Positions 1 through 64,000 of a stretch of DNA of 64,000 nucleotides are shown here, one piece after another. The notes beneath the pieces were generated by a model that was not told the origin of the DNA, searched no databases, and saw nothing but the letters and a program-made list of their open reading frames with translations. The stretch spans positions 248,001 through 312,000 of the forward strand of contig NZ_JBBIAB010000001.1 of the NCBI RefSeq assembly GCF_039634785.1, given 5' to 3'. This stretch comes from Tistrella mobilis. GTDB taxonomy: Bacteria; Pseudomonadota; Alphaproteobacteria; Tistrellales; Tistrellaceae. Positions within the stretch are counted from its first letter, which is position 1. Each line of letters begins with the position of its first letter. The position numbers were made by a program, and so were the translations under genes.

Positions 1-1408
1 CGTCGCGCCGGCGGATGCGGGCCAGCTCCCGAACCGCTTCCAGAAAGGCCCGGCGATCGGCCGGATCGATCCGATAGGCGATGCTGACCAGCACCGGGCC
101 GCGATCGCCCGCAACCGGCGCGGCCGAAACGGGATCGGGCCAGTGGCGCGAGGGGGTGAGATCGTCGGTGCCCGCAGGCAGCTTCACCAGCCGGGCGAGG
201 GCAAGGCCCGCAAGGCTGCCGCCGATGGCGGCGATCACCAGTGCCGGCTCGATCCCGACGCTCTGGGCGACCAGACCCCAGACGGTGGAGCCCGCGGTCA
301 TCGCGCCGAAGAACACCATCAGATAGACCGCAAGACCGCGGGCCCGCACCCAGTCGGGCAGGGTGGACTGGGCCGCGACGTTGAGGGTGGTCAGCACCGC
401 GATCCAGGCCGCCCCCGCCACCGCCAGCGCGCCGGTCGCCGCCCAGCGATCCTGGACCAGCGCCAGGGCAAGGGTGACCAGCGCGGTCATCAGGGTTCCG
501 CCCAGAACCAGGACATGGCCCGGCAGTTTCAGCCGGGGCAGGGCGATGGCGCCCGCCACCGCACCGGCGCCGATCGCGGCCAGCAGCACGCCATATCCCG
601 CGGCATCGACCATCAGCCGTTCCCGGGCGATCAGGGGCAGCAGCGCCCAATAGGCCGAGGCGAAGAGGAAGAAGCCGCCGGCGCGGAGCAGCACCCGGCC
701 GAGCGCGCGGGAGCCGGCAGCATAGCGCAGCCCCGCCCGCATCGCCGGCAGGAAGCTTTCGGGCGGCAGGTCCGAGGTCCGGGCCGGGCGCCGCCAGAGC
801 AGGAACACCCCGACCACCGCCAGATACGAGATGGCGTCGAACAGATAGGCGGCGGCAACGCCCGCGGTGGCGACGATCAACCCGCCGAGTGCCGGGCCGA
901 TCGCCCGCGAGATGTTGAGCCCGAGCGAGTTCAGGGCGACGGCCGGGCGCAGCTCGGCGCGGCCGACCACTTCGGGCACGATCGCCTGGAAGGCCGGGCC
1001 CGACAGGGCGGCACCGGCACCGGCGACCAGGATCAGCGCCAGCAGCAACCCCGGCGACATCAGCCCCAGATGGGCCGAGAGGGTGAGCACGGCGCCCACC
1101 ACCAGCAGCCCCGACTGCACGGTGATCAGCAACCGGCGCCGGTCGACGATGTCGGCCAGCGCACCGGCCGGCACCGAGAGCAGGAAGACCGGCAGGGTGG
1201 TGGCGGCCTGGACCAGCGAGACCAGCAGCGGCGAGGGCGAAAGCTCGGTCATCAGCCAGCCCGAGGCGACATCGCGCACCCAGGTGCCGGTGTTGGAGAC
1301 CAGCGCCGCCAGCCAGATGGCGAGAAACACCCGGTTGCGCAGCGGCGCCCAGGCGCCGGGGGCGCCCGATGCCGCCGCATCGGATGGGTCGGTCCGGGTG
1401 GTGGTCAT
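1..1408 (-). CDS. MFS_3-family transporter (EntS-like), C-terminus cut by window edge
   Basis: Inner-membrane major facilitator permease, read from ATG at 1408 and running off the window at base 1. The visible ~469 residues are mostly hydrophobic, with the family-typical stretch SNTGTWVRDVASGWLM near residue 40 and a cytoplasmic loop motif LADIVDRRRLL. After the membrane part comes a soluble tail (DRGPVLVSIAYRIDPADRRA) resembling the small C-terminal domain found in MFS_3 proteins (PF05977). A good ribosome site (GGGAGA) lies just before the start. It is last in a minus-strand row behind two hydrolase genes, but a very stable hairpin at 1437-1470 separates it from them. Substrate unknown; small-molecule efflux is the family inference. 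Confidence 0.85.
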   Translation of the reverse strand, partial: MTTTRTDPSDAAASGAPGAWAPLRNRVFLAIWLAALVSNTGTWVRDVASGWLMTELSPSPLLVSLVQAATTLPVFLLSVPAGALADIVDRRRLLITVQSGLLVVGAVLTLSAHLGLMSPGLLLALILVAGAGAALSGPAFQAIVPEVVGRAELRPAVALNSLGLNISRAIGPALGGLIVATAGVAAAYLFDAISYLAVVGVFLLWRRPARTSDLPPESFLPAMRAGLRYAAGSRALGRVLLRAGGFFLFASAYWALLPLIARERLMVDAAGYGVLLAAIGAGAVAGAIALPRLKLPGHVLVLGGTLMTALVTLALALVQDRWAATGALAVAGAAWIAVLTTLNVAAQSTLPDWVRARGLAVYLMVFFGAMTAGSTVWGLVAQSVGIEPALVIAAIGGSLAGLALARLVKLPAGTDDLTPSRHWPDPVSAAPVAGDRGPVLVSIAYRIDPADRRAFLEAVRELARIRRRD

Positions 1409-1436
1409 GGGCTCCGTCTCCCTTCGGGAAGAAGAC

Positions 1437-1470
1437 GGGCCGGCCGGGGCTTGCGGCCCCCGGCCGGCCC
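1437..1470 (-). terminator. GC-only 13-bp hairpin between hydrolase and MFS genes
   Basis: GGGCCGGCCGGGG (1437-1449) pairs perfectly with 1458-1470 around an 8-nt loop. On the minus strand it is followed by a pyrimidine-rich GTCTTCTTCC, so it could act as a terminator or partial attenuator before the MFS gene. The T tract is imperfect. Confidence 0.5.
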
Positions 1471-1478
1471 GGGATGGC

Positions 1479-1512
1479 TCAGGCGGCGTCGGGCGTCAGG
1501 CGGCGTCGGGCG
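1479..1512. repeat. 17-bp tandem duplication after the isochorismatase-like gene
   Basis: Two perfect copies of TCAGGCGGCGTCGGGCG (1479-1495 and 1496-1512), 10 bp past the stop of the minus-strand gene ending at 1522. On the minus strand each copy carries a TGA. It resembles other stop-associated duplications in this window. Confidence 0.8.
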
Positions 1513-1521
1513 CGGGGAGCG

Positions 1522-2235
1522 TCACGCCGGCTTGAACGGGGTCGCGGGCACATGGGTCGCCGGCACCGGATCGAGGGTGGGGCCGTGGGTCACCCGCTCC
1601 GGCGCGCCATGGACCATGGTGTAGGCATAGTCGACACCCATGCCATAGGCACCCGAATGCTCTTTCACGATCGAGATCACCGCGTCATAGGTCTCCTTGC
1701 GGGCCCAGTCGCGCTGCCATTCCAGCAGCACCTGCTGCCAGGTCACCGGCACCACGCCGGCCTGGATCAGCCGCTGCATGGCATAGTCGTGGGCCGCCTT
1801 GCTGGTCCCGCCCGAGGCATCCTCGACCATGTAGATCTCGTAGCCGCCGTCGAGCATCGCCGAGAGGGCGAAAGTGGTGTTGCAGACCTCGGTCCAGAGC
1901 CCCGAGACCACGATCTTGCGGCGCCCGGCCGCCGCCAGCGCGTCACGGACCTTCTGGTCGTCCCAGGAGTTCATCGAGGTGCGCTCCAGGATCGGCTGTT
2001 CGGGGAAGACCGACAGCAGTTCCGGGTAGGTGTGGCCCGAAAAGCCCAGCGTTTCGACCGAGGTGATGGTGGTCGGCACCCCGAAGACCTTCGCCGCCTT
2101 TGCCAGGCCGACGACATTGTTCTTCAGCACCTGGCGGTCGATGGACTGCACGCCGAAAGCCATCTGCGGCTGCTGGTCGATGAAGATGAGCTGGCTGTTC
2201 TGGGGGGTGAGGACTTCGAGCTTCGCGTTCGACAT
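1522..2235 (-). CDS. isochorismatase-like hydrolase, YcaC type
   Basis: 237-residue cysteine hydrolase of the isochorismatase fold. Asp20 (LIFIDQQ) and Cys118 (GLWTEVCNTTFAL) fit the catalytic Asp and Cys. The position usually holding Lys reads ERTSMNSW, with Arg as in the YcaC subgroup. The C-terminus is longer than E. coli YcaC by about 30 residues. It lies 56 bp downstream of a chloroperoxidase-like alpha/beta hydrolase on the same strand, and that pair is probably co-transcribed. The natural substrate of YcaC-type enzymes is unknown, so no reaction is assigned. Confidence 0.85.
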   Translation of the reverse strand: MSNAKLEVLTPQNSQLIFIDQQPQMAFGVQSIDRQVLKNNVVGLAKAAKVFGVPTTITSVETLGFSGHTYPELLSVFPEQPILERTSMNSWDDQKVRDALAAAGRRKIVVSGLWTEVCNTTFALSAMLDGGYEIYMVEDASGGTSKAAHDYAMQRLIQAGVVPVTWQQVLLEWQRDWARKETYDAVISIVKEHSGAYGMGVDYAYTMVHGAPERVTHGPTLDPVPATHVPATPFKPA

Positions 2236-2291
2236 GACCGTGGTCTCCTGATTTTTTCTGTCGGATGGGGTCGGGACAGGCGGGGTGGGGC

Positions 2292-3122
2292 TCAGCTCTG
2301 CAGGAAGGCGAGCATGTCGTGGTTCAGGCGGTCGGCATGGGTGTCGGTGATGCCGTGGGGGCCGCCTTCGTAGACCTTCAGTTCGGCATGGGGCACCAGG
2401 CGCTTCGAGGCCCGGCCGGCGGCGTCGATCGGCACGATCTGGTCGTCGTCGCCATGAACGATGAGCGTCGGCCGGTCGAACTTCTTCAGGTCTTCGGTGA
2501 AATCGGTTTCCGAGAAGGCCTTGATCGAGTCGAAGGTGTTCTTGTGGCCGCCGGTCATGCCCTGGAACCAGAAGGCGTCGATCATGCCCTGCGACGGCGT
2601 GGCGCCCGGCCGGTTGAAGCCGAAGAAGGGGCCTGAGGCGATGTCCTGGTAGAGCTTCGACCGGTCGGCCAGGCTGCCGGCGCGGATCCCGTCGAAGACC
2701 TCGATCGGCAAGCCACCGGGGTTCGCTTCGGTCTTCAGCATCAGCGGCGGCACCGCCGAGATCAGGCCCAGCTTCGCGACCCGACCGGTGCCGTGGCGGC
2801 CGACATAGCGGGTGATCTCGCCCCCGCCGGTCGAGAAGCCGAAGAGCGACACCTCGTGCAGGTCCAGGGCCTGGATCAGCTGGGCGAGGTCGTCGGCATA
2901 GTGGTCCATGTCGTTGCCGTCCCAGGGCTGGCTGGACCGGCCATGGCCGCGGCGGTCATGGGCGATGACCCGGTAGCCGGCATCGGCCAGGAACATCGCC
3001 TGGCGGTCCCAGCTGTCCGCATTCAGCGGCCAGCCATGGCTCAGGATCACCACCGGCCCGTCCTTCGGGCCCCAATCCTTGTAGTGGATCTCGACATTGT
3101 CGCGGGTCAGGATGCTGGGCAT
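2292..3122 (-). CDS. alpha/beta hydrolase, non-haem chloroperoxidase-like
   Basis: 276-residue alpha/beta hydrolase. The oxyanion region is [12 protein letters not shown] near residue 28, the nucleophile elbow is GFSTGGGE with Ser97, the acid Asp is in [10 protein letters not shown] and the His in [10 protein letters not shown]. Length and motifs match cofactor-free haloperoxidase/arylesterase proteins. The start chosen is ATG at 3122, preceded by AGGGGAAAA; an upstream extension to 3269 is open but lacks family similarity. It is first gene of a probable operon with the isochorismatase-like gene. In vivo substrate unknown. Confidence 0.85.
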
Positions 3123-3497
3123 GACACGTTTTCCCCTGAAGAAGCGCAGACCGGTCCCGTTGCGGCCGTGAAGGTTCTGCGGCCGGAGGCATGATCTGGG
3201 TGATGTTTCTTTGAGCGGAGAGGCCGGATCCCTGAAGTCCCGGCCATGTTCCCGGCCGGTCGGGATCAAAAATCTTCTGTGCGAGAGGCAGCCCCGGAAG
3301 ACGTATGTCTCAGTTCTGTTGCGTCTTCGGGTCTGTCTCGTCGTCGTTTCGTGTCTTCAGAATAGCCGGATGGCATGAAACTGCAAATTGCGATGCTGCA
3401 AGACGATCCTTGCAGAAATGCCGTCGAACCCCGCTCCCCCATTGCCCGAACGCAAACGGCCCGCACCCCATGATCGGGGACGCGGGCCGCAGAAGGA
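3123..3497. other. intergenic stretch without a gene; one hairpin
   Basis: No convincing coding signal in either strand. It should hold the promoter of the leftward hydrolase operon, but no clear -35/-10 pair stands out. Near its right end CGGCCCGC (3457-3464) pairs with GCGGGCCG (3482-3489), with an inner CCCC/GGGG pairing, so the RNA would fold on either strand. The repeat block starts right after. Confidence 0.6.
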
Positions 3498-3834
3498 CCA
3501 CAGGATCAGACGTCAGAGACAAGCCCCGCACCCGCACACCTCGTGCGGGTGCAAGCCGCCATTGCGGCGGCGGCCAAGGGCGCGGTAGCGCCCGCCCGGC
3601 GAGGGCCAAACAGACTCCCGCCATTGCGGCGGCGGCCAAGGGTGCGGAGCACCCGCCCGGCGAGGGCCAAACAGACTCCCGCCATTGAGGCGGCGGCCAA
3701 GGGTGCAGAGCACCCGCCCGGCGAGGGCCACAGGATCAGACGTCAGAGACAAGCCCCGCACCCGCACACCTCGTGCGGGTGCAAGCCGCCATTGAGGCGG
3801 CGGCCAAGGGCGCGGAGCGCCCGCCCGGCGAGGG
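3498..3834. repeat. structured compound repeat block (61-bp units inside a 230-bp duplication)
   Basis: Four near-identical ~49-bp cores lie at 3557-3605, 3618-3666, 3679-3727 and 3787-3834; the first three have a 61-bp period. A longer 5' unit starting CCACAGGATCAG occurs at 3498 and again 230 bp later at 3728. Inside that unit is a perfect 10-bp inverted repeat GCACCCGCAC/GTGCGGGTGC (3528-3552 and 3758-3782). The cores also contain self-complementary GGGTGC/GCACCC-type pairs. The block ends 7 bp from the stop of the leftward GNAT gene. Function unknown; REP-like or degenerate terminator array are possible readings. Confidence 0.9.
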
Positions 3835-3840
3835 ACCAAA

Positions 3841-4293
3841 CTAAAGACTCTTCCTGTACTGCACGAAGCCCGACCGGTCGGCGACCTTGTCGTAGAGCTG
3901 CATGGCGGTGGTGTTGGTTTCGTGCGTCAGCCAGTAGACCCGGGCGCAGCCGGCGGCCCGGGCGATATCGTAGACATGGGCGATCAGCCGGCGGCCCGCA
4001 CCGCTGCCGCGGATGTCGGCGGCGACGAACAGGTCCTGAAGGTAGCAATAGTCGCCGGTGGTCCAGCAGGAGCGGTGGCGGATGTGATGAACCAGCCCGA
4101 CCGCGCGATCGCCCTGCCAGGCGAGGGCGCCGCCCATGGGCTCGGCCGGGTCGAGCAGCCGCGCCCAGGTGACGGCCGAGACATCGTCGGGAATATCGAC
4201 CTGATAGAAACGCTGATAGCCGCGCCAGAGCGGCATCCAGGCGGCGTGATCGGCCGGCCCGATCGGCCGGATGACGATATTGGTCGTGGTCAT
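3841..4293 (-). CDS. GNAT family N-acetyltransferase
   Basis: 150-residue single-domain GNAT. The acetyl-CoA binding motif is LFVAADIRGSGAGRRLI around residues 91-107, followed by YWLTHETNTTAMQLYDKV, the usual last strand/helix. ATG at 4293 is 4 bp after the stop of the EamA gene, so it is co-transcribed as the third gene behind a RimJ-like GNAT and an EamA transporter. Its stop codon sits beside the repeat block. Substrate unknown, probably an amine or amino acid. Confidence 0.88.
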   Translation of the reverse strand: MTTTNIVIRPIGPADHAAWMPLWRGYQRFYQVDIPDDVSAVTWARLLDPAEPMGGALAWQGDRAVGLVHHIRHRSCWTTGDYCYLQDLFVAADIRGSGAGRRLIAHVYDIARAAGCARVYWLTHETNTTAMQLYDKVADRSGFVQYRKSL

Positions 4294-4297
4294 GGGG

Positions 4298-5221
4298 TCA
4301 GGGCCTCGAACGGGAGCGGGAGGGGAGGGTTGCGGGGGCCAGGGCCGCCAGGGCCGCAAGCGAGATGAGGGCGAAGCCGGCGAGATCGGTGGCGGCGGGC
4401 CGCTCGCCGAGCAGCAGCACCGAGGCGACCACCCCCACCGCCGGAACCAGCAGGGTGCCGAGCCCGGCAACGCTGGCCGGCAGCCGGGCCACGGCCTGGA
4501 ACCAGAGCAGATAGGCCAGCGCCGAGCCGATCAGGGTGTTGTAGGCAAGGCCCAGCGCCGGCAGCAGATGCAGCCCGTCGCCCATATCCGCCCCGTCGAG
4601 CAGGAAGCCCAGCGTCACCGCCGCGGTGCCGGCCACCAGCTGCCAGGCGGCGATCGCGATCGGATGGCCCTGGATCCGCGCCCGTTTGAGCCAGACCGTC
4701 CCCGCCGCCCAGCTGACGGCGGAGCCGAGCGCGAAGATCACCCCCGGCGGCAGGCCGCCCGCCATCAGCGGCTGCATCAGCACGGCGAGGCCGGCCACCC
4801 CCAGAACGAGGGCGGCGATCCGCCGCCGGTCCAGCCGCTCGCCCAGGAACAGGCAGGCGAGCGCCGTTGCCCAGATCGGCATGGTATAGGCACAGATCGC
4901 CGTGCGGCTGGTCGAGGTGCCGAGCTGGGCGAAGGCCGCAAGGATGCCGAAGCCGCCGGTGTTGAGCAGGCCGGCGATGGCCAGATCCAGGCGCTGGCGG
5001 CGGCCTTCGATCCTGAGGCTGACGCCCTGCCTGCGGGCCACCGCCATCAGCACGGCGGCGGCGCAGCCGAATGACACCACGCGCAGCGCCCAGGGCGACA
5101 GGTCCTGAAGCGCCAGCCGGCCCGCCGGCCAGTTCAGCCCCCAGACCACCGTCACCAGCAGCATCGAGGCGCGGGCGGCAAGGTCGGTGCGCGGGCTTCC
5201 GGCCCCGGCCGCCGTGGTCAC
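4298..5221 (-). CDS. EamA/DMT family transporter
   Basis: 307-residue inner-membrane protein with about ten hydrophobic helices in two homologous halves, typical of RhaT/EamA drug/metabolite transporters (VVWGLNWPAGRLAL at the start, IGSALAYLLWF and LGERPAATDLAG in the second half). The start is taken as GTG at 5221, which overlaps the stop of the preceding gene as GTGA; an ATG some 20 codons inside is the alternative. It is middle gene of a GNAT-EamA-GNAT operon facing a MocR regulator. Likely exports a metabolite or amino acid; substrate not predictable. Confidence 0.88.
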   Translation of the reverse strand: MTTAAGAGSPRTDLAARASMLLVTVVWGLNWPAGRLALQDLSPWALRVVSFGCAAAVLMAVARRQGVSLRIEGRRQRLDLAIAGLLNTGGFGILAAFAQLGTSTSRTAICAYTMPIWATALACLFLGERLDRRRIAALVLGVAGLAVLMQPLMAGGLPPGVIFALGSAVSWAAGTVWLKRARIQGHPIAIAAWQLVAGTAAVTLGFLLDGADMGDGLHLLPALGLAYNTLIGSALAYLLWFQAVARLPASVAGLGTLLVPAVGVVASVLLLGERPAATDLAGFALISLAALAALAPATLPSRSRSRP

Positions 5222-5922
5222 GAGACGCCGAGCCGGGTGCGCTGCCGGCCCTCCGCATCGAAATTGGCCGGGTCGAGCCAGGCCAGATAGCGGGGCTTCA
5301 GCCGCGACCAGTCGCCGTCGGTCATGCCGAACCAGGCCGTGTCGCGATTGGCGCCCTTCACCACCATGTGCTGGCGGAAGATGCCTTCGAAGGCGAAGCC
5401 GAAGCGTTCGGCCGCCCGCCGGGACGGGGCGTTGGCGGCATTGCACTTCCATTCGAAGCGGCGATAGCCCATCCGGAAGATCAGGTCGGCGAACAGGAAC
5501 AGCGCCTCGGTCGCAACCCGGCTTCGGGCGATCGCCGGCCCCCACAGAATGTTGCCGATCTCGATCACGCCATGGGTGGTGTCGATCCGCATCAGCGCCT
5601 GGCGGCCCTCGGCGCGGCCGGTCGCGCGGTCGATCACCGCAAAGAACAGCGGATCGGTCTTCGCCTGCGCCGCCTCTGCCCAGGCCTGAAAGGATGCCGC
5701 GTCCACGGGCGGTTCCTCGAACAGATAGCGGAAGCGCGCCTCCGCCCCCGGGGCGGCCGAGGCCGCGAACAGCGCCGCCGCATGGGTGGCGGCCTCCAGC
5801 GGTTCAAGCCGGGCATAGCGCCCCTCGATCGGTGCCCGGTCGGGGCGCGGCACGCCCGCCCAGGCCGAAAGATCGCGGGAGCCGGAAAGATCGGGAGCGG
5901 TGGTCTGGTCGGTGGCGGTCAT
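5218..5922 (-). CDS. GNAT acetyltransferase, RimJ/RimL type
   Basis: 234-residue acetyltransferase. Family features are the N-terminal RYARLEPLEAATHAAAL, the central GVIEIGNILWGPAIARSRVATEAL (acetyl-CoA site region) and RRFEWKCNAANAPSRRAAERFGFAFEG at the C-terminal half, as in proteins acetylating ribosomal protein N-termini or small molecules. The start at 5922 was chosen over an extension to 5994 because similarity begins near there; its ribosome site is weak. First gene of the leftward operon, divergent from the MocR regulator 115 bp away, which may control it. Confidence 0.85.
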   Translation of the reverse strand: MTATDQTTAPDLSGSRDLSAWAGVPRPDRAPIEGRYARLEPLEAATHAAALFAASAAPGAEARFRYLFEEPPVDAASFQAWAEAAQAKTDPLFFAVIDRATGRAEGRQALMRIDTTHGVIEIGNILWGPAIARSRVATEALFLFADLIFRMGYRRFEWKCNAANAPSRRAAERFGFAFEGIFRQHMVVKGANRDTAWFGMTDGDWSRLKPRYLAWLDPANFDAEGRQRTRLGVS

Positions 5923-6037
5923 GGCGCAAGCGTTCCACAGAATGATCCGGTTTCTGGAAATTGCGCCGCCGACAGGTCCGATGTAAACGTCCACTTCCGG
6001 AATATCCGGCAGACCAATCGTGAAGGGGAGGGTGGCA

Positions 6038-7441
6038 ATGGCGGCGATACCGGCCTGGCTGGCGCTGGACCGTGCGGCCGGTGATCTGGAGGGGCAGATC
6101 TATCGCAGCCTCCGCGACCGGATTCTCGACGGCCGGCTGACCGCGCCGCAAAGCCTGCCGCCCAGCCGGGCGCTGGCCGCGGCGCTGGGTGTCGCCCGCT
6201 CCACCGTGGTCAACGCCTATGACCGGCTGAAGGCCGAGGGCTATCTGGAGGGGCGCGCCGGCTCCGCCACCCGGGTGGCGGCGGTGGTGCCGCGCCCGGC
6301 GGCGCCGGCGGCCGCAACCGCCATTGCCCCCCTGCCGGGGGCCGGTGCGCCGCGCCGCCGCTTCTCGCCCGGTGTGCCCGACCTCGGATCCTTCCCCTAT
6401 GCCGACTGGGCGGCCTGTCTCAGGGCGGCGGCGCGATCGGTCCGCGCCACCGATCTGGGCTATGCCGGCACCGCCGGCCTGCCGGAGCTGCGCGCCCTGA
6501 TCGTCGACCATGTCGCGGCGGTGCGCGGCGTTTCGGCCACGCCCGAACGGGTGCTGATCCTGCCCTCCACCCGCGCGGCGGTCGACCTGCTCGCCCGGGT
6601 GCTGCTGCCGCCGGGCGGCACGGTCTGGATGGAGGAGCCGGGCTATGCCTCGGCGCGGGCGGTGTTTCAGGCGGCAGGTGCCCGGCTGGTGCCGGTCGCC
6701 TGCGATGCCCAGGGGATCGATGTCGCCGCCGCCGCGGGCGCACCGCCGCCCGGGCTGATCTACACCACCCCCTCGCACCAGTATCCGACCGGCGTCACCA
6801 TGACCCTGCCGCGCCGGCTGGCCCTGCTCGATCTGGCCCGCATCTCGGGGGCCGTGGTGGTGGAAGACGATTACGACAGCGAGTTCCACTATGCCGGCCA
6901 CCCGATCGCCGCCCTGCAGGGCATCGACCGGGCCGGGGTGGTGGTCTATCTCGGCACCTTCTCTAAAACCCTGGCCCCGGGGCTTCGCGTCGCCTATCTG
7001 ATCGCCCCGCCCGCCCTGCTGCCGGCGCTGGCAGAGGCCCATCGCCGCGGCGGTGCCGCGGTGTCGGGCCATGTTCAGGCGGCACTTGCCCGCTTCATGC
7101 GCGACGGAAGGCTGCGCGCCCATCTCAGGCGGATGATCCCGGCCTATGCCGAACGCCGGGCCGCGGTCACCGCGGCCCTGGAGGCCCGCCTCGGCCATCT
7201 GCTGGTCACCGGCCCCGCGGCAGAGGGCGGGCTGCAGCTGGCCAGCTGGTTCCGCGACCCCGCCACCGACGATGCCGCCGCCGCCCGCCGGCTTGCCGCC
7301 GAAGGCTATGGCCCCGAGCCGATGTCGGGCTTCCATCTGGGCCCGCCCCGGCCGGGCCTGCTGTTCGGCATCGCCGATGTCGACCCCGCCCGCATCGATG
7401 CCGCCATGACCCGGATCGCGGCGATTCTGGGCGGCCGCTAG
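6038..7441 (+). CDS. MocR/PdxR-type regulator (GntR HTH + aminotransferase fold)
   Basis: 467-residue transcription factor. Residues ~15-80 form a GntR winged helix (LPPSRALAAALGVARSTVVNAYDRLKAEGYL) and the rest is a fold-type I aminotransferase domain. The PLP lysine is Lys310 in LGTFSKTLAPGLR, with EDDYDSEFHY upstream. ATG 6038 is preferred over GTG 6020 because AAGGGGAGG precedes it. Divergent to the GNAT-EamA-GNAT operon, so it is the likely regulator of that operon, sensing PLP or an amino compound. Its stop overlaps that of the convergent LysR gene. Confidence 0.9.
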   Translation: MAAIPAWLALDRAAGDLEGQIYRSLRDRILDGRLTAPQSLPPSRALAAALGVARSTVVNAYDRLKAEGYLEGRAGSATRVAAVVPRPAAPAAATAIAPLPGAGAPRRRFSPGVPDLGSFPYADWAACLRAAARSVRATDLGYAGTAGLPELRALIVDHVAAVRGVSATPERVLILPSTRAAVDLLARVLLPPGGTVWMEEPGYASARAVFQAAGARLVPVACDAQGIDVAAAAGAPPPGLIYTTPSHQYPTGVTMTLPRRLALLDLARISGAVVVEDDYDSEFHYAGHPIAALQGIDRAGVVVYLGTFSKTLAPGLRVAYLIAPPALLPALAEAHRRGGAAVSGHVQAALARFMRDGRLRAHLRRMIPAYAERRAAVTAALEARLGHLLVTGPAAEGGLQLASWFRDPATDDAAAARRLAAEGYGPEPMSGFHLGPPRPGLLFGIADVDPARIDAAMTRIAAILGGR

Positions 7442-8370
7442 CCACCCCCTTCGATGCCACGCCCCTCAATGAACGGCCGGCGCTTCGTCAGCGCCGCCGC
7501 GCAATACTCCAGGAAGACATGCACCCGGCCGGATTTGCGCAGATCCGGATGGGTCAGCAGCCAGAGCCCGTCCGACAGCGCCTCGTCTGCCGGGCCCAGG
7601 CGGGCGAGATCGGGCAGGGCATCGCCCACCAGGCAGGGCAGCCAGCCGGCGCCCAGCCCCGCGGCCAGCGTCGCCGCCATGCCCTGTACCGTGTTGGTCC
7701 GGAACACGATCCGTTCCGCCGGCACCCGGACCTCGAGATGGCGGTTGGCCTTCAGCCCGGCCAGTTCGTCGCAATAGGCGGCCCAGGCAAGATCGTCGGG
7801 CACGTGCCCGCCCGCCTCGTCATGGGCACGGCGCTGGCGATAGGGCGCCCAGGCGATGCGCGCCACCCGCCGGCCGACCAGGTTTTCGGGCGGGTCGTCG
7901 GTCGCGCGCAGCGCCACGTCGCTTTCGCCGCGGGCAAGGTTGAGCGCGCCGTTGCCGACCACCACCTCCACCCGGGCCCCCGGATGCAGCGCGGTGAAGC
8001 CGGCCAGCACCGGCGGCAGCAGCCAGGTTGCGAAAGTGTCGCTGGTCGCGATCCGGATCTCGCCCGCCTCGTCCTGGTCCTGACCGGTGATCCGGCGGGT
8101 GACCGAGACGATGTCGACCTCCAGCCGCTGGGCCAGCGCCACCAGTTCTTCCCCCGCCGGGGTCGGGATATAGCCGCTGCGCCGGCGTTCGAACAGCGGC
8201 CGGTCGAGCACGGCCTCGATCTCGCCCAGGCGGCGGAAGGCGGTGGAGGTGTTGATGCCGATCCGGCCGGCCGCCGCCGCCAGGTTGCCGGCTTCCCCGA
8301 TCACCTTCACGATGCGCAGATCGTCCCAGGACAGTTTTTTCAGCGGGTCGTTCAAGGGCGGGTCTCGCAT
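7438..8370 (-). CDS. LysR-family transcriptional regulator
   Basis: 310-residue LysR protein. An N-terminal winged HTH at ~15-75 ([44 protein letters not shown]) is followed by a periplasmic-binding-like effector domain. ATG 8370 was chosen; an upstream extension to 8430 adds a poorly conserved tail. It is divergent from hisB, separated by 137 bp holding three GAATTT words. Target unknown; autoregulation is usual for the family. The stop codon overlaps the MocR stop tail to tail. Confidence 0.9.
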
Positions 8371-8415
8371 CGCAGACGGGTCACCCGCATCATAGCGCGC
8401 CCTGCGGCTGCCTGC

Positions 8416-8469
8416 GAATTTGCACCGCAACGAATTTCAATTGGGTTTTCCCGCGGAATTTCATACATC
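8416..8469 (+). promoter_or_regulatory. candidate his operon promoter with GAATTT repeats
   Basis: GAATTT occurs at 8416, 8432 and 8456. TTGGGT (8441-8446), a 17-bp spacer and TACATC (8464-8469) form a weak sigma-70-like pair placed 38 bp before hisB. The repeats lie in the LysR/hisB divergent gap and could be a LysR operator. This is pattern matching only. Confidence 0.35.
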
Positions 8470-8507
8470 TACACCGCACCTGCGGCGACGACCCCAGTGG
8501 AGACGAG

Positions 8508-9113
8508 ATGAGCGAGCGCACCGCCACGATCACGCGCAACACCCGTGAGACCCGGATTTCCGTGACCGTCGATCTCGACGGCCAGGGCCGCTATGACGTG
8601 AAGACCGGCATCGGCTTTCTCGACCACATGCTGGAACAGCTTTCGCGCCATGGCCTGATCGACCTCACCGTGCGTGCCGAAGGCGACCTGCATATCGATT
8701 TCCACCACACCACCGAGGATACCGGCATCGCCATCGGCGAGGCGGTGGCGAAGGCGCTGGGCGACCGGCGCGGCATCACCCGCTACGCCCATGCCTATAT
8801 CCCGATGGACGAGACCCTGACCCGGGTGGCACTCGACCTGTCCAACCGGCCCTATCTGATCTGGAAGGTGAATTTCACCCGCGACAAGTTGGGCGAGATG
8901 GACACCGAGCTGTTCAAGGAGTGGTTCCAGGCCTTCGCCCAGGCGGCCGGGGTAACGCTGCACGTGGAAAATCTCTACGGCGAGAACAATCACCATATCG
9001 TCGAGTCGTGCTATAAGGGTCTGGCCCGGGCGCTGCGCCAGGCGATCTCGATCGACCCGCGCGCGGCCGGCTCGGTGCCCTCGACCAAGGGCGTGCTCGG
9101 CGGCTCGCTCTGA
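8508..9113 (+). CDS. hisB: imidazoleglycerol-phosphate dehydratase
   Basis: 201-residue cytosolic enzyme for the sixth step of histidine synthesis: IGP to imidazole acetol phosphate. The metal-binding signatures are present: [13 protein letters not shown] (His40, His48), [10 protein letters not shown] (residues 66-75) and [18 protein letters not shown]. It is the stand-alone form, without the phosphatase domain of enterobacteria. First gene of hisB-DUF2628-hisH-hisA-hisF-hisI-hisE, an order usual in alphaproteobacteria. Confidence 0.97.
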
Positions 9114-9153
9114 CCTCTTCCGTCCGTCACACCCGTCCCTCATCCCGAAGCCC

Positions 9154-9612
9154 ATGCGCATCTATTCGGTCCATGTCCCCCCTCTGGTCAGCCCGGTCGA
9201 CCGCGCCCGCGTCGTCGCCGAAGGCTTCTCGTGGGCGGCCTTCGTGCTGGGGGTGCTCTGGGCGCTCTGGCACCGGCAATGGGCGGCGGCGGCGGTAGTC
9301 CTGGTCGCAGGCATGGTGCTGGCGGGCATTCTGGGGGCGCTCGGCGCCGGAGAGGCCACCGTGACCATCGCGACCGTGGCGGTGCAGGCGATTTACGGCG
9401 TCGTCGCCAACGATCTTCGCCGCCGGCGCTACGACCGTCTGGGCTGGCGCGAGATCGGCCCGATCGCGGCGGATGACGCCGACGAGGCGCTGTACAAGGC
9501 CGCGATCCTGCATCGCGACGCCGCCATCCGCCGCGATGCACGCGGCTACGACCAGGGAGGGCGGGGCCCCGCGCCCGGTGCCTTCGGCCACGCCGGGGGC
9601 CTCGGCGCCTGA
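9154..9612 (+). CDS. DUF2628 membrane protein in his operon
   Basis: 152-residue protein of unknown function with hydrophobic segments at roughly 22-40, 44-66 and 70-85 (FSWAAFVLGVLWALW...) and a polar, Gly-rich C-terminus. A DUF2628 gene between hisB and hisH is a recurrent arrangement in alphaproteobacteria, and this protein has the DUF2628 start (RIYSVHVPP, GFSWAAFVLGVLWALW). No catalytic motif is visible; the link to histidine synthesis is positional only. Confidence 0.8.
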   Translation: MRIYSVHVPPLVSPVDRARVVAEGFSWAAFVLGVLWALWHRQWAAAAVVLVAGMVLAGILGALGAGEATVTIATVAVQAIYGVVANDLRRRRYDRLGWREIGPIAADDADEALYKAAILHRDAAIRRDARGYDQGGRGPAPGAFGHAGGLGA

Positions 9613-9752
9613 GGGCCTGACGGCCCCGGCGCCCGGGCCCCGAAACCAGACCGGTCGCCCCCACCGGAAGCGACCTCGGCCTCTGTGCCGGCCCCCGCCC
9701 GGCTGTCTGATCCGGCCACGACCCAGTCTGGCCCCTCTACCCGGAAGCACCC

Positions 9753-10397
9753 ATGAACATCGTCGTCATCGATTACGGCTCCGGCAACCTCAGGTCTGCC
9801 GCCAAGGCCTTCGCCCATGCCGCAGACGAGGCCGGGATCGCCGCCGAGGTGCTGGTGAGTGCCGATCCCGCCCGCATCCTGGCGGCCGACCGGCTGGTTC
9901 TGCCCGGCCAGGGCGCCTTCGCCGATTGTCGGGCGGGGCTGGATGGTGCCGACGGTCTGGCCGAGGCGCTGACCGAGGCGGTCACCACCCGCGGCACGCC
10001 TTTTTTCGGCATCTGCGTCGGCATGCAGCTGCTCGCCACCAGCGGCTTCGAGCACCGCGTCACCCCCGGGCTCGACTGGATCGGCGGCCGGGTGGAAGCG
10101 CTGGCGCCGTCGGATCCCGCGCTCAAGATCCCGCATATGGGCTGGAACGCGCTCGATTTCGAACCGGGCCGCCATCCGGTGCTGGCCGGGGTGGAGCCGG
10201 GGGCGCATGTCTATTTCGTGCATTCCTATGCCATGACCGTGGATGATCCGGCGCATCTGCTCGCCACCGCCGACTATGGCGGCCGGGTGACGGCGATCGT
10301 CGGCCGCGACAATCTGATCGGCACCCAGTTCCATCCGGAAAAGAGCCAGGCGGTGGGCCAGAGGCTGATCGCCGGCTTCCTGCGCTGGCGGCCCTGA
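9753..10397 (+). CDS. hisH: imidazole glycerol phosphate synthase, glutaminase subunit
   Basis: 214-residue class I glutamine amidotransferase that feeds ammonia to HisF. The triad is clear: Cys88 in [11 protein letters not shown], His194 and Glu196 in [10 protein letters not shown]. The N-terminus [10 protein letters not shown] is typical. About 140 bp separate it from the DUF2628 gene, with no other ORF of note. Works as a HisHF dimer. Confidence 0.97.
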
Positions 10398-10480
10398 GCG
10401 GCGCAACGCCGCATCCCCCCGCCCGCATCCGCAGGCACCGCCCCTTCCGACTTCCGCGACTTCGACAGGACCAGAGCCCC

Positions 10481-11212
10481 GTGATCATCTATCCCGCCAT
10501 CGATCTGAAGGACGGCGCCTGCGTGCGTCTGGTGCAGGGCGACATGGACCGTGCCACGGTCTTCGCCGACGATCCCGGCGCCCAGGCCGCCCGTTTCCGC
10601 GACCAGGGTTTCGCATGGCTGCATGTGGTGGATCTGAACGGCGCCTTCGCCGGCCGGCCGGTGAATGCGGCCGCGGTAGAGGCGATCGTGAAGGCGGTGG
10701 ATCTGCCGGTGCAGCTGGGCGGCGGCATCCGCGATCTCGCCACCGTCGAGGACTGGCTGTCCCGCGGCCTGGCGCGGGTGATCCTGGGCACGATCGCGGT
10801 GCGCGATCCGGCGCTGGTGCGCGAGGCCTGCCGGCTGTTCCCGGGCAAGGTCGCGGTCGGCATCGATGCCCGTGACGGCATGGTCGCGGTCGAAGGCTGG
10901 GCCGAGACGTCCACCATGAGCGCGGTTGATCTGGGTCTCGCCTTCGAGGATGCCGGGGCGGCCGCAATCATCTACACCGATATCGGCCGCGACGGCACGC
11001 TGCAGGGCCATGATGCCGAACAGACCGCGCGCCTGGCCGAGCGGCTGACCACCCCGGTGATCGCCAGCGGCGGCGTCGCCTCGATCGACGACATCCGCGC
11101 GATCAAGGCGGTGGAACATCGCGGCGTCGCCGGCGTCGTCACCGGCCGTGCGCTCTATGACGGCCGGCTGGATCCCGCCGCGGCCCTGGCGGTGGCTGCC
11201 GGCCGCGCCTGA
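10481..11212 (+). CDS. hisA: ProFAR isomerase
   Basis: 243-residue TIM barrel converting ProFAR to PRFAR. The catalytic aspartates are visible: Asp8 in YPAIDLKDG and Asp129 in VGIDARDGM; phosphate-binding glycines are in QLGGGIRD and ASGGVAS. The start is GTG at 10481. It sits between hisH and hisF. Confidence 0.97.
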
Positions 11213-11266
11213 TCCGACCCTGCCTTCTTCCCACGCGGACGTCCCTTTCCTGTCAAGGACCCGGCC

Positions 11267-12034
11267 ATGCTGAAGACCCGCATCATTCCCTGCCTGGACG
11301 TGAAGGACGGCCGCGTGGTCAAGGGCGTCAACTTCGTCGGCCTGCGCGATGCCGGTGATCCGGTCGAACAGGCCCGGCTCTACGATGCCGCCGGCGCCGA
11401 CGAACTCACCTTCCTCGACATCACCGCCTCGCACGAGAACCGCGGCACCATCCTGGATGTCGTCGCCCGCACGGCCGAACACTGCTTCATGCCGGTGACG
11501 GTGGGCGGCGGCGTGCGGGCGCTGGAGGATATCCGCGCCCTGCTGCTGGCCGGTGCCGACAAGGTCTCGATCAACTCCGCCGCCGTCGCCCGCCCCGAAC
11601 TGGTCGCCGAAGCCGCCGGCAAGTTCGGCAGCCAGTGCATCGTGGTCGCGATCGATGCCAAGCTGGGCGACAGCGGCCGGTTCGAGATCTTCACCCATGG
11701 CGGCCGCAAGCCCACCGGCATCGATGCGGTCGAATGGGCGGTCCGGATGGCGGAGTACGGCGCCGGCGAGCTGCTGGTGACCTCGATGGACCGCGACGGC
11801 ACCCGGGCGGGTTTCGACCTGCCGCTGACCCGCGCCATGGCCGATGCGGTCACGGTGCCGGTGATCGCGAGCGGCGGTGTCGGCACGCTCGACCATCTGG
11901 TCGAAGGGGTGCGCGAAGGCCATGCCTCGGCGGTGCTGGCCGCCTCGATCTTCCATTTCGGCCAGCACACCATCGCCGAGGCCAAGCAGCATATGGCCGC
12001 GGCGGGCATCCCGGTGCGCCTGCCGGGCCAGTGA
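11267..12034 (+). CDS. hisF: imidazole glycerol phosphate synthase, cyclase subunit
   Basis: 255-residue TIM barrel that makes IGP and AICAR from PRFAR and HisH-derived ammonia. Catalytic Asp11 ([15 protein letters not shown]) and Asp130 (VVAIDAK) are in place, with the C-terminal phosphate site [11 protein letters not shown]. The last codons and the stop lie inside a 17-bp tandem repeat that copies the stop codon. Confidence 0.97.
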
Positions 12035-12072
12035 CCCGCTGAAGCCAGTGACCCGCTGAAGCCAGTGACCCT
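12027..12072. repeat. 17-bp tandem repeat spanning the hisF stop
   Basis: Unit GCCAGTGACCCGCTGAA at 12027-12043 and 12044-12060, then a partial third copy to 12072. The TGA of hisF is in copy one and recurs in each copy. About 40 bp further on, TTGGAA (12109) and CATAAT (12130) with a short 15-bp spacer could form a weak internal promoter for hisI. Confidence 0.85.
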
Positions 12073-12167
12073 TTGACGATGAATATCCCATGACGGCGGC
12101 GTATCTGGTTGGAACCAGATCGCAACTGTCATAATTTTCCCTCTGTTGTTCCAAGGAACCGCATCCC

Positions 12168-12626
12168 ATGTGCTCCACCCACGACACCGATGCGACCGGG
12201 CCGGCCGCTGCCGGCGCTGCGGACCGCTTCGACGCGGCGGTGGCACGCATCCATTTCAACGCCGACGGTCTGGTTCCGGCCATCGCCCAGGATGCCGCGA
12301 CCGGCGAGGTCCTGATGATGGCGTGGATGAACGAGGCGGCGGTGCGCGAGACGCTGGCCACCCGCCGCGGCGTCTATTGGTCGCGGTCCCGCAAGGGGCT
12401 GTGGCGCAAGGGCGAAAGTTCCGGCCAGATGCAACACCTGAAGGCGTTCCGTATCGACTGCGACGGCGATACGGTGCTGCTGCTGGTGGACCAGCAGGGC
12501 GTCGCCTGCCACACCGGCCGGCGGAGCTGTTTTTTCGACGAGGTGAACCCGGAGACCGGCGACATCACCACCATCATGACCCCAGAGATCGACCCGGAGA
12601 CGCTGTATGGCCGACGGACGGACTGA
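12168..12626 (+). CDS. hisI: phosphoribosyl-AMP cyclohydrolase
   Basis: 152-residue zinc enzyme for the third histidine step, opening the ring of PR-AMP. The zinc cysteines are Cys98 (IDCDGD), Cys114 (ACHTGR) and Cys121 (SCFF). An N-terminal tail of ~20 residues precedes conserved sequence. Mono-functional form; hisE is a separate gene overlapping by 20 bp in another frame. A 133-bp gap holding repeats separates it from hisF. Confidence 0.96.
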
Positions 12627-12981
12627 CACCATCAAGACAAAGAACGACACCGCCGGCCAGACCGACTGGGACGTGCTCGACCGCCTTGTGACCACCATCC
12701 GGTCGCGCAAGGGGGCCGATCCGTCCAGCTCCTATGTCGCCAAGCTGCTGGGCAAGGGCCGGCTGAAGATGGCCCAGAAGGTGGGTGAAGAAGCGGTCGA
12801 GGTCGCCATCGCCGCGGTCGCCCAGGACAAGGACGCGCTGATCGACGAAAGCGCCGACCTGCTTTTCCACCTGATGGTGCTCTGGGCCGATGCCGGCCTC
12901 GACCCGGCCGATGTGATGGCCACGCTCGGCCGCCGCGAGGGCCGTTCGGGCATCGACGAGAAGAAGAACCGCAAGAACTGA
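12607..12981 (+). CDS. hisE: phosphoribosyl-ATP pyrophosphatase
   Basis: 124-residue all-alpha NTP pyrophosphohydrolase acting on PR-ATP, the second histidine step. The Mg-binding pattern [13 protein letters not shown] ... [16 protein letters not shown] is intact. It starts inside the 3' end of hisI, so the two are translationally coupled. The C-terminus is Lys/Asn rich (DEKKNRKN). Confidence 0.95.
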
Positions 12982-13095
12982 AGACGCCGGGGCCGGGCCG
13001 GACACTTGGGGGGTGGCGGCCGGGGTTGACGAACCGGGGCGGCACACCGGAACATGGCGGCCGACCTCAGACCGTCCATCCGGAGCCGCCCTCCC

Positions 13096-13464
13096 ATGGC
13101 CTATGATCCGAACAACATCTTCGCCCGCATACTGCGCGGCGAGCTGCCCTGCAAGACCGTCTACGAAGACGAGCATGTGCTCGCCTTCAGCGACATCCGG
13201 CCGCTTGCCGATGTCCATGTGCTGGTGATCCCGAAGGGCGCCTATGTCTCGCTCGACGATTTCACCGCCGGCGCCGGGCCCGAGGTGGTCGGCCACTTCT
13301 TCAAGGTGGTGGGCGAAATCGCCCGCATCACCGGCGTCGCCGAAACCGGCTATCGGATCATCTCCAACATCGGCGCCCATGGCCATCAGGAGGTGCCGCA
13401 CCTCCATGTGCATGTGATCGGCGGCCGGCCGCTGGGCCGGATGCTGCCCGACGCCCGCGGCTGA
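13096..13464 (+). CDS. HIT-family protein (HinT-like nucleotide hydrolase)
   Basis: 122-residue histidine-triad protein. The active site PHLHVHVIGG places His102, His104 and His106, and the N-terminal FARILRGELPCKTVYEDEHVLAFSDI is canonical. Likely a purine nucleoside phosphoramidase. ATG 13096 was chosen over 13054 because the family starts here. It follows hisE by 114 bp, as in many alphaproteobacteria, and ends the operon before a hairpin terminator. Confidence 0.93.
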   Translation: MAYDPNNIFARILRGELPCKTVYEDEHVLAFSDIRPLADVHVLVIPKGAYVSLDDFTAGAGPEVVGHFFKVVGEIARITGVAETGYRIISNIGAHGHQEVPHLHVHVIGGRPLGRMLPDARG

Positions 13465-13484
13465 CGGTGCGACCGGCCTGACGC

Positions 13485-13515
13485 AACGGCGGATACCCCT
13501 GGTGTCCGCCGTTTT
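13485..13515 (+). terminator. intrinsic terminator after the his/HIT operon
   Basis: AACGGCGGA (13485-13493) pairs with TCCGCCGTT (13505-13513), followed by a short T run (13512-13515). It lies 20 bp past the HIT stop. Confidence 0.75.
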
Positions 13516-13520
13516 CCGTT

Positions 13521-13558
13521 CGGCCAGACGGCCAGACGGGAGACGGCCAGACGGGTAG
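13521..13558. repeat. 15-bp tandem repeat upstream of the flavocytochrome gene
   Basis: CGGCCAGACGGGAGA (13529-13543) and CGGCCAGACGGGTAG (13544-13558), preceded by a partial copy at 13521. It ends 8 bp before the next start codon and overlaps the expected ribosome-binding region. Confidence 0.8.
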
Positions 13559-13565
13559 AGGGGAA

Positions 13566-14942
13566 ATGAGCGGCAGATTGAAAAAGGTCCGGCGCCGTCT
13601 GGCCGCCGTGGCACCGGGATGGTGGCTGACCCTGGCGGTCCTCGCCGTCACCACCCTGCTCTGGGGGCTGGGGCGGGCGGCGATGCTCCAGGCCCATCCT
13701 CTGCATGGCGCTCCTCTGCATGGCGATCTTCTGCATACGGGGCCCCTGCCGGACTGGCGGCCGCCCAGCCTGCTGCTCTCGGCCTGGTCGATCACCCTGA
13801 TGGCGGTGCTGCTGCTCTCCACCGCCCGGGCCCGCAGCATAGAACCGCTGTTCGGCGGGCTGGACCGCGCGGTCCGGCTGCACCGTCAGCTCGGCCCCAT
13901 CGCCATCTGCCTCGTGCTGGTGCATGTCGCCCTCTACATCCCCTCGGAACTCAGGCCGGGCGGCTCGGTGGCGGGGCTGTTGGTCCCCTTCTGGTCCGGT
14001 GGGGCCGCAGGCTTCAACGCCCTGATCCTCTGGGTGGTGATCCTCTGGACCGGGCTCGCCTATAGCGGCCGGCTGCGCTATGAACGCTGGCTGTCGCTGC
14101 ATGGCCTGCTGGGGCCGATCTTCATCGCCACCGCCGCCCATGCCCTGGGCGCCGGCCCGACCATCCGGGCCTATGAACCGCTGCGCTTCTGGATGTGGGT
14201 GCTGGTGCTGACCGGCACGGGGGCCTGGGTCTGGCGGGTGCTGCTCTACCGGCGGCTGGCGCCGCGCTACCCCTATCGGCTGCGGGCCTTGCGGCAGGTC
14301 TCCGACGACACGCTCGATCTGGTGCTGCGCCCCACCGCCCGGCGGATGATCTACGAGCCGGGTACCTTCGTGTTCATCGCCCGGCCCGGCCTTGCGGAAC
14401 TGCACCCGTTCTCGATCTCCTCCTCGCCGGCAGAGCGCGATCTCAGGGTCTCGATCCGCATGGCGGGCGATTTCACCCGTGGGCTGGTCACGCTCGCGCC
14501 CGACGATCCGATCGATGTCTTCGGCCCTTTCGGCGGCTTCTCGCCCCATCGCCATGGCCGGCACCGGCGGATGATCTGGATCGGCGCCGGCATCGGCATC
14601 ACGCCCTTTCTCGGCATGCTGCGTTTTGAAACCGTCAACGACGATTTCCGCCGGGTCTGGCTGTGGTATCTGGCCCGCGATGCCGCCCATGCCCCCTATG
14701 ACGCCGAGATCCGCGAGACCGTGCCCAAGGCCGAGTCCTGGATCGACTACGAGCTGTGGACCACCGCCGATCGCGGCCGGCTGACCGCCGCCCGGGTGCT
14801 GGAAACCGTGCGGCCGCTCGACGACGGCATTGCCGTCATGCTCTGCGGCACCCCCGCTTTCGTCCGCGACATGACCCGCCAGTTCCTGGCCGAAGGCCTC
14901 GCCCCCGACCGGATCATCGCCGAGGATTTCCGCTTCCGTTGA
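13566..14942 (+). CDS. ferric-reductase-like transmembrane flavocytochrome
   Basis: 458-residue membrane protein with an N-terminal ferric-reductase-like haem domain (~6 helices), then FAD- and NAD(P)-binding domains. Histidines 106/120 and 179/192 are spaced as paired haem ligands. The flavin site is HPFSISSSP near residue 280 and the nucleotide site is IGAGIGITPFLGML. Expected to pass NAD(P)H electrons across the inner membrane to a metal or quinone. Between helices 1 and 2, residues ~44-60 carry a PLHGA-type repeat rich in His, encoded by three 15-bp tandem units (13696-13740). Nearby copper genes make a metal-reduction role tempting but unproven. Confidence 0.85.
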   Translation: MSGRLKKVRRRLAAVAPGWWLTLAVLAVTTLLWGLGRAAMLQAHPLHGAPLHGDLLHTGPLPDWRPPSLLLSAWSITLMAVLLLSTARARSIEPLFGGLDRAVRLHRQLGPIAICLVLVHVALYIPSELRPGGSVAGLLVPFWSGGAAGFNALILWVVILWTGLAYSGRLRYERWLSLHGLLGPIFIATAAHALGAGPTIRAYEPLRFWMWVLVLTGTGAWVWRVLLYRRLAPRYPYRLRALRQVSDDTLDLVLRPTARRMIYEPGTFVFIARPGLAELHPFSISSSPAERDLRVSIRMAGDFTRGLVTLAPDDPIDVFGPFGGFSPHRHGRHRRMIWIGAGIGITPFLGMLRFETVNDDFRRVWLWYLARDAAHAPYDAEIRETVPKAESWIDYELWTTADRGRLTAARVLETVRPLDDGIAVMLCGTPAFVRDMTRQFLAEGLAPDRIIAEDFRFR

Positions 14943-15015
14943 GCGGCCGGACGGGTCAGCATCCGGGGGTCGGGGCGCGTGCCCTGCCTGCCTGACCCAG
15001 CGGCATGGTGACCTG

Positions 15016-15930
15016 ATGTATGACGCAGCCTTCATCGCCCTCGACTGGGGCACCAGCAGTTTCCGGCTCTGGCTGATCGGCCATGACGGCCGGGTGCTCG
15101 CCGAACGCCGCAGCGCCGAAGGCATGACCACGGCCGCCACAACCGGTTTCGAGGCGGTGCTCGAAGGCCACCTCGCAGATCTGGGCGTGCCCGCCACGGT
15201 GCCGGCGCTCGCCTGCGGCATGGTCGGCGCCCGCCAGGGCTGGGTCGAGGCCGGCTATGTCGACACCCCGGCCCGGCTGGCCGGGATCGCGGCCGGCGCG
15301 GTGCGCGTGCCCGGCATCACCCGCGATGTCCGCATCCTGCCCGGCATCGCCCGGCGCGACCCGGCCGCCCCCGACGTCATCCGCGGCGAGGAGACCCAGA
15401 TCCTGGGCGCCCTTGCCGCCCATGACCTTGAGACGGCCACGCTCTGCATGCCCGGCACCCATTCGAAATGGGGCCGGGTCGCCGAGGGGTGCCTCAGCGC
15501 CTTCAGCACCTTCATGACCGGCGAGCTTTTTGCCGCCGTCACCGGCCACACCATCCTCGCCCATGCGGTGGCCGGCGCCCCCGACGACGAGGATATGGAG
15601 GCCTTCCACCAGGCCGTCGCCGCGGCCCTCGCCGCACCGGCGCGGATCGCGAACCTGCTGTTCCAGGTTCGCGGCGGTCAGCTGCTGTTCGGCCGGGGGG
15701 CCGCCGCCGCGCGGGAGACCATCTCGGGCAGCCTGATCGGGCTCGAAATCGCCGGCGGCCATGTCGCCGACGGCGGCGAACTGGTGCTGATCGCCGCGGG
15801 CCGCCTTGCCCGGCTCTATGGCGAGGCCCTCGGCGTGGCGGGCCTGACCCATCGGGTGATCGATGCCGATGCAGCGGTGCTGGGCGGCCTCTCGCTTGCC
15901 GCCCGCAGCATCTGGCCATCCCGGACCTGA
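15016..15930 (+). CDS. dgoK: 2-dehydro-3-deoxygalactonokinase
   Basis: 304-residue kinase of the DgoK family (PF05035), phosphorylating 2-keto-3-deoxygalactonate at O6 in galactonate breakdown. Markers are the phosphate-binding start ALDWGTSSFRLWLI, MPGTHSKWG near residue 150 and FSTFMTGELFA. The next gene is the matching aldolase dgoA, so the pair converts KDGal to pyruvate and glyceraldehyde-3-phosphate. No galactonate dehydratase or transporter is adjacent. The stop codon lies in a 15-bp tandem repeat. Confidence 0.93.
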   Translation: MYDAAFIALDWGTSSFRLWLIGHDGRVLAERRSAEGMTTAATTGFEAVLEGHLADLGVPATVPALACGMVGARQGWVEAGYVDTPARLAGIAAGAVRVPGITRDVRILPGIARRDPAAPDVIRGEETQILGALAAHDLETATLCMPGTHSKWGRVAEGCLSAFSTFMTGELFAAVTGHTILAHAVAGAPDDEDMEAFHQAVAAALAAPARIANLLFQVRGGQLLFGRGAAAARETISGSLIGLEIAGGHVADGGELVLIAAGRLARLYGEALGVAGLTHRVIDADAAVLGGLSLAARSIWPSRT

Positions 15931-15977
15931 CTGCCCCACACCTGACTGCCACATACCTGACTGCCACATACCTGACC
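15926..15977. repeat. 15-bp tandem repeat spanning the dgoK stop
   Basis: Units CCTGACTGCCCCACA (15926-15940), CCTGACTGCCACATA (15941-15955 and 15956-15970) and a partial fourth. The first contains the dgoK TGA, and later copies repeat it. Similar 15-bp CCTG units occur at the hemH and PfkB gene ends. Confidence 0.9.
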
Positions 15978-16002
15978 GGGCCCACCGACGGAGACCTGCC
16001 TG

Positions 16003-16635
16003 ATGGATCGCATTCCCTTTCCGCCGATGGCGCGGCCGCTGATCGCCATCCTGCGCGGCATCCAGCCCCACGAGACCGAAGCCGTGGTGTCGGAGCTGAT
16101 CGAGGCCGGGCTGACCGCGATCGAGATCCCGCTGAACTCGCCCGACCCCTTCCGCTCGATCGGGATCGCGGCACGGCTGGCGCCCGAGCCGGTGATCGTC
16201 GGTGGCGGTACGGTGCTGACCCCGGCCGATGTCGCCCGCCTGCACCAGGCCGGCGGCCGGCTGCTGGTCACCCCCAATTGCGACCCGGTGGTGATCCGCA
16301 CCGCCCATGGTCTGGGCATGGTCTCGATGCCGGGCGTGTTCACCGCCACCGAGGCGCTCGCCGCCGCGGCCGCCGGCGCCACCGGCCTCAAATTCTTCCC
16401 GGCCAGCGTGCTCGGCCCCCAGGGCATCACCGCCATCCGCGCGGTCCTGCCGCCCGAGCTGGTGATCGCCGCGGTGGGCGGCGTGTCCGACCGCAATTTC
16501 GCCGACTATATCCGGGCCGGCATCACCGCCTTCGGCCTTGGCACCAGCCTCTACAAACCGGGCATGAGTGCGGCGGATGTCCGCGCCCGGGCCGATGCCA
16601 CCATCGCCGCCTATGATGCCGGCCTCGCGGCCTGA
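16003..16635 (+). CDS. dgoA: 2-dehydro-3-deoxy-6-phosphogalactonate aldolase
   Basis: 210-residue class I aldolase of the KDPG/KDPGal family. The Schiff-base lysine is Lys130 in ATGLKFFPAS, the catalytic glutamate is in TAIEIPLNSP (Glu41), and AILRG near the N-terminus is typical. Paired with dgoK, so the galactonate isomer is the likely substrate; KDPG activity cannot be excluded from sequence. Its TGA directly abuts the TCA that is the mbnC stop on the other strand, forming the palindrome TGATCA. Confidence 0.92.
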   Translation: MDRIPFPPMARPLIAILRGIQPHETEAVVSELIEAGLTAIEIPLNSPDPFRSIGIAARLAPEPVIVGGGTVLTPADVARLHQAGGRLLVTPNCDPVVIRTAHGLGMVSMPGVFTATEALAAAAAGATGLKFFPASVLGPQGITAIRAVLPPELVIAAVGGVSDRNFADYIRAGITAFGLGTSLYKPGMSAADVRARADATIAAYDAGLAA

Positions 16636-17226
16636 TCAGAGCGGCAGATCCCGCCAGCCGGGGAAGTGATCCAGCGACCGGCTGGTGGTCGTGAACCAGC
16701 CGAAGGGGGTTGCCGGGTCGGGCAGGGGGTCTTCCAGCTCCAGGGTCTCGATCTCGCGCCCGCTTTCCAGATCGGCGGGCTTCCAGCCCACCACCAGCGG
16801 CAGGGCCCCGCGATCGGCGCTCCGGGTGCCGATCACCAGCCCCACCGCCGGGCTGCGGTCGGTCACCGCCCAGCGTGCCGCCGCCGCCCCGATCAGGGTC
16901 AGGCGCAGGTCGTCGTCCACCCGGTCGCGAAACGCTGAGCCCTGCAGCCAGACATCCACCCAAAGATAATACGTCCAGTCGAAACTGAGCCCGCGCTCGG
17001 CCGCAAAGGCCATGAACGGACGGAAGATACTCATGCCATCTGACGGCTGGCCATCCTCGCCGTCCAGCCTCAACAATCCCGGGCAGATGTCGAACAGGGT
17101 GTGCCAGTAGATCCTGAGGCTGGTATCGACCCTCACCCAGGCCCGCGAGCCGACGCCCAGTTCGTCATGCCGCGCCGGCACCGTCAGATGGTCGAGCAGG
17201 TCGCTGTCGATCCGCCGCTCAGACAT
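16636..17226 (-). CDS. mbnC: methanobactin biosynthesis protein MbnC
   Basis: 196-residue partner of MbnB. In characterised systems the MbnBC complex oxidises a Cys and its preceding residue in MbnA to an oxazolone-type ring plus thioamide. Here the MbnC-like signature is RVDTSLRIYWHTLFDICPGLLRLDG (residues 32-56; YWHTLFDICPGLL is the core), followed by FRPFMAFAAERGLSFDWTYYLWVDVWLQGS. The start overlaps the mbnB end by 8 bp, a tight coupling suited to a 1:1 complex. Recognition is from memory of family sequences plus position behind mbnA and mbnB. It is the last gene of the unit and convergent with dgoA. Confidence 0.88.
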   Translation of the reverse strand: MSERRIDSDLLDHLTVPARHDELGVGSRAWVRVDTSLRIYWHTLFDICPGLLRLDGEDGQPSDGMSIFRPFMAFAAERGLSFDWTYYLWVDVWLQGSAFRDRVDDDLRLTLIGAAAARWAVTDRSPAVGLVIGTRSADRGALPLVVGWKPADLESGREIETLELEDPLPDPATPFGWFTTTSRSLDHFPGWRDLPL

Positions 17227-18025
17227 GGGCCGGCTCCCGCGCCATCACCGCACGCAGCGTATCGATATCGGCGATGATCCGATCCTCGTCCAGGTCGTCG
17301 TCGCGCTCATAGGTGATGGTGGCTTCGGGGTCGGTCACCAGCGCACGGCAAAGGGCCAGGGCCGCGCGGGTATCGGCCGCCAGCGCCCGGTCATGGGTGT
17401 CGAGCACGATCGGCGGCTGGCCGACCGAGTGGTCATAGCCGGCGACATGAAACTGCCGGGCACTGCGGATCACCTCTGTCCAGGCCTCGAACGGCAGGCC
17501 GCAATTATGGGTCGCACAGACCGCGTTCGACACGTCGAACAGCACCGTGCAGCCGGTCCGTGCGGTCAGGCGCCGGAAGAAATCCGGCGCATCCCGCCCG
17601 CCATCCATGATCGAGGGATAGTTTTCAAAAGCGATGGTGCAGCCCAGCCGGTCCTGCCAGCGCGCCACCCGGTCCGCCACCCGCTCGAACTCGCCCGCAT
17701 AGTCGATCTCGGCCAGATGCAGCAGATGCCGGCCCTGATGGGTGAAGCGGGCGATGTGGTCCGACACATAGATCGGCCGGGTTTCGCGGATGATCGCCGT
17801 CAGCCGCAGGGCCAGCTCGTCCAGCTCCGCCTCGGGCCGCTCCATGAATTTCGAGAACATGATGTGCAGCCCCACCGGGGCATCGAAGGCGGCCGCGATC
17901 TGCGCCGGCGGCACCGCCAGGAAATTGTCGACCAGCAGTTCGACATAGTCGATCCGCCCGGCCGCAATCAGCCGCCGCACCATCGGTGCGGTTGCCCCCA
18001 GGGTGAAGTTGAAGCCGATCCGCAA
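17219..18025 (-). CDS. mbnB: multinuclear iron oxidase MbnB (DUF692/MNIO family)
   Basis: 268 residues if read from TTG 18025. TIM-barrel MNIO enzyme that uses an iron cluster and O2 to modify MbnA cysteines. Likely metal ligands lie in GLHIMF (His54), SDH (Asp89/His90), LAEIDY (Glu106), IAFENYP (Glu134), LFDVSNAV (Asp164), FHVAGYDHS (His193), LDTHDRA (Asp209/His211) and TYERDDD (Glu240). The TTG start has GGAGGT six bases upstream and gives the family N-terminus (RIGFNFTLG). An ATG at 18103 is open but would place a hairpin and Pro-rich junk in the protein. Follows mbnA by 90 bp. Confidence 0.93.
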   Translation of the reverse strand: MRIGFNFTLGATAPMVRRLIAAGRIDYVELLVDNFLAVPPAQIAAAFDAPVGLHIMFSKFMERPEAELDELALRLTAIIRETRPIYVSDHIARFTHQGRHLLHLAEIDYAGEFERVADRVARWQDRLGCTIAFENYPSIMDGGRDAPDFFRRLTARTGCTVLFDVSNAVCATHNCGLPFEAWTEVIRSARQFHVAGYDHSVGQPPIVLDTHDRALAADTRAALALCRALVTDPEATITYERDDDLDEDRIIADIDTLRAVMAREPAHV

Positions 18026-18073
18026 GGCGGCACCTCCGTCGTCGGGCATATCGTCAGGAATGGTGTCGGGGAT

Positions 18074-18099
18074 GGGGAGCGGCCGGATGGCCGCTCCCC
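18074..18099 (-). promoter_or_regulatory. perfect hairpin between mbnA and mbnB
   Basis: GGGGAGCGGCC (18074-18084) and its exact complement (18089-18099) surround a 4-nt loop. It lies 17 bp past the mbnA stop and 49 bp before the mbnB TTG. There is no T run, so it is more likely an mRNA-stabilising or partial-attenuation element giving more precursor than enzyme, as seen in other peptide operons. Confidence 0.75.
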
Positions 18100-18115
18100 A
18101 CATGCCCGCACCCGC

Positions 18116-18205
18116 TCAGCCGGCGACGGCGCAGATGGTGGCGCAGCGCGCACCGGCGCGGCCGGCGATCTGCAGGGTCTTGCGGGCGCTGATCTTGATC
18201 GACAT
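18116..18205 (-). CDS. mbnA: methanobactin-like precursor peptide MbnA
   Basis: 29-codon gene, too short for standard ORF calling. The peptide begins MSIKIS and ends GRAGARCATICAVAG. This matches the MbnA pattern of a basic leader with a GRAxAR junction and a short core with two cysteines (Cys21, Cys25); Methylocystis SB2 MbnA ends GRASARCASTCAATNG (from memory). AAGGAGA lies seven bases before the ATG. It is followed directly by mbnB and mbnC. The predicted core is RCATICAVAG, in which Arg20-Cys21 and Ile24-Cys25 would become the two heterocycle/thioamide copper ligands. The residue before the second Cys is Ile, not the sulfated Thr of Methylocystis forms. Confidence 0.93.
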   Translation of the reverse strand: MSIKISARKTLQIAGRAGARCATICAVAG

Positions 18206-18373
18206 GAGAGCGTCTCCTTTTGACAATAATCATGGGGTCCGAATGATGTATTCATCCGGTCTTCACGTATGCATCAGGCCCATATCGGGCTTACGATGCT
18301 TTCAGGACTCTATGTTTATCCTGATGTTGAGTCGACTCGTATTTTCACCATACCGCGAGTCTTTAAATTTGAC
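18206..18373 (-). promoter_or_regulatory. AT-rich promoter region of mbnABC with clustered GANTC sites
   Basis: 168 bp between mbnH and mbnA, clearly lower in GC than its surroundings. GANTC words occur at 18306, 18329, 18334, 18357 and 18371. They form two adjacent 28-bp boxes, each starting GACTC and ending GAGTC (18306-18333, 18334-18361), joined by the palindrome GAGTCGACTC (18329-18338). A small GCCC/GGGC hairpin (18277-18289) lies nearer the start. No convincing sigma-70 hexamers were found. The boxes could bind a copper regulator or be methylation-sensitive. Confidence 0.6.
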
Positions 18374-19507
18374 TCAATCCTGGGGCGCGGCATGCCGTGG
18401 GTCGGTCAGAAACTGCGCATCGGTCAGGGTCTTCAGGAAGGCGACGATATCGGCGCGGTCGCGCGCATCCAGATCGATGCGCACGATCAGATCGCTCTTC
18501 CACGGATTGCGCCGGCCGTCGCCGGCATCGGCGCCGCCGGTGATCTGCCGGCCACCGGCGGCATAGATCTCCAGCACCTCTTCCAGCGTGCCCACGCTGC
18601 CGTCATGCATATAGGGGGCGGTCACCGCCACATTGCGCAGCGATGGCGCCCGAAAGGCGCCCATATCCCCGGCGCGGCCGGTCATCTCGATCAGCCCCCG
18701 ATCCGTGGCCGGATAGGCGCCGGCCCCGTCCAGGTCATAGAGCCCGGTGTTGTGGAAGACGCGGTCGACCACGCGGCTGCGCGCGTGCACCACCTGATCG
18801 TTGAAGTTGAAGCTGCCATGGCAGTGATGGCATTCGGCCTTTTCGCCGAAAAACAGGTCATGGCCGCGCCGTTCGGCCTCGGTAAAGCTCTCCTCGCCCG
18901 CCAGCCAGCGGTCGTAGCGCGACGAGAACGAGACCAGGCTGCGTTCGTAGGCGGCGATCGCGCGGATGATCGAGGTCAGGCTCACCGGCGCCGCCATCTC
19001 GGGGAAAGCGGTCCGGAAGGCCGCCACCATCTCCGGATCGGACCGGAAACGGTTCAGCACCGTCTCGCGATTGGCATCGGTCAGGCCCATCTCCACCGGA
19101 TCGGTGCCGAACAGCGGCACGGCCATCTGCGCTTCCAGCGTCACCAGCGCCGGGTTGGCCCAGGTCAGGCTGGCATTCCAGGCGACATTGGCCAGCCCCT
19201 GGGCATTGCGCCGCACCACGTCGCCCGTGGCACCCACCGGATGGGCGCGGCCATCGGCGAAGCCCAGCGCCTGGAGATGACAGCCCGAACAGGCGAGCCT
19301 GCCATTGCCCGACAGCCTGGGGTCGTGGAACAGCTGCCGGCCAAGGTCCACCTTGGCCGGGGTCATCGGATTGTCGGCCGGCACGCGCGGCGGCGGGACA
19401 TGGGCCGGCAGATCCCAGACCCAGCCCTCCGCGCGGGCGCCGCCAACCACCGCCAGCCAGGCCACCGCCAGCCAGACCATGGTCAGGGCCAGCAACCGCC
19501 GGATCAT
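18374..19507 (-). CDS. mbnH: dihaem enzyme MbnH (MauG/cytochrome c peroxidase family)
   Basis: 377-residue periplasmic protein. The signal peptide is residues 1-26 (cut near GGARA/EGW). Two c-type haem motifs, CSGCH (73-77) and CHHCH (226-230), define the bacterial dihaem peroxidase/MauG fold; NVAVTAPYMHDGSVGTLEEVL is typical of the C-terminal half. MbnH of methanotrophs converts a tryptophan in MbnP to kynurenine, and the two genes travel together. The start ATG overlaps the mbnP stop (ATGA), so a longer upstream reading is rejected. It ends 168 bp before mbnA. Confidence 0.92.
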   Translation of the reverse strand: MIRRLLALTMVWLAVAWLAVVGGARAEGWVWDLPAHVPPPRVPADNPMTPAKVDLGRQLFHDPRLSGNGRLACSGCHLQALGFADGRAHPVGATGDVVRRNAQGLANVAWNASLTWANPALVTLEAQMAVPLFGTDPVEMGLTDANRETVLNRFRSDPEMVAAFRTAFPEMAAPVSLTSIIRAIAAYERSLVSFSSRYDRWLAGEESFTEAERRGHDLFFGEKAECHHCHGSFNFNDQVVHARSRVVDRVFHNTGLYDLDGAGAYPATDRGLIEMTGRAGDMGAFRAPSLRNVAVTAPYMHDGSVGTLEEVLEIYAAGGRQITGGADAGDGRRNPWKSDLIVRIDLDARDRADIVAFLKTLTDAQFLTDPRHAAPQD

Positions 19508-20364
19508 TTCTCCACCACCCGAAAGGCGGTGGCGATGCCCCCGGCCAACCCCAGCCGTTCGAAAACCGCCGCACAATCGGCATCGTCGGGCGCGCTCATG
19601 CAGCCCACCGCCCCGCCCTGGTCGCGCGCAAGGTCGGTGGTGGCGAACAGCACCGCCAGATCCAGCACCACGCGCGCGCGGGCTGGGTCGAAGGGGGCCG
19701 TCACCACGCCCGGCCGGTTGGGCCGGTCGCAGCTGACGATCTCGCCGGTGACCGGATTGCCGGTGCAGCCGGTGGCGCCCAGATGCAGGAACCAGGTGCC
19801 GGCCCGGCCGCCATCCGGCCGTGCCACCCCGCCCTCGGGCACAAGTTCCAGCTTCACGTATTTGCGCCCGGCCTGCCATCCCCAGCCCATCGCCGCCAGA
19901 TCCAGCGGCGGCGGCGCCAGATCGGTGGCGGTATGGTTCAGCCGCTGTGGCACGCCCAGGGTGAAGGCCAACCGCCAGGGGCCGGCCCCGGCCCCGTCAT
20001 CCACCCGGCCGGTGACGCGGGTATTGGTCTCGGGCGTGCCCTCGCGGCACGCGCCGGTGGCGTCTTCGGCATCGATCAGGGCGACGCCGTCATGCTGCCA
20101 GAGCGTTTCGTCCAGCATGACCGGCCAGACTTTGCCGGCCGCATCGATCAGGGCCAGGTCGTGGACATAGACGCGGGCATCGCGCAGGCCGGCTGCAACC
20201 GCAGGCCTGCCCAGTGCCGCGGCAGGGGTGGCGCAGTCGACCGGCGCCGCCCCTGCAACGATGCCGAAGCCGATGGTGACGCTCCGCTCCGCCGCCAGGA
20301 CAGGCCCGGCGGCAAGCAGAAGCAGAAGGGTGGCGAGCAGAAGAGGGAAGCGGCAGGTCATCAT
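19504..20364 (-). CDS. mbnP: periplasmic copper-binding protein MbnP
   Basis: 286 residues with a signal peptide to about Ala24/Ala25. Belongs to the 'metallo-mystery pair, four-Cys motif' family: mature cysteines at 44, 106, 200, 212, 255 and 264, the KYVKLEL strand after MGWGWQAGR and WFLHLGATGC. Trp161, Trp163 and Trp191 are candidates for the tryptophan that MbnH oxidises to kynurenine in characterised MbnP. Follows the TonB receptor by 13 bp and overlaps mbnH. Probably handles copper released in the periplasm. Confidence 0.9.
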   Translation of the reverse strand: MMTCRFPLLLATLLLLLAAGPVLAAERSVTIGFGIVAGAAPVDCATPAAALGRPAVAAGLRDARVYVHDLALIDAAGKVWPVMLDETLWQHDGVALIDAEDATGACREGTPETNTRVTGRVDDGAGAGPWRLAFTLGVPQRLNHTATDLAPPPLDLAAMGWGWQAGRKYVKLELVPEGGVARPDGGRAGTWFLHLGATGCTGNPVTGEIVSCDRPNRPGVVTAPFDPARARVVLDLAVLFATTDLARDQGGAVGCMSAPDDADCAAVFERLGLAGGIATAFRVVEK

Positions 20365-20377
20365 CGGCCCCTCCGCC

Positions 20378-22432
20378 TCAGAACCGTGCGGTCAGGCGCA
20401 GATTGACGCTGCGGCCTTCCTCGTAGGCATAGGTCTCGGCCAGCGACTGGCGGTAGGTGACATAGGCCTCGTCGAAGAGGTTGGTCACCGCCACGTCCAG
20501 CCGGTACCAGTCGCGATCGAAGGCCACCCCCAGATCATGCACCGCATAGCCGCTGCGCCGGCGGAGCGGGGTCGAGTCGTAATCCTGGGCCGCCGCATAG
20601 ATGCCGGCATACCAGAGCCGCCAGTCCTGGTTCACCGCATAGCCGATCCCGGCCGCGACCTTGTCCGGCGGCGCATAGAGCTGGGCGCCGGTATCGGCAT
20701 CCTTGGACCGCAGCTTCGAATAGGCGAGCGAGACATCGACGGGTCCTGCCTGATAGCTGGCCTCGGCCTCGATGCCGCGGCGTTTCGCTTCCGCGACATT
20801 GCGACGCTGGAAGATCAGCCCGGTGCCCGAAAAGGGCGGCGTGCGGGTGAAGGTGCCGACCACCTGGCTGTCGATCAGGTCGTCGACCCGCTCGTGAAAC
20901 ACGGTCGCCTTGAAGCGCAGCGCATCGCCCGGCCAGGCCAGATCGTCGAAGGCGAGGGTGAAACCGGCTTCGGTGGTATGCGCGGTCTCGGGCTGAAGCT
21001 CGGGGTTGGGGATGAAGTTGAACAGCGCCCGGGTGGCGGTCAGGTTCGGATACATCTCGGCCAGGGTCGGCGCGCGGAAGGCCTCGCCATAGCCGACGAA
21101 CAGGCCCAGCACCGGGGTTGCCTGCCAGTGCAGCGCCACCTTGGGCGACAGCCGGTCGTGGGACGAGGATGCCTGGCCTTCCGGATCAATTTCATAGCGG
21201 TCGTGCCGCAGGGCCCCGATCAGGGTCCAGTCCTCGAAGATCGTCAGCTCGTCCTGGATGAAGACGCCGGTGGCGGTCAGATCGCCATCCGGCAGCACCA
21301 CATTCGCCGAACCCGCCGTCCGGTTGGTGTTGGTGTCGACATAATGGTCGACGCCATAGGTCAGCTTATGCGCCAGCGCCGCCCCGGTCTCGAACCGGCT
21401 GGTGTTCTGAAGCGACAGGCCGCGGGTCTCGGTTTCGGTCGAGGTGGCGTCGAAGGGCGGGGTTTCGCGGCTCGTCGTGTCGAAGCGCAGTTTCGTGTAA
21501 TAGAGCTGCAGGCTGCCGTCCAGCCAGCTGCGGTCCGCATCGGCGAAGGACCAGCGGCCGGAATACTGGTCCTGGCGACGCTCCAGCAGCTGCGCATAGG
21601 GGAAAAGGGCGCTGCCGCCGGGATTGTTCGGCCCGGTCAGATCATCGTCGAAGCGCTGATACGAGATGTCGATCCGATGGTCGGGGCCAAGGTCGAGCCC
21701 GCCCTTGAACAGGCCCGACAGCAGATCGCCTTCGTTCTGCAGCTTGTCGCCGGTGCCGGTGCGGATGTTGTCGGTGCTGCGATAGGTCAGTGCCGCCAGC
21801 AGGTCGCCATCCGTCGTGCGGGTGGTGCCGGCCACATGGCTCGAAAAGGCGTGATTGCCGCTCCGCCAGCCCAGGCTCGCCCGGCCGCCGGTGGTTTCCC
21901 CCGGTGCCAGCAGATCCTCGGGCTCCAGGGTGCGGATCGCCATCACGCCGCCCAGCCCGCCGCTGCCATAGCTGGCGGAAACCGGGCCGCGCACCACGTC
22001 GATGGCGCCGATCATGTCGGGATCGATCAGCAGCGGCGAGAACACGCCGCCCTCGTTGTTCCGCCGCACCCCGTCGACCGACAGGATGATCCGCGGGCCG
22101 ATGAAGCCGCGAATCGACGGGTTCTGCGCAGCAGGGCGCGGGCCGCCGCCCATGTCGACATTGGGCAGGCGGCGCAGGATGGTCAGATCGGCGGCCTGGG
22201 CATCATCCAGCGCCGTGCGGTCGATCTGGCTGACGGAGGCCGGCAGATCGAAGGCCGAGGCTTCGGTGCGGGTGGCGGTGACGGTGATCGCCTCAAGCCG
22301 GCTGACCGGAGCGGCGGTCTCTTCGGCAAGGGCAGGGGCGGGCTGGACGGCCACGCCCAGCAGAAGGGTGGCGGCAGTGGTGCCGGCAAGCGGCAGCCGG
22401 CCGCGCATCGAACATGCGGCGGGTCGGGTCAT
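20378..22432 (-). CDS. TonB-dependent outer-membrane receptor (probable copper-chelate uptake, MbnT role)
   Basis: 684 residues. A signal peptide of ~37 residues is followed by a plug with TonB-box-like ITVTATRTE near residue 50 (SVSQIDRTALDDAQAADLTILRRLPNVDM, IRGFIGPRIILSVDGVR) and a beta barrel ending in a C-terminal Phe (VNLRLTARF). The overall pattern resembles haem/haemoglobin-type receptors. It has no N-terminal signalling (STN) domain, unlike MbnT of classical methanotrophs as I recall them. Position just before mbnP-mbnH and near mbnABC suggests uptake of the copper-loaded peptide; haem or another chelate is the alternative. Confidence 0.85.
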   Translation of the reverse strand: MTRPAACSMRGRLPLAGTTAATLLLGVAVQPAPALAEETAAPVSRLEAITVTATRTEASAFDLPASVSQIDRTALDDAQAADLTILRRLPNVDMGGGPRPAAQNPSIRGFIGPRIILSVDGVRRNNEGGVFSPLLIDPDMIGAIDVVRGPVSASYGSGGLGGVMAIRTLEPEDLLAPGETTGGRASLGWRSGNHAFSSHVAGTTRTTDGDLLAALTYRSTDNIRTGTGDKLQNEGDLLSGLFKGGLDLGPDHRIDISYQRFDDDLTGPNNPGGSALFPYAQLLERRQDQYSGRWSFADADRSWLDGSLQLYYTKLRFDTTSRETPPFDATSTETETRGLSLQNTSRFETGAALAHKLTYGVDHYVDTNTNRTAGSANVVLPDGDLTATGVFIQDELTIFEDWTLIGALRHDRYEIDPEGQASSSHDRLSPKVALHWQATPVLGLFVGYGEAFRAPTLAEMYPNLTATRALFNFIPNPELQPETAHTTEAGFTLAFDDLAWPGDALRFKATVFHERVDDLIDSQVVGTFTRTPPFSGTGLIFQRRNVAEAKRRGIEAEASYQAGPVDVSLAYSKLRSKDADTGAQLYAPPDKVAAGIGYAVNQDWRLWYAGIYAAAQDYDSTPLRRRSGYAVHDLGVAFDRDWYRLDVAVTNLFDEAYVTYRQSLAETYAYEEGRSVNLRLTARF

Positions 22433-22569
22433 GGGGTGCGGATTCCGAAGGGCAGCGGGCGGCCGGCAGCCCGGGCGCGGCTTTGTGCGCAGCCCATGGG
22501 CCTGCCGGACCGGACGCCCCGTCCAGCCGCCAGGCAGGCGGCCGACAGGGGCGGCTCTTGGGGGTCGGA

Positions 22570-23022
22570 TCAGGCCCCGATCGGGGGTGCCCTGGCCTTC
22601 AGGGTGGCCAGATACCAGCCGGCCGCGATCAGCCCGCCGGGCAGGGGCGTGGCATCGTGAAGCCGCACCAGCCGGGGGGCCGGCGCCAGGATCGGCAGCG
22701 GCGGCGTGGAACTGCCCTGGACCAGCAGGCAGAGCGGGCAGTCATCGGCCGAAGGCAGCGCCTGATCGGGCCGGCCATCGGCATCCGTGTCTGCGGGCCG
22801 GTCGTCCCCGGCCTGATCGGCCAGAACCAGCCGCACGCCTTCGGCGGTGCAGATCGGCGTCAGCAGCCCGAAGGCCATGGCCGGGGCATAGACCGACCAG
22901 ATCATCATCTGGAACAGAAAGGCGAGCGCGCCCGCGAGCAACCCCGCCCGGCGCAGCCGCTCCCGAAGCCGCCGACGCGGCCCCGTGGTCCGATGAGGAT
23001 ATGACACCCGGCGATGCTGCAT
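22570..23022 (-). CDS. DUF2946-like protein, possible copper-related
   Basis: 150 residues with a basic N-terminus, one membrane or signal segment (~27-52), Cys58 in LLTPICTAEG, and CPLC at 95-98 in DDCPLCLLV, followed by a Pro-rich hydrophobic tail. This matches the DUF2946 layout of a short secreted or anchored protein with a CxxC that often precedes TonB receptors or copper genes. It is upstream of the receptor by 137 bp on the same strand and probably starts the uptake operon. Function unknown; metal binding is inferred from Cys positions and context. Confidence 0.75.
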   Translation of the reverse strand: MQHRRVSYPHRTTGPRRRLRERLRRAGLLAGALAFLFQMMIWSVYAPAMAFGLLTPICTAEGVRLVLADQAGDDRPADTDADGRPDQALPSADDCPLCLLVQGSSTPPLPILAPAPRLVRLHDATPLPGGLIAAGWYLATLKARAPPIGA

Positions 23023-23099
23023 CCGATGACGCTACACCGGCTCGCGTCCTGCGCACAGGGCTTTTGCATCATGCGACCCATCGTCGCAGACGGCGCCCC

Positions 23100-23624
23100 T
23101 CAGGTGGGCAGGCCCAGGCGGATACGCATGGCGGTTTCAGAGACCTCCAGCCGGGTCGCCAGATCGCGGATCTCCGTCACGCCCTCGCTGTTGAGTGCCC
23201 GGATCAACGGCCAGGGCATCAGCAGCTGCGCCGCGAAACGGTTGGCCTCGGTTTCGATCGCCCCTGAGAGATGGCTGCGATAGAAGGCATCGTCCTGAAC
23301 ACCTCCTGTGGCGACGTCCCGATGCAGCAGGAAATGCGCGATTTCATGGGCAATGGTGAAACGGCGGCGGACTTTGACATGCCGCGCATTGACCACGATC
23401 GCCCAGCCCGAGGGGCCGCCCCGTTCGGCATCCCGCACCAGCTTGCCCGAAAGCGACTCCGGCAAGGGCTCGGTCCAGACCCGCAGCCCAAGATCCCGTG
23501 CCAGCGCAACGATCTTGACCGGTGCCGACTGTTGATGGCGGGACACGACGTCGGGCACCGCCACGTCCGCAGTGACCGGCGCATCCAAGGCGGCAGGCCA
23601 CTCCCGCACGGCATCTTCAATCAT
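23100..23624 (-). CDS. ImmA/IrrE-family metallopeptidase
   Basis: 174 residues from ATG 23624. The zinc-protease motif HEIAHFLLH is at 93-101 (RRRFTIAHEIAHF), with a second acidic site in ETEANRFAAQLLMP, as in ImmA/IrrE proteins that cleave repressors. The C-terminal helices (EIRDLATRLEVSETAMRIRLG) resemble a substrate-recognition HTH. It overlaps the preceding membrane-protein gene by 8 bp (ATGATTGA), so the two form an operon. Unlike usual ImmA genes, no XRE repressor is adjacent. Confidence 0.85.
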   Translation of the reverse strand: MIEDAVREWPAALDAPVTADVAVPDVVSRHQQSAPVKIVALARDLGLRVWTEPLPESLSGKLVRDAERGGPSGWAIVVNARHVKVRRRFTIAHEIAHFLLHRDVATGGVQDDAFYRSHLSGAIETEANRFAAQLLMPWPLIRALNSEGVTEIRDLATRLEVSETAMRIRLGLPT

Positions 23625-23985
23625 CCGACGTGGTCTCCTGAGGTCCGGGCGCGCCCGGTCTCTGTTCTTCTGCGGCAACGACATTGGCCGAGGCAACCCC
23701 CGCGATTCCGCGGTCGATCAGAGCCGCCATGCGCGCCTGGAATTCGGGACCGTCAAGATAGGCCCTGACGGCGCTGCCCAGGGCCTTCTCGGCAACCATC
23801 TCCGCCTGGCGTGCCGCCTTGCGAGTAATATAGGTGGCACCGAACAGCGCCACCACCGCTATCAGAAGCGCCACCGCCCCAAGCACGATGGTCGCCGCGG
23901 TCATGACGATGGTGGCGGTCTCCACCGAACTGAACTGGGGTGCATTGCGCAGAACGGCGCCGGCAGCCGCCTCGATCGAGTCCAA
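23617..23985 (-). CDS. small membrane protein upstream of ImmA-like gene
   Basis: 122 residues from a TTG start with a very strong AGGGGGGAGG upstream. One transmembrane helix at ~27-52 (IVMTAATIVLGAVALLIAVVALFGATYI), then a basic, probably helical segment (TRKAARQAEMVAEKAL) and a soluble tail. No family recognised. Coupling to the ImmA-like protease suggests a membrane-linked regulatory partner. The 125 bp upstream are unusually AT-rich and probably hold the promoter. Confidence 0.6.
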   Translation of the reverse strand: MDSIEAAAGAVLRNAPQFSSVETATIVMTAATIVLGAVALLIAVVALFGATYITRKAARQAEMVAEKALGSAVRAYLDGPEFQARMAALIDRGIAGVASANVVAAEEQRPGAPGPQETTSDD

Positions 23986-24110
23986 GCTCGCCTCCCCCCT
24001 CAGGATCTACGAGAGGGCAGTTTCCGTGAACAGGTCGAGAACATCAAGTTCATTCGATGATATTCAACCGAAAGGTTTAATTTTTTGTTTATCAAATAAT
24101 TGGAGAGAGG

Positions 24111-25082
24111 CTACGCCGCCGACGGCGTGCTCCGCACCGCCCCCGGCGACTGCCCCGTCACCCGCTTGAACGCCCGGCTGAACGCCGCCTGCGAGGCATA
24201 GCCCAGCCGGTCGGCGACAATGTCGATCGGCAGCCGGTCGCGGCCGATCCAGCGGGTGGCGAGGCGCATGCGCAGGCCGGCCAGATAGCGCAGCGGCGTG
24301 GTGCCGGTGGCGGCCAGGAAGCGTTCGGCGAACACCGAGCGCGAGGCGCCGGCAAGGCCGGCCAGCTCCGCCACCGTCCAGTCGCGGCCGGGGTCGCGAT
24401 GCAGGGCCGCCAGCGCCCGGCCCAGGCGCGGATCGCGCAGCGCCTGCACCCAGCCCGAGGCTTCGCCGCAGCCGTTCTCCACCCAGCCGCGCAGGATCGA
24501 GGCCGCAACCACATCGGCCAGCCGCGCCAGGATGGCGGCAAAGCCGGCGCGTTCGGCGCAGGCCTCGCGCTCCATCGCTTCCAGCATCGGCAGGATTTCG
24601 GGCGTGCGGTCGATCAGGGTGGCGACCGGCATCACCTCGGGCATCAGCGCGACCAGCGGCTGCATGCCGCCCAGATCGAAGCTCATGCAGCCGCTGAACA
24701 CCACCGCGCCGGTCATGGGGCAGCACTCTGCATCGCAGGCGCGCACTGCCTCCACCTGCGCACAGAGCGTCCGGGCGGCGAAATCGTCGAGATCCTGTCC
24801 GGGCTGGCCGGGATCGGAGAGCAGGGCATGGATGCCGCCGCGGGGCAGCAGGGCCGCATCGCCGGGCCCCAGCCGCAGCAGCTCGCCCGACGGGCTGTGC
24901 AGGAAGACCTCGCCGCGCGCCACGAAGTGGAATTGTGCCCGCCCTTCATCAGAGGGGTCGTCCTCCCGCGGCCCGAACCGCACCCCGCGCGGGCGGGCGA
25001 TCTGGATCCGCCGATAGCGGATGCCGTCGAGCCGCATGCCCATCAGCAGCTCGCTCATCGGGTCGGACAGAGGTTCGGCCAT
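24111..25082 (-). CDS. AraC-family regulator with cupin domain
   Basis: 323 residues: an N-terminal AraC-type cupin (~15-210; GEVFLHSPSGELLRLGPGDAALLPRGGIHALL) with several cysteines (CDAECCPMTG), then a double helix-turn-helix (~225-320; TVAELAGLAGASRSVFAERFLAATGTTPLRYL, DIVADRLGYASQAAFSRAFKRVTG). Divergent to an MFS pump, which is its likely target. AraC-cupin regulators beside such pumps usually respond to small toxic compounds. It is followed by an AT-rich gap. Confidence 0.92.
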   Translation of the reverse strand: MAEPLSDPMSELLMGMRLDGIRYRRIQIARPRGVRFGPREDDPSDEGRAQFHFVARGEVFLHSPSGELLRLGPGDAALLPRGGIHALLSDPGQPGQDLDDFAARTLCAQVEAVRACDAECCPMTGAVVFSGCMSFDLGGMQPLVALMPEVMPVATLIDRTPEILPMLEAMEREACAERAGFAAILARLADVVAASILRGWVENGCGEASGWVQALRDPRLGRALAALHRDPGRDWTVAELAGLAGASRSVFAERFLAATGTTPLRYLAGLRMRLATRWIGRDRLPIDIVADRLGYASQAAFSRAFKRVTGQSPGAVRSTPSAA

Positions 25083-25093
25083 GGTTCCGGACT

Positions 25094-25103
25094 TTTGATC
25101 AAA
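25094..25103. promoter_or_regulatory. palindrome TTTGATCAAA in the AraC/MFS divergent gap
   Basis: Perfect 10-bp palindrome located 12 bp from the AraC start and 104 bp from the MFS start, flanked on both sides by TTCCGG. It is a plausible operator or part of the promoter for either gene; no clear -35/-10 pair was assigned. Confidence 0.35.
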
Positions 25104-25206
25104 GCTTCCGGATCAGATGGCATGGATCGTCCGGGGAGTCCAGCCTACCTTCCGCTCTCTTCCTCCAACCTCCCCCCTCTCCCCGCCTTCCGTCGACAAG
25201 GATCAG

Positions 25207-26451
25207 ATGATGAACGAGGCTGTCGCGACGGCCGCTCCGGCAGGCAGCGCCGCCCCCGCCTGGGGGGCCGTGTTTTCCATGGCGCTCGGCGTCTTCGGGC
25301 TGGTGACGGCGGAATTCCTGCCGGCCAGCCTGCTCACCCCCATGGCCGCAGATCTGGGCGTCACCGAAGGCCTGGCCGGGCAGGCGGTCACCGCCACCGC
25401 CGCCATCGGCCTCCTCGCCAGCCTGCTGATCCCGGCCGCGACCCGCGGGCTGGACCGGCGGGTGGTGCTGCTCGGCTTCTCGGGCCTGCTCGTCGCCTCC
25501 AACCTGCTCGCGGCCGTCGCCTCAAGCCTGCCTGTGCTGATCGCGGCCCGGCTGGTGCTGGGCGTGGCACTGGGCGGGTTCTGGGCCATGTCCACCGCCA
25601 CCGTGATGCGGCTGGTGCCGGAAGCGGCGATCCCCCGGGCGCTGTCGATGGTCTTCGGCGGCGTCTCGGCCGCCACCGTCGCCGCGGCGCCGCTCGGCAG
25701 TTTCCTGGGCGATCAGCTGGGCTGGCGGGCGGTCTTCCTGATGGCGGCCGGGCTCGGCCTCGCCGCCTTTCTGGCCCAGTACGCCACCCTGCCGCGCATG
25801 GCCGCCTCTGCCACCACGCGGTTCGGCACGCTGGTGCTGGTGCTGCGCCGGCCCCGGGTCGGTGCCGGCATGGTCGCGGTGCTGATGGTCTTCACCGGCC
25901 ATTTCGCCGTCTTCACCTATGTCCGGCCCTTCCTGGAAACGGTGACCGGCGTGGGCATCCAGGGCGTGTCGGCCATCCTGCTCGGCTTCGGCCTCGCCAA
26001 TTTTCTCGGCACCGGCCTTGCGGGGCCGGCCATCGCCCGCAACCTGAAGGCGGTGCTGGTGGCGATGCCGGCGTTGATGGTCGTGCTGGGCCTGGGGCTG
26101 GTGCTGGCCGGTGGCACCGTCTTCGGCGATGCGGTGATGCTGGCGCTCTGGGGCATGGCCTTCGGCGCGGTGCCGGTCGCCTGGTCCACCTGGCTGACCC
26201 GGGCGGCCCCCGACGAGGCCGAAAGCGGCGGCGGGCTGATCGTGGCCGCCATCCAGCTGGCCATCGCCACCGGTGCCGCCGCGGGCGGGGTCATCTTCGA
26301 TCTGAACGGCGCCCCGGGGGTTTTCCTCGCGGCCACCCTGGTGCTGGCCGCCGCCGCCCTGCTGATCCTGACCCGGGTCCGGATCGGCCCGCGGGCCGCG
26401 GTCAGGCAGGCAGGGGTCGAGCGGGCAGGGGTCAGGCAGGCAGGGACCTGA
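25207..26451 (+). CDS. MFS drug/metabolite efflux transporter (DHA1-like)
   Basis: 414-residue inner-membrane permease with about twelve helices, starting FSMALGVFGLVTAEFLPASLLTPMAADLGVTEGLAGQAVTATA, the usual opening of AraJ/NepI-type DHA1 exporters. ATG 25207 follows AAGGATC and is preferred over an upstream extension. The last residues (AVRQAGVERAGVRQAGT) are a 15-bp repeat translated in frame that belongs to the 3' end of the convergent PfkB gene; the two ORFs overlap by 20 bp. Probably regulated by the divergent AraC protein. Confidence 0.9.
   Translation: MMNEAVATAAPAGSAAPAWGAVFSMALGVFGLVTAEFLPASLLTPMAADLGVTEGLAGQAVTATAAIGLLASLLIPAATRGLDRRVVLLGFSGLLVASNLLAAVASSLPVLIAARLVLGVALGGFWAMSTATVMRLVPEAAIPRALSMVFGGVSAATVAAAPLGSFLGDQLGWRAVFLMAAGLGLAAFLAQYATLPRMAASATTRFGTLVLVLRRPRVGAGMVAVLMVFTGHFAVFTYVRPFLETVTGVGIQGVSAILLGFGLANFLGTGLAGPAIARNLKAVLVAMPALMVVLGLGLVLAGGTVFGDAVMLALWGMAFGAVPVAWSTWLTRAAPDEAESGGGLIVAAIQLAIATGAAAGGVIFDLNGAPGVFLAATLVLAAAALLILTRVRIGPRAAVRQAGVERAGVRQAGT
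26401..26445. repeat. 15-bp tandem repeat at the MFS/PfkB convergent ends
   Basis: GTCAGGCAGGCAGGG (26401-26415), GTCGAGCGGGCAGGG (26416-26430) and GTCAGGCAGGCAGGG (26431-26445). It contains the PfkB stop codon (26432-26434, minus strand) and encodes the repetitive MFS tail on the plus strand. Confidence 0.9.
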
Positions 26452-27301
26452 GCACGCTGCCTTCGGTCTGCACCGCCCGGGCCCCGAAGGCACTGCCCCG
26501 CGCCAGCGCCTGGCCCATGTCCAGCCCTCGCAGCCAGGCATCGGTCAGCCCGCCGGCAAAGGCGTCGCCGGCGCCGGTGGTGTCGATCACCCGGTCGACC
26601 TTGCAGGCCGGGCAGCGGATCCGCCGGCCGTCGGCGGCAAAGGCCTCCGACCCCTCGGCGCCATGGGTGACCACCACCCACTCCAGCCGGTCGCCTGCAA
26701 GCCGCTGTGCGGCGCCGAGCGGGTCCGCCGCCGCGGCCGGCGCCAGATCGTCGATCGAGGCCACGAAGACCCGTGCCGGCCAGCTGCCGGCGGGCAGGGT
26801 CGGTTCGTGTTCGGCCGGCGGGATCTGGGCGATCGCCGGCAGGCCGCGTTCGGCGGCGGCCACCAGCAGCCGGCCGGCCTCGGGGTTGCGGCTGTTCAGG
26901 AACAGGGCGTCCATGCCGTCGAGCACGCTTTCCGGCGGGACCCAGGCCAGATGATGGCCGATCTTCAGGATGGTCCGCTCGCCTTCGGGATCCAGCAGCA
27001 GCATGGTCTCGGGCGAGTGGTCGAGAGTGCGGTCGAGCCTGGAGACATCCAGCCCGCAGGCGGTCACGTCCGCCACCAGCCGGTCGCCCAGCGCATCATG
27101 GGCCACGCGGGTGATCAGCGCCGGGTGATGGCCGGCAAGGGCGAGCGCCGTGCCGACATTGGCGCCGGACCCGCCGATGCGCGGGCCCTCGTCCACCCCG
27201 CGCGGCCGTCCGCCCGAGACGATGGGCCGGTCCAGGCGGATCACCCGATCGGCATTCAGGCTGCCGACGACGGCGATACGGGCAGGGAAGGGGGCAACCA
27301 T
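26432..27301 (-). CDS. PfkB/ribokinase-family sugar kinase
   Basis: 289 residues. The N-terminal VVGSLNADRVIRLDR and GGSGANVGTALALAG form the sugar-binding lid region, and DTTGAGDAFAGGLTDA near residue 240 is the PfkB signature with the catalytic Asp (GAGD). Slightly short for ribokinase. The substrate (ribose, nucleoside or other sugar) cannot be named. It stands alone apart from the XRE gene 18 bp upstream on the same strand. Its stop lies in a 15-bp repeat overlapping the convergent MFS gene. Confidence 0.88.
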   Translation of the reverse strand: MVAPFPARIAVVGSLNADRVIRLDRPIVSGGRPRGVDEGPRIGGSGANVGTALALAGHHPALITRVAHDALGDRLVADVTACGLDVSRLDRTLDHSPETMLLLDPEGERTILKIGHHLAWVPPESVLDGMDALFLNSRNPEAGRLLVAAAERGLPAIAQIPPAEHEPTLPAGSWPARVFVASIDDLAPAAAADPLGAAQRLAGDRLEWVVVTHGAEGSEAFAADGRRIRCPACKVDRVIDTTGAGDAFAGGLTDAWLRGLDMGQALARGSAFGARAVQTEGSVLRSLPA

Positions 27302-27319
27302 GGGCGGAATGTCCTCCGA

Positions 27320-27733
27320 TCAGTCAGCGGGGTCGGGTGGCCGCTCGCCGGCCCGACCCCGACCAGTCTGACCGTCGGGGCGCGCCGCGTCGAGGACCGC
27401 GAGCAGCCGGTCGAGGGTGGGCCCGTCCAGCGTGGCGATCCGCCGGGCCACCAGATTGGCCAGGCGGGTGGCCCGGGGATCCAGGCCGGCGGTGTCTACC
27501 GTCACCTTGGGATCGGACAGCCCGGCCAGCCGCTCCAGTTCCTCGGCCTCGTCCCAGATGATGTTGAAATAGGTGCAGATCTGGATCAGCAGCGACCGGG
27601 TCGGCACGCCGCGCCGGCCATGTTCCAGCGCCGAGAGATAGGCGTTGGAGATCTCCAGATCGCGGGCCATCTGCTTCTGGCTGATCCCGCGCGCGGCCCG
27701 AAGCTGGCGCAGGCGCTCTCCGAAGGGTGTCAC
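27320..27733 (-). CDS. XRE-family HTH regulator
   Basis: 137 residues. A Cro/CI-type HTH covers residues ~3-60 (LRQLRAARGISQKQMARDLEISNAYLSALEHGRRG), followed by a domain with YFNIIWDEAEELERLAGLSDPKVTVDTAGL, a pattern common in alphaproteobacterial XRE proteins found beside Smr genes. GTG start at 27733 overlaps the Smr stop as GTGA. Acidic/Pro-rich C-terminus. Target unknown. Confidence 0.88.
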   Translation of the reverse strand: MTPFGERLRQLRAARGISQKQMARDLEISNAYLSALEHGRRGVPTRSLLIQICTYFNIIWDEAEELERLAGLSDPKVTVDTAGLDPRATRLANLVARRIATLDGPTLDRLLAVLDAARPDGQTGRGRAGERPPDPAD

Positions 27734-28623
27734 CGCTCGCGTTTGAGCAGGATATAGGCGGCGCCGAAGCCGCCATGCATCTGCCGGGCCTGGGTGAAGG
27801 CCAGCACCTTCGACCGGGTCTCGGGCTCGTTCAGCCAGCGCGGCAGCTCGCTGCGGATCACGCCGGCCGGGTTGGTCGCCCAGGGCTCGCGCGGCGGCTC
27901 GGGGGTCTCGGGCACGGCCATGCCGCGGCGGCGCACCACCGGCTGCGGCCTGGGGCCCCCCTTGCCGGTGATCACCAGCACGCAGCGCAGGCCGCGGGCA
28001 TGGGACCGGGCAATGAAATCGACCAGCATGCCGCGGGCCACCTCGCGGCCATGGCCGTGAAGGTCCAGCATCGCCTCCACCGGCATGGCGCCGCGGCGCA
28101 GCCGGGCCTGGCTGCGCCGGTCCAGCCCGTCGAAGGCCTTGCCGGTCAGCGCCTGAAGCGGTTCGGGTGCGGCCGGCCGGCGGCCTGAAGATGCGGGCCC
28201 GGGCGCGGCCGCCGCAACCATGGTCCCCGGCAGCCCGGAAACCGGCAGCTCGGGAACCGGCGGCAGAGGTGGCGGCGGGGGCGGCACCGCCACCGCGTGA
28301 CCGGGAAGCGGTTTCACATCGCTCATCGCCGAGCCGAACAGGTCCAGCTCCCCCCGGCTGATGCCGCGGGCGGAACGCGGCACCGGCCTGGCCTGCGGGG
28401 CGGGGGGCGGCACGGCGGCCGCGCGCCGGCGGGTGGCGGGCGCCACGCCCTGCTCGTCCCCCGCCGCCGCGGTTGCATGAACCGAGGGCAGATCGGGGCC
28501 GCGCAGCGACGAGCGTTCGGCGACGTCTTCCGAGCGCATCGCCCGTTCGAACAACCGCGCCTCGGCCTCGGGATCGGGCCGAAGCGCGTCCTGGTCGCCG
28601 GTTCGGGGAGGACGTGCGGGCAT
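27730..28623 (-). CDS. Smr-domain protein with long proline-rich N-terminus
   Basis: 297 residues. The C-terminal Smr domain (~185-297) has LDLHGHGREVARGMLVDFI and the glycine loop VITGKGG, as in MutS2-type small nucleases; RFGAAYILL-like GGFGAAYILLKRER ends it. The first ~170 residues are Ala/Pro rich with a run of prolines (VPPPPPPLPPVP) and look disordered. Smr proteins nick DNA or RNA. It lies between the XRE gene (overlap) and lutC (8-bp gap). Confidence 0.85.
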   Translation of the reverse strand: MPARPPRTGDQDALRPDPEAEARLFERAMRSEDVAERSSLRGPDLPSVHATAAAGDEQGVAPATRRRAAAVPPPAPQARPVPRSARGISRGELDLFGSAMSDVKPLPGHAVAVPPPPPPLPPVPELPVSGLPGTMVAAAAPGPASSGRRPAAPEPLQALTGKAFDGLDRRSQARLRRGAMPVEAMLDLHGHGREVARGMLVDFIARSHARGLRCVLVITGKGGPRPQPVVRRRGMAVPETPEPPREPWATNPAGVIRSELPRWLNEPETRSKVLAFTQARQMHGGFGAAYILLKRER

Positions 28624-28631
28624 GGGCAGGG

Positions 28632-29327
28632 TCAGACCTCGTCGACGATCACCACATGCAGCCGCCGCGGTCCGTGGGCACCAAGCTCGATCTGCTGCTC
28701 GATGTCGCCGGTGCGGCTGGGGCCGGTGATCAGGTTGAAGGTACGCGGCGGGACACCGCGTTCGGTGCGCAGCCTGGCCCAGACATCCTCGTAGGCGCGT
28801 TCCACGCGTGAGGCGGGCAGCACCACGATATGGGTCTCGGGCAGGAAGTTCAGCGTGGTCGGATGCTCGGGCCCCGACGCCAGGGCCAGCGTGCCGGTTT
28901 CGGCGATGCCGGCGAAGGCGCTGGTCACCGAGACCTCGTCGGCCGCCTCGGCCGGGCCGGCGCGCAGGGTCAGCAGCGGTGCCGCCCCCGCCCAGTCGAT
29001 CCGGTCGAGCAGCGGGTCGGGCGCCCGGCCGGCGGCCATCGGCAGGTTACAGGCGGCCATGTAGTCGACCACCGCCGCCGGCACCTCGTCCAGGCGCGCG
29101 ACCCGGGTCACCGTGCCCGCCACCTTCTGCAGCTGGTCGATGAACAGCGACACCCGGCCGGCCGGGTCCAGATCGGCCCGGGCCGGGATGGTGTTGGGGC
29201 GGTGGGCCTCGATCCGGGCGGCGACCCGGGCCCGGGCCTCGGCCTCGTTCGCCGGATCGCGGCGGATGCCGGCGCGCACCGCGCCCAGAATGCGGGCGCG
29301 GGCATCGTCGCCCTGGGAGATGGTCAT
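28632..29327 (-). CDS. lutC: lactate utilisation protein LutC
   Basis: 231 residues of the LUD domain family (YkgG/LutC). Recognised by RPNTIPARADLDPAGRVSLFIDQLQKVAGTV, the VTSAFAGIAETGTLALASG core and ITGPSRTGDIEQQIELGAHGPRRLHVVIV near the end. The third subunit of the LutABC L-lactate-oxidising complex. The start ATG overlaps the lutB stop (ATGA); a longer reading through lutB sequence is rejected. Confidence 0.92.
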   Translation of the reverse strand: MTISQGDDARARILGAVRAGIRRDPANEAEARARVAARIEAHRPNTIPARADLDPAGRVSLFIDQLQKVAGTVTRVARLDEVPAAVVDYMAACNLPMAAGRAPDPLLDRIDWAGAAPLLTLRAGPAEAADEVSVTSAFAGIAETGTLALASGPEHPTTLNFLPETHIVVLPASRVERAYEDVWARLRTERGVPPRTFNLITGPSRTGDIEQQIELGAHGPRRLHVVIVDEV

Positions 29328-30805
29328 CGGCCCTGCTCCTTCGCTGACCCGCGATGGCGGCGGGCGGTGGCGTCCCCCGGCGCCTGGGTCGGGCGGCCAT
29401 CGGCCTTCCAGGCGGCCACGAAGCTGCGGCCTTCGGGCGCCGGCATGTCGCGGACACGGGTCCAGCCCCCGGCGAGCGGCAGCCGCTTCAGCCGACCCTG
29501 AGACCGGCCCATCCGGCCGAGCAGGGCGGCCGCGGTGCGCGTGACGAGGCGATAGGCCCGGGGCCGTTTCGCGAACCAGGCCCAGACCCCAAGCCCCCAG
29601 CGCTGCGAGGTGGGGCTGAGATGGCGTTCGAATTCCCGAGTCCGCCAGGCGCGCATCATCCGCGGCAGCGGGATCCGCACCGGGCAGACCTGTTCGCAGC
29701 GCCCGCAGAAGGTCGAGGCATTGGGCAGGTGGCCCGCCTCTTCCACGCCGATCAGCGCCGGGGTCAGCACCGCCCCCATCGGGCCCGGATAGACCCAGCC
29801 ATAGGCATGGCCGCCGACGGTGCCGTAGACCGGGCAATGGTTCATGCAGGCGCCGCAGCGGATGCAGCGCAGCATGTCCTGGAATTCGGTGCCCACCATG
29901 CCCGAGCGGCCGTTGTCCAGCAGCACCACATGGAATTCCTCGGGCCCGTCCAGATCGCCCTCGCGCTTCGGCCCGGTCACCAGCGTGGTATAGGACGAGA
30001 ACTCCTGCCCCGTGGCCGACCGTGCCAGCACTCTCAGCATGGTCGAGGCGTCTTCCAGCGTCGGCACCAGCTTTTCGATGCCGGCCAGCACGATATGGCG
30101 CTTCGGCAGCGACAGGGTCAGGTCGGCATTGCCCTCATTGGTCACCAGGATGATCGATCCGGTCTCGGCGACCAGGAAATTGGCGCCGGTGATGCCGACA
30201 TCGGCGTCCAGATATTTCTGGCGCAGCACCTCGCGCGCCTCGCGGACCATGTCGGTCGGCTCGGTCAGGCGGCGGGTCTTGCCATAGCGGCCGTGATGGC
30301 GCAGGAACAGCTCCGCCACCTGTTCCTTGGTCTTGTGGATCGCCGGCGCGATGATGTGGCTCGGCGGCTCCTTGGCCAGCTGGATGATGTACTCGCCCAG
30401 ATCGGTCTCGATCGGCTCGATCCCGGCCTTTTCCAGCGCATCGTTGAGCGCGATCTCTTCCGTCACCATCGATTTCGACTTGGTGACGGTCCGGGCATTG
30501 CCGGCGCGCGCCAGGTCCAGAATGATCCGCCGGGCATCGGCCGCGGTCTCGGCCCAATGGACCTTGCCGCCCCGGGCCTCCACCGCCTCGGCGAAGCGCT
30601 CCAGATAGATGTCGAGATGGCCGAGCACATGGTTCTTGATGTCGCGCGCCTGGTCGCGCAGCGTCTCGAACTCGGGCAGGGCCGCCGCGGCGGCCGCCCG
30701 CTTGGGCACGAAGCCCGAGCGGATCTTGGCGAGCGAGGCCTGAAGATTGGCATCGCCCAGGGCGTCGTGGACATTGTCCTTAAAGCGGTGACTGGTCGCC
30801 TCCAT
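29324..30805 (-). CDS. lutB: lactate utilisation iron-sulfur protein LutB
   Basis: 493 residues. The N-terminal LUD domain (NFLVAETGSIILVTNEGNADLTLSLPKRHI) is followed by two [4Fe-4S] motifs, CIRCGACMNHCPVYG near residue 313 and CGRCEQVCPVRIPLP near 368. Central electron-transfer subunit of the LutABC lactate dehydrogenase, membrane-associated in the cytoplasm. Second gene of lutA-lutB-lutC, 16 bp after lutA. Length is standard for the family. Confidence 0.95.
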   Translation of the reverse strand: MEATSHRFKDNVHDALGDANLQASLAKIRSGFVPKRAAAAAALPEFETLRDQARDIKNHVLGHLDIYLERFAEAVEARGGKVHWAETAADARRIILDLARAGNARTVTKSKSMVTEEIALNDALEKAGIEPIETDLGEYIIQLAKEPPSHIIAPAIHKTKEQVAELFLRHHGRYGKTRRLTEPTDMVREAREVLRQKYLDADVGITGANFLVAETGSIILVTNEGNADLTLSLPKRHIVLAGIEKLVPTLEDASTMLRVLARSATGQEFSSYTTLVTGPKREGDLDGPEEFHVVLLDNGRSGMVGTEFQDMLRCIRCGACMNHCPVYGTVGGHAYGWVYPGPMGAVLTPALIGVEEAGHLPNASTFCGRCEQVCPVRIPLPRMMRAWRTREFERHLSPTSQRWGLGVWAWFAKRPRAYRLVTRTAAALLGRMGRSQGRLKRLPLAGGWTRVRDMPAPEGRSFVAAWKADGRPTQAPGDATARRHRGSAKEQGR

Positions 30806-30821
30806 CGGATCGCCCTCCCGC

Positions 30822-31640
30822 TCAGCGCCGGTCCGCGCCGGCGGCGGTGTCGCCGATGGCTGCGGTGTCGGTCATGTCGGCCAGAACCTCGGCCACGTGG
30901 CGGACCTGGATGGTGGAGCCCTCGCGCTTCAGCCGCCCGGCCATGTTCAGCAGGCAGCCCATATCGCCCGCCAGCAGCAGATCGGCATTGGTGGCGCGGA
31001 TATCCGCCACCTTGTTGGAGACCATGCGGCCCGAGATCTCAGGGTATTTCACGCAGAAGGTGCCGCCGAAGCCGCAGCATTCCTCGGCCCCCGGCAGTTC
31101 GTTCAGGGTCAGCCCTTCGACGGTGCCCAGCAGCTTGCGCGGCTGTGCCTTCACCCCCAGCTCGCGCAGGCCCGAACAGCTGTCGTGATAGGTGACGGTG
31201 GCGTCCAGCCTCGCCTTCACCCCCTCCATGCCGCGGACATCGACCAGGAAGGCCATCAGCTCATAGGTCTTCGCCGCCAGCCGGCGGGCCCGCGGCCCCC
31301 AGTCCGGATCGTCGCGCAGCAGCTCGGGATAGTGGTGCGAGATCATGCCGCCGCAGGATCCCGACGGCACGACCACATAGTCGAAGGGCTCGAAGGCAGC
31401 GATCACCTCGCGCGCGATCGCACGGGCATCGGCCCGGTCGCCCGAATTGAAGGCCGGCTGGCCGCAACAGGTCTGGCTGTCGGGCACCACCACCCGGCAC
31501 CCGGCCTCTTCCAGCAGCTTCGCCGTGGCAAACCCCACGCTCGGCCGGAACAGATCCACCAGACAGGTCGCGAACAGGCCGACCGTGGCCGGTTCGCGCG
31601 CACGGGCGGGCTTCGCCGCCGTCTCGCTTGGGGTATTCAC
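30822..31640 (-). CDS. lutA: lactate utilisation protein LutA
   Basis: 272 residues with two CCG domains that bind unusual iron-sulfur clusters: SQTCCGQPAFNSG ... VVPSGSCGGMISHHYPEL and YHDSCSGLRELGV ... AEECCGFGGTFCVKYPEIS. First gene of the lut operon, starting at GTG 31640. With LutB and LutC it oxidises L-lactate to pyruvate. No lactate permease or LldR/LutR regulator lies beside it. Confidence 0.94.
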   Translation of the reverse strand: MNTPSETAAKPARAREPATVGLFATCLVDLFRPSVGFATAKLLEEAGCRVVVPDSQTCCGQPAFNSGDRADARAIAREVIAAFEPFDYVVVPSGSCGGMISHHYPELLRDDPDWGPRARRLAAKTYELMAFLVDVRGMEGVKARLDATVTYHDSCSGLRELGVKAQPRKLLGTVEGLTLNELPGAEECCGFGGTFCVKYPEISGRMVSNKVADIRATNADLLLAGDMGCLLNMAGRLKREGSTIQVRHVAEVLADMTDTAAIGDTAAGADRR

Positions 31641-31760
31641 CGTCGCTCGTCCTTCTGAAGCTTCGGACAGGCCCGCGCTTCTGCGGGGCCGGCCGGCATT
31701 TGCGGACGAGGATGGGGCGATGTGGCCGCGGAGGCAAGCCTGCCGCTCACCTCCGGGCGC

Positions 31761-33053
31761 TCAACCGCCCGCTGCGGCCGTCTCCGGGGCCGGTACGGTC
31801 GACGGATCGATGGCGAGCGGCAGCAGCACGGCATAGCTGCCGCGCTCCTTCATCCGCCCGGCGACCAGCTCGGCGAAATCGCCCGGACCCCAGAACACGT
31901 CGCCGCGCACCGCCCCCTTGATCGCGCCGCCGGTATCCTGCGCGATCATCAGCCGCCGGAGCGGCGTTTCCGAAAGCGCGCCGACGCCCGCCGGATAGCT
32001 GGCATCCAGCCAGACCGGCGCCCCCAGCGGCAGCATCGACCGGTCGACCGCCAGCGACCGGCCCGGGCTCAGCACCGCGCCCATGGCGCCCAGCGGCCCG
32101 TCGTCGTCCAGCAGCCGGAAGAACACATAGGACGGGTTCTGATCCAGGATCGAGACCATCCGGTCGGGATGAGCGGCCAGCCAGGCGCGCAGGCTTTGCA
32201 GCGACACCTCTTCGGGCTTCATCTCGCCCTGATCGATCAGCACCTTGCCGATCGATCGATAGGGCCGGCCATTGGCCCCGGCATAGCCCACCCGCAGCAC
32301 CCGCCCGTCGGGCAGCCGCACCCGGCCCGAGCCCTGGATCTGCAGGAAGAAGGCATCGACCGGGTCGTCGACCCAGAGCAGTTCCAGCCCGCGGCCGTCG
32401 AGCACGCCGTCGGCGATCGCCGCGCGGTCGTAATAGGGGGCGAACCGCCCGTCGGCCACCCGCCCGACCAGACGGCGACCGTCCAGCGCATCGTCGAAGG
32501 CGCCCAGATCCGCCACAACCAGATCCTCGGGCAGGCGGTAGAGCGGCACGTCGTGCCGGGCGTCGGGGGTCAGCGATCCGGCCAGTTCCGGCTCGTAATA
32601 GCCGGTGAACAGGCCGTTGGTGTCGCCATCCGGCTTCGCCACCTGCCAGGCGTTGAAATGGCGTTCAAAGAAGGCACGGGCCGCGCCGGCATCGTCCAGC
32701 GGCAGATCCACCGCCGCACCGCAGACATCCCGCCAGTGGCCGACCGTGCCGAAGCGCCCGCCCCGGTCGAGCGGCGCCGCCACCGGCCGGCGCAGGATGA
32801 TCCGGCACGAGATCTGGAAGGCGCCGAGTGCGGCCGACTGGTCGTCGTCGTCCCAGCCGGGCAAGTCGCCGAAGGCGATGCGGGTGAAGCGCGGCCCCTC
32901 GGCGGTCACCGCCGGCTGCGGGGCCGGCGGCGTCTCGGGTTCCGGCAGGTTGCGCGTGCTGAGATACCAGCCGCCGATCAGCGCCGCCCCGGCCAGCGCG
33001 AGCACGGCGAAGGCGCCCGCAAGGCGCAGGCTGCGGCCGCGCATTGCGGTCAT
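31761..33053 (-). CDS. mltA: membrane-bound lytic murein transglycosylase A
   Basis: 430 residues. An N-terminal hydrophobic anchor or signal (~10-30) is followed by the MltA domain (NGLFTGYYEPELAGS, ELLWVDDPVDAFFLQIQGSGRVRLPDG, GRPYRSIGKVLI) and the 3D domain with its aspartates (SLAVDRSMLPLGAPVWLDA, QDTGGAIKGAVRGDVFWG). Cleaves peptidoglycan glycan strands. No lipobox cysteine is evident, so it is anchored by the helix or secreted. The start overlaps the Tim44-like gene stop (ATGA), a conserved pairing near the alphaproteobacterial origin. Confidence 0.93.
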   Translation of the reverse strand: MTAMRGRSLRLAGAFAVLALAGAALIGGWYLSTRNLPEPETPPAPQPAVTAEGPRFTRIAFGDLPGWDDDDQSAALGAFQISCRIILRRPVAAPLDRGGRFGTVGHWRDVCGAAVDLPLDDAGAARAFFERHFNAWQVAKPDGDTNGLFTGYYEPELAGSLTPDARHDVPLYRLPEDLVVADLGAFDDALDGRRLVGRVADGRFAPYYDRAAIADGVLDGRGLELLWVDDPVDAFFLQIQGSGRVRLPDGRVLRVGYAGANGRPYRSIGKVLIDQGEMKPEEVSLQSLRAWLAAHPDRMVSILDQNPSYVFFRLLDDDGPLGAMGAVLSPGRSLAVDRSMLPLGAPVWLDASYPAGVGALSETPLRRLMIAQDTGGAIKGAVRGDVFWGPGDFAELVAGRMKERGSYAVLLPLAIDPSTVPAPETAAAGG

Positions 33054-33733
33054 TCGCCGCTGCGGGTCGCGGTCAGGATCCAGTTGGGATCGCTCGACCG
33101 GGTATCGCGCTCGAAGGTCCAGAGGTCGATCAGGTCGATCTCCTCGGCACCGCCGGCGACCACGCGACCCTCGGCGTCCAGCGTCTGGTTGATCTGGGTG
33201 GTGGAGAAGCGCACCGTCACCTGCGCCATGCTGCCGGCCAGCCGGGCCTCGGCGATGCGCGGCTCGCGCACCGACACGATGCGGGTGCTGTGGGTCTCGC
33301 CCGCCTGCTCACGCGCATCGATCGCCTGGTTGAAGCCGGCCAGCACCTGCGGCGACAGCAGCATGGCCAGCGTCTGGCGATCGCCCCGGGCGAAGGCGTC
33401 GAGGATCATCTCGAAAGCCTGCTGGGCGCCCTCCAGGAAGCCCTTGGGATCGAAGTTGCGATCGGCGCGGCGGATATATTCCACCCCTTCCAGCGCCGGC
33501 TGGTCGATCAGCGACATCACCTTCTCGGACATCGGGAAGGGCAGCACCCGGGCGGGCCCCGGCTGCTGGGCGCCGGCCTCGGCGGCCTTGGGATCGCCGC
33601 TGCGGGGGGAGAGCGGGTTGCGCGTCTCTTCCGGCGGCCGTTCGTGGCCGGTGCGCGTGCCCAGAACGCCACGCAGGCGCAGCGCCACGAACACGGCGAC
33701 GAGGGCGAAGAAGAGGATGTCGAGATATTCCAT
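33050..33733 (-). CDS. Tim44/TimA-domain inner-membrane protein
   Basis: 227 residues. An N-terminal helix (~4-22, DILFFALVAVFVALRLRGVLG) anchors the protein, then a polar linker and a Tim44-like domain (FLEGAQQAFEMILDAFARGDRQTLAMLLSPQVLAGFNQAI ... WTFERDTRSSDPNWILTATRSGE). Bacterial TimA is linked to envelope biogenesis; its exact role is uncertain. ATG 33733 was chosen; ATG 33739 is equally possible. Divergent from fxsA and coupled to mltA. Confidence 0.9.
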   Translation of the reverse strand: MEYLDILFFALVAVFVALRLRGVLGTRTGHERPPEETRNPLSPRSGDPKAAEAGAQQPGPARVLPFPMSEKVMSLIDQPALEGVEYIRRADRNFDPKGFLEGAQQAFEMILDAFARGDRQTLAMLLSPQVLAGFNQAIDAREQAGETHSTRIVSVREPRIAEARLAGSMAQVTVRFSTTQINQTLDAEGRVVAGGAEEIDLIDLWTFERDTRSSDPNWILTATRSGE

Positions 33734-33940
33734 GGACATCAGGACCTGGCCGTCGGAGACGTCCGCACGAAGGATTTCGGCGGCGGAACACGATCGGTCG
33801 GCCGCGTCCGGCCGGCATTCGCACCCGCGGATCCCGGCACCCGATGGCATGGGTGCGGAAATGGGGTCGCACGAACGCGACGAGGGTTGGACGGCGCCGC
33901 CTCCACCCTTACATAAGGGTCGGTTCAGGAAAGGGCAAGC

Positions 33941-34465
33941 ATGGTCGCCGCAGTCTCTCTGCTTCTCGCAATCCTCTTCGTGCCGCTGATCGAGGTCTTC
34001 CTGTTCATCCAGGTGGGCAGCGAGATCGGCGCCCTGCCGACGGTAGCGCTCTGCGTGCTGACCGCGGTGGCGGGTGCCGCCATGCTGCGCCATCAGGGTC
34101 TGAAGGCCCTGACCGAGGCCCGGGCCCGGCTCAACCGCAACGAGGCGCCGGTCGATCAGGTCTTCGACGGCCTGTTCCTGGGGCTGGCGGCCGTGCTGCT
34201 GATGGTCCCCGGCTTCTTCACCGATGCGATCGGCGGCCTGCTGCTGGTGCCGGCGATCCGCCGGCTGCTGCAGACCCAGATCCTCTCCCGCACCCGCTTC
34301 GTGATGACCGGCCGCCCGGGGCCGGGCCAGCCCGGCAGCCAGTGGCGCAGCCGTGACGGCAGCGTGATCATCGAGGGCGAATACTCGACGCCCGCCGATC
34401 GTCCCGGCCCGGCAGACGGTCGCCGCCGGCCCGACGACGACGAGCCGCCGCTGATCGGCCGCTGA
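33941..34465 (+). CDS. fxsA: FxsA-family membrane protein
   Basis: 174 residues. The N-terminal hydrophobic half matches FxsA (LFVPLIEVFLFIQVGSEIGALPTVALCVLTAVAGAAMLRHQGL ... LMVPGFFTDAIGGLLLVPAIRRLL); the C-terminus is polar and disordered. Known for relieving phage T7 exclusion when overexpressed in E. coli; its normal role is unclear. Lies between timA (divergent) and secB, an order common at the alphaproteobacterial origin. Confidence 0.92.
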   Translation: MVAAVSLLLAILFVPLIEVFLFIQVGSEIGALPTVALCVLTAVAGAAMLRHQGLKALTEARARLNRNEAPVDQVFDGLFLGLAAVLLMVPGFFTDAIGGLLLVPAIRRLLQTQILSRTRFVMTGRPGPGQPGSQWRSRDGSVIIEGEYSTPADRPGPADGRRRPDDDEPPLIGR

Positions 34466-34605
34466 CCGACAGGACGGCGATCGACCACCGGTCACCATCC
34501 CCGGCGCTGCACTTGCACCGCGCGGGCGCACATGTTACGCCCGACATGGCCGGCGATCCGGTCGGCCCCAGATCAACACCTGCGTCACCCGGAGACCAGC
34601 ACCCC

Positions 34606-35088
34606 ATGGCCGACACCCAGACGCCCGAGGGCAACGGCGCAGCCGGCGCCGAGGCTTCGCCGCGCTTCCGCCTCGCCATCCAGTACATCAAGGACCTGTC
34701 GTTCGAGAACCCGAACGCGCCGCGCTCCCTGATCGCCTCGGCCCAGAGCCGGCCGAACATCCAGGTTTCGGTGAATGTCGGCGCCCAGCCGCTCGGCGAC
34801 GACAATTACGAGGTCGAGCTGAAGCTGTCCGCCTCGGCGAAGCACGAGGAAAACACCACCTTCCTCTGCGAGCTGTCCTATGGCGGCGTGTTCATGCTCG
34901 AGAACTTCCCGCAGGAGCAGATCCAGCCCTTCCTGCTGATCGAAGGTCCGCGCCAGCTCTTCCCCTTCGCGCGCCGCATCATCGCCGATGCCACCCGCGA
35001 CGGCGGCTTCCCGCCGCTGATGCTGGACCCGATCGATTTCGTGCAGCTGTTCCAGGCCGAGCAGCAGCGCCGCGCCCAGCCGCAGTAA
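34606..35088 (+). CDS. secB: protein-export chaperone SecB
   Basis: 160 residues, the usual SecB length. Core motifs are present: QYIKDLSFENPNAPRSL, PNIQVSVNVGAQPLGDDNYEVELKL, YGGVFMLENFP and LFPFARRIIADATRDGGFPPLMLDPIDF. A cytosolic homotetramer that keeps preproteins unfolded for SecA. ATG 34606 fits the family start. A 16-bp duplication covering the last codons and stop (35077-35108) follows, then a strong terminator. Confidence 0.96.
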   Translation: MADTQTPEGNGAAGAEASPRFRLAIQYIKDLSFENPNAPRSLIASAQSRPNIQVSVNVGAQPLGDDNYEVELKLSASAKHEENTTFLCELSYGGVFMLENFPQEQIQPFLLIEGPRQLFPFARRIIADATRDGGFPPLMLDPIDFVQLFQAEQQRRAQPQ

Positions 35089-35108
35089 GCCTCAGCCGCA
35101 GTAAGCCG
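35077..35108. repeat. 16-bp duplication spanning the secB stop
   Basis: CAGCCGCAGTAAGCCT (35077-35092) and CAGCCGCAGTAAGCCG (35093-35108). Each copy contains the TAA stop of secB. Confidence 0.85.
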
Positions 35109-35147
35109 CAGGGGTGCCGGTCCCGGCGCCGCACTGCAGCCTGCCCG

Positions 35148-35185
35148 AAACGCCGCCGCCCTTGCCCGGGCGGCGGCGTTTCGTT
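35148..35185 (+). terminator. strong intrinsic terminator after secB
   Basis: A 14-bp perfect stem (35148-35161 with 35168-35181) around TTGCCC, followed by TTTCGTTTTC. The A-rich left arm means it could also work leftward for the convergent LysR gene. Confidence 0.9.
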
Positions 35186-35232
35186 TTCAGGGCCGGTCCC
35201 ACGCGCCTCCGGCCCCACTCACCTCCGGAAAA

Positions 35233-36162
35233 CTAGTCACCTCCGGCGAGCCGGGCGTCGGAAGCAGGCCGCCCGGCCATGAAGGCCGCCAGCTCCTCGG
35301 GCGCGCCGGTGGGAAAGGCCTCCCGCAGACTATCGAGAAAGGCCGAGACGCGGGCATTCAGCAGCCGGCGCGACGGATAGAGCGTCCACAGCACGATCTC
35401 CGGCCCCTCGACATCGCCAAGCCATCGCAGACGGCCCGATGCCAGATCGCGGCTGACCAGCGAGATCGGGAGGCTTGCGATGCCTGCACCCGCCAGCACC
35501 GCATCGCGCACCATGATCATCGACGACAGGCTGAGCACCGGCGCCGCCCGAATCTGTGATCTGCCGGCCGGCGTCGTCACCGGCCAGGCTGCCGGCGGCT
35601 CGATCGGGCCGCGCACGACCGCGGGCCAGGGCGTGCCGTCGTCGGGCAGCGGCAGCGCGGCGCTGGCCACCACCACCAGCCGGTCGCGCAGAAACGGCCG
35701 TCCCACCAGGTTGTCATCTGCCGCCGGATTGACCCGGATGACCAGATCATAGCCTTCCTCGACCATGTCGACGGCCCGGTCTTCGGTCGTAACCTCCAGC
35801 CGCACCTCGGGGTGGCGCCGGGAAAACCGCGCGGCCAGCCGGCCCATGGCAGTCTGCGCAAACAGCAGCGGCGCGCTGATCCGCAGGCGCCCGCGGGGGC
35901 TGTGCCCTCCCGATGCGATCGCCTGGGCGGTCTCGTCCAGCTCTGTCAGCAGCCGCGCGGTCCGCTCGTACAGCGCACGCCCGTCTTCGGTCAGCCGCAG
36001 GCTGCGGCCACCGCGTTCGAACAATCGCAGATCCAGTGCGGCCTCCAGCTCCGCCACACGGCGCGACAGCGTGGCCTTTGGCCGGCCGGCGGCACGAGAG
36101 GCACGCCCGAAGCCACCATGGCGGGCCACCAGGTTGAAGTCGGCGAGGGCAAGCAGATCCAT
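35233..36162 (-). CDS. LysR-family regulator divergent from NmrA-like gene
   Basis: 309 residues from ATG 36162 (an extension to 36210 is open). LysR HTH at ~1-60 (NLVARHGGFGRASRAAGRPKATLSRRVAELEAALDLRLFERG), then a substrate-binding domain of the group acting beside SDR/NmrA oxidoreductases (PRGRLRISAPLLFAQTAMGRLAARF). Divergent from the NmrA-like gene, whose expression it probably controls. This pair sits inside an otherwise conserved origin-proximal block. Confidence 0.92.
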   Translation of the reverse strand: MDLLALADFNLVARHGGFGRASRAAGRPKATLSRRVAELEAALDLRLFERGGRSLRLTEDGRALYERTARLLTELDETAQAIASGGHSPRGRLRISAPLLFAQTAMGRLAARFSRRHPEVRLEVTTEDRAVDMVEEGYDLVIRVNPAADDNLVGRPFLRDRLVVVASAALPLPDDGTPWPAVVRGPIEPPAAWPVTTPAGRSQIRAAPVLSLSSMIMVRDAVLAGAGIASLPISLVSRDLASGRLRWLGDVEGPEIVLWTLYPSRRLLNARVSAFLDSLREAFPTGAPEELAAFMAGRPASDARLAGGD

Positions 36163-36268
36163 CTGTTCCACCTCCGAGACGGCATGTCCAGATTCCGCGG
36201 CTATCGGCAAGATCCTGGATCATCGATGACTGGGGTGTCCAAAGGCAATCCGAACCAGGGAGTTCCCG

Positions 36269-37144
36269 ATGACCATTCTCGTGACAGGCGCAACCGGCCG
36301 CATCGGCCGCCATCTCGTCGACCAGCTCGTCCGGCGCGGTGCGGATCTGCGCGTGCTGACCCGCGATCCCGCAAAAGCCGCCTTCCCCGCCGGCGTCGAC
36401 GTTGTACAGGGCGATCTGCTCGACATCGATGCCATGCGCCGCGCCTTCTCGGGCGTGCGCACGCTCTTCCTGCTCAATGCGGTGACCGGAGACGAGTTCA
36501 CCCAGGCCATCATCACCCTGAACCTCGCCCGCGAGGCGAATGTGACGCGGGTGGTCTATCTGTCGGTGTTCGATGCCGACCGCGCCGTCAATGTGCCGCA
36601 TTTCGCGGTCAAGTACGGCGCCGAGCGGATGCTGGAGCAGATGGGCTTCGGCGCCACGATCCTGCGCCCCACCTATTTCATCGACAACGAGCTGATGATC
36701 AGGGACGTCATCCTGGATCACGGCGTGTATCCGATGCCGATCGGCGGCAGGGGCGTCGCCATGGTCGACACGCGCGATATCGCCGAAGTGGCGGCGATCG
36801 AGCTGATGCGCCGCGATCAGGCGGCAGAGACACTGCCGATCGAGACGATCAACGTCACGGGGCCCGATACGCTGACCGGCCCGGACATCGCCCGGATCTG
36901 GACAGGACTGCTTGGCCGCCCCGTCGCCTATGGCGGCGACGACCCCAGCGGTTTCGAGCAGACCATGGCAGGCTTCCTGCCGAAATGGACGGCATACGAG
37001 ATGCGCCTGATGGCCGAACGTTATGTCAGCGACGGCATGATCCCGGGGGCCGGCGACGTCGCGCGGCTGACCGCCATGCTCGGACGCCCGCTCCACAGCT
37101 ATCGGGATTTCGCAGCGGCCATGCTCTCTGCACTGCGGACCTGA
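36269..37144 (+). CDS. NmrA/SDR-type NAD(P)-binding protein
   Basis: 291 residues. Rossmann start ILVTGATGRIGRHLVDQL with the GxxGxxG loop, VVYLSVFDADRA in place of a classical SDR active site, and no YxxxK at the usual distance apart from the HFAVKYGAERML region (a Lys without the Tyr four before it). This fits NmrA-like or quinone-reductase (QOR2)-type atypical SDRs. Likely redox sensing or reduction of a quinone-like molecule. Single gene controlled by the divergent LysR protein; convergent with dnaQ, 8 bp apart. Confidence 0.87.
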   Translation: MTILVTGATGRIGRHLVDQLVRRGADLRVLTRDPAKAAFPAGVDVVQGDLLDIDAMRRAFSGVRTLFLLNAVTGDEFTQAIITLNLAREANVTRVVYLSVFDADRAVNVPHFAVKYGAERMLEQMGFGATILRPTYFIDNELMIRDVILDHGVYPMPIGGRGVAMVDTRDIAEVAAIELMRRDQAAETLPIETINVTGPDTLTGPDIARIWTGLLGRPVAYGGDDPSGFEQTMAGFLPKWTAYEMRLMAERYVSDGMIPGAGDVARLTAMLGRPLHSYRDFAAAMLSALRT

Positions 37145-37152
37145 GATCTGCG

Positions 37153-37836
37153 CTAGTCTTCAAGCCAGATCGCCGCCTTCACCTCCTTCAGGATGAAGGC
37201 CTGATGGGCCTCCAGCTCGGCCGGGGTGGGGGTATGGACCCGGGGCGGCCGGGCGATCGTGCGGCGGCGGCCGTCGGTCTCGCCCGGCCCGCCCCGCCGG
37301 TCGGCGGCCAGGTCGAAACCGCGCTGGCGGTCGCCCAGAAGATGCAGATAGACCTCGGCCAGCAGCTGGGCGTCGAGCAGCGCGCCGTGCAGCAGGCGGT
37401 TGCTGTTGTCGACGCCGAACCGGCGGCAGAGCGCATCCAGGCTGGCCGGCGCGCCCGGAAAGCGGATGCGGGCCATCTGCACGGTGTCGATCGACCGCGA
37501 CATCGGGATGGGCTGGCGCCCCAGCCTGGTCAGCTCGGCATTGATGAAGCGCATGTCGAAGGCGGCGTTATGCGCCACCAGCGGCGCATCGCCCACGAAG
37601 TCCAGAAAGCGGTCGGCGACCTCGGCGAAGACCGGCTCGGTCTTCAGCCGGTCGGCCGTCAGCCCGTGCACCGCCACGGCCGCCTCGGGCACGTCGCGCT
37701 CGGGGTTGATATAGACATGGAATTCGGCACCGGTGCGCGCCTGATCCAGGATCTCGACGCAGCCGATTTCGACCAGCCGGTCGCCGGTGGCGGGGTCGAA
37801 GCCTGTGGTTTCGGTGTCGAAGGCGATCTCACGCAC
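37153..37836 (-). CDS. dnaQ: DNA polymerase III epsilon subunit (3'-5' proofreading exonuclease)
   Basis: 227 residues, DEDDh exonuclease. Asp7 and Glu9 lie in FDTETTGFDP, VAHNAAFDMRFIN gives motif II, and HGALLDAQLLAEVYL gives the His/Asp of motif III. The C-terminal tail (HTPTPAELEAHQAFILKEV) would contact the polymerase. First genes upstream are coaE and aroE on the same strand, the standard alphaproteobacterial maf-aroE-coaE-dnaQ unit. Confidence 0.95.
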   Translation of the reverse strand: MREIAFDTETTGFDPATGDRLVEIGCVEILDQARTGAEFHVYINPERDVPEAAVAVHGLTADRLKTEPVFAEVADRFLDFVGDAPLVAHNAAFDMRFINAELTRLGRQPIPMSRSIDTVQMARIRFPGAPASLDALCRRFGVDNSNRLLHGALLDAQLLAEVYLHLLGDRQRGFDLAADRRGGPGETDGRRRTIARPPRVHTPTPAELEAHQAFILKEVKAAIWLED

Positions 37837-37878
37837 GCTTCTCGTCTCCTCGTTCGGCAGACGCGGATAAAGACGATC

Positions 37879-38547
37879 TCAGCCGCCGGGGCGCCGGCGC
37901 GGCCCCGTGGGCCGCCGGATCCGCGGCCGGTGCCAGTGATGCTTCCACATCTGGTGGCGATGACGGCCGAACCCGTCCAGCGCCAGTTTCAGCGACCGGA
38001 AGGCATGGCCATGGCCCAGCCCGGTCTGGATCACGGCGTCGGCGCCGCGACGCTTTTCGGCATCCGGCACCTGTTTCGACAGAATGTCGCGAAACTTGGC
38101 CCGCGTCATCCCCGGACGGGCCAGCACCCGGCGGGCCTGCACCCAGTTGGGCGCGCTCACCACCAGTACGGCATCGACATGGGCATCGCCGCCGCCTTCG
38201 AACAGCAGCGGGATGTCCAGCACCACCATCGGTGCGCGCCGGCGGGCATGGCTTGCGATGAAGCGGCGCTGCTCGTCACGCACCAGCGGATGGATGATCC
38301 GCTCCAGCGCGCGCAGCTCCGCCTTGCGCCCGAAGACCCGGGCGCCCAGCGCCACCCGGTCGATGCGCCCGTCCTTCAGCGCCTCGGGGAAGCGCTCGAT
38401 CACCGGCCGGAAGGCGCGGCCGCCGGGGGCGAGCAGGGCATGCACGGTCGCATCGGCGTCGAAGACCGGCACGCGCAGCCGCCGGAACATCTTCGAGGTC
38501 GTCGACTTGCCCATGCCGATGGAACCGGTCAGGCCGATGATCAGCAT
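37879..38547 (-). CDS. coaE: dephospho-CoA kinase
   Basis: 222 residues. P-loop GLTGSIGMGKSTTSKMF at the N-terminus, FDADATVHALL for substrate binding and LDIPLLFEGGGDAHVDAVLVV as the family signature. Catalyses the last step of coenzyme A synthesis. The C-terminal ~20 residues are Arg/Pro rich and extra. The start overlaps the aroE end by 7 bp. Confidence 0.95.
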   Translation of the reverse strand: MLIIGLTGSIGMGKSTTSKMFRRLRVPVFDADATVHALLAPGGRAFRPVIERFPEALKDGRIDRVALGARVFGRKAELRALERIIHPLVRDEQRRFIASHARRRAPMVVLDIPLLFEGGGDAHVDAVLVVSAPNWVQARRVLARPGMTRAKFRDILSKQVPDAEKRRGADAVIQTGLGHGHAFRSLKLALDGFGRHRHQMWKHHWHRPRIRRPTGPRRRPGG

Positions 38548-39437
38548 GGGGCCTCCGCTCCGATCAGATCGGCGGCGACATGCCGGCGCAGGGCCGCATC
38601 GACCACGGGCCGCACCCCGAACCAGCGCTCGAAGCCCGGCACCGCCTGGTGCAGCAGCATGCCCAGCCCGTCGACCGCGACCAGCCCGCGGGCGCGGGCC
38701 GCCGTCAGGACCGGGGTCTCCAGCGGGTCGTAGACGATATCCGACACCACCAGCCGGTCATCCGCCCGCGCAAGATCGATCTCGAGCGGCGGCTGGCCGT
38801 GCAGCCCCAGGCTGGTGGTGTTGACCAGCGTGCCGCACCCGGCCAGCAGATCCGATCTGGCCGCCCAGTCCACCGCCTCCAGCACCGTCGCCGGGCAATG
38901 TGGCGCCAGATCGCGGATCAGGGCCTCAGCCCTTTCGGCCGTGCGGTTGGCGATCAGGATCCGCTCGGCACCGGCCTCGGCCAGGGCATAGACCACGGCG
39001 CGCGCAGCACCCCCCGCCCCCAGCACCAGGGCCGGTGCCGTCGCATCGCGTGCCGGCGCCCCGGCCGCCAGGGCGGCACCGAAGCCCCAGGCGTCGGTAT
39101 TGGTGCCGGTGATCCGGTGGTCTTCGCCGAAGACCAGGGTGTTGACCGCGCCGATCGCGCGGGCCACCGGCTCGACCTCGTCGCAGAGCGGAAGCACCAG
39201 TTCCTTGTGCGGCAGGGTCAGATTGACGCCGCGAAAGCCCATGCGGGGCAGGGCCGGCAGGGTCTCGGCCAGATCCCCGGGCCGGATCGCCAGCGGCAGA
39301 TAGGCGCCGTCGATCCGGTGGCGTGCCAGCCAGAAGCCGTGCAGGCGCGGCGACCGCGAATGGGTGACGGGGTGTCCGATCACGCCGGCCAGCCGTGCGG
39401 CGCCGCTGATCCAGACGGGATGCAGGGGTTCAGTCAT
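38541..39437 (-). CDS. aroE: shikimate dehydrogenase
   Basis: 298 residues. Shikimate-binding HSRSPRLHGFWL and NLTLPHKELVLPL (catalytic Lys), NADP-binding VLGAGGAARAVVYALAEAG and NRTAERAEAL (NADP-preferring loop). Reduces 3-dehydroshikimate in aromatic amino acid synthesis. Part of the maf-aroE-coaE-dnaQ operon; 14 bp after maf. Confidence 0.96.
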   Translation of the reverse strand: MTEPLHPVWISGAARLAGVIGHPVTHSRSPRLHGFWLARHRIDGAYLPLAIRPGDLAETLPALPRMGFRGVNLTLPHKELVLPLCDEVEPVARAIGAVNTLVFGEDHRITGTNTDAWGFGAALAAGAPARDATAPALVLGAGGAARAVVYALAEAGAERILIANRTAERAEALIRDLAPHCPATVLEAVDWAARSDLLAGCGTLVNTTSLGLHGQPPLEIDLARADDRLVVSDIVYDPLETPVLTAARARGLVAVDGLGMLLHQAVPGFERWFGVRPVVDAALRRHVAADLIGAEAPC

Positions 39438-39451
39438 CAGGCGCCCGTCCG

Positions 39452-40087
39452 TCAGCTCGGGATCACGCCGCGCAGGCGCAGGAAGTCCAGCAGCTCGATC
39501 AGCGGCAGGCCCAGTATGGTGAAATAGTCGCCCTCGACCTTCGAGAACAGCTGCGCACCCAGCCCCTCCAGCTGATAGGCGCCGACCGAGCCCAGCACCG
39601 CCTCTCCGGCCCGGTCCAGATACTGGTCGATGAAGGCGGGGGACAGCGGGCGCATGGTCAGCCGGGCGCGGCCGATGGCATGCCAGACCCGGGCGCCGTC
39701 GATGGTGACCACCGCGGCCGAGATCAGCTCGTGACGCCGGCCCGACAGGGCCTCCAGCGTCGCGCGGGCGCCGTCGCGATCGGCGGGCTTGTCGAACCAG
39801 CGGCCGTCGGCGACCAGCATCTGGTCGCAGCCCAGCACCGGCACCCGGCCGGCACGGCCCGAGATCCGGCGGGCCTTCATCTCGGCCAGCATCACCGCCA
39901 CATCCTCGGCCGGCGCACCCTCGGCGGCCATCGCCTCCTTCACCGCCGTCTCGTCGATGCGGGCGGGCAGGGCCAGGAAATCGAGCCCGGCACCCGCCAG
40001 CAGCTTCGCGCGCGCGGCACTTTCAGAGGCCAGAATCAGCCGCGGTTCCGCGGCGGCGGTGTCGTCACGGGTCGGCACAGGGGTCAT
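39452..40087 (-). CDS. maf: Maf-family nucleotide pyrophosphatase
   Basis: 211 residues. The N-terminal substrate loop ILASESAARAKLLAGAGLDF, the central VLGCDQMLVADGRWFDKP and DGARATLEALSGRRHELISAAVV match Maf house-cleaning pyrophosphatases (dTTP/UTP or m7GTP type). The conserved SxSPRR start is ASESAARA here, as in the alphaproteobacterial m7GTP subgroup. Four bp after ppsR. Confidence 0.92.
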   Translation of the reverse strand: MTPVPTRDDTAAAEPRLILASESAARAKLLAGAGLDFLALPARIDETAVKEAMAAEGAPAEDVAVMLAEMKARRISGRAGRVPVLGCDQMLVADGRWFDKPADRDGARATLEALSGRRHELISAAVVTIDGARVWHAIGRARLTMRPLSPAFIDQYLDRAGEAVLGSVGAYQLEGLGAQLFSKVEGDYFTILGLPLIELLDFLRLRGVIPS

Positions 40088-40091
40088 CGGG

Positions 40092-41045
40092 TCAACTCTC
40101 CCCCAGATGGCGCAGATACATCTGATAGATCGCGGCGGCGGTTTCCTCGATCGACCGGCGGGTCACGTCGATCACCGGCCAGCCCTTGCGCTCGAACAGC
40201 CGGCGGGCGGCGATCACCTCGGTGCGCACCGCATCGATGTCGATATATTCCCCGTCATCGGGCTGGTTCAGGCTCAGCAGCCGGTTGCGGCGGATCTGCA
40301 CCAGCCGTTCGGGGCTGGTGGTCAGCCCTACGATGAACGGCCGCGTGGCGCTTTCCACCTCCTCCGGCAGGGGCTGGCCGGGCACCAGCGGCACATTGGC
40401 GGCCTTCACCCCACGATTGGCCAGATAGATCGCGGTCGGCGTCTTGGAGCTCCGCGACACGCCGACCAGGATGATATCGGCATCGTCGATGTCCCAGAGC
40501 GACTGGCCGTCATCATGGATCAGCGCGAAATGCATCGCATCGATCCGGGCGAAATATTCCTGGTCGAGCATATGCCGCCGCCCGGGCCGGCGGGAGACCG
40601 ACACCCCCAGATAGCCGCTGACGATGTCGGTGATCTGGTCCAGCACCGGCACGCAGGGGACCTTCAGCCGCCGGCAGGCCTCTTCCAGCCGCTCGCGCAA
40701 TTCGCTGAGCGCCAGCGTATACATGACCAGGCCCGGATGGGCCTCGATCGACTGGATCACCTTTTCCAGCTGCGCCGGAGAGCGGACCAGCGACCAGACA
40801 TGCTCGCGCGCATCCACCCCGTCGAACTGGGCCAGCACGGCACGGGCGACCGTGTTCACGGTCTCGCCGCTTGAATCCGACACCAGATGCAGGTCGAACA
40901 AAACCTGTTCGCGATGCAGATCTGCACCATGGCCGCCGCCGCGCAATGCCGGCGCGGCACCCGCTGCCCCGTCGGCAGAGGGGCTGAGCGCGGGGGCTGC
41001 GGGGGTGGGGCGCGGCGGCGCCGCGGTCGGCTCGTCTTCGGCCAT
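40092..41045 (-). CDS. ppsR: PEP synthase/PPDK regulatory protein (PPSR, DUF299)
   Basis: 317 residues. A ~45-residue Ala/Pro-rich N-terminal extension is followed by the DUF299 domain: HLVSDSSGETVNTVARAVLAQF, and the P-loop GVSRSSKTPTAIYLANRG. A bifunctional ADP-dependent kinase/phosphorylase that switches PEP synthase or pyruvate phosphate dikinase; no such target gene is in the window. ATG 41045 has GGAG six bases upstream; the extra TTG reading to 41060 is rejected. First gene of the leftward unit leaving oriC. Confidence 0.94.
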   Translation of the reverse strand: MAEDEPTAAPPRPTPAAPALSPSADGAAGAAPALRGGGHGADLHREQVLFDLHLVSDSSGETVNTVARAVLAQFDGVDAREHVWSLVRSPAQLEKVIQSIEAHPGLVMYTLALSELRERLEEACRRLKVPCVPVLDQITDIVSGYLGVSVSRRPGRRHMLDQEYFARIDAMHFALIHDDGQSLWDIDDADIILVGVSRSSKTPTAIYLANRGVKAANVPLVPGQPLPEEVESATRPFIVGLTTSPERLVQIRRNRLLSLNQPDDGEYIDIDAVRTEVIAARRLFERKGWPVIDVTRRSIEETAAAIYQMYLRHLGES

Positions 41046-41797
41046 CCGGATCTCCAGCAAGCGTCGTCGGGGGCGATGTTCGCGCCCTGTTCATGCCCCG
41101 TTCACGGCTGTGGATAACCCGGAATTACGGGGGCCGAACGGGGTCTGGCGTCGGGCGCTCATATTGCGTCACCGCTCTTCATCTGTCATCCGCCGAGCCG
41201 TCTCCATGTGGGCAGCCGCCCGGGGATGGCGGCGACGGTGCGAGGACGGCCGTCGGGGAGGGCAGAGTTTTCCACGTTATCCACGACATTATCCCCCGAG
41301 ACTCCGCGCGCGACTCCGGAGTTATCCACTCAGGCCTCCGAAGGGTGCCGGCAGATCGTCCACATGGGGGCTTTTCTGTGGATGGTTTGTGAATGGGTGG
41401 GGATCCCCGATATCCACAGGCACCCTCTATCCTCTACAACCTTTCCATCCCGAATCCCTTCCTTTCTGCAGATGGGGCCTTGTCCACAGGGCGAGAGAAC
41501 TGCAGTCTGGGGCCGGAACATGCGGTTCGCATGGTTCGAACGAAAGCCGGAGCGCAACGGGGTTGTGCAGCCGAACGGGTGGCTTTTGCCATCATCAGGC
41601 GTTGCCGTTTCGGCAACGCCATGCCGATCCGGCAACGGCAGAGACGTTCGGTCGCAGCCGAAAACGAAAATCGCCCACGGACTCCGCTGGAATCGAATCT
41701 TCCGAACGGGCATGATCCGCGCGACCGGCGGCAGGGCCGGCCGACCGTCCTTTGCCGACGCGGCCGTCTGCCTGCCAGAGATCCGAGGACCGCATCG
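41046..41797. other. oriC: putative chromosomal replication origin (oriC)
   Basis: 752 bp with no gene between divergent ppsR and hemE, the classic alphaproteobacterial oriC position. DnaA boxes: TGTGGATAA (41109-41117), TTATCCACG (41277-41285), TTATCCACT (41322-41330), ATATCCACA (41410-41418) and TTGTCCACA (41480-41488), with weaker ones at 41268 and 41377. GANTC methylation sites at 41300, 41312, 41452, 41680, 41690 and 41695. A perfect 10-bp-stem hairpin lies at 41598-41620. No strongly AT-rich unwinding stretch is obvious. Genes on both sides mostly point away. Confidence 0.85.
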
Positions 41798-42850
41798 ATG
41801 ACCGAGACCACCAAGCCGCTGCTCGCCGCCCTCAAAGGCGGGCATCCGGACCGGACCCCGATCTGGCTGATGCGTCAGGCCGGCCGCTACCTGCCGGAAT
41901 ATCGCGAGCTTCGGGCGCGCTCGAAGGGGTTCCTCGATCTCTGCTACAGCCCGGATCTTGCGACCGAAGTGACCCTTCAGCCGCTGCGCCGCTTCGATCT
42001 GGATGCGGCGATCCTGTTTTCGGACATCCTGGTCGTGCCCCACGGTCTGGGTCAGACGGTCTGGTTCGCCGAAGGCGAGGGGCCGCGGCTCGATCCGATC
42101 CGTGATGCCGCGGGCCTGGCCGCGCTCGATCCCGAACGGGTCACCTCTTTCCTGGCGCCGGTCTATGAAACCGCCGCGCGGGTGAAGGCGGCGCTGCCCG
42201 AGGGCCGGGCGCTGATCGGTTTTGCCGGCGCCCCCTGGACCATCGCGACCTATATGGTCGAAGGCGGCTCCAGCAAGGATTTCCTCAACACCAAGCGCTG
42301 GGCCTATGGTGACCCGGACGGCTTCCAGGTGCTGATCGATCTGATCGTCGATGCGACCGTCCGTCATCTGGAGGCGCAGATCGCCGCGGGTGCCGAGGCG
42401 GTGCAGATTTTCGACAGCTGGGCCGGGGCGCTGGACGAAGACGGGTTCGATCGCTGGACGGTCACGCCCATCCGCAGCATCGCCAGCCGGATCCGTGCCG
42501 CGCATCCGGATCTGCCGATCATCGGCTTTCCGAACCGGGCCGGCACGCTATATGAGCATTTCGTCCGGAATGCCGGTGTCGATGCGGTCAGCGTCGATCC
42601 GACCTGGAGCGTGGAGGCGATCGCCACCCGTCTCCGGCCGCATGTCGCGGTTCAGGGCAATCTCGATCCCGGCCGTCTGGTCGCGGGCGGGCCGGATCTC
42701 ACCCGCAGGGTGCGGAAGATATGTGACCGGCTGGCTCCGATGGGCGGTTTCGTCTTCAATCTCGGCCATGGCGTCCTGCCGCCGACCGATCCCGGCCATG
42801 TCGCCCAGGTGATCGCTGCAGTGCGCGAGGCCGATGCCGCGAGAGTCTGA
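41798..42850 (+). CDS. hemE: uroporphyrinogen decarboxylase
   Basis: 350 residues. N-terminal signature PIWLMRQAGRYLPEYRELR, the substrate region GFAGAPWTIATYMVEGGSSKDF and the C-terminal LGHGVLPPTDP. Cytosolic enzyme converting uroporphyrinogen III to coproporphyrinogen III. ATG 41798 fits the family start; a longer in-frame reading into oriC is rejected. First of hemE-hemH-hemJ. Confidence 0.97.
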   Translation: MTETTKPLLAALKGGHPDRTPIWLMRQAGRYLPEYRELRARSKGFLDLCYSPDLATEVTLQPLRRFDLDAAILFSDILVVPHGLGQTVWFAEGEGPRLDPIRDAAGLAALDPERVTSFLAPVYETAARVKAALPEGRALIGFAGAPWTIATYMVEGGSSKDFLNTKRWAYGDPDGFQVLIDLIVDATVRHLEAQIAAGAEAVQIFDSWAGALDEDGFDRWTVTPIRSIASRIRAAHPDLPIIGFPNRAGTLYEHFVRNAGVDAVSVDPTWSVEAIATRLRPHVAVQGNLDPGRLVAGGPDLTRRVRKICDRLAPMGGFVFNLGHGVLPPTDPGHVAQVIAAVREADAARV

Positions 42851-42858
42851 TACAGGTT

Positions 42859-43950
42859 ATGATCAAGGAACGTGACAATAAGGAAACGGGACGAATCGCT
42901 GTCCTGTTGTTCAATCTCGGCGGGCCCGACGGGCCGGATGCCGTTCAGCCGTTCCTGTTCAACCTGTTCTTCGATCCGGCGATCATCTCGCTGCCCCTGC
43001 CGCTGCGCTGGGCGATCGCGAAGCTGATCAGCACCCGTCGTGCGCCCTTTGCGCGGGAAAACTACGCCCTGATGGGCGGCGGCTCGCCGCTTCTGCCGGA
43101 AACCCTGCGCCAGGCCCGGGCGCTGGAGGCAGAGCTGTCGGGTCGCGGGCAAACGGTCAGGGCCTGGCCGGTGATGCGCTACTGGCATCCCTTCGCGCCC
43201 GAGGTGGCGGCCGAGGTCAAGGCCTGGGCGCCCGACCGGATCATCGCCCTGCCGCTCTATCCGCAGTTCTCCACCTCGACCAGCGCCTCGTCGCTCAAGG
43301 ACTGGGATCGGGCCGCCCGCAAGGCCGGGCTGAGGGTGCCGACCTCGACCGTCTGCTGCTGGCCGGTCGAACCCGGCCTGGTCGAGGCGCATGCAAGCCT
43401 GATCGTGGAGCGTTGGCACCAGGCCGAGGCCGAGGCACCGGGCCGGCCGATGCGCATCCTGCTTTCGGCCCATGGCCTGCCGAAGAAGATCATCGAGCGG
43501 GGCGACCCCTATCAGTGGCAGGTGGAACAGAGCTGTGCCGCGGTGATGGACCGGGTGGCGGCGATGCTCGGCCGGCCGCTTGAGACCATCGACTGGCAGG
43601 TCTGCTATCAAAGCCGGGTGGGGCCGCTGGAATGGATCGGCCCCTCGACCGATGCCGAGGTCGAACGGGCAGGGCGGGACGGTTGCGGCCTGATCCTGGT
43701 GCCGATCGCCTTCGTCTCGGAACATGTCGAGACCCTGGTCGAGCTCGACGTCGAATACCGCCACCTCGCCGAAAAATCCGGCGTCACGCCCTATCTGCGG
43801 GCGCCCACACCCACCACCCATCCGGCCTTCATCCGCGGGCTGGGCGATCTGGTGATGCAGGCGGCGGGGCGCGAGGGGGTGGCGCCCGATCGGGCAGGGC
43901 CGTCCTGTCCCGCAAAATTCGGCCGCTGCGCCTGCCGCGCCCATACCTGA
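42859..43950 (+). CDS. hemH: ferrochelatase
   Basis: 363 residues. Inserts Fe2+ into protoporphyrin IX. Catalytic His in LLSAHGLPKKIIERGDPY and the Glu site in VSEHVETLVELDVEYRHLA. The C-terminus CPAKFGRCACR is Cys-rich, consistent with the [2Fe-2S] cluster of alphaproteobacterial ferrochelatases. Eight bp after hemE. The last codons fall in a 15-bp repeat array. Confidence 0.96.
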   Translation: MIKERDNKETGRIAVLLFNLGGPDGPDAVQPFLFNLFFDPAIISLPLPLRWAIAKLISTRRAPFARENYALMGGGSPLLPETLRQARALEAELSGRGQTVRAWPVMRYWHPFAPEVAAEVKAWAPDRIIALPLYPQFSTSTSASSLKDWDRAARKAGLRVPTSTVCCWPVEPGLVEAHASLIVERWHQAEAEAPGRPMRILLSAHGLPKKIIERGDPYQWQVEQSCAAVMDRVAAMLGRPLETIDWQVCYQSRVGPLEWIGPSTDAEVERAGRDGCGLILVPIAFVSEHVETLVELDVEYRHLAEKSGVTPYLRAPTPTTHPAFIRGLGDLVMQAAGREGVAPDRAGPSCPAKFGRCACRAHT

Positions 43951-44005
43951 CGCATGACTCCCTGACGCACGACTCCCTGCCGCGCCGGTACCTGCCGCGA
44001 CCGCA
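43931..44005. repeat. 15-bp tandem repeat array spanning the hemH stop
   Basis: Five degenerate 15-bp units beginning CCTG: 43931, 43946 (CCTGACGCATGACTC), 43961 (CCTGACGCACGACTC), 43976 and 43991. The hemH TGA is in the second unit and is duplicated in the third. The first unit encodes hemH residues. Confidence 0.85.
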
Positions 44006-44034
44006 ACCAGCCATCCGAGACGAGGCACCATCCC

Positions 44035-44481
44035 ATGATCGACGCATTCGCCGGCGCCTATCCCTGGTTCAAGGCCCTGCATGTGATCTCGGTGATCGCC
44101 TGGATGGCCGGCATGTTCTATCTGCCGCGGCTGTTCGTCTATCACGCCGATGCCGCCCCGGGATCCGAACTGTCCGAGCGCTTCAAGGTGATGGAGCGTC
44201 GATTGCTGAAGGCGATCATCAATCCGGCGATGATCGCCACCTGGCTGTTCGGCATTCTGATCCTGACCACCGGGGCGGTCTCGCTGTCGGAAGGCTGGCT
44301 GCATGCCAAGATCGCCCTGGTGCTGATCATGTCGGGCATGCATGGCGCCTTCAGCGCCTGGCGCCGGGCCTTTGCGGAAGATCGCAACCGCCATTCCGCG
44401 CGCTTCTATCGCTGGATGAACGAGGTGCCGACGGTGCTGATGATCGGCATCGTGATCCTGGTGATCGTGAAGCCCTTCTGA
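44035..44481 (+). CDS. hemJ: protoporphyrinogen oxidase HemJ
   Basis: 148-residue inner-membrane protein with four helices. The conserved haem/active-site His16 is in WFKALHVISVIAWMAGMFYLPRLFVYH and SEGWLHAKIALVL carries the second His/Lys pair. Oxidises protoporphyrinogen IX. Completes a hemE-hemH-hemJ unit typical for this class. Confidence 0.95.
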   Translation: MIDAFAGAYPWFKALHVISVIAWMAGMFYLPRLFVYHADAAPGSELSERFKVMERRLLKAIINPAMIATWLFGILILTTGAVSLSEGWLHAKIALVLIMSGMHGAFSAWRRAFAEDRNRHSARFYRWMNEVPTVLMIGIVILVIVKPF

Positions 44482-45164
44482 TCCGACCGGAGGGGGTGGT
44501 GGGTCCCCATGGCGGGGCAGAGAGCGTGACAATTGCGCGATTCTGCCGGAAATCGACCAAGGTCGTATCGATTTCCGGCGTATCGGATTTGACAGCGGCC
44601 ATGTGACGCGCTAACTGATTAGGCATCGGCACGGTTGACGTGCCGGTGAAGCCGGTATCGTGACGTTCGTCCCATGCCTGCGGCATGCCGGGACGGAACG
44701 GACAGACGGACGTCGCCGGGCGACATGCTTCACCCGTCACCACCCGCGCCGCCGCATTGGCCGGGCGGTGGGCATTCAGGGATCGCAGTTGCGGGTACCG
44801 GTCCGGATCGCCAGGCTCTCTGCGCCGACGCGGTCTTTCAGTCCTCTCCTCGTCGATCGAACCCCTTCAGGACCACATCCGTTTCCGGAACCGAACCGGG
44901 CCGTTACCGGTTCGTGATCGACGTCGATGATCCTCGACGTCTCCGCTCACATGGTTTGTGTCCGGCCGGCGCCCTGCCGGCCCGTTCTGGATGACCGGAC
45001 TGTCCGGGTGGTTCGGCCCGACCATTCGACACACACGCACGCAGCCTGTCTGCCGGGCTTGCGTAAAACAGGTTGAGCCAGGCGTCGCCCCGGCTTCGTC
45101 GTTGAACGGGATCCCGCCATTCCGGCGCCCCCCGTCCGTCGACCCCCGATCGGAAATCCATCGC
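44482..45164 (+). other. long leader region upstream of rho, no gene
   Basis: 683 bp with no supported ORF. Candidate promoter parts are TTGACA at 44589 (no good -10) and TTGACG at 44635 with TATCGT at 44656 (short 15-bp spacer). Further down, hairpins form from CGTCGA/TCGACG (around 44928-44948) and GGCCGGC/GCCGGCC (around 44960-44980). A long untranslated leader fits the autoregulation known for rho genes. Confidence 0.55.
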
Positions 45165-46424
<1,260 letters not shown>

Positions 46425-46431
46425 CCGCCGC

Positions 46432-46447
46432 TGTTCCACGTGGAACG
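46432..46447. other. parS: parS site (1)
   Basis: TGTTCCACGTGGAACG, one or two mismatches from the bacterial parS consensus TGTTTCACGTGAAACA and fully palindromic over 14 bp. Eight bases after the rho stop. An identical 16-mer lies 69 bp away. Confidence 0.85.
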
Positions 46448-46456
46448 CCGTATGGA

Positions 46457-46498
46457 AAAGGCCGCCGCCCCAGGGATGGGACGGCGGCCTTTCTCGTC
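46457..46498. terminator. intrinsic terminator of rho
   Basis: AAAGGCCGCCG (46457-46467) pairs with CGGCGGCCTTT (46482-46492), followed by TTTCTCGTCT. The A-rich left arm makes it potentially bidirectional for the convergent oxidoreductase gene. Confidence 0.85.
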
Positions 46499-46500
46499 TG

Positions 46501-46516
46501 TGTTCCACGTGGAACG
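46501..46516. other. parS: parS site (2)
   Basis: TGTTCCACGTGGAACG, identical to the site at 46432. Together the pair brackets the rho terminator. Confidence 0.85.
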
Positions 46517-46541
46517 ATATGATCGCCCGATCCCGGGGCGC

Positions 46542-47516
46542 TCAGGGCAGCAATACGGTGGCGCCGGTGGTGGCGCGGGCTTCCAGATCGCGATGGGCCT
46601 GGGCGGCCTCCGCCAGCGGATAGGTGCGGGCGGCACCGACCTTCACCTTGCCCGAGCCGACCACGTCGAACAGATCCTTCGCCGTGGCGCGCAGCTCTTC
46701 CTTGGTCGAGGTGTAGTGGAAGAGGGAGGGGCGGGTGACATAAAGGCCGCCGCGCTGGTTCAGCACCACCAGATCCACCGGGCCGACCGGGCCCGAGGAC
46801 TGGCCGAAGCTCACCATATAGCCGCGCGGCTGCAGGCAGTCGAGCGAGGCCATGAAGGTGTCCTTGCCGACCGAGTCATAGACCACCGGCACGCCCTTGC
46901 CGCCGGTCAGCTCCTTCACCCGCGCCACCAGGTCTTCCTCGCGATAGAGGATCGGGTGGTCGCAGCCATGGGCACGGGCCAGTTCGGCCTTTTCGGGCGA
47001 ACCGACGGTGCCGATGACGGTGGCGCCCAGCGCCTTGGCCCACTGGCAGGCGATCAGGCCGACACCGCCGGCCGCGGCGTGGATCAGGATCGTCTGGCCG
47101 GCCTGGACCGGGAAGGTGCGGCGCAGCAGATACTGCGCGGTCATGCCCTTCAGCATCATCGAGGCGGCGGTCTGGTCGTCGATGGCATCGGGCACCGGCA
47201 CCACCCGGTCGGCCGGCATCAGCCGCTCTTCCGAATAGCTGCCCATCGGGCCGCTGGCATAGGCGACCCGGTCGCCGGGCTTCAGGTCGTCGACGCCGTC
47301 GCCCACCGCGACCACCACGCCGGCACCTTCCATGCCCAGGATCGCGGGCAGGGGAGCGGGGTAGAGGCCGGTGCGGAAATAGACGTCGATGAAGTTCAGG
47401 CCGATTGCCGTGTGACGGATGCGGATCTGGCCGGGCCCGGGCTCACCGACCTCGACCTCGACAAACGCCATCACCTCGGGGCCGCCGGTCCGTTCGATCC
47501 GGATCGCCTTCACCAT
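46542..47516 (-). CDS. NADPH:quinone oxidoreductase (zeta-crystallin type)
   Basis: 324-residue medium-chain dehydrogenase without zinc ligands. The N-terminal IRIERTGGPEVM and GLNFIDVYFRTGLYPAPLPAILGMEGAGVV are typical of Qor, with nucleotide-binding HAAAGGVGLIACQWAKALGATVIGTVGS. Reduces quinones with NADPH. ATG 47516 follows GGAGGAG; a longer upstream reading is rejected. Single gene convergent with rho. Confidence 0.93.
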   Translation of the reverse strand: MVKAIRIERTGGPEVMAFVEVEVGEPGPGQIRIRHTAIGLNFIDVYFRTGLYPAPLPAILGMEGAGVVVAVGDGVDDLKPGDRVAYASGPMGSYSEERLMPADRVVPVPDAIDDQTAASMMLKGMTAQYLLRRTFPVQAGQTILIHAAAGGVGLIACQWAKALGATVIGTVGSPEKAELARAHGCDHPILYREEDLVARVKELTGGKGVPVVYDSVGKDTFMASLDCLQPRGYMVSFGQSSGPVGPVDLVVLNQRGGLYVTRPSLFHYTSTKEELRATAKDLFDVVGSGKVKVGAARTYPLAEAAQAHRDLEARATTGATVLLP

Positions 47517-47647
47517 CGGGTGTCTCCTCCATATGGGCACGTCTCTGGGGACGCAGGGGTGTTTCGGTTCCCGATGATCGGCGAGGCCGGGCGATCGTGC
47601 AATGCCCCTGCCGGATCCGCCGCCGGAACGGCCTGTTTCCGCCACGA

Positions 47648-47685
47648 CAAAAGAAAGGGGGACAGCCCGTCAGGACCGTCCCCCT
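47648..47685 (-). terminator. intrinsic terminator of the dienelactone-hydrolase-like gene
   Basis: On the minus strand AGGGGGAC (complement of 47678-47685) pairs with GTCCCCCT (complement of 47656-47663), followed by TTCTTTTG. It lies 25 bp past the stop at 47710. Confidence 0.8.
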
Positions 47686-47709
47686 CTGTCTGCGTCATGC
47701 CGTCGTCTG

Positions 47710-48396
47710 TCAGGCGATCGTGCTCTTCAGGAAGGCGAGGGTGCGGTCATCGGCCTTCAGCGCCGCGTCCTGCACGAAATTGGCACCGCCCGGGCGGGCG
47801 AAGGCGTGGTTGCAGCCCTCATAGACATGCAGCTCCACCTTCGGGTTGTCGGCCAGCGCCGACTTGATCTTCTCCTGCGACTCCGGCGGCACGAAATCAT
47901 CCTTGGCCGCCACATGCATCAGCAGCTTGCCGCCGATCGACGCCGCCTCGCCCAGATTGTCGTCCAGCGCCACGCCGTAATAGCTGACCGCCGCATCGAT
48001 ATTGGTGCGGGCCGCGGTCAGGAAAGCCAGGCGGCCGCCCAGGCACCAGCCGATGGCGCCCACCTTGCCGGTGCTGCTCTGGCCGCGGATATAGTCCACC
48101 GTTGCGGCGATGTCTTCGACGCCCTTGTCCGCGTCGAAACCCTGGAACAGCTGGAAGGCCTTCTGCCAGTCGGCCTCGCTCTGATCGGTGATCATCACGC
48201 CCGGCTCCTGCCGCCAGAACAGGTCGGGGACGATGACGGTGAAGCCCTTGGCGGCGAAGCAGTCCGCCTGATAGCGCATCAGGTGATTGACGCCGAAAAT
48301 CTCCTGAATCAGAACCAGCGCCGGGCCGCTGCCGCCCTGCGCCGTCGCCAGATATGCGTCAAACGTACCGCCGTCCCTGGCGGTGATCTGCACCAT
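47710..48396 (-). CDS. dienelactone hydrolase family protein
   Basis: 228-residue alpha/beta hydrolase with a cysteine nucleophile (IGWCLGGRLAF). Glu32 in LIQEIFGVN is the partner typical of dienelactone hydrolases, and the acid and base lie in AAKDDFVPP and CNHAFARPG. The true family substrate is often unknown outside chloroaromatic pathways, and none is present here. ATG 48396 is chosen; the upstream in-frame extension overlaps the DNA-repair gene and is rejected. Confidence 0.9.
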   Translation of the reverse strand: MVQITARDGGTFDAYLATAQGGSGPALVLIQEIFGVNHLMRYQADCFAAKGFTVIVPDLFWRQEPGVMITDQSEADWQKAFQLFQGFDADKGVEDIAATVDYIRGQSSTGKVGAIGWCLGGRLAFLTAARTNIDAAVSYYGVALDDNLGEAASIGGKLLMHVAAKDDFVPPESQEKIKSALADNPKVELHVYEGCNHAFARPGGANFVQDAALKADDRTLAFLKSTIA

Positions 48397-48505
48397 GCTG
48401 CCCACTGTTCGGCCCCTTTGCTTGTCTGGTCGGGATGCGGAATGAACGGCCCGGCGCCAGGTTTCCGTGGGGCAGCCCGCTTTCCGGTGTGCGGAACACG
48501 AGGCG

Positions 48506-49081
48506 TCACAGAAGCCGCGGCTGCCGTTCCGGCGTCCGGGCCCGCTCAAGGTGAAGCAGAAACCGTTTGGTGTCAACGCCACCCCGCGCAGAGAAACCTC
48601 CGATTGAATGTCCACCCCCCACCACCCGGTGGCAGGGGATGACGATCGGGATCGGATTGGCGCCACAGGCCCCGCCCACGGCGCGGGCCACCGACCCCAC
48701 CCGGCGGGCCATGTCGCCATAGGTTTCCGTCTCACCATATGGAATGTCGAGCATCGCGGTCCAGACGGCGCGCCTGAATTCCGTGCCGGCGGGGTTGAGC
48801 GGCAGGTCGAAACGGTCGCGCGTGCCGGCGAAATACTGCCGGAGCTGGGCCTCGGTCTCGTCCAGAATCCGCGCGGCATCGGGCCCTGCCTGTGCCGCCT
48901 CTGCGGCCGATGCCGCATCGGTGGGGTCGATCCAGTCCAGCGCCAGCAGCGCCTCGCCGTCGGCGGCCAGGCGGATCGGCCCCAGCGGGGTGTCGGCCAT
49001 CAGCCGCGTTGCGGCGGCACGGGGGCCGGTCGTGCGCAGGATGGCGTCGCGGATGCGGGCACCCGGCTGCGTGGATGTCAT
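48506..49081 (-). CDS. ogt: methylated-DNA-protein cysteine methyltransferase
   Basis: 191 residues. Suicide repair protein taking alkyl groups from O6-methylguanine. The acceptor is Cys150 in [13 protein letters not shown], with the HTH part [31 protein letters not shown] before it. No AdaA or AlkA domain, so Ogt type. The start overlaps the thioredoxin-domain gene stop (ATGA). Confidence 0.93.
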
Positions 49082-51144
49082 GATCGGACAGGCTCCGGAG
49101 CAAGGGCGGCGGCCAGTGCCGCGGGGTCGTGCAGCGGCAGCCCGCAGCGCGGGCCCCGGCAATGATAGGCCGTGGGCCGGCCGTCTGCCATGCCCTTGCC
49201 ATGGGCGGGATGGCCGGCGGGCAGGGGGGTGCCGGGCTCGATCCGGCGCAGATCGAGCAGGGGCCTGCCGCTGGCCGCCGCCGCCCTGAGCAGCGCGCGG
49301 GTCGCCTCGTCGCCGGCGGGGCCCACCACCACCACCTGGTCCGCGGTCTCGAGCAGCAGGGCCGCGACCATCAGCGATGCCACCCCGAAGGGGTTGCCGT
49401 CGACCTCGGCGCCGAAGGCCGCGATGGTCGCGCGGGCCGCCTCGGCATAGGCGGGGTTGCCGGTCGCCAGCATCAGCCGCGCCAGGGCCTGCGCCATCAG
49501 CCCGTTGCCCGAGGGCTGGGCGGCATCGGTGCCGGGGCGGCTGCGCACCGGCAGCACCTCGGCATCGTCTGCCGTCATGTGCCAGCCGCCGCCCTCGGCC
49601 ATGTGATGCCGCATCACCACCTCCGCCCAGCCTTCCGCCCGGGCCAGGCGTGCCGTGCCGCCCTCGGCCTGGTCCAGCGCCAGTGCCGCCAGGATCATGG
49701 CGGCGTGATCGTCCAGCAGCCCCGGCCAGACCAGCCGGCCGTCCCGCGCCGCATGGCCCAGACGGCCGTTGCGGTCATGGCTCGCCAGCACCGCGTCGAA
49801 GGCCCGGGCGGCACGGGCCACCTGGTCCGGCCGGTCGAAGATCATGCCGGCTTCGGCGAGGCCCGCGATCATCAGCCCGTTCCAGTCGGCCAGCACCTTG
49901 TCGTCGCGGCCCGGATGGCTGCGCGACCGGCGCCGCTCGTGCAGCCGTGCCGCCATCGCCTCAAGCCGCGCCTCGTCCTCTCCGCTCAGCGGGTCGGGAT
50001 GGGCCAGCCGGTTGGGGATGGCGCGGCCCTCGAAATTCCCGCCCGGCCGGATGTCGTAGACCCGGCCGAAGAGGGCGGCATCGTCCGCGCCCAGAACCGC
50101 CGCGATCTCTTCGGCCGTCCAGAGGTAATAGAGGCCTTCTTCACCCTCGCTGTCGGCATCCAGGCTGCTGGCGAAGGCGCCGCCACCTGTCTCCATCTCG
50201 CGCGCCAGCCAGGTCATGATCCCCTGGGCGGCCTCTGCGAAGACCGCGGCATGGGGTGCGCTGCCGGCCCGGGCCCAGGCGCGGGCGTAAAGCGGCAGCA
50301 GCTGGGCGTTGTCGATCAGCATCTTCTCGAAATGGGGGACCAGCCAGTCGGCATCGACCGAATAGCGGGCGAAGCCGCCGCCCAGATGGTCGTGAATGCC
50401 GCCCGCGGCCATGCGGCGCAGCGTCCGGTCCAGGGCCGCATGGGCGGCCTCCGTCCCAGTCTCTCGCCCGATAGCCGGGCCGCCCGGGCTCGCCAGCGCG
50501 TCGAACAGGGCCAGCAGCGGCGCGTTGGGGAATTTGGGCGCGCCGCGCACGCCGCCGCGCTCCATGTCGAACACCCCGGCGATCCGGGCGGCCGCGCCGG
50601 CCACGGTATCGGCCGATGGCACGGGCCCCGGACGGCGGGCCGCCAGCCGGCCCAGACGGGCACCGATCGCCGATGCGTTGTGGCGGACGTCTTCCGCCTG
50701 ATCGTGATATATTGTCGCGATCTGCTCGAGCATGTCGCGGAAGGCGGGAAGTCCGTGGCGAGGTTCGGGCGGGAAATAGGTGCCGCCCCAGAAGGGCGCA
50801 CCATCGGGCGTGAGGAACATGGTGAGTGGCCAGCCCCCCGGCTGGCCGAGAGCCTGAAGAGCGGCCATGTATACGTCGTCGACATCGGGTCGTTCTTCGC
50901 GATCGACCTTCACGTTGACGAACAGCCGGTTCATGACGGCGGCGGTCTCGGGGTTCTCGAAGCTCTCATGGGCCATCACATGGCACCAATGGCAGGCGGC
51001 GTAGCCGATCGACAGCAGGATCGGCCGGTTCTCCGCCCTGGCGCGCGCGAAGGCCTCCGGGCCCCAGGGCAGCCAGTCCACCGGATTGTCCTTATGCTGA
51101 AGGAGGTACGGGCTGACTTCCCTGTGGAGTGAGTTTCCGGACAT
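49078..51144 (-). CDS. thioredoxin-domain protein of the YyaL/DUF255 family
   Basis: 688 residues. An N-terminal thioredoxin-like domain with [21 protein letters not shown] (Cys51, Cys54) is followed by a large (alpha/alpha)6 barrel resembling N-acylglucosamine epimerases ([36 protein letters not shown]). Relatives are SPATA20 and B. subtilis YyaL; biochemical role unknown. Cytosolic, no signal peptide. Translationally coupled to ogt. Confidence 0.92.
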
Positions 51145-51274
51145 CTTTTAAACCCGAGAGTGTGTTGGCGCTTGCAATCGGTGCGGGGATCGCGGACTGT
51201 CCAGGGTACGTGGCGTCAGTGGCGACCATCGGCAAGCGCAGACGAGCCAAAGCAAAGATCAGGGAATCTGCCCG

Positions 51275-51529
51275 ATGAAGATCTCCATCGACCTCGATTG
51301 CACCCCCGAAGAGGCCCGCCGCGCCGTTGGCCTTCCGGATCTGACGCCGCTGCACAACATGTTCCTGACCGAGATGCAGAAGCAGATGGCTCAGGCCATG
51401 AAGACCATGGATGGCGACAACATCATCCGGAGCTGGATGCCGGGCGGGCAGGGCTGGGACCAGATGCAGAAATTCTGGTCGGGGCTCGCCACCGCCGGCA
51501 CCACCGGGGGCGTGAAGAAGGACGGCTGA
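51275..51529 (+). CDS. small DUF6489-like protein
   Basis: 84 residues, mostly helical: MKISIDLDCTPEEARRAVGLPDLTPLHNMF, then a Met/Gln-rich helix (TEMQKQMAQAMKTMDGDN) and IRSWMPGGQGWDQMQKFW. This pattern is common in Rhodospirillales-like bacteria as a DUF6489 protein next to the 2Fe-2S ferredoxin gene, and resembles phasin-like surface helices. Function unknown. It ends one base before the next GTG start. Confidence 0.8.
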   Translation: MKISIDLDCTPEEARRAVGLPDLTPLHNMFLTEMQKQMAQAMKTMDGDNIIRSWMPGGQGWDQMQKFWSGLATAGTTGGVKKDG

Positions 51530-51530
51530 G

Positions 51531-51947
51531 GTGAGTGTGGTCCGCAACGACCCGCCGCTCTATTACGAGCGGCACATCTTCGTGTGCACCAACGAGCGGC
51601 CCGAGGGCCATCCCCGCGGCTGCTGCGAGGCCGGCGGGGCAACGAAGCTGCGCAACTACATGAAGGCCCGCGCCAAGGAGATGGGGCTCAAGGGCGTGCG
51701 GGTGAACAATTCCGGCTGCCTGGACCGCTGCGAACTGGGCCCGACGCTGGTGATCTATCCCGAAGGCGTCTGGTACGGCTATCGCAGCACCGACGATATC
51801 GACGAGATCCTGACCACCCATGTCGCCGAAGGCGGCCGGGTCGATCGGCTGATGCTGAAGCCGGGCGATGACGAGATCGCCAAGGCCGACATCGCCGAGC
51901 GGCGCGCCGCCGAAAAGGCCGCCCGCGCGGCGGCGAGCGGCGGCTGA
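51531..51947 (+). CDS. thioredoxin-like [2Fe-2S] ferredoxin
   Basis: 138 residues from GTG 51531. Cluster cysteines are Cys19 (HIFVCTNERP), Cys31/32 (PRGCCEAGG), Cys63 and Cys67 (NNSGCLDRCELGPTLVIYPEGVWYG), the layout of thioredoxin-fold ferredoxins. The C-terminal helix is Ala/Lys rich. Electron partner unknown. Followed by a strong terminator and then mnmE. Confidence 0.9.
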   Translation: MSVVRNDPPLYYERHIFVCTNERPEGHPRGCCEAGGATKLRNYMKARAKEMGLKGVRVNNSGCLDRCELGPTLVIYPEGVWYGYRSTDDIDEILTTHVAEGGRVDRLMLKPGDDEIAKADIAERRAAEKAARAAASGG

Positions 51948-52032
51948 CGGTTCCGGCCGCTCGGCCTGCTGACCATACGGCCCGCTCCGACTGTTCGGGC
52001 CGCTGTTCATGCAGGGCCATCGGGCTATGATG

Positions 52033-52070
52033 GGCCGGCATCCCGAGGGACGGGATGCCGGCCTTTCTTG
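52033..52070 (+). terminator. intrinsic terminator before mnmE
   Basis: Perfect 12-bp stem GGCCGGCATCCC (52033-52044) with 52052-52063, followed by TTTCTTG. It separates the ferredoxin unit from mnmE. Confidence 0.85.
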
Positions 52071-52103
52071 TCCTGCGCCTGCCTGATCGGACCCTGAATT
52101 CCC

Positions 52104-53489
52104 ATGACGACATCGGCGACCTCGCGCCCCCGGACCATCTTCGCCCGGGCGACCCCGCCGGGCCGTGGTGCCGTGGCGATCATCCGCCTGTCCGGCCCCG
52201 ACACCGATGCTGCCCTCGGGGCATTGACGCCCGGGCGCGCGCTGCCCGAACCCCGCCTGGCCAGCCTCCGCCGGATCGCCGATCCGGTCTCGGGCCGGGT
52301 GATCGACGAAGCGCTGGTGCTGCGCTTCACCGCCCCGGCCAGCTACACCGGCGAGGACGCGGCCGAGCTGCAGCTGCATGGCGGCCCGGCGGTGGTGGCG
52401 GCGGTGATCGAGGTGCTGGGCCGTCTGCCCGGGCTCCGGCCGGCCGAGGCGGGGGAGTTCACCCGCCGGGCGGTGCTGTCCGGCCGGATGGATCTGACCG
52501 CGGCGGAAGCCGTCGCCGATCTGATCGCCGCCGATACCGCCGGCCAGGCGGCGCAGGCCCTGGCCCAGCTGGGCGGGCGGCTGGGGCGGCAGGTGGAGGG
52601 GTGGCGCGCGCGTCTGATCCGCGCCGCCGCCATGATCGAGGCCGAGATCGACTTCCCCGACGAAGAGGTGCCCGACGGCATCGCCCTGACGGTGGCACCC
52701 GAGATTGAGGCGATCGCGACCGAGTTTCGCGCCTGTCTGGCCGATGGCCGGTCGGGGGAGCGGCTGCGCGAAGGCGTGGTCGTGGCCGTGGTCGGCCGCC
52801 CCAATGCCGGCAAGTCGAGCCTGGTGAATGCGCTGGCCGGCCGCGAGATCGCGATCGTGACCGATCGCCCCGGCACCACCCGCGATGCGATCGAGGTGGC
52901 GCTCGACCTCGACGGGGTGGCGCTGACCCTGATCGATACCGCCGGGCTGCGCGACACCGACGACCCGATCGAGCAGGAGGGTGTGCGTCGCGCCCGGGCC
53001 CGGGCGGCCGAGGCGGATCTGCGTCTGGTGGTGATCGATCCCGAGACCACCGACCCGGCCCAGGCGATGGCCGAAGCAGGGGTGCTGCCGGGCGATCCGA
53101 TCGTCTTCACCCGCCGGGACCGCCTGGCGGGTGATGCCGCCGACCGGCTTCGGACGGTGGTGGCCGGGGACCATCCGATGGTGCTGGTCTCCTGCGTCAC
53201 CGGCGCCGGCATGGGCGATCTGGCCGCCGCTCTGGCCGGGCTTGCCGCCGGGCTCACCGGCGGCGGGGAGGGGGCGATGATCACCCGGGCCCGCCACCGG
53301 GCGGCGCTCGATCAGGCGGCGGCGGCGCTCGATGCCGCCGCGGCCGGACTCACCCATCCGCTGCCGATGCTGGAGCTGGTGGCCGAAGACCTCCGCCGGG
53401 CCTGCGATGCGCTGGGCCGGATCACCGGCCGGATCGATGTCGAACACCTTCTGGATGCGATCTTCCGTGAGTTCTGTATCGGGAAATGA
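52104..53489 (+). CDS. mnmE: tRNA modification GTPase MnmE
   Basis: 461 residues. N-terminal formyl-THF domain (TIFARATPPGRGAVAIIRLSGPDT), a helical middle, a G domain with Walker A VVGRPNAGKSSLVNALAGREIAIV near residue 230, TDRPGTTRDAIEV and IDTAGLRDTDDPIEQ, and the C-terminal CIGK needed for activity. With MnmG it modifies U34 of tRNAs. First of mnmE-mnmG-rsmG-parA-parB. Confidence 0.97.
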   Translation: MTTSATSRPRTIFARATPPGRGAVAIIRLSGPDTDAALGALTPGRALPEPRLASLRRIADPVSGRVIDEALVLRFTAPASYTGEDAAELQLHGGPAVVAAVIEVLGRLPGLRPAEAGEFTRRAVLSGRMDLTAAEAVADLIAADTAGQAAQALAQLGGRLGRQVEGWRARLIRAAAMIEAEIDFPDEEVPDGIALTVAPEIEAIATEFRACLADGRSGERLREGVVVAVVGRPNAGKSSLVNALAGREIAIVTDRPGTTRDAIEVALDLDGVALTLIDTAGLRDTDDPIEQEGVRRARARAAEADLRLVVIDPETTDPAQAMAEAGVLPGDPIVFTRRDRLAGDAADRLRTVVAGDHPMVLVSCVTGAGMGDLAAALAGLAAGLTGGGEGAMITRARHRAALDQAAAALDAAAAGLTHPLPMLELVAEDLRRACDALGRITGRIDVEHLLDAIFREFCIGK

Positions 53490-53491
53490 TA

Positions 53492-53529
53492 TCTGAGGGG
53501 CGAGCCCGCGCGGTATCCGCCCCTTCAGA
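53492..53529 (+). terminator. hairpin after mnmE without U tract
   Basis: TCTGAGGGGCG pairs with CGCCCC-T-TCAGA (one bulged T), starting 3 bp past the mnmE stop. No T run follows, so it may be a weak or Rho-assisted terminator. Confidence 0.4.
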
Positions 53530-53583
53530 CCATGTCTGAGCTGCCCCGGCTTTTCGTGTGTGACACAGGGGGTTGGCGGCGGA

Positions 53584-53599
53584 TGTTCCACGTGAAACG
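53584..53599. other. parS: parS site (3)
   Basis: TGTTCCACGTGAAACG, one mismatch from a perfect inverted repeat and two from the parS consensus TGTTTCACGTGAAACA. In the mnmE-mnmG gap, 2.8 kb from parA. Confidence 0.88.
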
Positions 53600-53623
53600 C
53601 GCGGCTCCGCCGGAGGGTCCCAG

Positions 53624-53695
53624 GCCCGCCCACCATCACCAGCCCGCCCGCCATCACCGGCCCGCCCGCCATTATCCGCCCGCCCGCCATCATCC
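53624..53695. repeat. 18-bp tandem repeat (x4) in the mnmG leader
   Basis: Four 18-bp units: GCCCGCCCACCATCACCA, then GCCCGCCCGCCATCACCG and two variants ending ATTATCC and ATCATCC. It ends 33 bp before the mnmG start, between parS and the gene. Confidence 0.9.
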
Positions 53696-53728
53696 GACCA
53701 CCTCACCCGACGACCAGACGAGACCACG

Positions 53729-55678
53729 ATGCCCAGCGATCTGCCCCGTTCCATCCCGGCCACGCCAGAGGCCGTCGTCGATCCGTCGGCGGTCGACGTC
53801 ATCGTCATCGGCGGCGGCCATGCCGGTGTGGAGGCGGCCGCCGCCGCGGCGCGGGTGGGGGCGCGGACCGTCCTCGTCACCCATGCCTTTGCGACCATCG
53901 GCGCCATGTCGTGCAATCCGGCGATCGGCGGCATCGGCAAGGGCACGCTGGTGCGAGAGGTCGATGCCCTCGACGGGCTGATGGCCCGGGCGATCGATCG
54001 GTCGGGCATCCAGTTCCGGGTGCTGAATGCCAGCCGTGGCCCAGCGGTCCACGGGCCGCGCGCCCAGGCCGACCGCCGGCTCTATGCCGCGGCGATGCAG
54101 GACCTCGTCGCCGGCACCGCCGGGCTTCGCGTCGTCGAAGGCGCCGTCGATGATCTGATCGTGGCGGAGGAGGGCACGGGCCCGCGGGTCGCCGGGGTGG
54201 TGCTGGCCGATGGCCGCCGGATCCGGGCGGCTGCGGTGGTGCTGACCACCGGCACCTTCCTGCGCGGCATGATCCATATCGGCGATCAGCGCATCCCCGC
54301 CGGCCGGGTGGGGGAGGCGCCGGCCGCGGCGCTGGGCGCGCGTCTCGAAGCCCTGGGCCTGCCGATGGGCCGGCTGAAGACCGGTACGCCGCCCCGGCTC
54401 GACGGCCGGACCATCGATTGGGCTGCGCTGGCCGAGCAGCATGGCGACACGCCGCCCAAGCCGTTCTCGGTGCTGACCGACCGGATCACCGTGCCGCAGA
54501 TCGCCTGCCATATCACCGCGACCACGCCGGCGGCCCATCAGGTGATCCGCGATCATCTGCACGAGAGCGCGGTCTATTCCGGCCGCATTGCCGGCCGCGG
54601 CCCCCGCTACTGCCCGTCGATCGAAGACAAGGTCGTGCGCTTCGCCGACCGCGACAGCCATCAGATCTTCCTGGAGCCCGAGGGGCTGGACGATCACACG
54701 GTCTATCCCAACGGCATCTCCACCAGCCTGTCGGCCGAGGCCCAGGCCCGGATGCTCCGCCATATCCCGGGGCTGGAGCGGGTGTCGATCATCCGCCCCG
54801 GCTATGCCATCGAATATGATTTCGTCGACCCGCGGTCGCTGCTGCCGACGCTGGAGAGCCGGGTGATGCCCGGGCTTTACATGGCCGGCCAGATCAACGG
54901 CACCACCGGCTATGAAGAGGCGGCGGCGCAGGGGGTGCTGGCCGGCGCCAATGCCGCGCTGGCGGCGGGCGAGGCGGGGGGCGATCGTCGCCAGGGCGCC
55001 CGGCTGCTGCCCGATCGCGGCCGCTCGCTCACCGGTGTGATGATCGACGACCTCACCACCCGTGGCGCCGACGAGCCCTATCGCATGTTCACCTCGCGCG
55101 CCGAATACCGGCTGCTGCTCAGGGCAGACAATGCCGATCTGCGGCTGACCGCCGAAGCGATGGCCCTGGGGCTGGTGGGGGCCGAACGCCGTGCCGCCCA
55201 CGAGGCGAAGCTGGCCGCCCTCGACGAGGCCCGCGGGCTGGCCCGCAGCCTGACCCTCACCCCCGAACAGGCCCGCGGTCACGGCATCCCCGCCAACCGC
55301 GACGGCCGGCCGCGCACGCTGCACCAGCTGCTGGTGCATGCCGAGGCGACCCGTGCCGTGCTGACCGCGATCTGGCCAGAGCTGGCCCGGATCCGCGCCG
55401 ACGTCTACGAGCAGATCGAGATCGAAGCCCGCTATGACGGTTATCTCGGCCGGCAGGAGGCGGATGTCTCGGCCTGGCGCCGGGAAGGCGGGCTCGCCAT
55501 TCCCGACGGGTTCGATTATGGCCGGGTCGGCGGCCTGTCGGCCGAGATGCAGGAAAAGCTGAATCGCAGCCGGCCGGCGACCATCGCCGCCGCCCAGGCG
55601 ATCCCCGGGGTCACCCCGGCGGCGCTCAGCCTGGTGATCGGCGCCATCCGGCGCGGCACGGCACTGGCGGCGGAGTAG
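53729..55678 (+). CDS. mnmG: tRNA uridine-5-carboxymethylaminomethyl(34) synthesis enzyme MnmG
   Basis: 649 residues. The FAD-binding start [30 protein letters not shown] (GGGHAG at 28-33), [24 protein letters not shown], and the C-terminal helical MnmE-binding part ([16 protein letters not shown]). ATG 53729 agrees with the family start; the longer frame through the 18-bp repeats is rejected although it is open. Confidence 0.97.
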
Positions 55679-55683
55679 GGCAG

Positions 55684-56412
55684 ATGGCACGCAAGCCCGA
55701 TCCCCGCCGCTTCAGCCCCAGGCCGGCGGCTCAACCGCGCACGGCCGAGCCGGCCGGTCCCGCCGGCGCCGACCACGACATCATCCGGCCGCGGATCGAT
55801 GCGCTGCTCGCCGGGGTTCCACGTGAAACCCTCGACCGGCTGGAGATTTACGCCGAAAGGCTCATCCGCTGGCAGGGGGCGATCAATCTGGTCGGCCCGG
55901 CGACCCTGCCCGAACTCTGGCGCCGGCACATGCTCGATTCGGCCCAGCTTCTGCCGCTGATCGGCCCGGCTGCCGGCCGGCGTCTGGTCGATCTGGGCTC
56001 CGGCGCCGGCTTTCCCGGGCTGGTGCTGGCGGCGCTGACCGATCTGGATGTTCATCTGGTCGAAAGCGACACCCGCAAGGCGATCTTCCTGCGGGAGACG
56101 GCCCGGGCGATGGGCATCACCGTCACCGTCCATGCCGAACGCATCGAACGCCTGCAAGCCCTGGGCGCCGACCTGGTCTCCGCCCGCGCGCTCGCCCCAT
56201 TGGACAAGCTTCTTGAGATGGCCATTCCGCTTGCCCGCCCGGATGCCGTATTCTGGTTCCTGAAAGGCGCCCAGGCCGAGGCCGAGATTGCAGCCGCCCG
56301 CACCCGCTGGACAATGCAGGTGGTATGCCATAGAAGTATGACCGACGAGGGTGGCGTCATCCTTGAAGCGAAGGGGCTGTCTCGTGTCCAAGACCGTGAC
56401 CAATCCCGCTGA
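55684..56412 (+). CDS. rsmG: 16S rRNA (guanine-527-N7) methyltransferase
   Basis: 242 residues with a ~30-residue Pro/Ala-rich N-terminal tail. SAM-binding motif RLVDLGSGAGFPGLVLA at 100-116, and HLVESDTRKAIFLRETAR. The VPRETLDRL segment (residues 45-53) is encoded by a parS site, as in many bacteria. Starts 5 bp after mnmG. The 3' end overlaps parA by 29 bp. Confidence 0.95.
   Translation: MARKPDPRRFSPRPAAQPRTAEPAGPAGADHDIIRPRIDALLAGVPRETLDRLEIYAERLIRWQGAINLVGPATLPELWRRHMLDSAQLLPLIGPAAGRRLVDLGSGAGFPGLVLAALTDLDVHLVESDTRKAIFLRETARAMGITVTVHAERIERLQALGADLVSARALAPLDKLLEMAIPLARPDAVFWFLKGAQAEAEIAAARTRWTMQVVCHRSMTDEGGVILEAKGLSRVQDRDQSR
55815..55830. other. parS: parS site (4), inside rsmG
   Basis: GGTTCCACGTGAAACC, one mismatch from perfect symmetry, inside the rsmG coding sequence where it specifies VPRET. 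About 550 bp from parA. Confidence 0.88.
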
Positions 56413-57204
56413 TGCGGCGCCTCAGGGCACCGGTCGCGTGCTGGCCATCGCAAACCAGAAGGGCGGCGTCGGTAAGACCACGACCGCGATCAACCTGGCG
56501 ACCGCACTGGCTGCGGCGCGCAAGCGGGTTCTGGTGATCGATCTCGATCCGCAGGGCAATGCATCGACCGGGCTGGGCATCGATGCCGGCCAGCGGGATC
56601 CGTCGAGCTATGATGTGCTGATGGGCGAGGCGAGCCTTGCCGAGGCGATCGTCGAAACCGATGTGCCCGGGCTGGCGGTGGTGCCGGCGGTGGTCGATCT
56701 GACCGGCGCCGAAATCGAGCTGATCGAGCGCCCGGCCCGCGAGCGCCGGCTGCGCATGGCGCTGGGTGCCGAGGGACTACCGCCGTACGACTACATCTTC
56801 ATCGACTGCCCGCCCTCGCTCGGCATTCTGACCCTGAATTCCCTGGTCGCCGCCGATGCGGTGCTGGTGCCGCTGCAGTGTGAGTTCTTCGCCCTGGAAG
56901 GTGTCAGCCAGCTGGTGCGGACGGTCGACCGGGTGCGCCGCTCGCTCAACCCGCGGCTCGACATTCAGGGCGTGGTGCTGACCATGTTCGACAACCGCAA
57001 CAACCTGTCCAACCAGGTTGCGGCGGATGTGCGCAACTTCTTCGGCGACAAGGTCTACAAGACCGTGATCCCGCGCAATGTCCGCGTGTCGGAAGCGCCC
57101 AGCCATGGCAAGCCGGTGCTGCTCTATGATCACCGCTGCGCCGGGGCCAAGGCCTATATCCATCTGGCAGGTGAAGTGCTGAAGCGCGAACGGGGGGTGG
57201 CCGC

Positions 57205-57208
<4 letters not shown>
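56384..57208 (+). CDS. parA: chromosome partitioning ATPase ParA
   Basis: 274 residues from GTG 56384, preceded by AAGGGG. Deviant Walker A ANQKGGVGKTTTAINLA (KGGVGKTT at 26-33), DLDPQGNASTGLGI and DCPPSLGILTLNSLVAADAVLVPLQCEFFALEG. Drives segregation of ParB-parS complexes. The start is inside rsmG; an ATG at 56351 would add an unconserved stretch. Confidence 0.96.
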
Positions 57209-58137
<929 letters not shown>

Positions 58138-58200
58138 CGCCCCGATCGCGGGCGGATTTCCGGTCAAAAATTATCGATTGTGGAGGCGGGTTTTCAGGCC

Positions 58201-59235
58201 TCAGCGGCGGCGTTTGCGCTGCCCCGCTTCGGCGGCAATACCCAGCAATGCCTGGCCGACCAGGGTCTCCTGGGGCAGTCCCTGCTTGGCCCGTGCCTCG
58301 GCATCGGCCAGTCGGCCCAGGGCCCGGGCAAGCGCTGCGGTGGGCCACACCGCCAGGGCGGCCCTGAAACTGCCGGTCTGCTTGAAGAATACCGGGGGCT
58401 TCAGCGATTTCATCGCCATCTCCGGATCCGCACCGGCATCGATGTCGGCGCGGGCCTGAAGCAGCCGGCCGAAATGGCGGGAAACGGCGCGCAGCAGGGC
58501 AATGGCGGAGGTGCCTTCGGCAAAGGCGCGGTCGAGCGCCTGGTCCAGCGCCGCAGCATCGCCGCCGGCCGCCGCCAGCGCCACATCGTCCAGCGCCACG
58601 GTCCGGGCATCGCCGATCACCGCTTCGACATCTTCAAGCGTGACCCGGCCGCAGCCATGGGCGTAGAGGGCCAGCTTGTCCAGCTCCATCCGGGTCATCG
58701 CCCGGTCCGCGCCCAGAGAGCCGGCCAGCGCCATCAGCGCATCGGCATCGGCCTGAAGCCCTGCTTCCGACAGGTGGTTGCGGATCACCTCGGCCAGATC
58801 ACGGCCTTCATCGGCATAGCAGGCGATGGCGGCCGCATTGGCGGCGGTTTCGAACAGTTTGCGAAGCTTCGATCCCGGCCCCAGCTCGCCGCCATCGACC
58901 ACGATCAGCGCATCGCCGGCCGGATCGCCAAGAAAACCGGCCAGCGCCGGCGCCTGGGCATCGCCGATATCCCTGAGGCGGACCACCCGCCGGCCGCCGC
59001 CGAAGGCGATGGCGGCCGCTTCGTCCGCCAGCCGGGCCGGATCGTCCGACAGGGTCTTGCCGTCGAGGGTGGCGATCCGGAACGGATCGGTGGGGTCCGG
59101 CACGACCGCACGCACCAGCCGGTCGGCCCGTTCCTTCACCAGCCCGCGATCGGGACCATAGACCAGAACCGCCCGCCAGGCGGCATCGGGCCGGCCGCTT
59201 TTGGTTTCCGCATCACGGGGGGCGACCTTCACCAT
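58201..59235 (-). CDS. holA: DNA polymerase III delta subunit
   Basis: 344 residues. Clamp-loader subunit with the N-terminal AAA-like fold (WRAVLVYGPDRGLVKERADRLV), LRDIGDAQAPALAGFLGD and AEGTSAIALLRAVSRHFGRLLQARADID in the C-terminal collar. Position behind leuS and lptE is the conserved order. Convergent with parB over a 63-bp gap. Confidence 0.93.
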   Translation of the reverse strand: MVKVAPRDAETKSGRPDAAWRAVLVYGPDRGLVKERADRLVRAVVPDPTDPFRIATLDGKTLSDDPARLADEAAAIAFGGGRRVVRLRDIGDAQAPALAGFLGDPAGDALIVVDGGELGPGSKLRKLFETAANAAAIACYADEGRDLAEVIRNHLSEAGLQADADALMALAGSLGADRAMTRMELDKLALYAHGCGRVTLEDVEAVIGDARTVALDDVALAAAGGDAAALDQALDRAFAEGTSAIALLRAVSRHFGRLLQARADIDAGADPEMAMKSLKPPVFFKQTGSFRAALAVWPTAALARALGRLADAEARAKQGLPQETLVGQALLGIAAEAGQRKRRR

Positions 59236-59250
59236 CCGCTCGCCGCCGCC

Positions 59251-59850
59251 CTAAACCTCGCCATGCTGGTCGAAATAGATCGACAGCCGGGTGTGGACCT
59301 CGCGCGCGGCTTCCTTCAGCGCACGTTCGATCGCATCCTGCCGCGAGACCAGCGTCGCATAGGGAGCAGAGATCTGGTCATAGCCGTTGATCTGGGTGAC
59401 CGTGCCGTCGGCCAGCAGCCTGTCGGCGTTGTTCTCGCCCGCATGGGGCGCCATCAGGCGATAGCTCACCACGATCCGCACATTATAGCGGCTGGCGGTG
59501 GCGTCTTCGTTGATGGCAAGCCCGGTCTCGGTGATCCTGATCGAACTGTCCAGCCGGTAGCGCCCGGGATGACCGCGGCCCTCCCCGGCAAGCAGGCGTT
59601 CCAGGCTGTTCCGGTAGATCTGGCCAGCCCGGTCGGGCACCGGTCCGACCGCCACCGCGGCCAGCTGTTCGGTGACCGCGGGGCGGTTGGCGGCGGTGTC
59701 GCCATAGAGCGGCCGGAAGCCGCAGGCCGACAGCGTCAGCGCCGCCGCGGCCATGGCCGCCGCCAGCACCAGCCGCCGGCTGCGGCGGCTGGCGGGCCCG
59801 GTCGGGCTGATGCGATCAGCCGATGAGGTTGAGAATGCGGTTCGGGACAT
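59251..59850 (-). CDS. lptE: LPS-assembly lipoprotein LptE
   Basis: 199 residues. A ~25-residue charged N-terminal extension precedes the signal, and the lipobox LTLSAC puts the lipidated Cys at 43 (CGFRPLYG is the hallmark). Plugs LptD in the outer membrane. The start overlaps the leuS end by 35 bp. ADRISPTG-type N-terminus is unusually long; an internal start is possible. Confidence 0.92.
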
Positions 59851-62401
59851 AGATCACCTTCCGCGGGGTGCGGCCGTCGAGAGCGGTCTTGACCTTGTGG
59901 TCGGCGAGGGCACGTTCCACAGCCGCATCCTGATCCAGATCCGGCGCGACATCCAGCTTGCTGCGCACCTTGCCGTTGACCTGCACCGGCAGGGTGATGG
60001 TGTCCACCGTCACCAGCGTCGGGTCGAAATCGGGCCAGGGCTGTTCGGCCAGCAGGCCGTCATGGCCGGCCATCCGCCACAGCTCTTCGCCCAGATGCGG
60101 GGTCATCGGCCCGATCAGCCGGATGACGGCATCCACCGCCTCGCGGGCGACGGCGGCATCGGCGGGCGAGGCCGGGGTGAAGTCGAACAGCGCGTTCGAA
60201 AGCTCGCGCAGCCGCGCCACACCCTTGTTGAAGTGGAAGCGCTCCAGATCCTCCGACAGGTCGCGGATCGTCCGGTGCAGCTTGCGGCGGATCTCCAGCG
60301 CCGCGCCCTCGGCCGCCGCCAGGTCGGCGCCGATATCGGTGCCGGGGGCGGGCAGGGCGGCGGTCCATTCATCCACCAGCCGGTACAGCCGGGCCAGATA
60401 GCGGTGCGCGCCTTCGGCGCCCGCATCGGTCCATTCCAGGTCGCGTTCCGGCGGGCTGTCGGACAGCATGAACAGCCGCGCGGTATCGGCGCCATAGGCC
60501 TCGATGATCGCCATCGGGTCCACGACGTTGCGCTTGGACTTGCTCATCTTCTCGATGCGGCCGCGGGTAACCGGTCGGCCGGTTTCCACATGGACCAGCT
60601 GGCCGTCGGCGTCTTTGGTCACCTCTTCGGGGAAGACCCAGCGGCCCTGATCGTCCTTGTAGGTCTCGTGCACCACCATGCCCTGGGTCAGCAGCCCGGC
60701 GAAGGGCTCCTTCACGTCCAGCAGCCCCACCTCGCGCATCGCGCGGGTGAAGAAGCGGGAATAGAGCAGGTGCAGCACGGCATGTTCGATGCCGCCGATA
60801 TACTGGTCCACCGGCATCCACTTGTCGGCCGCTTCGCGCGGGAAGGGGCGGTCGGTGGTCAGGCCGGTATAGCGGGCGAAATACCAGCTGCTTTCGAAGA
60901 AGGTATCGAAGGTGTCGGTCTCGCGCCGGGCGGGCTTGCCGCAGCTCGGGCAATCGACATGCGCCCAGCTGGGGTGGCGGTCCAGCGGGTTGCCCTGGCC
61001 GTCGAACACCACATCCTCGGGCAGGGTGACCGGCAGCTGGTCTTCCGGCACCGGCACCACGCCGCAGTCCGGGCAGTGGATCACCGGGATCGGGCAGCCC
61101 CAATAGCGCTGGCGCGACACGCCCCAGTCGCGCAGGCGGAAGGTGGTTTCACCCTTGCCGATGCCGATCTTCTCAAGCTCTTCGATCGCGCGGCGCTTGG
61201 CATCCGCGACCGACAGCCCGTCCAGGAACCCCGAATTGACGATCACGCCGTCGCCGGTCAGCGCTTCGCTGCCGATCTCCAGCGGGGACGCGTCGTCCAG
61301 GCCCGCGGGCCGGACCACCGGCTTCACCGGCAGGTCGTATTTGCGGGCGAAATCCAGGTCGCGCTGGTCGTGGGCCGGGCAGCCGAAGATCGCGCCCGAG
61401 CCGTATTCCATCAGCACGAAATTCGCCACATAGACCGGCAGCTTCAGCCCCGGCACGAAGGGATGTTCGGCATCGACCGGCAGCCGGTAGCCCTTCTTCT
61501 CGGCCTTCTCCAGCACCTCTTCGCTGGTGCCGGTGCGGTTGCACTCTTCGATGAAGGCGGCAAGCTCGGGGTCGGATGCCGCCAGCGCTTCGGCCAGCGG
61601 GTGGTTGGGGGCGATGCCGCAGAAGGCGGCGCCGAACAGCGTATCGGGGCGGGTGGTGAAGACCTCCAGCCCGTCCAGCCCCTCGGGCGCGCCCTCAAGG
61701 CGGAAGCTCAGCCGGGCACCTTCGGAACGGCCGATCCAGCGCTCCTGCATGGTCTTCACCCGGTCGGGCCAGCGGTCCAGCGTCGACAGGCTGTCCAGCA
61801 GATCGTCGCCGAAGGCGGTGATCTTCAGGAACCACTGCGACAGCTTGCGCCGTTCCACCAGGGCGCCCGAGCGCCAGCCGCGGCCCTCGATCACCTGTTC
61901 ATTGGCCAGCACCGTCTGGTCGACGGGGTCCCAGTTGACCCAGCTTTCCTTGCGATAGGCGAGGCCGGCTTCCAGGAACTTCAGGAACATGCGCTGCTCG
62001 TGGACGTAATAATCCGGCGCGCAGGTGAAGATCTCCCGGTTCCAGTCATAGGACAGGCCCATCGACTTCAGCTGGCCACGCATGGCCGCGATGTTGTCGT
62101 AGGTCCATTTGCCCGGATGGATGCCGCGCTCGATGGCCGCATTCTCGGCCGGCATGCCGAAGGCGTCCCAGCCCATCGGATGCAGCACGTTATACCCCTT
62201 GGCGCGGCGGTAGCGTGCCGTCACGTCCCCCAGCGTATAGACGCGGACATGGCCGATATGGATGCGGCCGGAGGGGTAGGGGAACATCTCGAGCACATAG
62301 TATTTCGGCTTCGACGACGCTTCATCGGTCGTGAAGGTGCCGTTCTCGTCCCACACCTGCTGCCACTTGGGCTCGATCGCCTTGGGGTTGTAGCGGGCCA
62401 T
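59816..62401 (-). CDS. leuS: leucyl-tRNA synthetase
   Basis: 861 residues, the usual bacterial length. HIGH motif at 48-51 ([13 protein letters not shown]), editing domain ([12 protein letters not shown]), zinc-type cysteines ([16 protein letters not shown]) and KMSKS near residue 618 ([14 protein letters not shown]). ATG 62401 is chosen; the extension to 62476 is not conserved. Heads leuS-lptE-holA. Confidence 0.97.
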
Positions 62402-62532
62402 TTTTCCGGTACGAAGTGCGGGTGACCGCAACCGGCACCGCCCCCTTGTCGAAAGGGGCATGCCGCTGCCGGTCACCCGGTTGGAGAGGATGGCGGCGGG
62501 GGCCTCCCTGCCGCCAGGCTTGGGAGGCGCCG

Positions 62533-63081
62533 TCAGCTCGCCGAGCTTGAAACGCGCAGCTGGCGGGCGCGGGTGAGGATGGCGTCCTCGATGCGCGTTG
62601 CGACCGCGGGCTCGACGGGCTGGTCGACCCAGGTGCCGGTCTCGTCGCGGCGCTGCTTGAAGGCGGCCACGCGGATGCCGTCGGCACGGAGCTGGCGGTC
62701 GAGGATATAGACGGTGAGCTTCATCCGCTCACCCGGCGTCTCGGGGGCGCTGTACCAGTCGGTGATCAGCACGCCGCCGAAGGGGTCGGCGGAGGCCAGC
62801 GGCATGAAGCTGATGGTGTCGAGCGAGGCCCGCCACAGGAAGCTGTTCACGCCGATCGGCGAGGCGCCGCCGGTGCCGTCGCGGCTCTTGTCATTGTCGA
62901 AGATGTTGAGACCGCCGTCGCCGAAGATGGTCTGGCGCTGGGTCTCGTAGGTGCCGCCGGTTCCGCCGGGGATCGAGCGCGGATAGCTGGCTTCGGTCTC
63001 CACGCCGCTGCAGCCCGCGAGCAGCGCGAGCGCGCCTGCGAGCGTCGCGTACCGCAACAGATCCTTGCCCGTGACTGCCAT
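62533..63081 (-). CDS. DUF3576 lipoprotein
   Basis: 182 residues. Signal peptide with lipobox LLAGC (Cys24), then [54 protein letters not shown], the DUF3576 core. Probably a periplasmic or outer-membrane lipoprotein; function unknown. It usually sits upstream of leuS in alphaproteobacteria, as here (131-bp gap). Confidence 0.92.
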
Positions 63082-63616
63082 GGCCGTTCCAAACCTCTCT
63101 GGCTAGTGTCCGACGTGGTCCCGCCGGCGTTGTCTCTGGTCCCGACAGGGCGTCGCCGAAATCTGTCCGAGAGAGGCATTTGCACTCCGTCGGATGCTTC
63201 GGTCGGCTGAACTATATGGCAAGCCGCTTCCTGCCTCAACCGAAGCCGATAGCAGGTCGTCCGCGGGCCCCCGGGGCCCCCGCGGACGGGGGAGGGGGCA
63301 CATGACCCCCCTGTGTCATCCCTGTTGCAATCCTGCTACATTGTGACGGAAATCACTGACCGGCCCTGTTGCGCTGCGTTGACGGCGCGTGCGCTGCGGA
63401 AGAACATGAACTTGCCGCATGGGCGAATTCCCCGCACGCCCGGCGTCCGGATGGCGGCCAAGACCGCCGACCGCGAAGAGCTTCCGGCCAGCATCAGGCC
63501 AATCACGACCAGGCCGGAACCCGAAGCGGGCCGGCCGACCAGACTTGTATCCCGGACGTCCCGGCACCCGGCCGGACCGAAAATTTCTGAACGTTCTCAC
63601 CAGGGGACCCGACCCG
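63082..63616. other. long intergenic region upstream of the porin gene
   Basis: 535 bp without a supported gene, presumably holding divergent promoters for the DUF3576 and porin genes. A GC-rich inverted repeat GTCCGCGGG/CCCGCGGAC (63259-63287) lies in the middle. A less GC-rich stretch around 63300-63360 may be a promoter, but no hexamers are convincing. No tRNA-like structure. Confidence 0.55.
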
Positions 63617-64000
63617 ATGAAGAAGATCCTGCTCGGCAGCACCGCCATCGTCGCCGCTGCCGCCGCTTTCGCCGCTCCCGCTTCGGCGGCCGAGAAGATC
63701 AAGCTCGGCCTCGGCGGCTATTATCAGAGCGTCTTCGTGCTGATCGACGAGGATGTGGCGAACACCCGCACCGACAGCATGAAGCAGGAAGGCGAGATCC
63801 ACTTCCTGGGTGAGACCACGCTCGACAACGGCGTGACCGTCGGCGTGAACGTGCAGCTCGAGGGCTACACCACCGGCGACCAGATCGACGAGCACTTCGT
63901 CTATTTCGAGGGCGGCTTCGGTCGCGTGCAGCTGGGTGCCGCCGACTCGGCCGCCTATCTGATGCACTATTCGGCCCCGACCGCCATTGCCGGCCATGGC
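63617..64000 (+). CDS. outer-membrane porin (5' part)
   Basis: 128 visible residues from ATG 63617; the rest lies beyond the window. Signal peptide KKILLGSTAIVAAAAAFAAPASAA (1-25), then amphipathic beta strands (IKLGLGGYYQSVFVL, EGEIHFLGETTLDNGVTVGVNVQLEG, HFVYFEGGFGRVQLGAADS) as in general Gram-negative porins of alphaproteobacteria (Porin_4 type). GGAC upstream gives a modest ribosome site. Pore selectivity cannot be judged. Confidence 0.88.
   Translation, partial: MKKILLGSTAIVAAAAAFAAPASAAEKIKLGLGGYYQSVFVLIDEDVANTRTDSMKQEGEIHFLGETTLDNGVTVGVNVQLEGYTTGDQIDEHFVYFEGGFGRVQLGAADSAAYLMHYSAPTAIAGHG

Follow-up and report, generated by a model that had tools for sequence, protein, structure and literature searches.

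The gap between the genes ppsR and hemE (positions 41046-41797) is predicted from its sequence to be the origin of replication (oriC) of a Tistrella chromosome, and this assignment is very probably correct. All positions refer to the window, i.e., the whole analysed stretch of 64,000 nucleotides, which corresponds to positions 248001-312000 of a contig in a 6.16-Mb Tistrella draft genome with 62 contigs. The computed basis of the prediction comprises the position of the gap, its cluster of DnaA boxes, the GC skew, parS-type sites and the homology of a conserved module (Table 1). An earlier note on the same DNA had claimed oriC at this locus, and the skew, the parS-type sites, synteny, the uniqueness of the cluster and the module all agree with it.

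The HemE protein of the window shows 100% identity to its counterpart in Tistrella mobilis KA081020-065 (NC_017956.1), and the DNA identity over 3 kb around the gap amounts to 97.4% with this genome and to 91.4% with a second Tistrella genome (G001). Judged by sequence similarity, NC_017956.1 is the closed genome of a strain that belongs to the same species or to one very close to it. The gene order is dnaQ-like, coaE, aroE, maf and ppsR on the left side of the gap, and hemE, hemH, hemJ, rho, a stretch of about 5.7 kb, mnmE, mnmG, rsmG, parA and parB on the right side; the frames that were tried in the 5.7 kb between rho and mnmE gave no Pfam match. The dnaA gene is located about 181 kb away. 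The coordinates of the gap are exact, the gene flow is divergent as had been claimed, and the arrangement of the two flanking genes is that of an alphaproteobacterial oriC of the hemE/COG1806 type. The origins of Caulobacter and Rickettsia have been reported to lie between hemE and COG1806 (PMC1914354). A search of positions 40000-45000 against Rfam retrieved nothing at the gathering score.

Table 1. Coordinates of the predicted Tistrella oriC and of associated features (positions in the window)
Feature	Position	Strand	Remark
ppsR (DUF299, COG1806)	40092..41045	-	in-frame ATG at 41045
Intergenic region ppsR/hemE, predicted oriC	41046..41797		752 bp; DnaA boxes, uniqueness of cluster, divergent flanks
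Perfect DnaA box TTATCCACA	41109..41117	-	kept in G001 and T. mobilis
DnaA box TTATCCACG	41277..41285	+	at most 1 mismatch
DnaA box TTATCCACT	41322..41330	+	at most 1 mismatch; TTATCCACC in both Tistrella relatives
Conserved alphaproteobacterial origin module	41378..41445	+	profile match, E 1.2e-6
DnaA box ATATCCACA	41410..41418	+	at most 1 mismatch; within conserved module
Degenerate three-base (DnaA-trio-like) track	41419..41440	- (putative; trios 3' to 5' away from box)	by homology
Counterpart of the relatives' AT-rich tract; predicted opening site	41441..41485		44% AT
DnaA box TTGTCCACA	41480..41488	+	at most 1 mismatch
Spacer upstream of hemE	41489..41797		present in all three Tistrella sequences; other gaps mostly with short spacer
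hemE	41798..42850	+	
parS-type site	46433..46446		
parS-type site	46502..46515		
parS-type site	53585..53598		mnmE/mnmG intergenic, given an mnmG start at in-frame ATG 53729
parS-type site	55816..55829		within rsmG (gidB) reading frame
ParA-type ATPase (parA)	56351..57208	+	
parB	57205..58137	+	

The conservation of the hemE neighborhood, also claimed beforehand, was assessed in related genomes, with the best 80 of 348 relatives kept in the HemE scan. The set of 109 loci (L003-L111), which was picked by similarity to PpsR and HemE and may include named and unnamed copies of one genome (L018 and L067 look alike), contains 99 loci with matches to both proteins, while one match is missing in the other ten. 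The two genes are divergent neighbors in all 99 measurable loci. Of the 58 related genomes searched, no more than 30 gave a PpsR match (28 of the 43 that are more complete), and judged by these matches the gene pair is therefore not universal in the class. The 99 gaps, whose ends are those of tblastn matches and may thus include some coding bases, harbor 6.6 DnaA boxes per kb versus 0.2 in the flanks and 9.4 GANTC sites per kb versus 2.0. At least one box with at most one mismatch is present in 91 of the gaps, two in 72, three in 52 and none in eight. One member of the set, a MAG contig labelled as Gammaproteobacteria (L055), also has ppsR and hemE in divergent orientation around a gap of alphaproteobacterial type, and its label may be wrong.

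The earlier note had counted at least five DnaA boxes, one of them perfect, and exactly this was recovered. All five sites of the window with at most one mismatch to TTATCCACA are located inside the gap, and four further boxes of the gap become apparent at two mismatches, none of them in the spacer upstream of hemE (41489-41797). In 500 dinucleotide shuffles of positions 41061-41797 the mean number of boxes with at most one mismatch was 0.05 and the maximum two. The scan of T. mobilis, which covered 1,999,492 bases in 100 stretches (51% of the chromosome), revealed 84 box sites and among them one cluster of five within 500 bp, located at the ppsR/hemE gap; elsewhere in the scanned stretches there were never more than two boxes per 500 bp (0.02 expected). 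A three-box pattern including the intervening gaps occurs once in each of the three whole Tistrella genomes, always at ppsR/hemE. The perfect box is not enriched genome-wide, with 9 to 12 copies per genome versus 12 to 15 for the reversed control and a lower number in each genome. The evidential weight rests on the cluster and not on the perfect box as such.

Two other occurrences of perfect boxes may be mentioned. All three Tistrella genomes have a single one about 153-154 kb rightward of the origin (T. mobilis 3892156, i.e., L209 12156; G000:C1:443049; G001:C4:4890157), and in T. mobilis its neighbors are a tRNA-methyltransferase-like frame on one side and a rimP/nusA-like pair on the other, all named by eye from the translation. 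Moreover, two perfect boxes that are 26 bp apart were found on another contig at G000:C39:9043 and 9069, perhaps representing a plasmid origin.

A GC-skew switch had been suggested as a check, and its outcome supports the assignment with the minimum 9 kb away from the boxes on a flat curve, in T. mobilis NC_017956.1 rather than in the draft genome of the window. The skew of the closed 3.92-Mb chromosome was determined from 98 stretches of 20 kb, taking every second one (half of the bases). Cumulative G-C is lowest at the end of the 3.76-3.78 Mb stretch and highest at 1.80-1.84 Mb; at a resolution of 2 kb over 3.72-3.78 Mb the minimum falls at 3.748 Mb, with the boxes at 3.739 Mb. This minimum is shallow, the curve is flat over 3.74-3.78 Mb (about 40 kb), and the trend is locally broken at 40-60 kb and at 2.44-2.50 Mb. 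The point opposite the boxes (1.78 Mb) is close to the skew maximum. In G001, where 40 stretches from 1 to 3.335 Mb of 4.917 Mb were used, the maximum of the partial curve at 2.30 Mb compares with an opposite point at 2.28 Mb, provided that the contig is a closed chromosome. The 64-kb window taken alone also has a flat curve, and its cumulative skew reaches the lowest value at 48-51 kb, which is 7 to 9 kb rightward of the gap. A dif-like fragment had no match in the three Tistrella genomes, and the terminus is thus placed by the skew only.

The parS-type sequence GTTNCACGTGNAAC has four matches in each of the three Tistrella genomes and none for the reversed control, and all four are consistently located to the right of the gap within 15 kb. 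Those of the window are found about 5 to 14 kb from the gap in the vicinity of parAB. A stricter 16-base form of parS with two mismatches recovers one of the four sites.

Side-by-side inspection of 29 gaps suggests that they share a module in which CCCC is followed by a DnaA-box-like site, a short spacer and a three-base track (CTACTACTAC-like), with an AT-rich tract after it. A profile was built without Tistrella from 79 non-redundant examples, which remained from 97 gaps after removal of eight with the peak in the left 60% and of ten more that were near-identical. In 2.07 Mb of sequence this profile matched all four copies of the Tistrella origin that are included and, outside of them, nothing with a better E value than 7. 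The module of the window scores 29.3 bits compared with 9.2 bits for the best of 500 shuffled gaps. As it precedes the AT-rich opening tract in the relatives, we infer that the Tistrella opening site may be placed at about 41420-41490. The distance from the module to hemE (357 bp) is the largest of the set, with a maximum of 267 bp outside Tistrella and a median of 68 bp. The median distance of the most AT-rich 50 bp from the start of the HemE match is 57 bp in the 99 gaps, and the values for the two Tistrella loci are 348 and 363 bp.

The earlier note had called an AT-rich unwinding element not obvious, and this is also true for the homologous place, which could nevertheless be located. The 45 bases following the module contain 44% AT compared with a median of 64% (99 of 100 sequences with a match, including the three Tistrella). 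Counted from the lowest of 99 composition-corrected values, the tract ranks sixth in the window, fourth in T. mobilis and ninth in G001; since the tracts of L018, L067, L047 and L110 are equally low in AT, a GC-rich opening tract is unusual but not unique. The AT content is 36% in 41061-41797 versus 30% in the window and reaches 52% in the best 50 bp. At the 100-bp scale the region from 41371 onward is among the three least stable places of the window, and the gap thus holds a spot that is soft in relative but not in absolute terms. The 100 bp with the highest AT content in the window (24002-24101, 64% AT) are distant from the origin.

A strict trio test (a box, a spacer of at most 16 bases and at least three NAN trios) found no run of three trios adjoining box 41410, with at most two on the proposed strand and side. 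One run of three was detected at box 41109 on a different strand and side, and it is absent from G001. Among the 99 gaps, runs of at least three strict trios are present in 58, 48, 37 and 43 according to the class of strand and side, 48 being the value of the proposed class. Strict trios alone do not single out this strand and side, and because the scan separates the classes poorly the profile was used instead.

Laying the published basal unwinding system on the module would assign the trios to the minus strand on the right side of box 41410. In that system DnaA reportedly starts at a box and is loaded from there onto trios (consensus 3'-GAT-5') of one strand in 3' to 5' direction (PMC8287927, PMC6669920), and trios are reported to be missing in 15% of genomes (PMC8287927). 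The order of parts is alike in Tistrella, with box 41410, a spacer, the three-base track and the opening tract, but the box is accompanied by fewer than three consecutive strict trios. It is possible, if rather doubtful, that chromosome opening in Tistrella takes place at a GC-rich site that has no AT-rich unwinding tract and no more than a degenerate three-base track, the module being displaced from hemE by about 290 bp beyond the usual distance. Opening at this site would then lean less on soft DNA than on contacts between DnaA and the strand or on a helper protein.

From these features we infer DnaA loading, strand choice, opening site, helicase entry and ParB binding as follows. DnaA would bind the box cluster 41109-41330 plus box 41410, from which loading would proceed onto the minus strand of the three-base track to its immediate right, and would open the duplex at about 41420-41490. 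The helicase would then enter, and the forks would exit leftwards via ppsR and rightwards via hemE, while ParB on the four right-hand parS-type sites would segregate the copies. Taken as a whole, the gap is very probably the origin of the main chromosome, with this scheme of DnaA loading, opening and ParB-based segregation as its proposed mode of action.

In many bacteria DnaA also regulates transcription, and the promoters of both ppsR and hemE are to be expected in the gap. It might accordingly be a DnaA-regulated divergent promoter region while replication starts elsewhere, but an origin at the gap is indicated by the skew minimum and the parS-type sites as well as by the single box cluster, which makes this reading highly improbable. 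A scan of 40900-41900 for the sigma-70 consensus gave no hit, a result of little weight for an alphaproteobacterium. Bipartite origins are known to open at a place separate from the boxes, and the DNA could be opened outside of an origin that is nevertheless located at the gap, e.g., at the AT-richer hemE/hemH junction, given that the best 50-bp AT fraction within 38000-45000 is 0.58 at 42848 compared with 0.52 in the gap. However, the module that precedes the AT-rich tract in the relatives maps inside the gap, and position 42848 is more than 1.3 kb away from the nearest box of the window; opening at such an outside site is hence very unlikely.

The Tistrella locus is very probably an ordinary origin of a known kind at the location expected for it. 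Its novelty is that of a further instance, and what is odd about it, the opening tract, is so in quantitative terms. It shares with Cori of Caulobacter crescentus the flanking genes, a DnaA box cluster and nearby parS (PMC1914354, PMC4468827). Cori is CtrA-controlled, whereas positions 41061-41797 of Tistrella lack CtrA sites (TTAA-N7-TTAA as well as the loose form TTWW-N7-TTWW) and IHF consensus sites. A search for response regulators at a very strict cut-off had no match anywhere, the control genomes included, and therefore carries no information. Tistrella has one perfect high-affinity box, while weaker G- and W-boxes are reported for Cori (PMC4468827), and the reported 40-bp AT-rich region of the latter has no counterpart in Tistrella. 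The origin of Rickettsia prowazekii is bordered by the same genes, but it comprises 384 bp with 82.6% AT (PMC1914354) compared with 752 bp and 36% AT in the Tistrella gap. The prediction places the origin of a chromosome in a genus known for didemnins (PMC10811503). A literature search for Tistrella and origin of replication retrieved only didemnin work and no origin study, and a search for the complete T. mobilis genome had no title with an origin among the matches listed. As a natural case of a GC-rich opening tract, this origin provides a test object for how far DnaA-strand contacts could replace AT-rich DNA.

Six GANTC sites had been put forward as a further pointer to oriC. The count is correct (6 of the 47 in the window), but its weight as an origin argument is reduced since dinucleotide shuffles of the gap often reach this number (113 of 500). 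In the T. mobilis stretches, 39 of 38,590 sliding 737-bp windows, including those of the origin, contain at least six GANTC sites, which are thus enriched relative to the genome and not relative to local composition. One RAMA-domain match is present in the genome of the window, presumably fitting a CcrM-type GANTC methylase, and among 14 control genomes the domain was matched only in Caulobacter.

The dyad TTGCCGNNNCGGCAA at 41602 was rejected as a special element, with four places per genome versus one, three and two for the reversed control. It belongs to the first of two 19-bp tandem near-repeats at 41602-41640 in the box-free spacer, carrying TTGCCG-NNN-CGGCAA, while the second repeat is a worn copy. 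The dyad is kept in G001 with its center changed from TTT to AAA, and the repeats are possibly a protein site or a hairpin.
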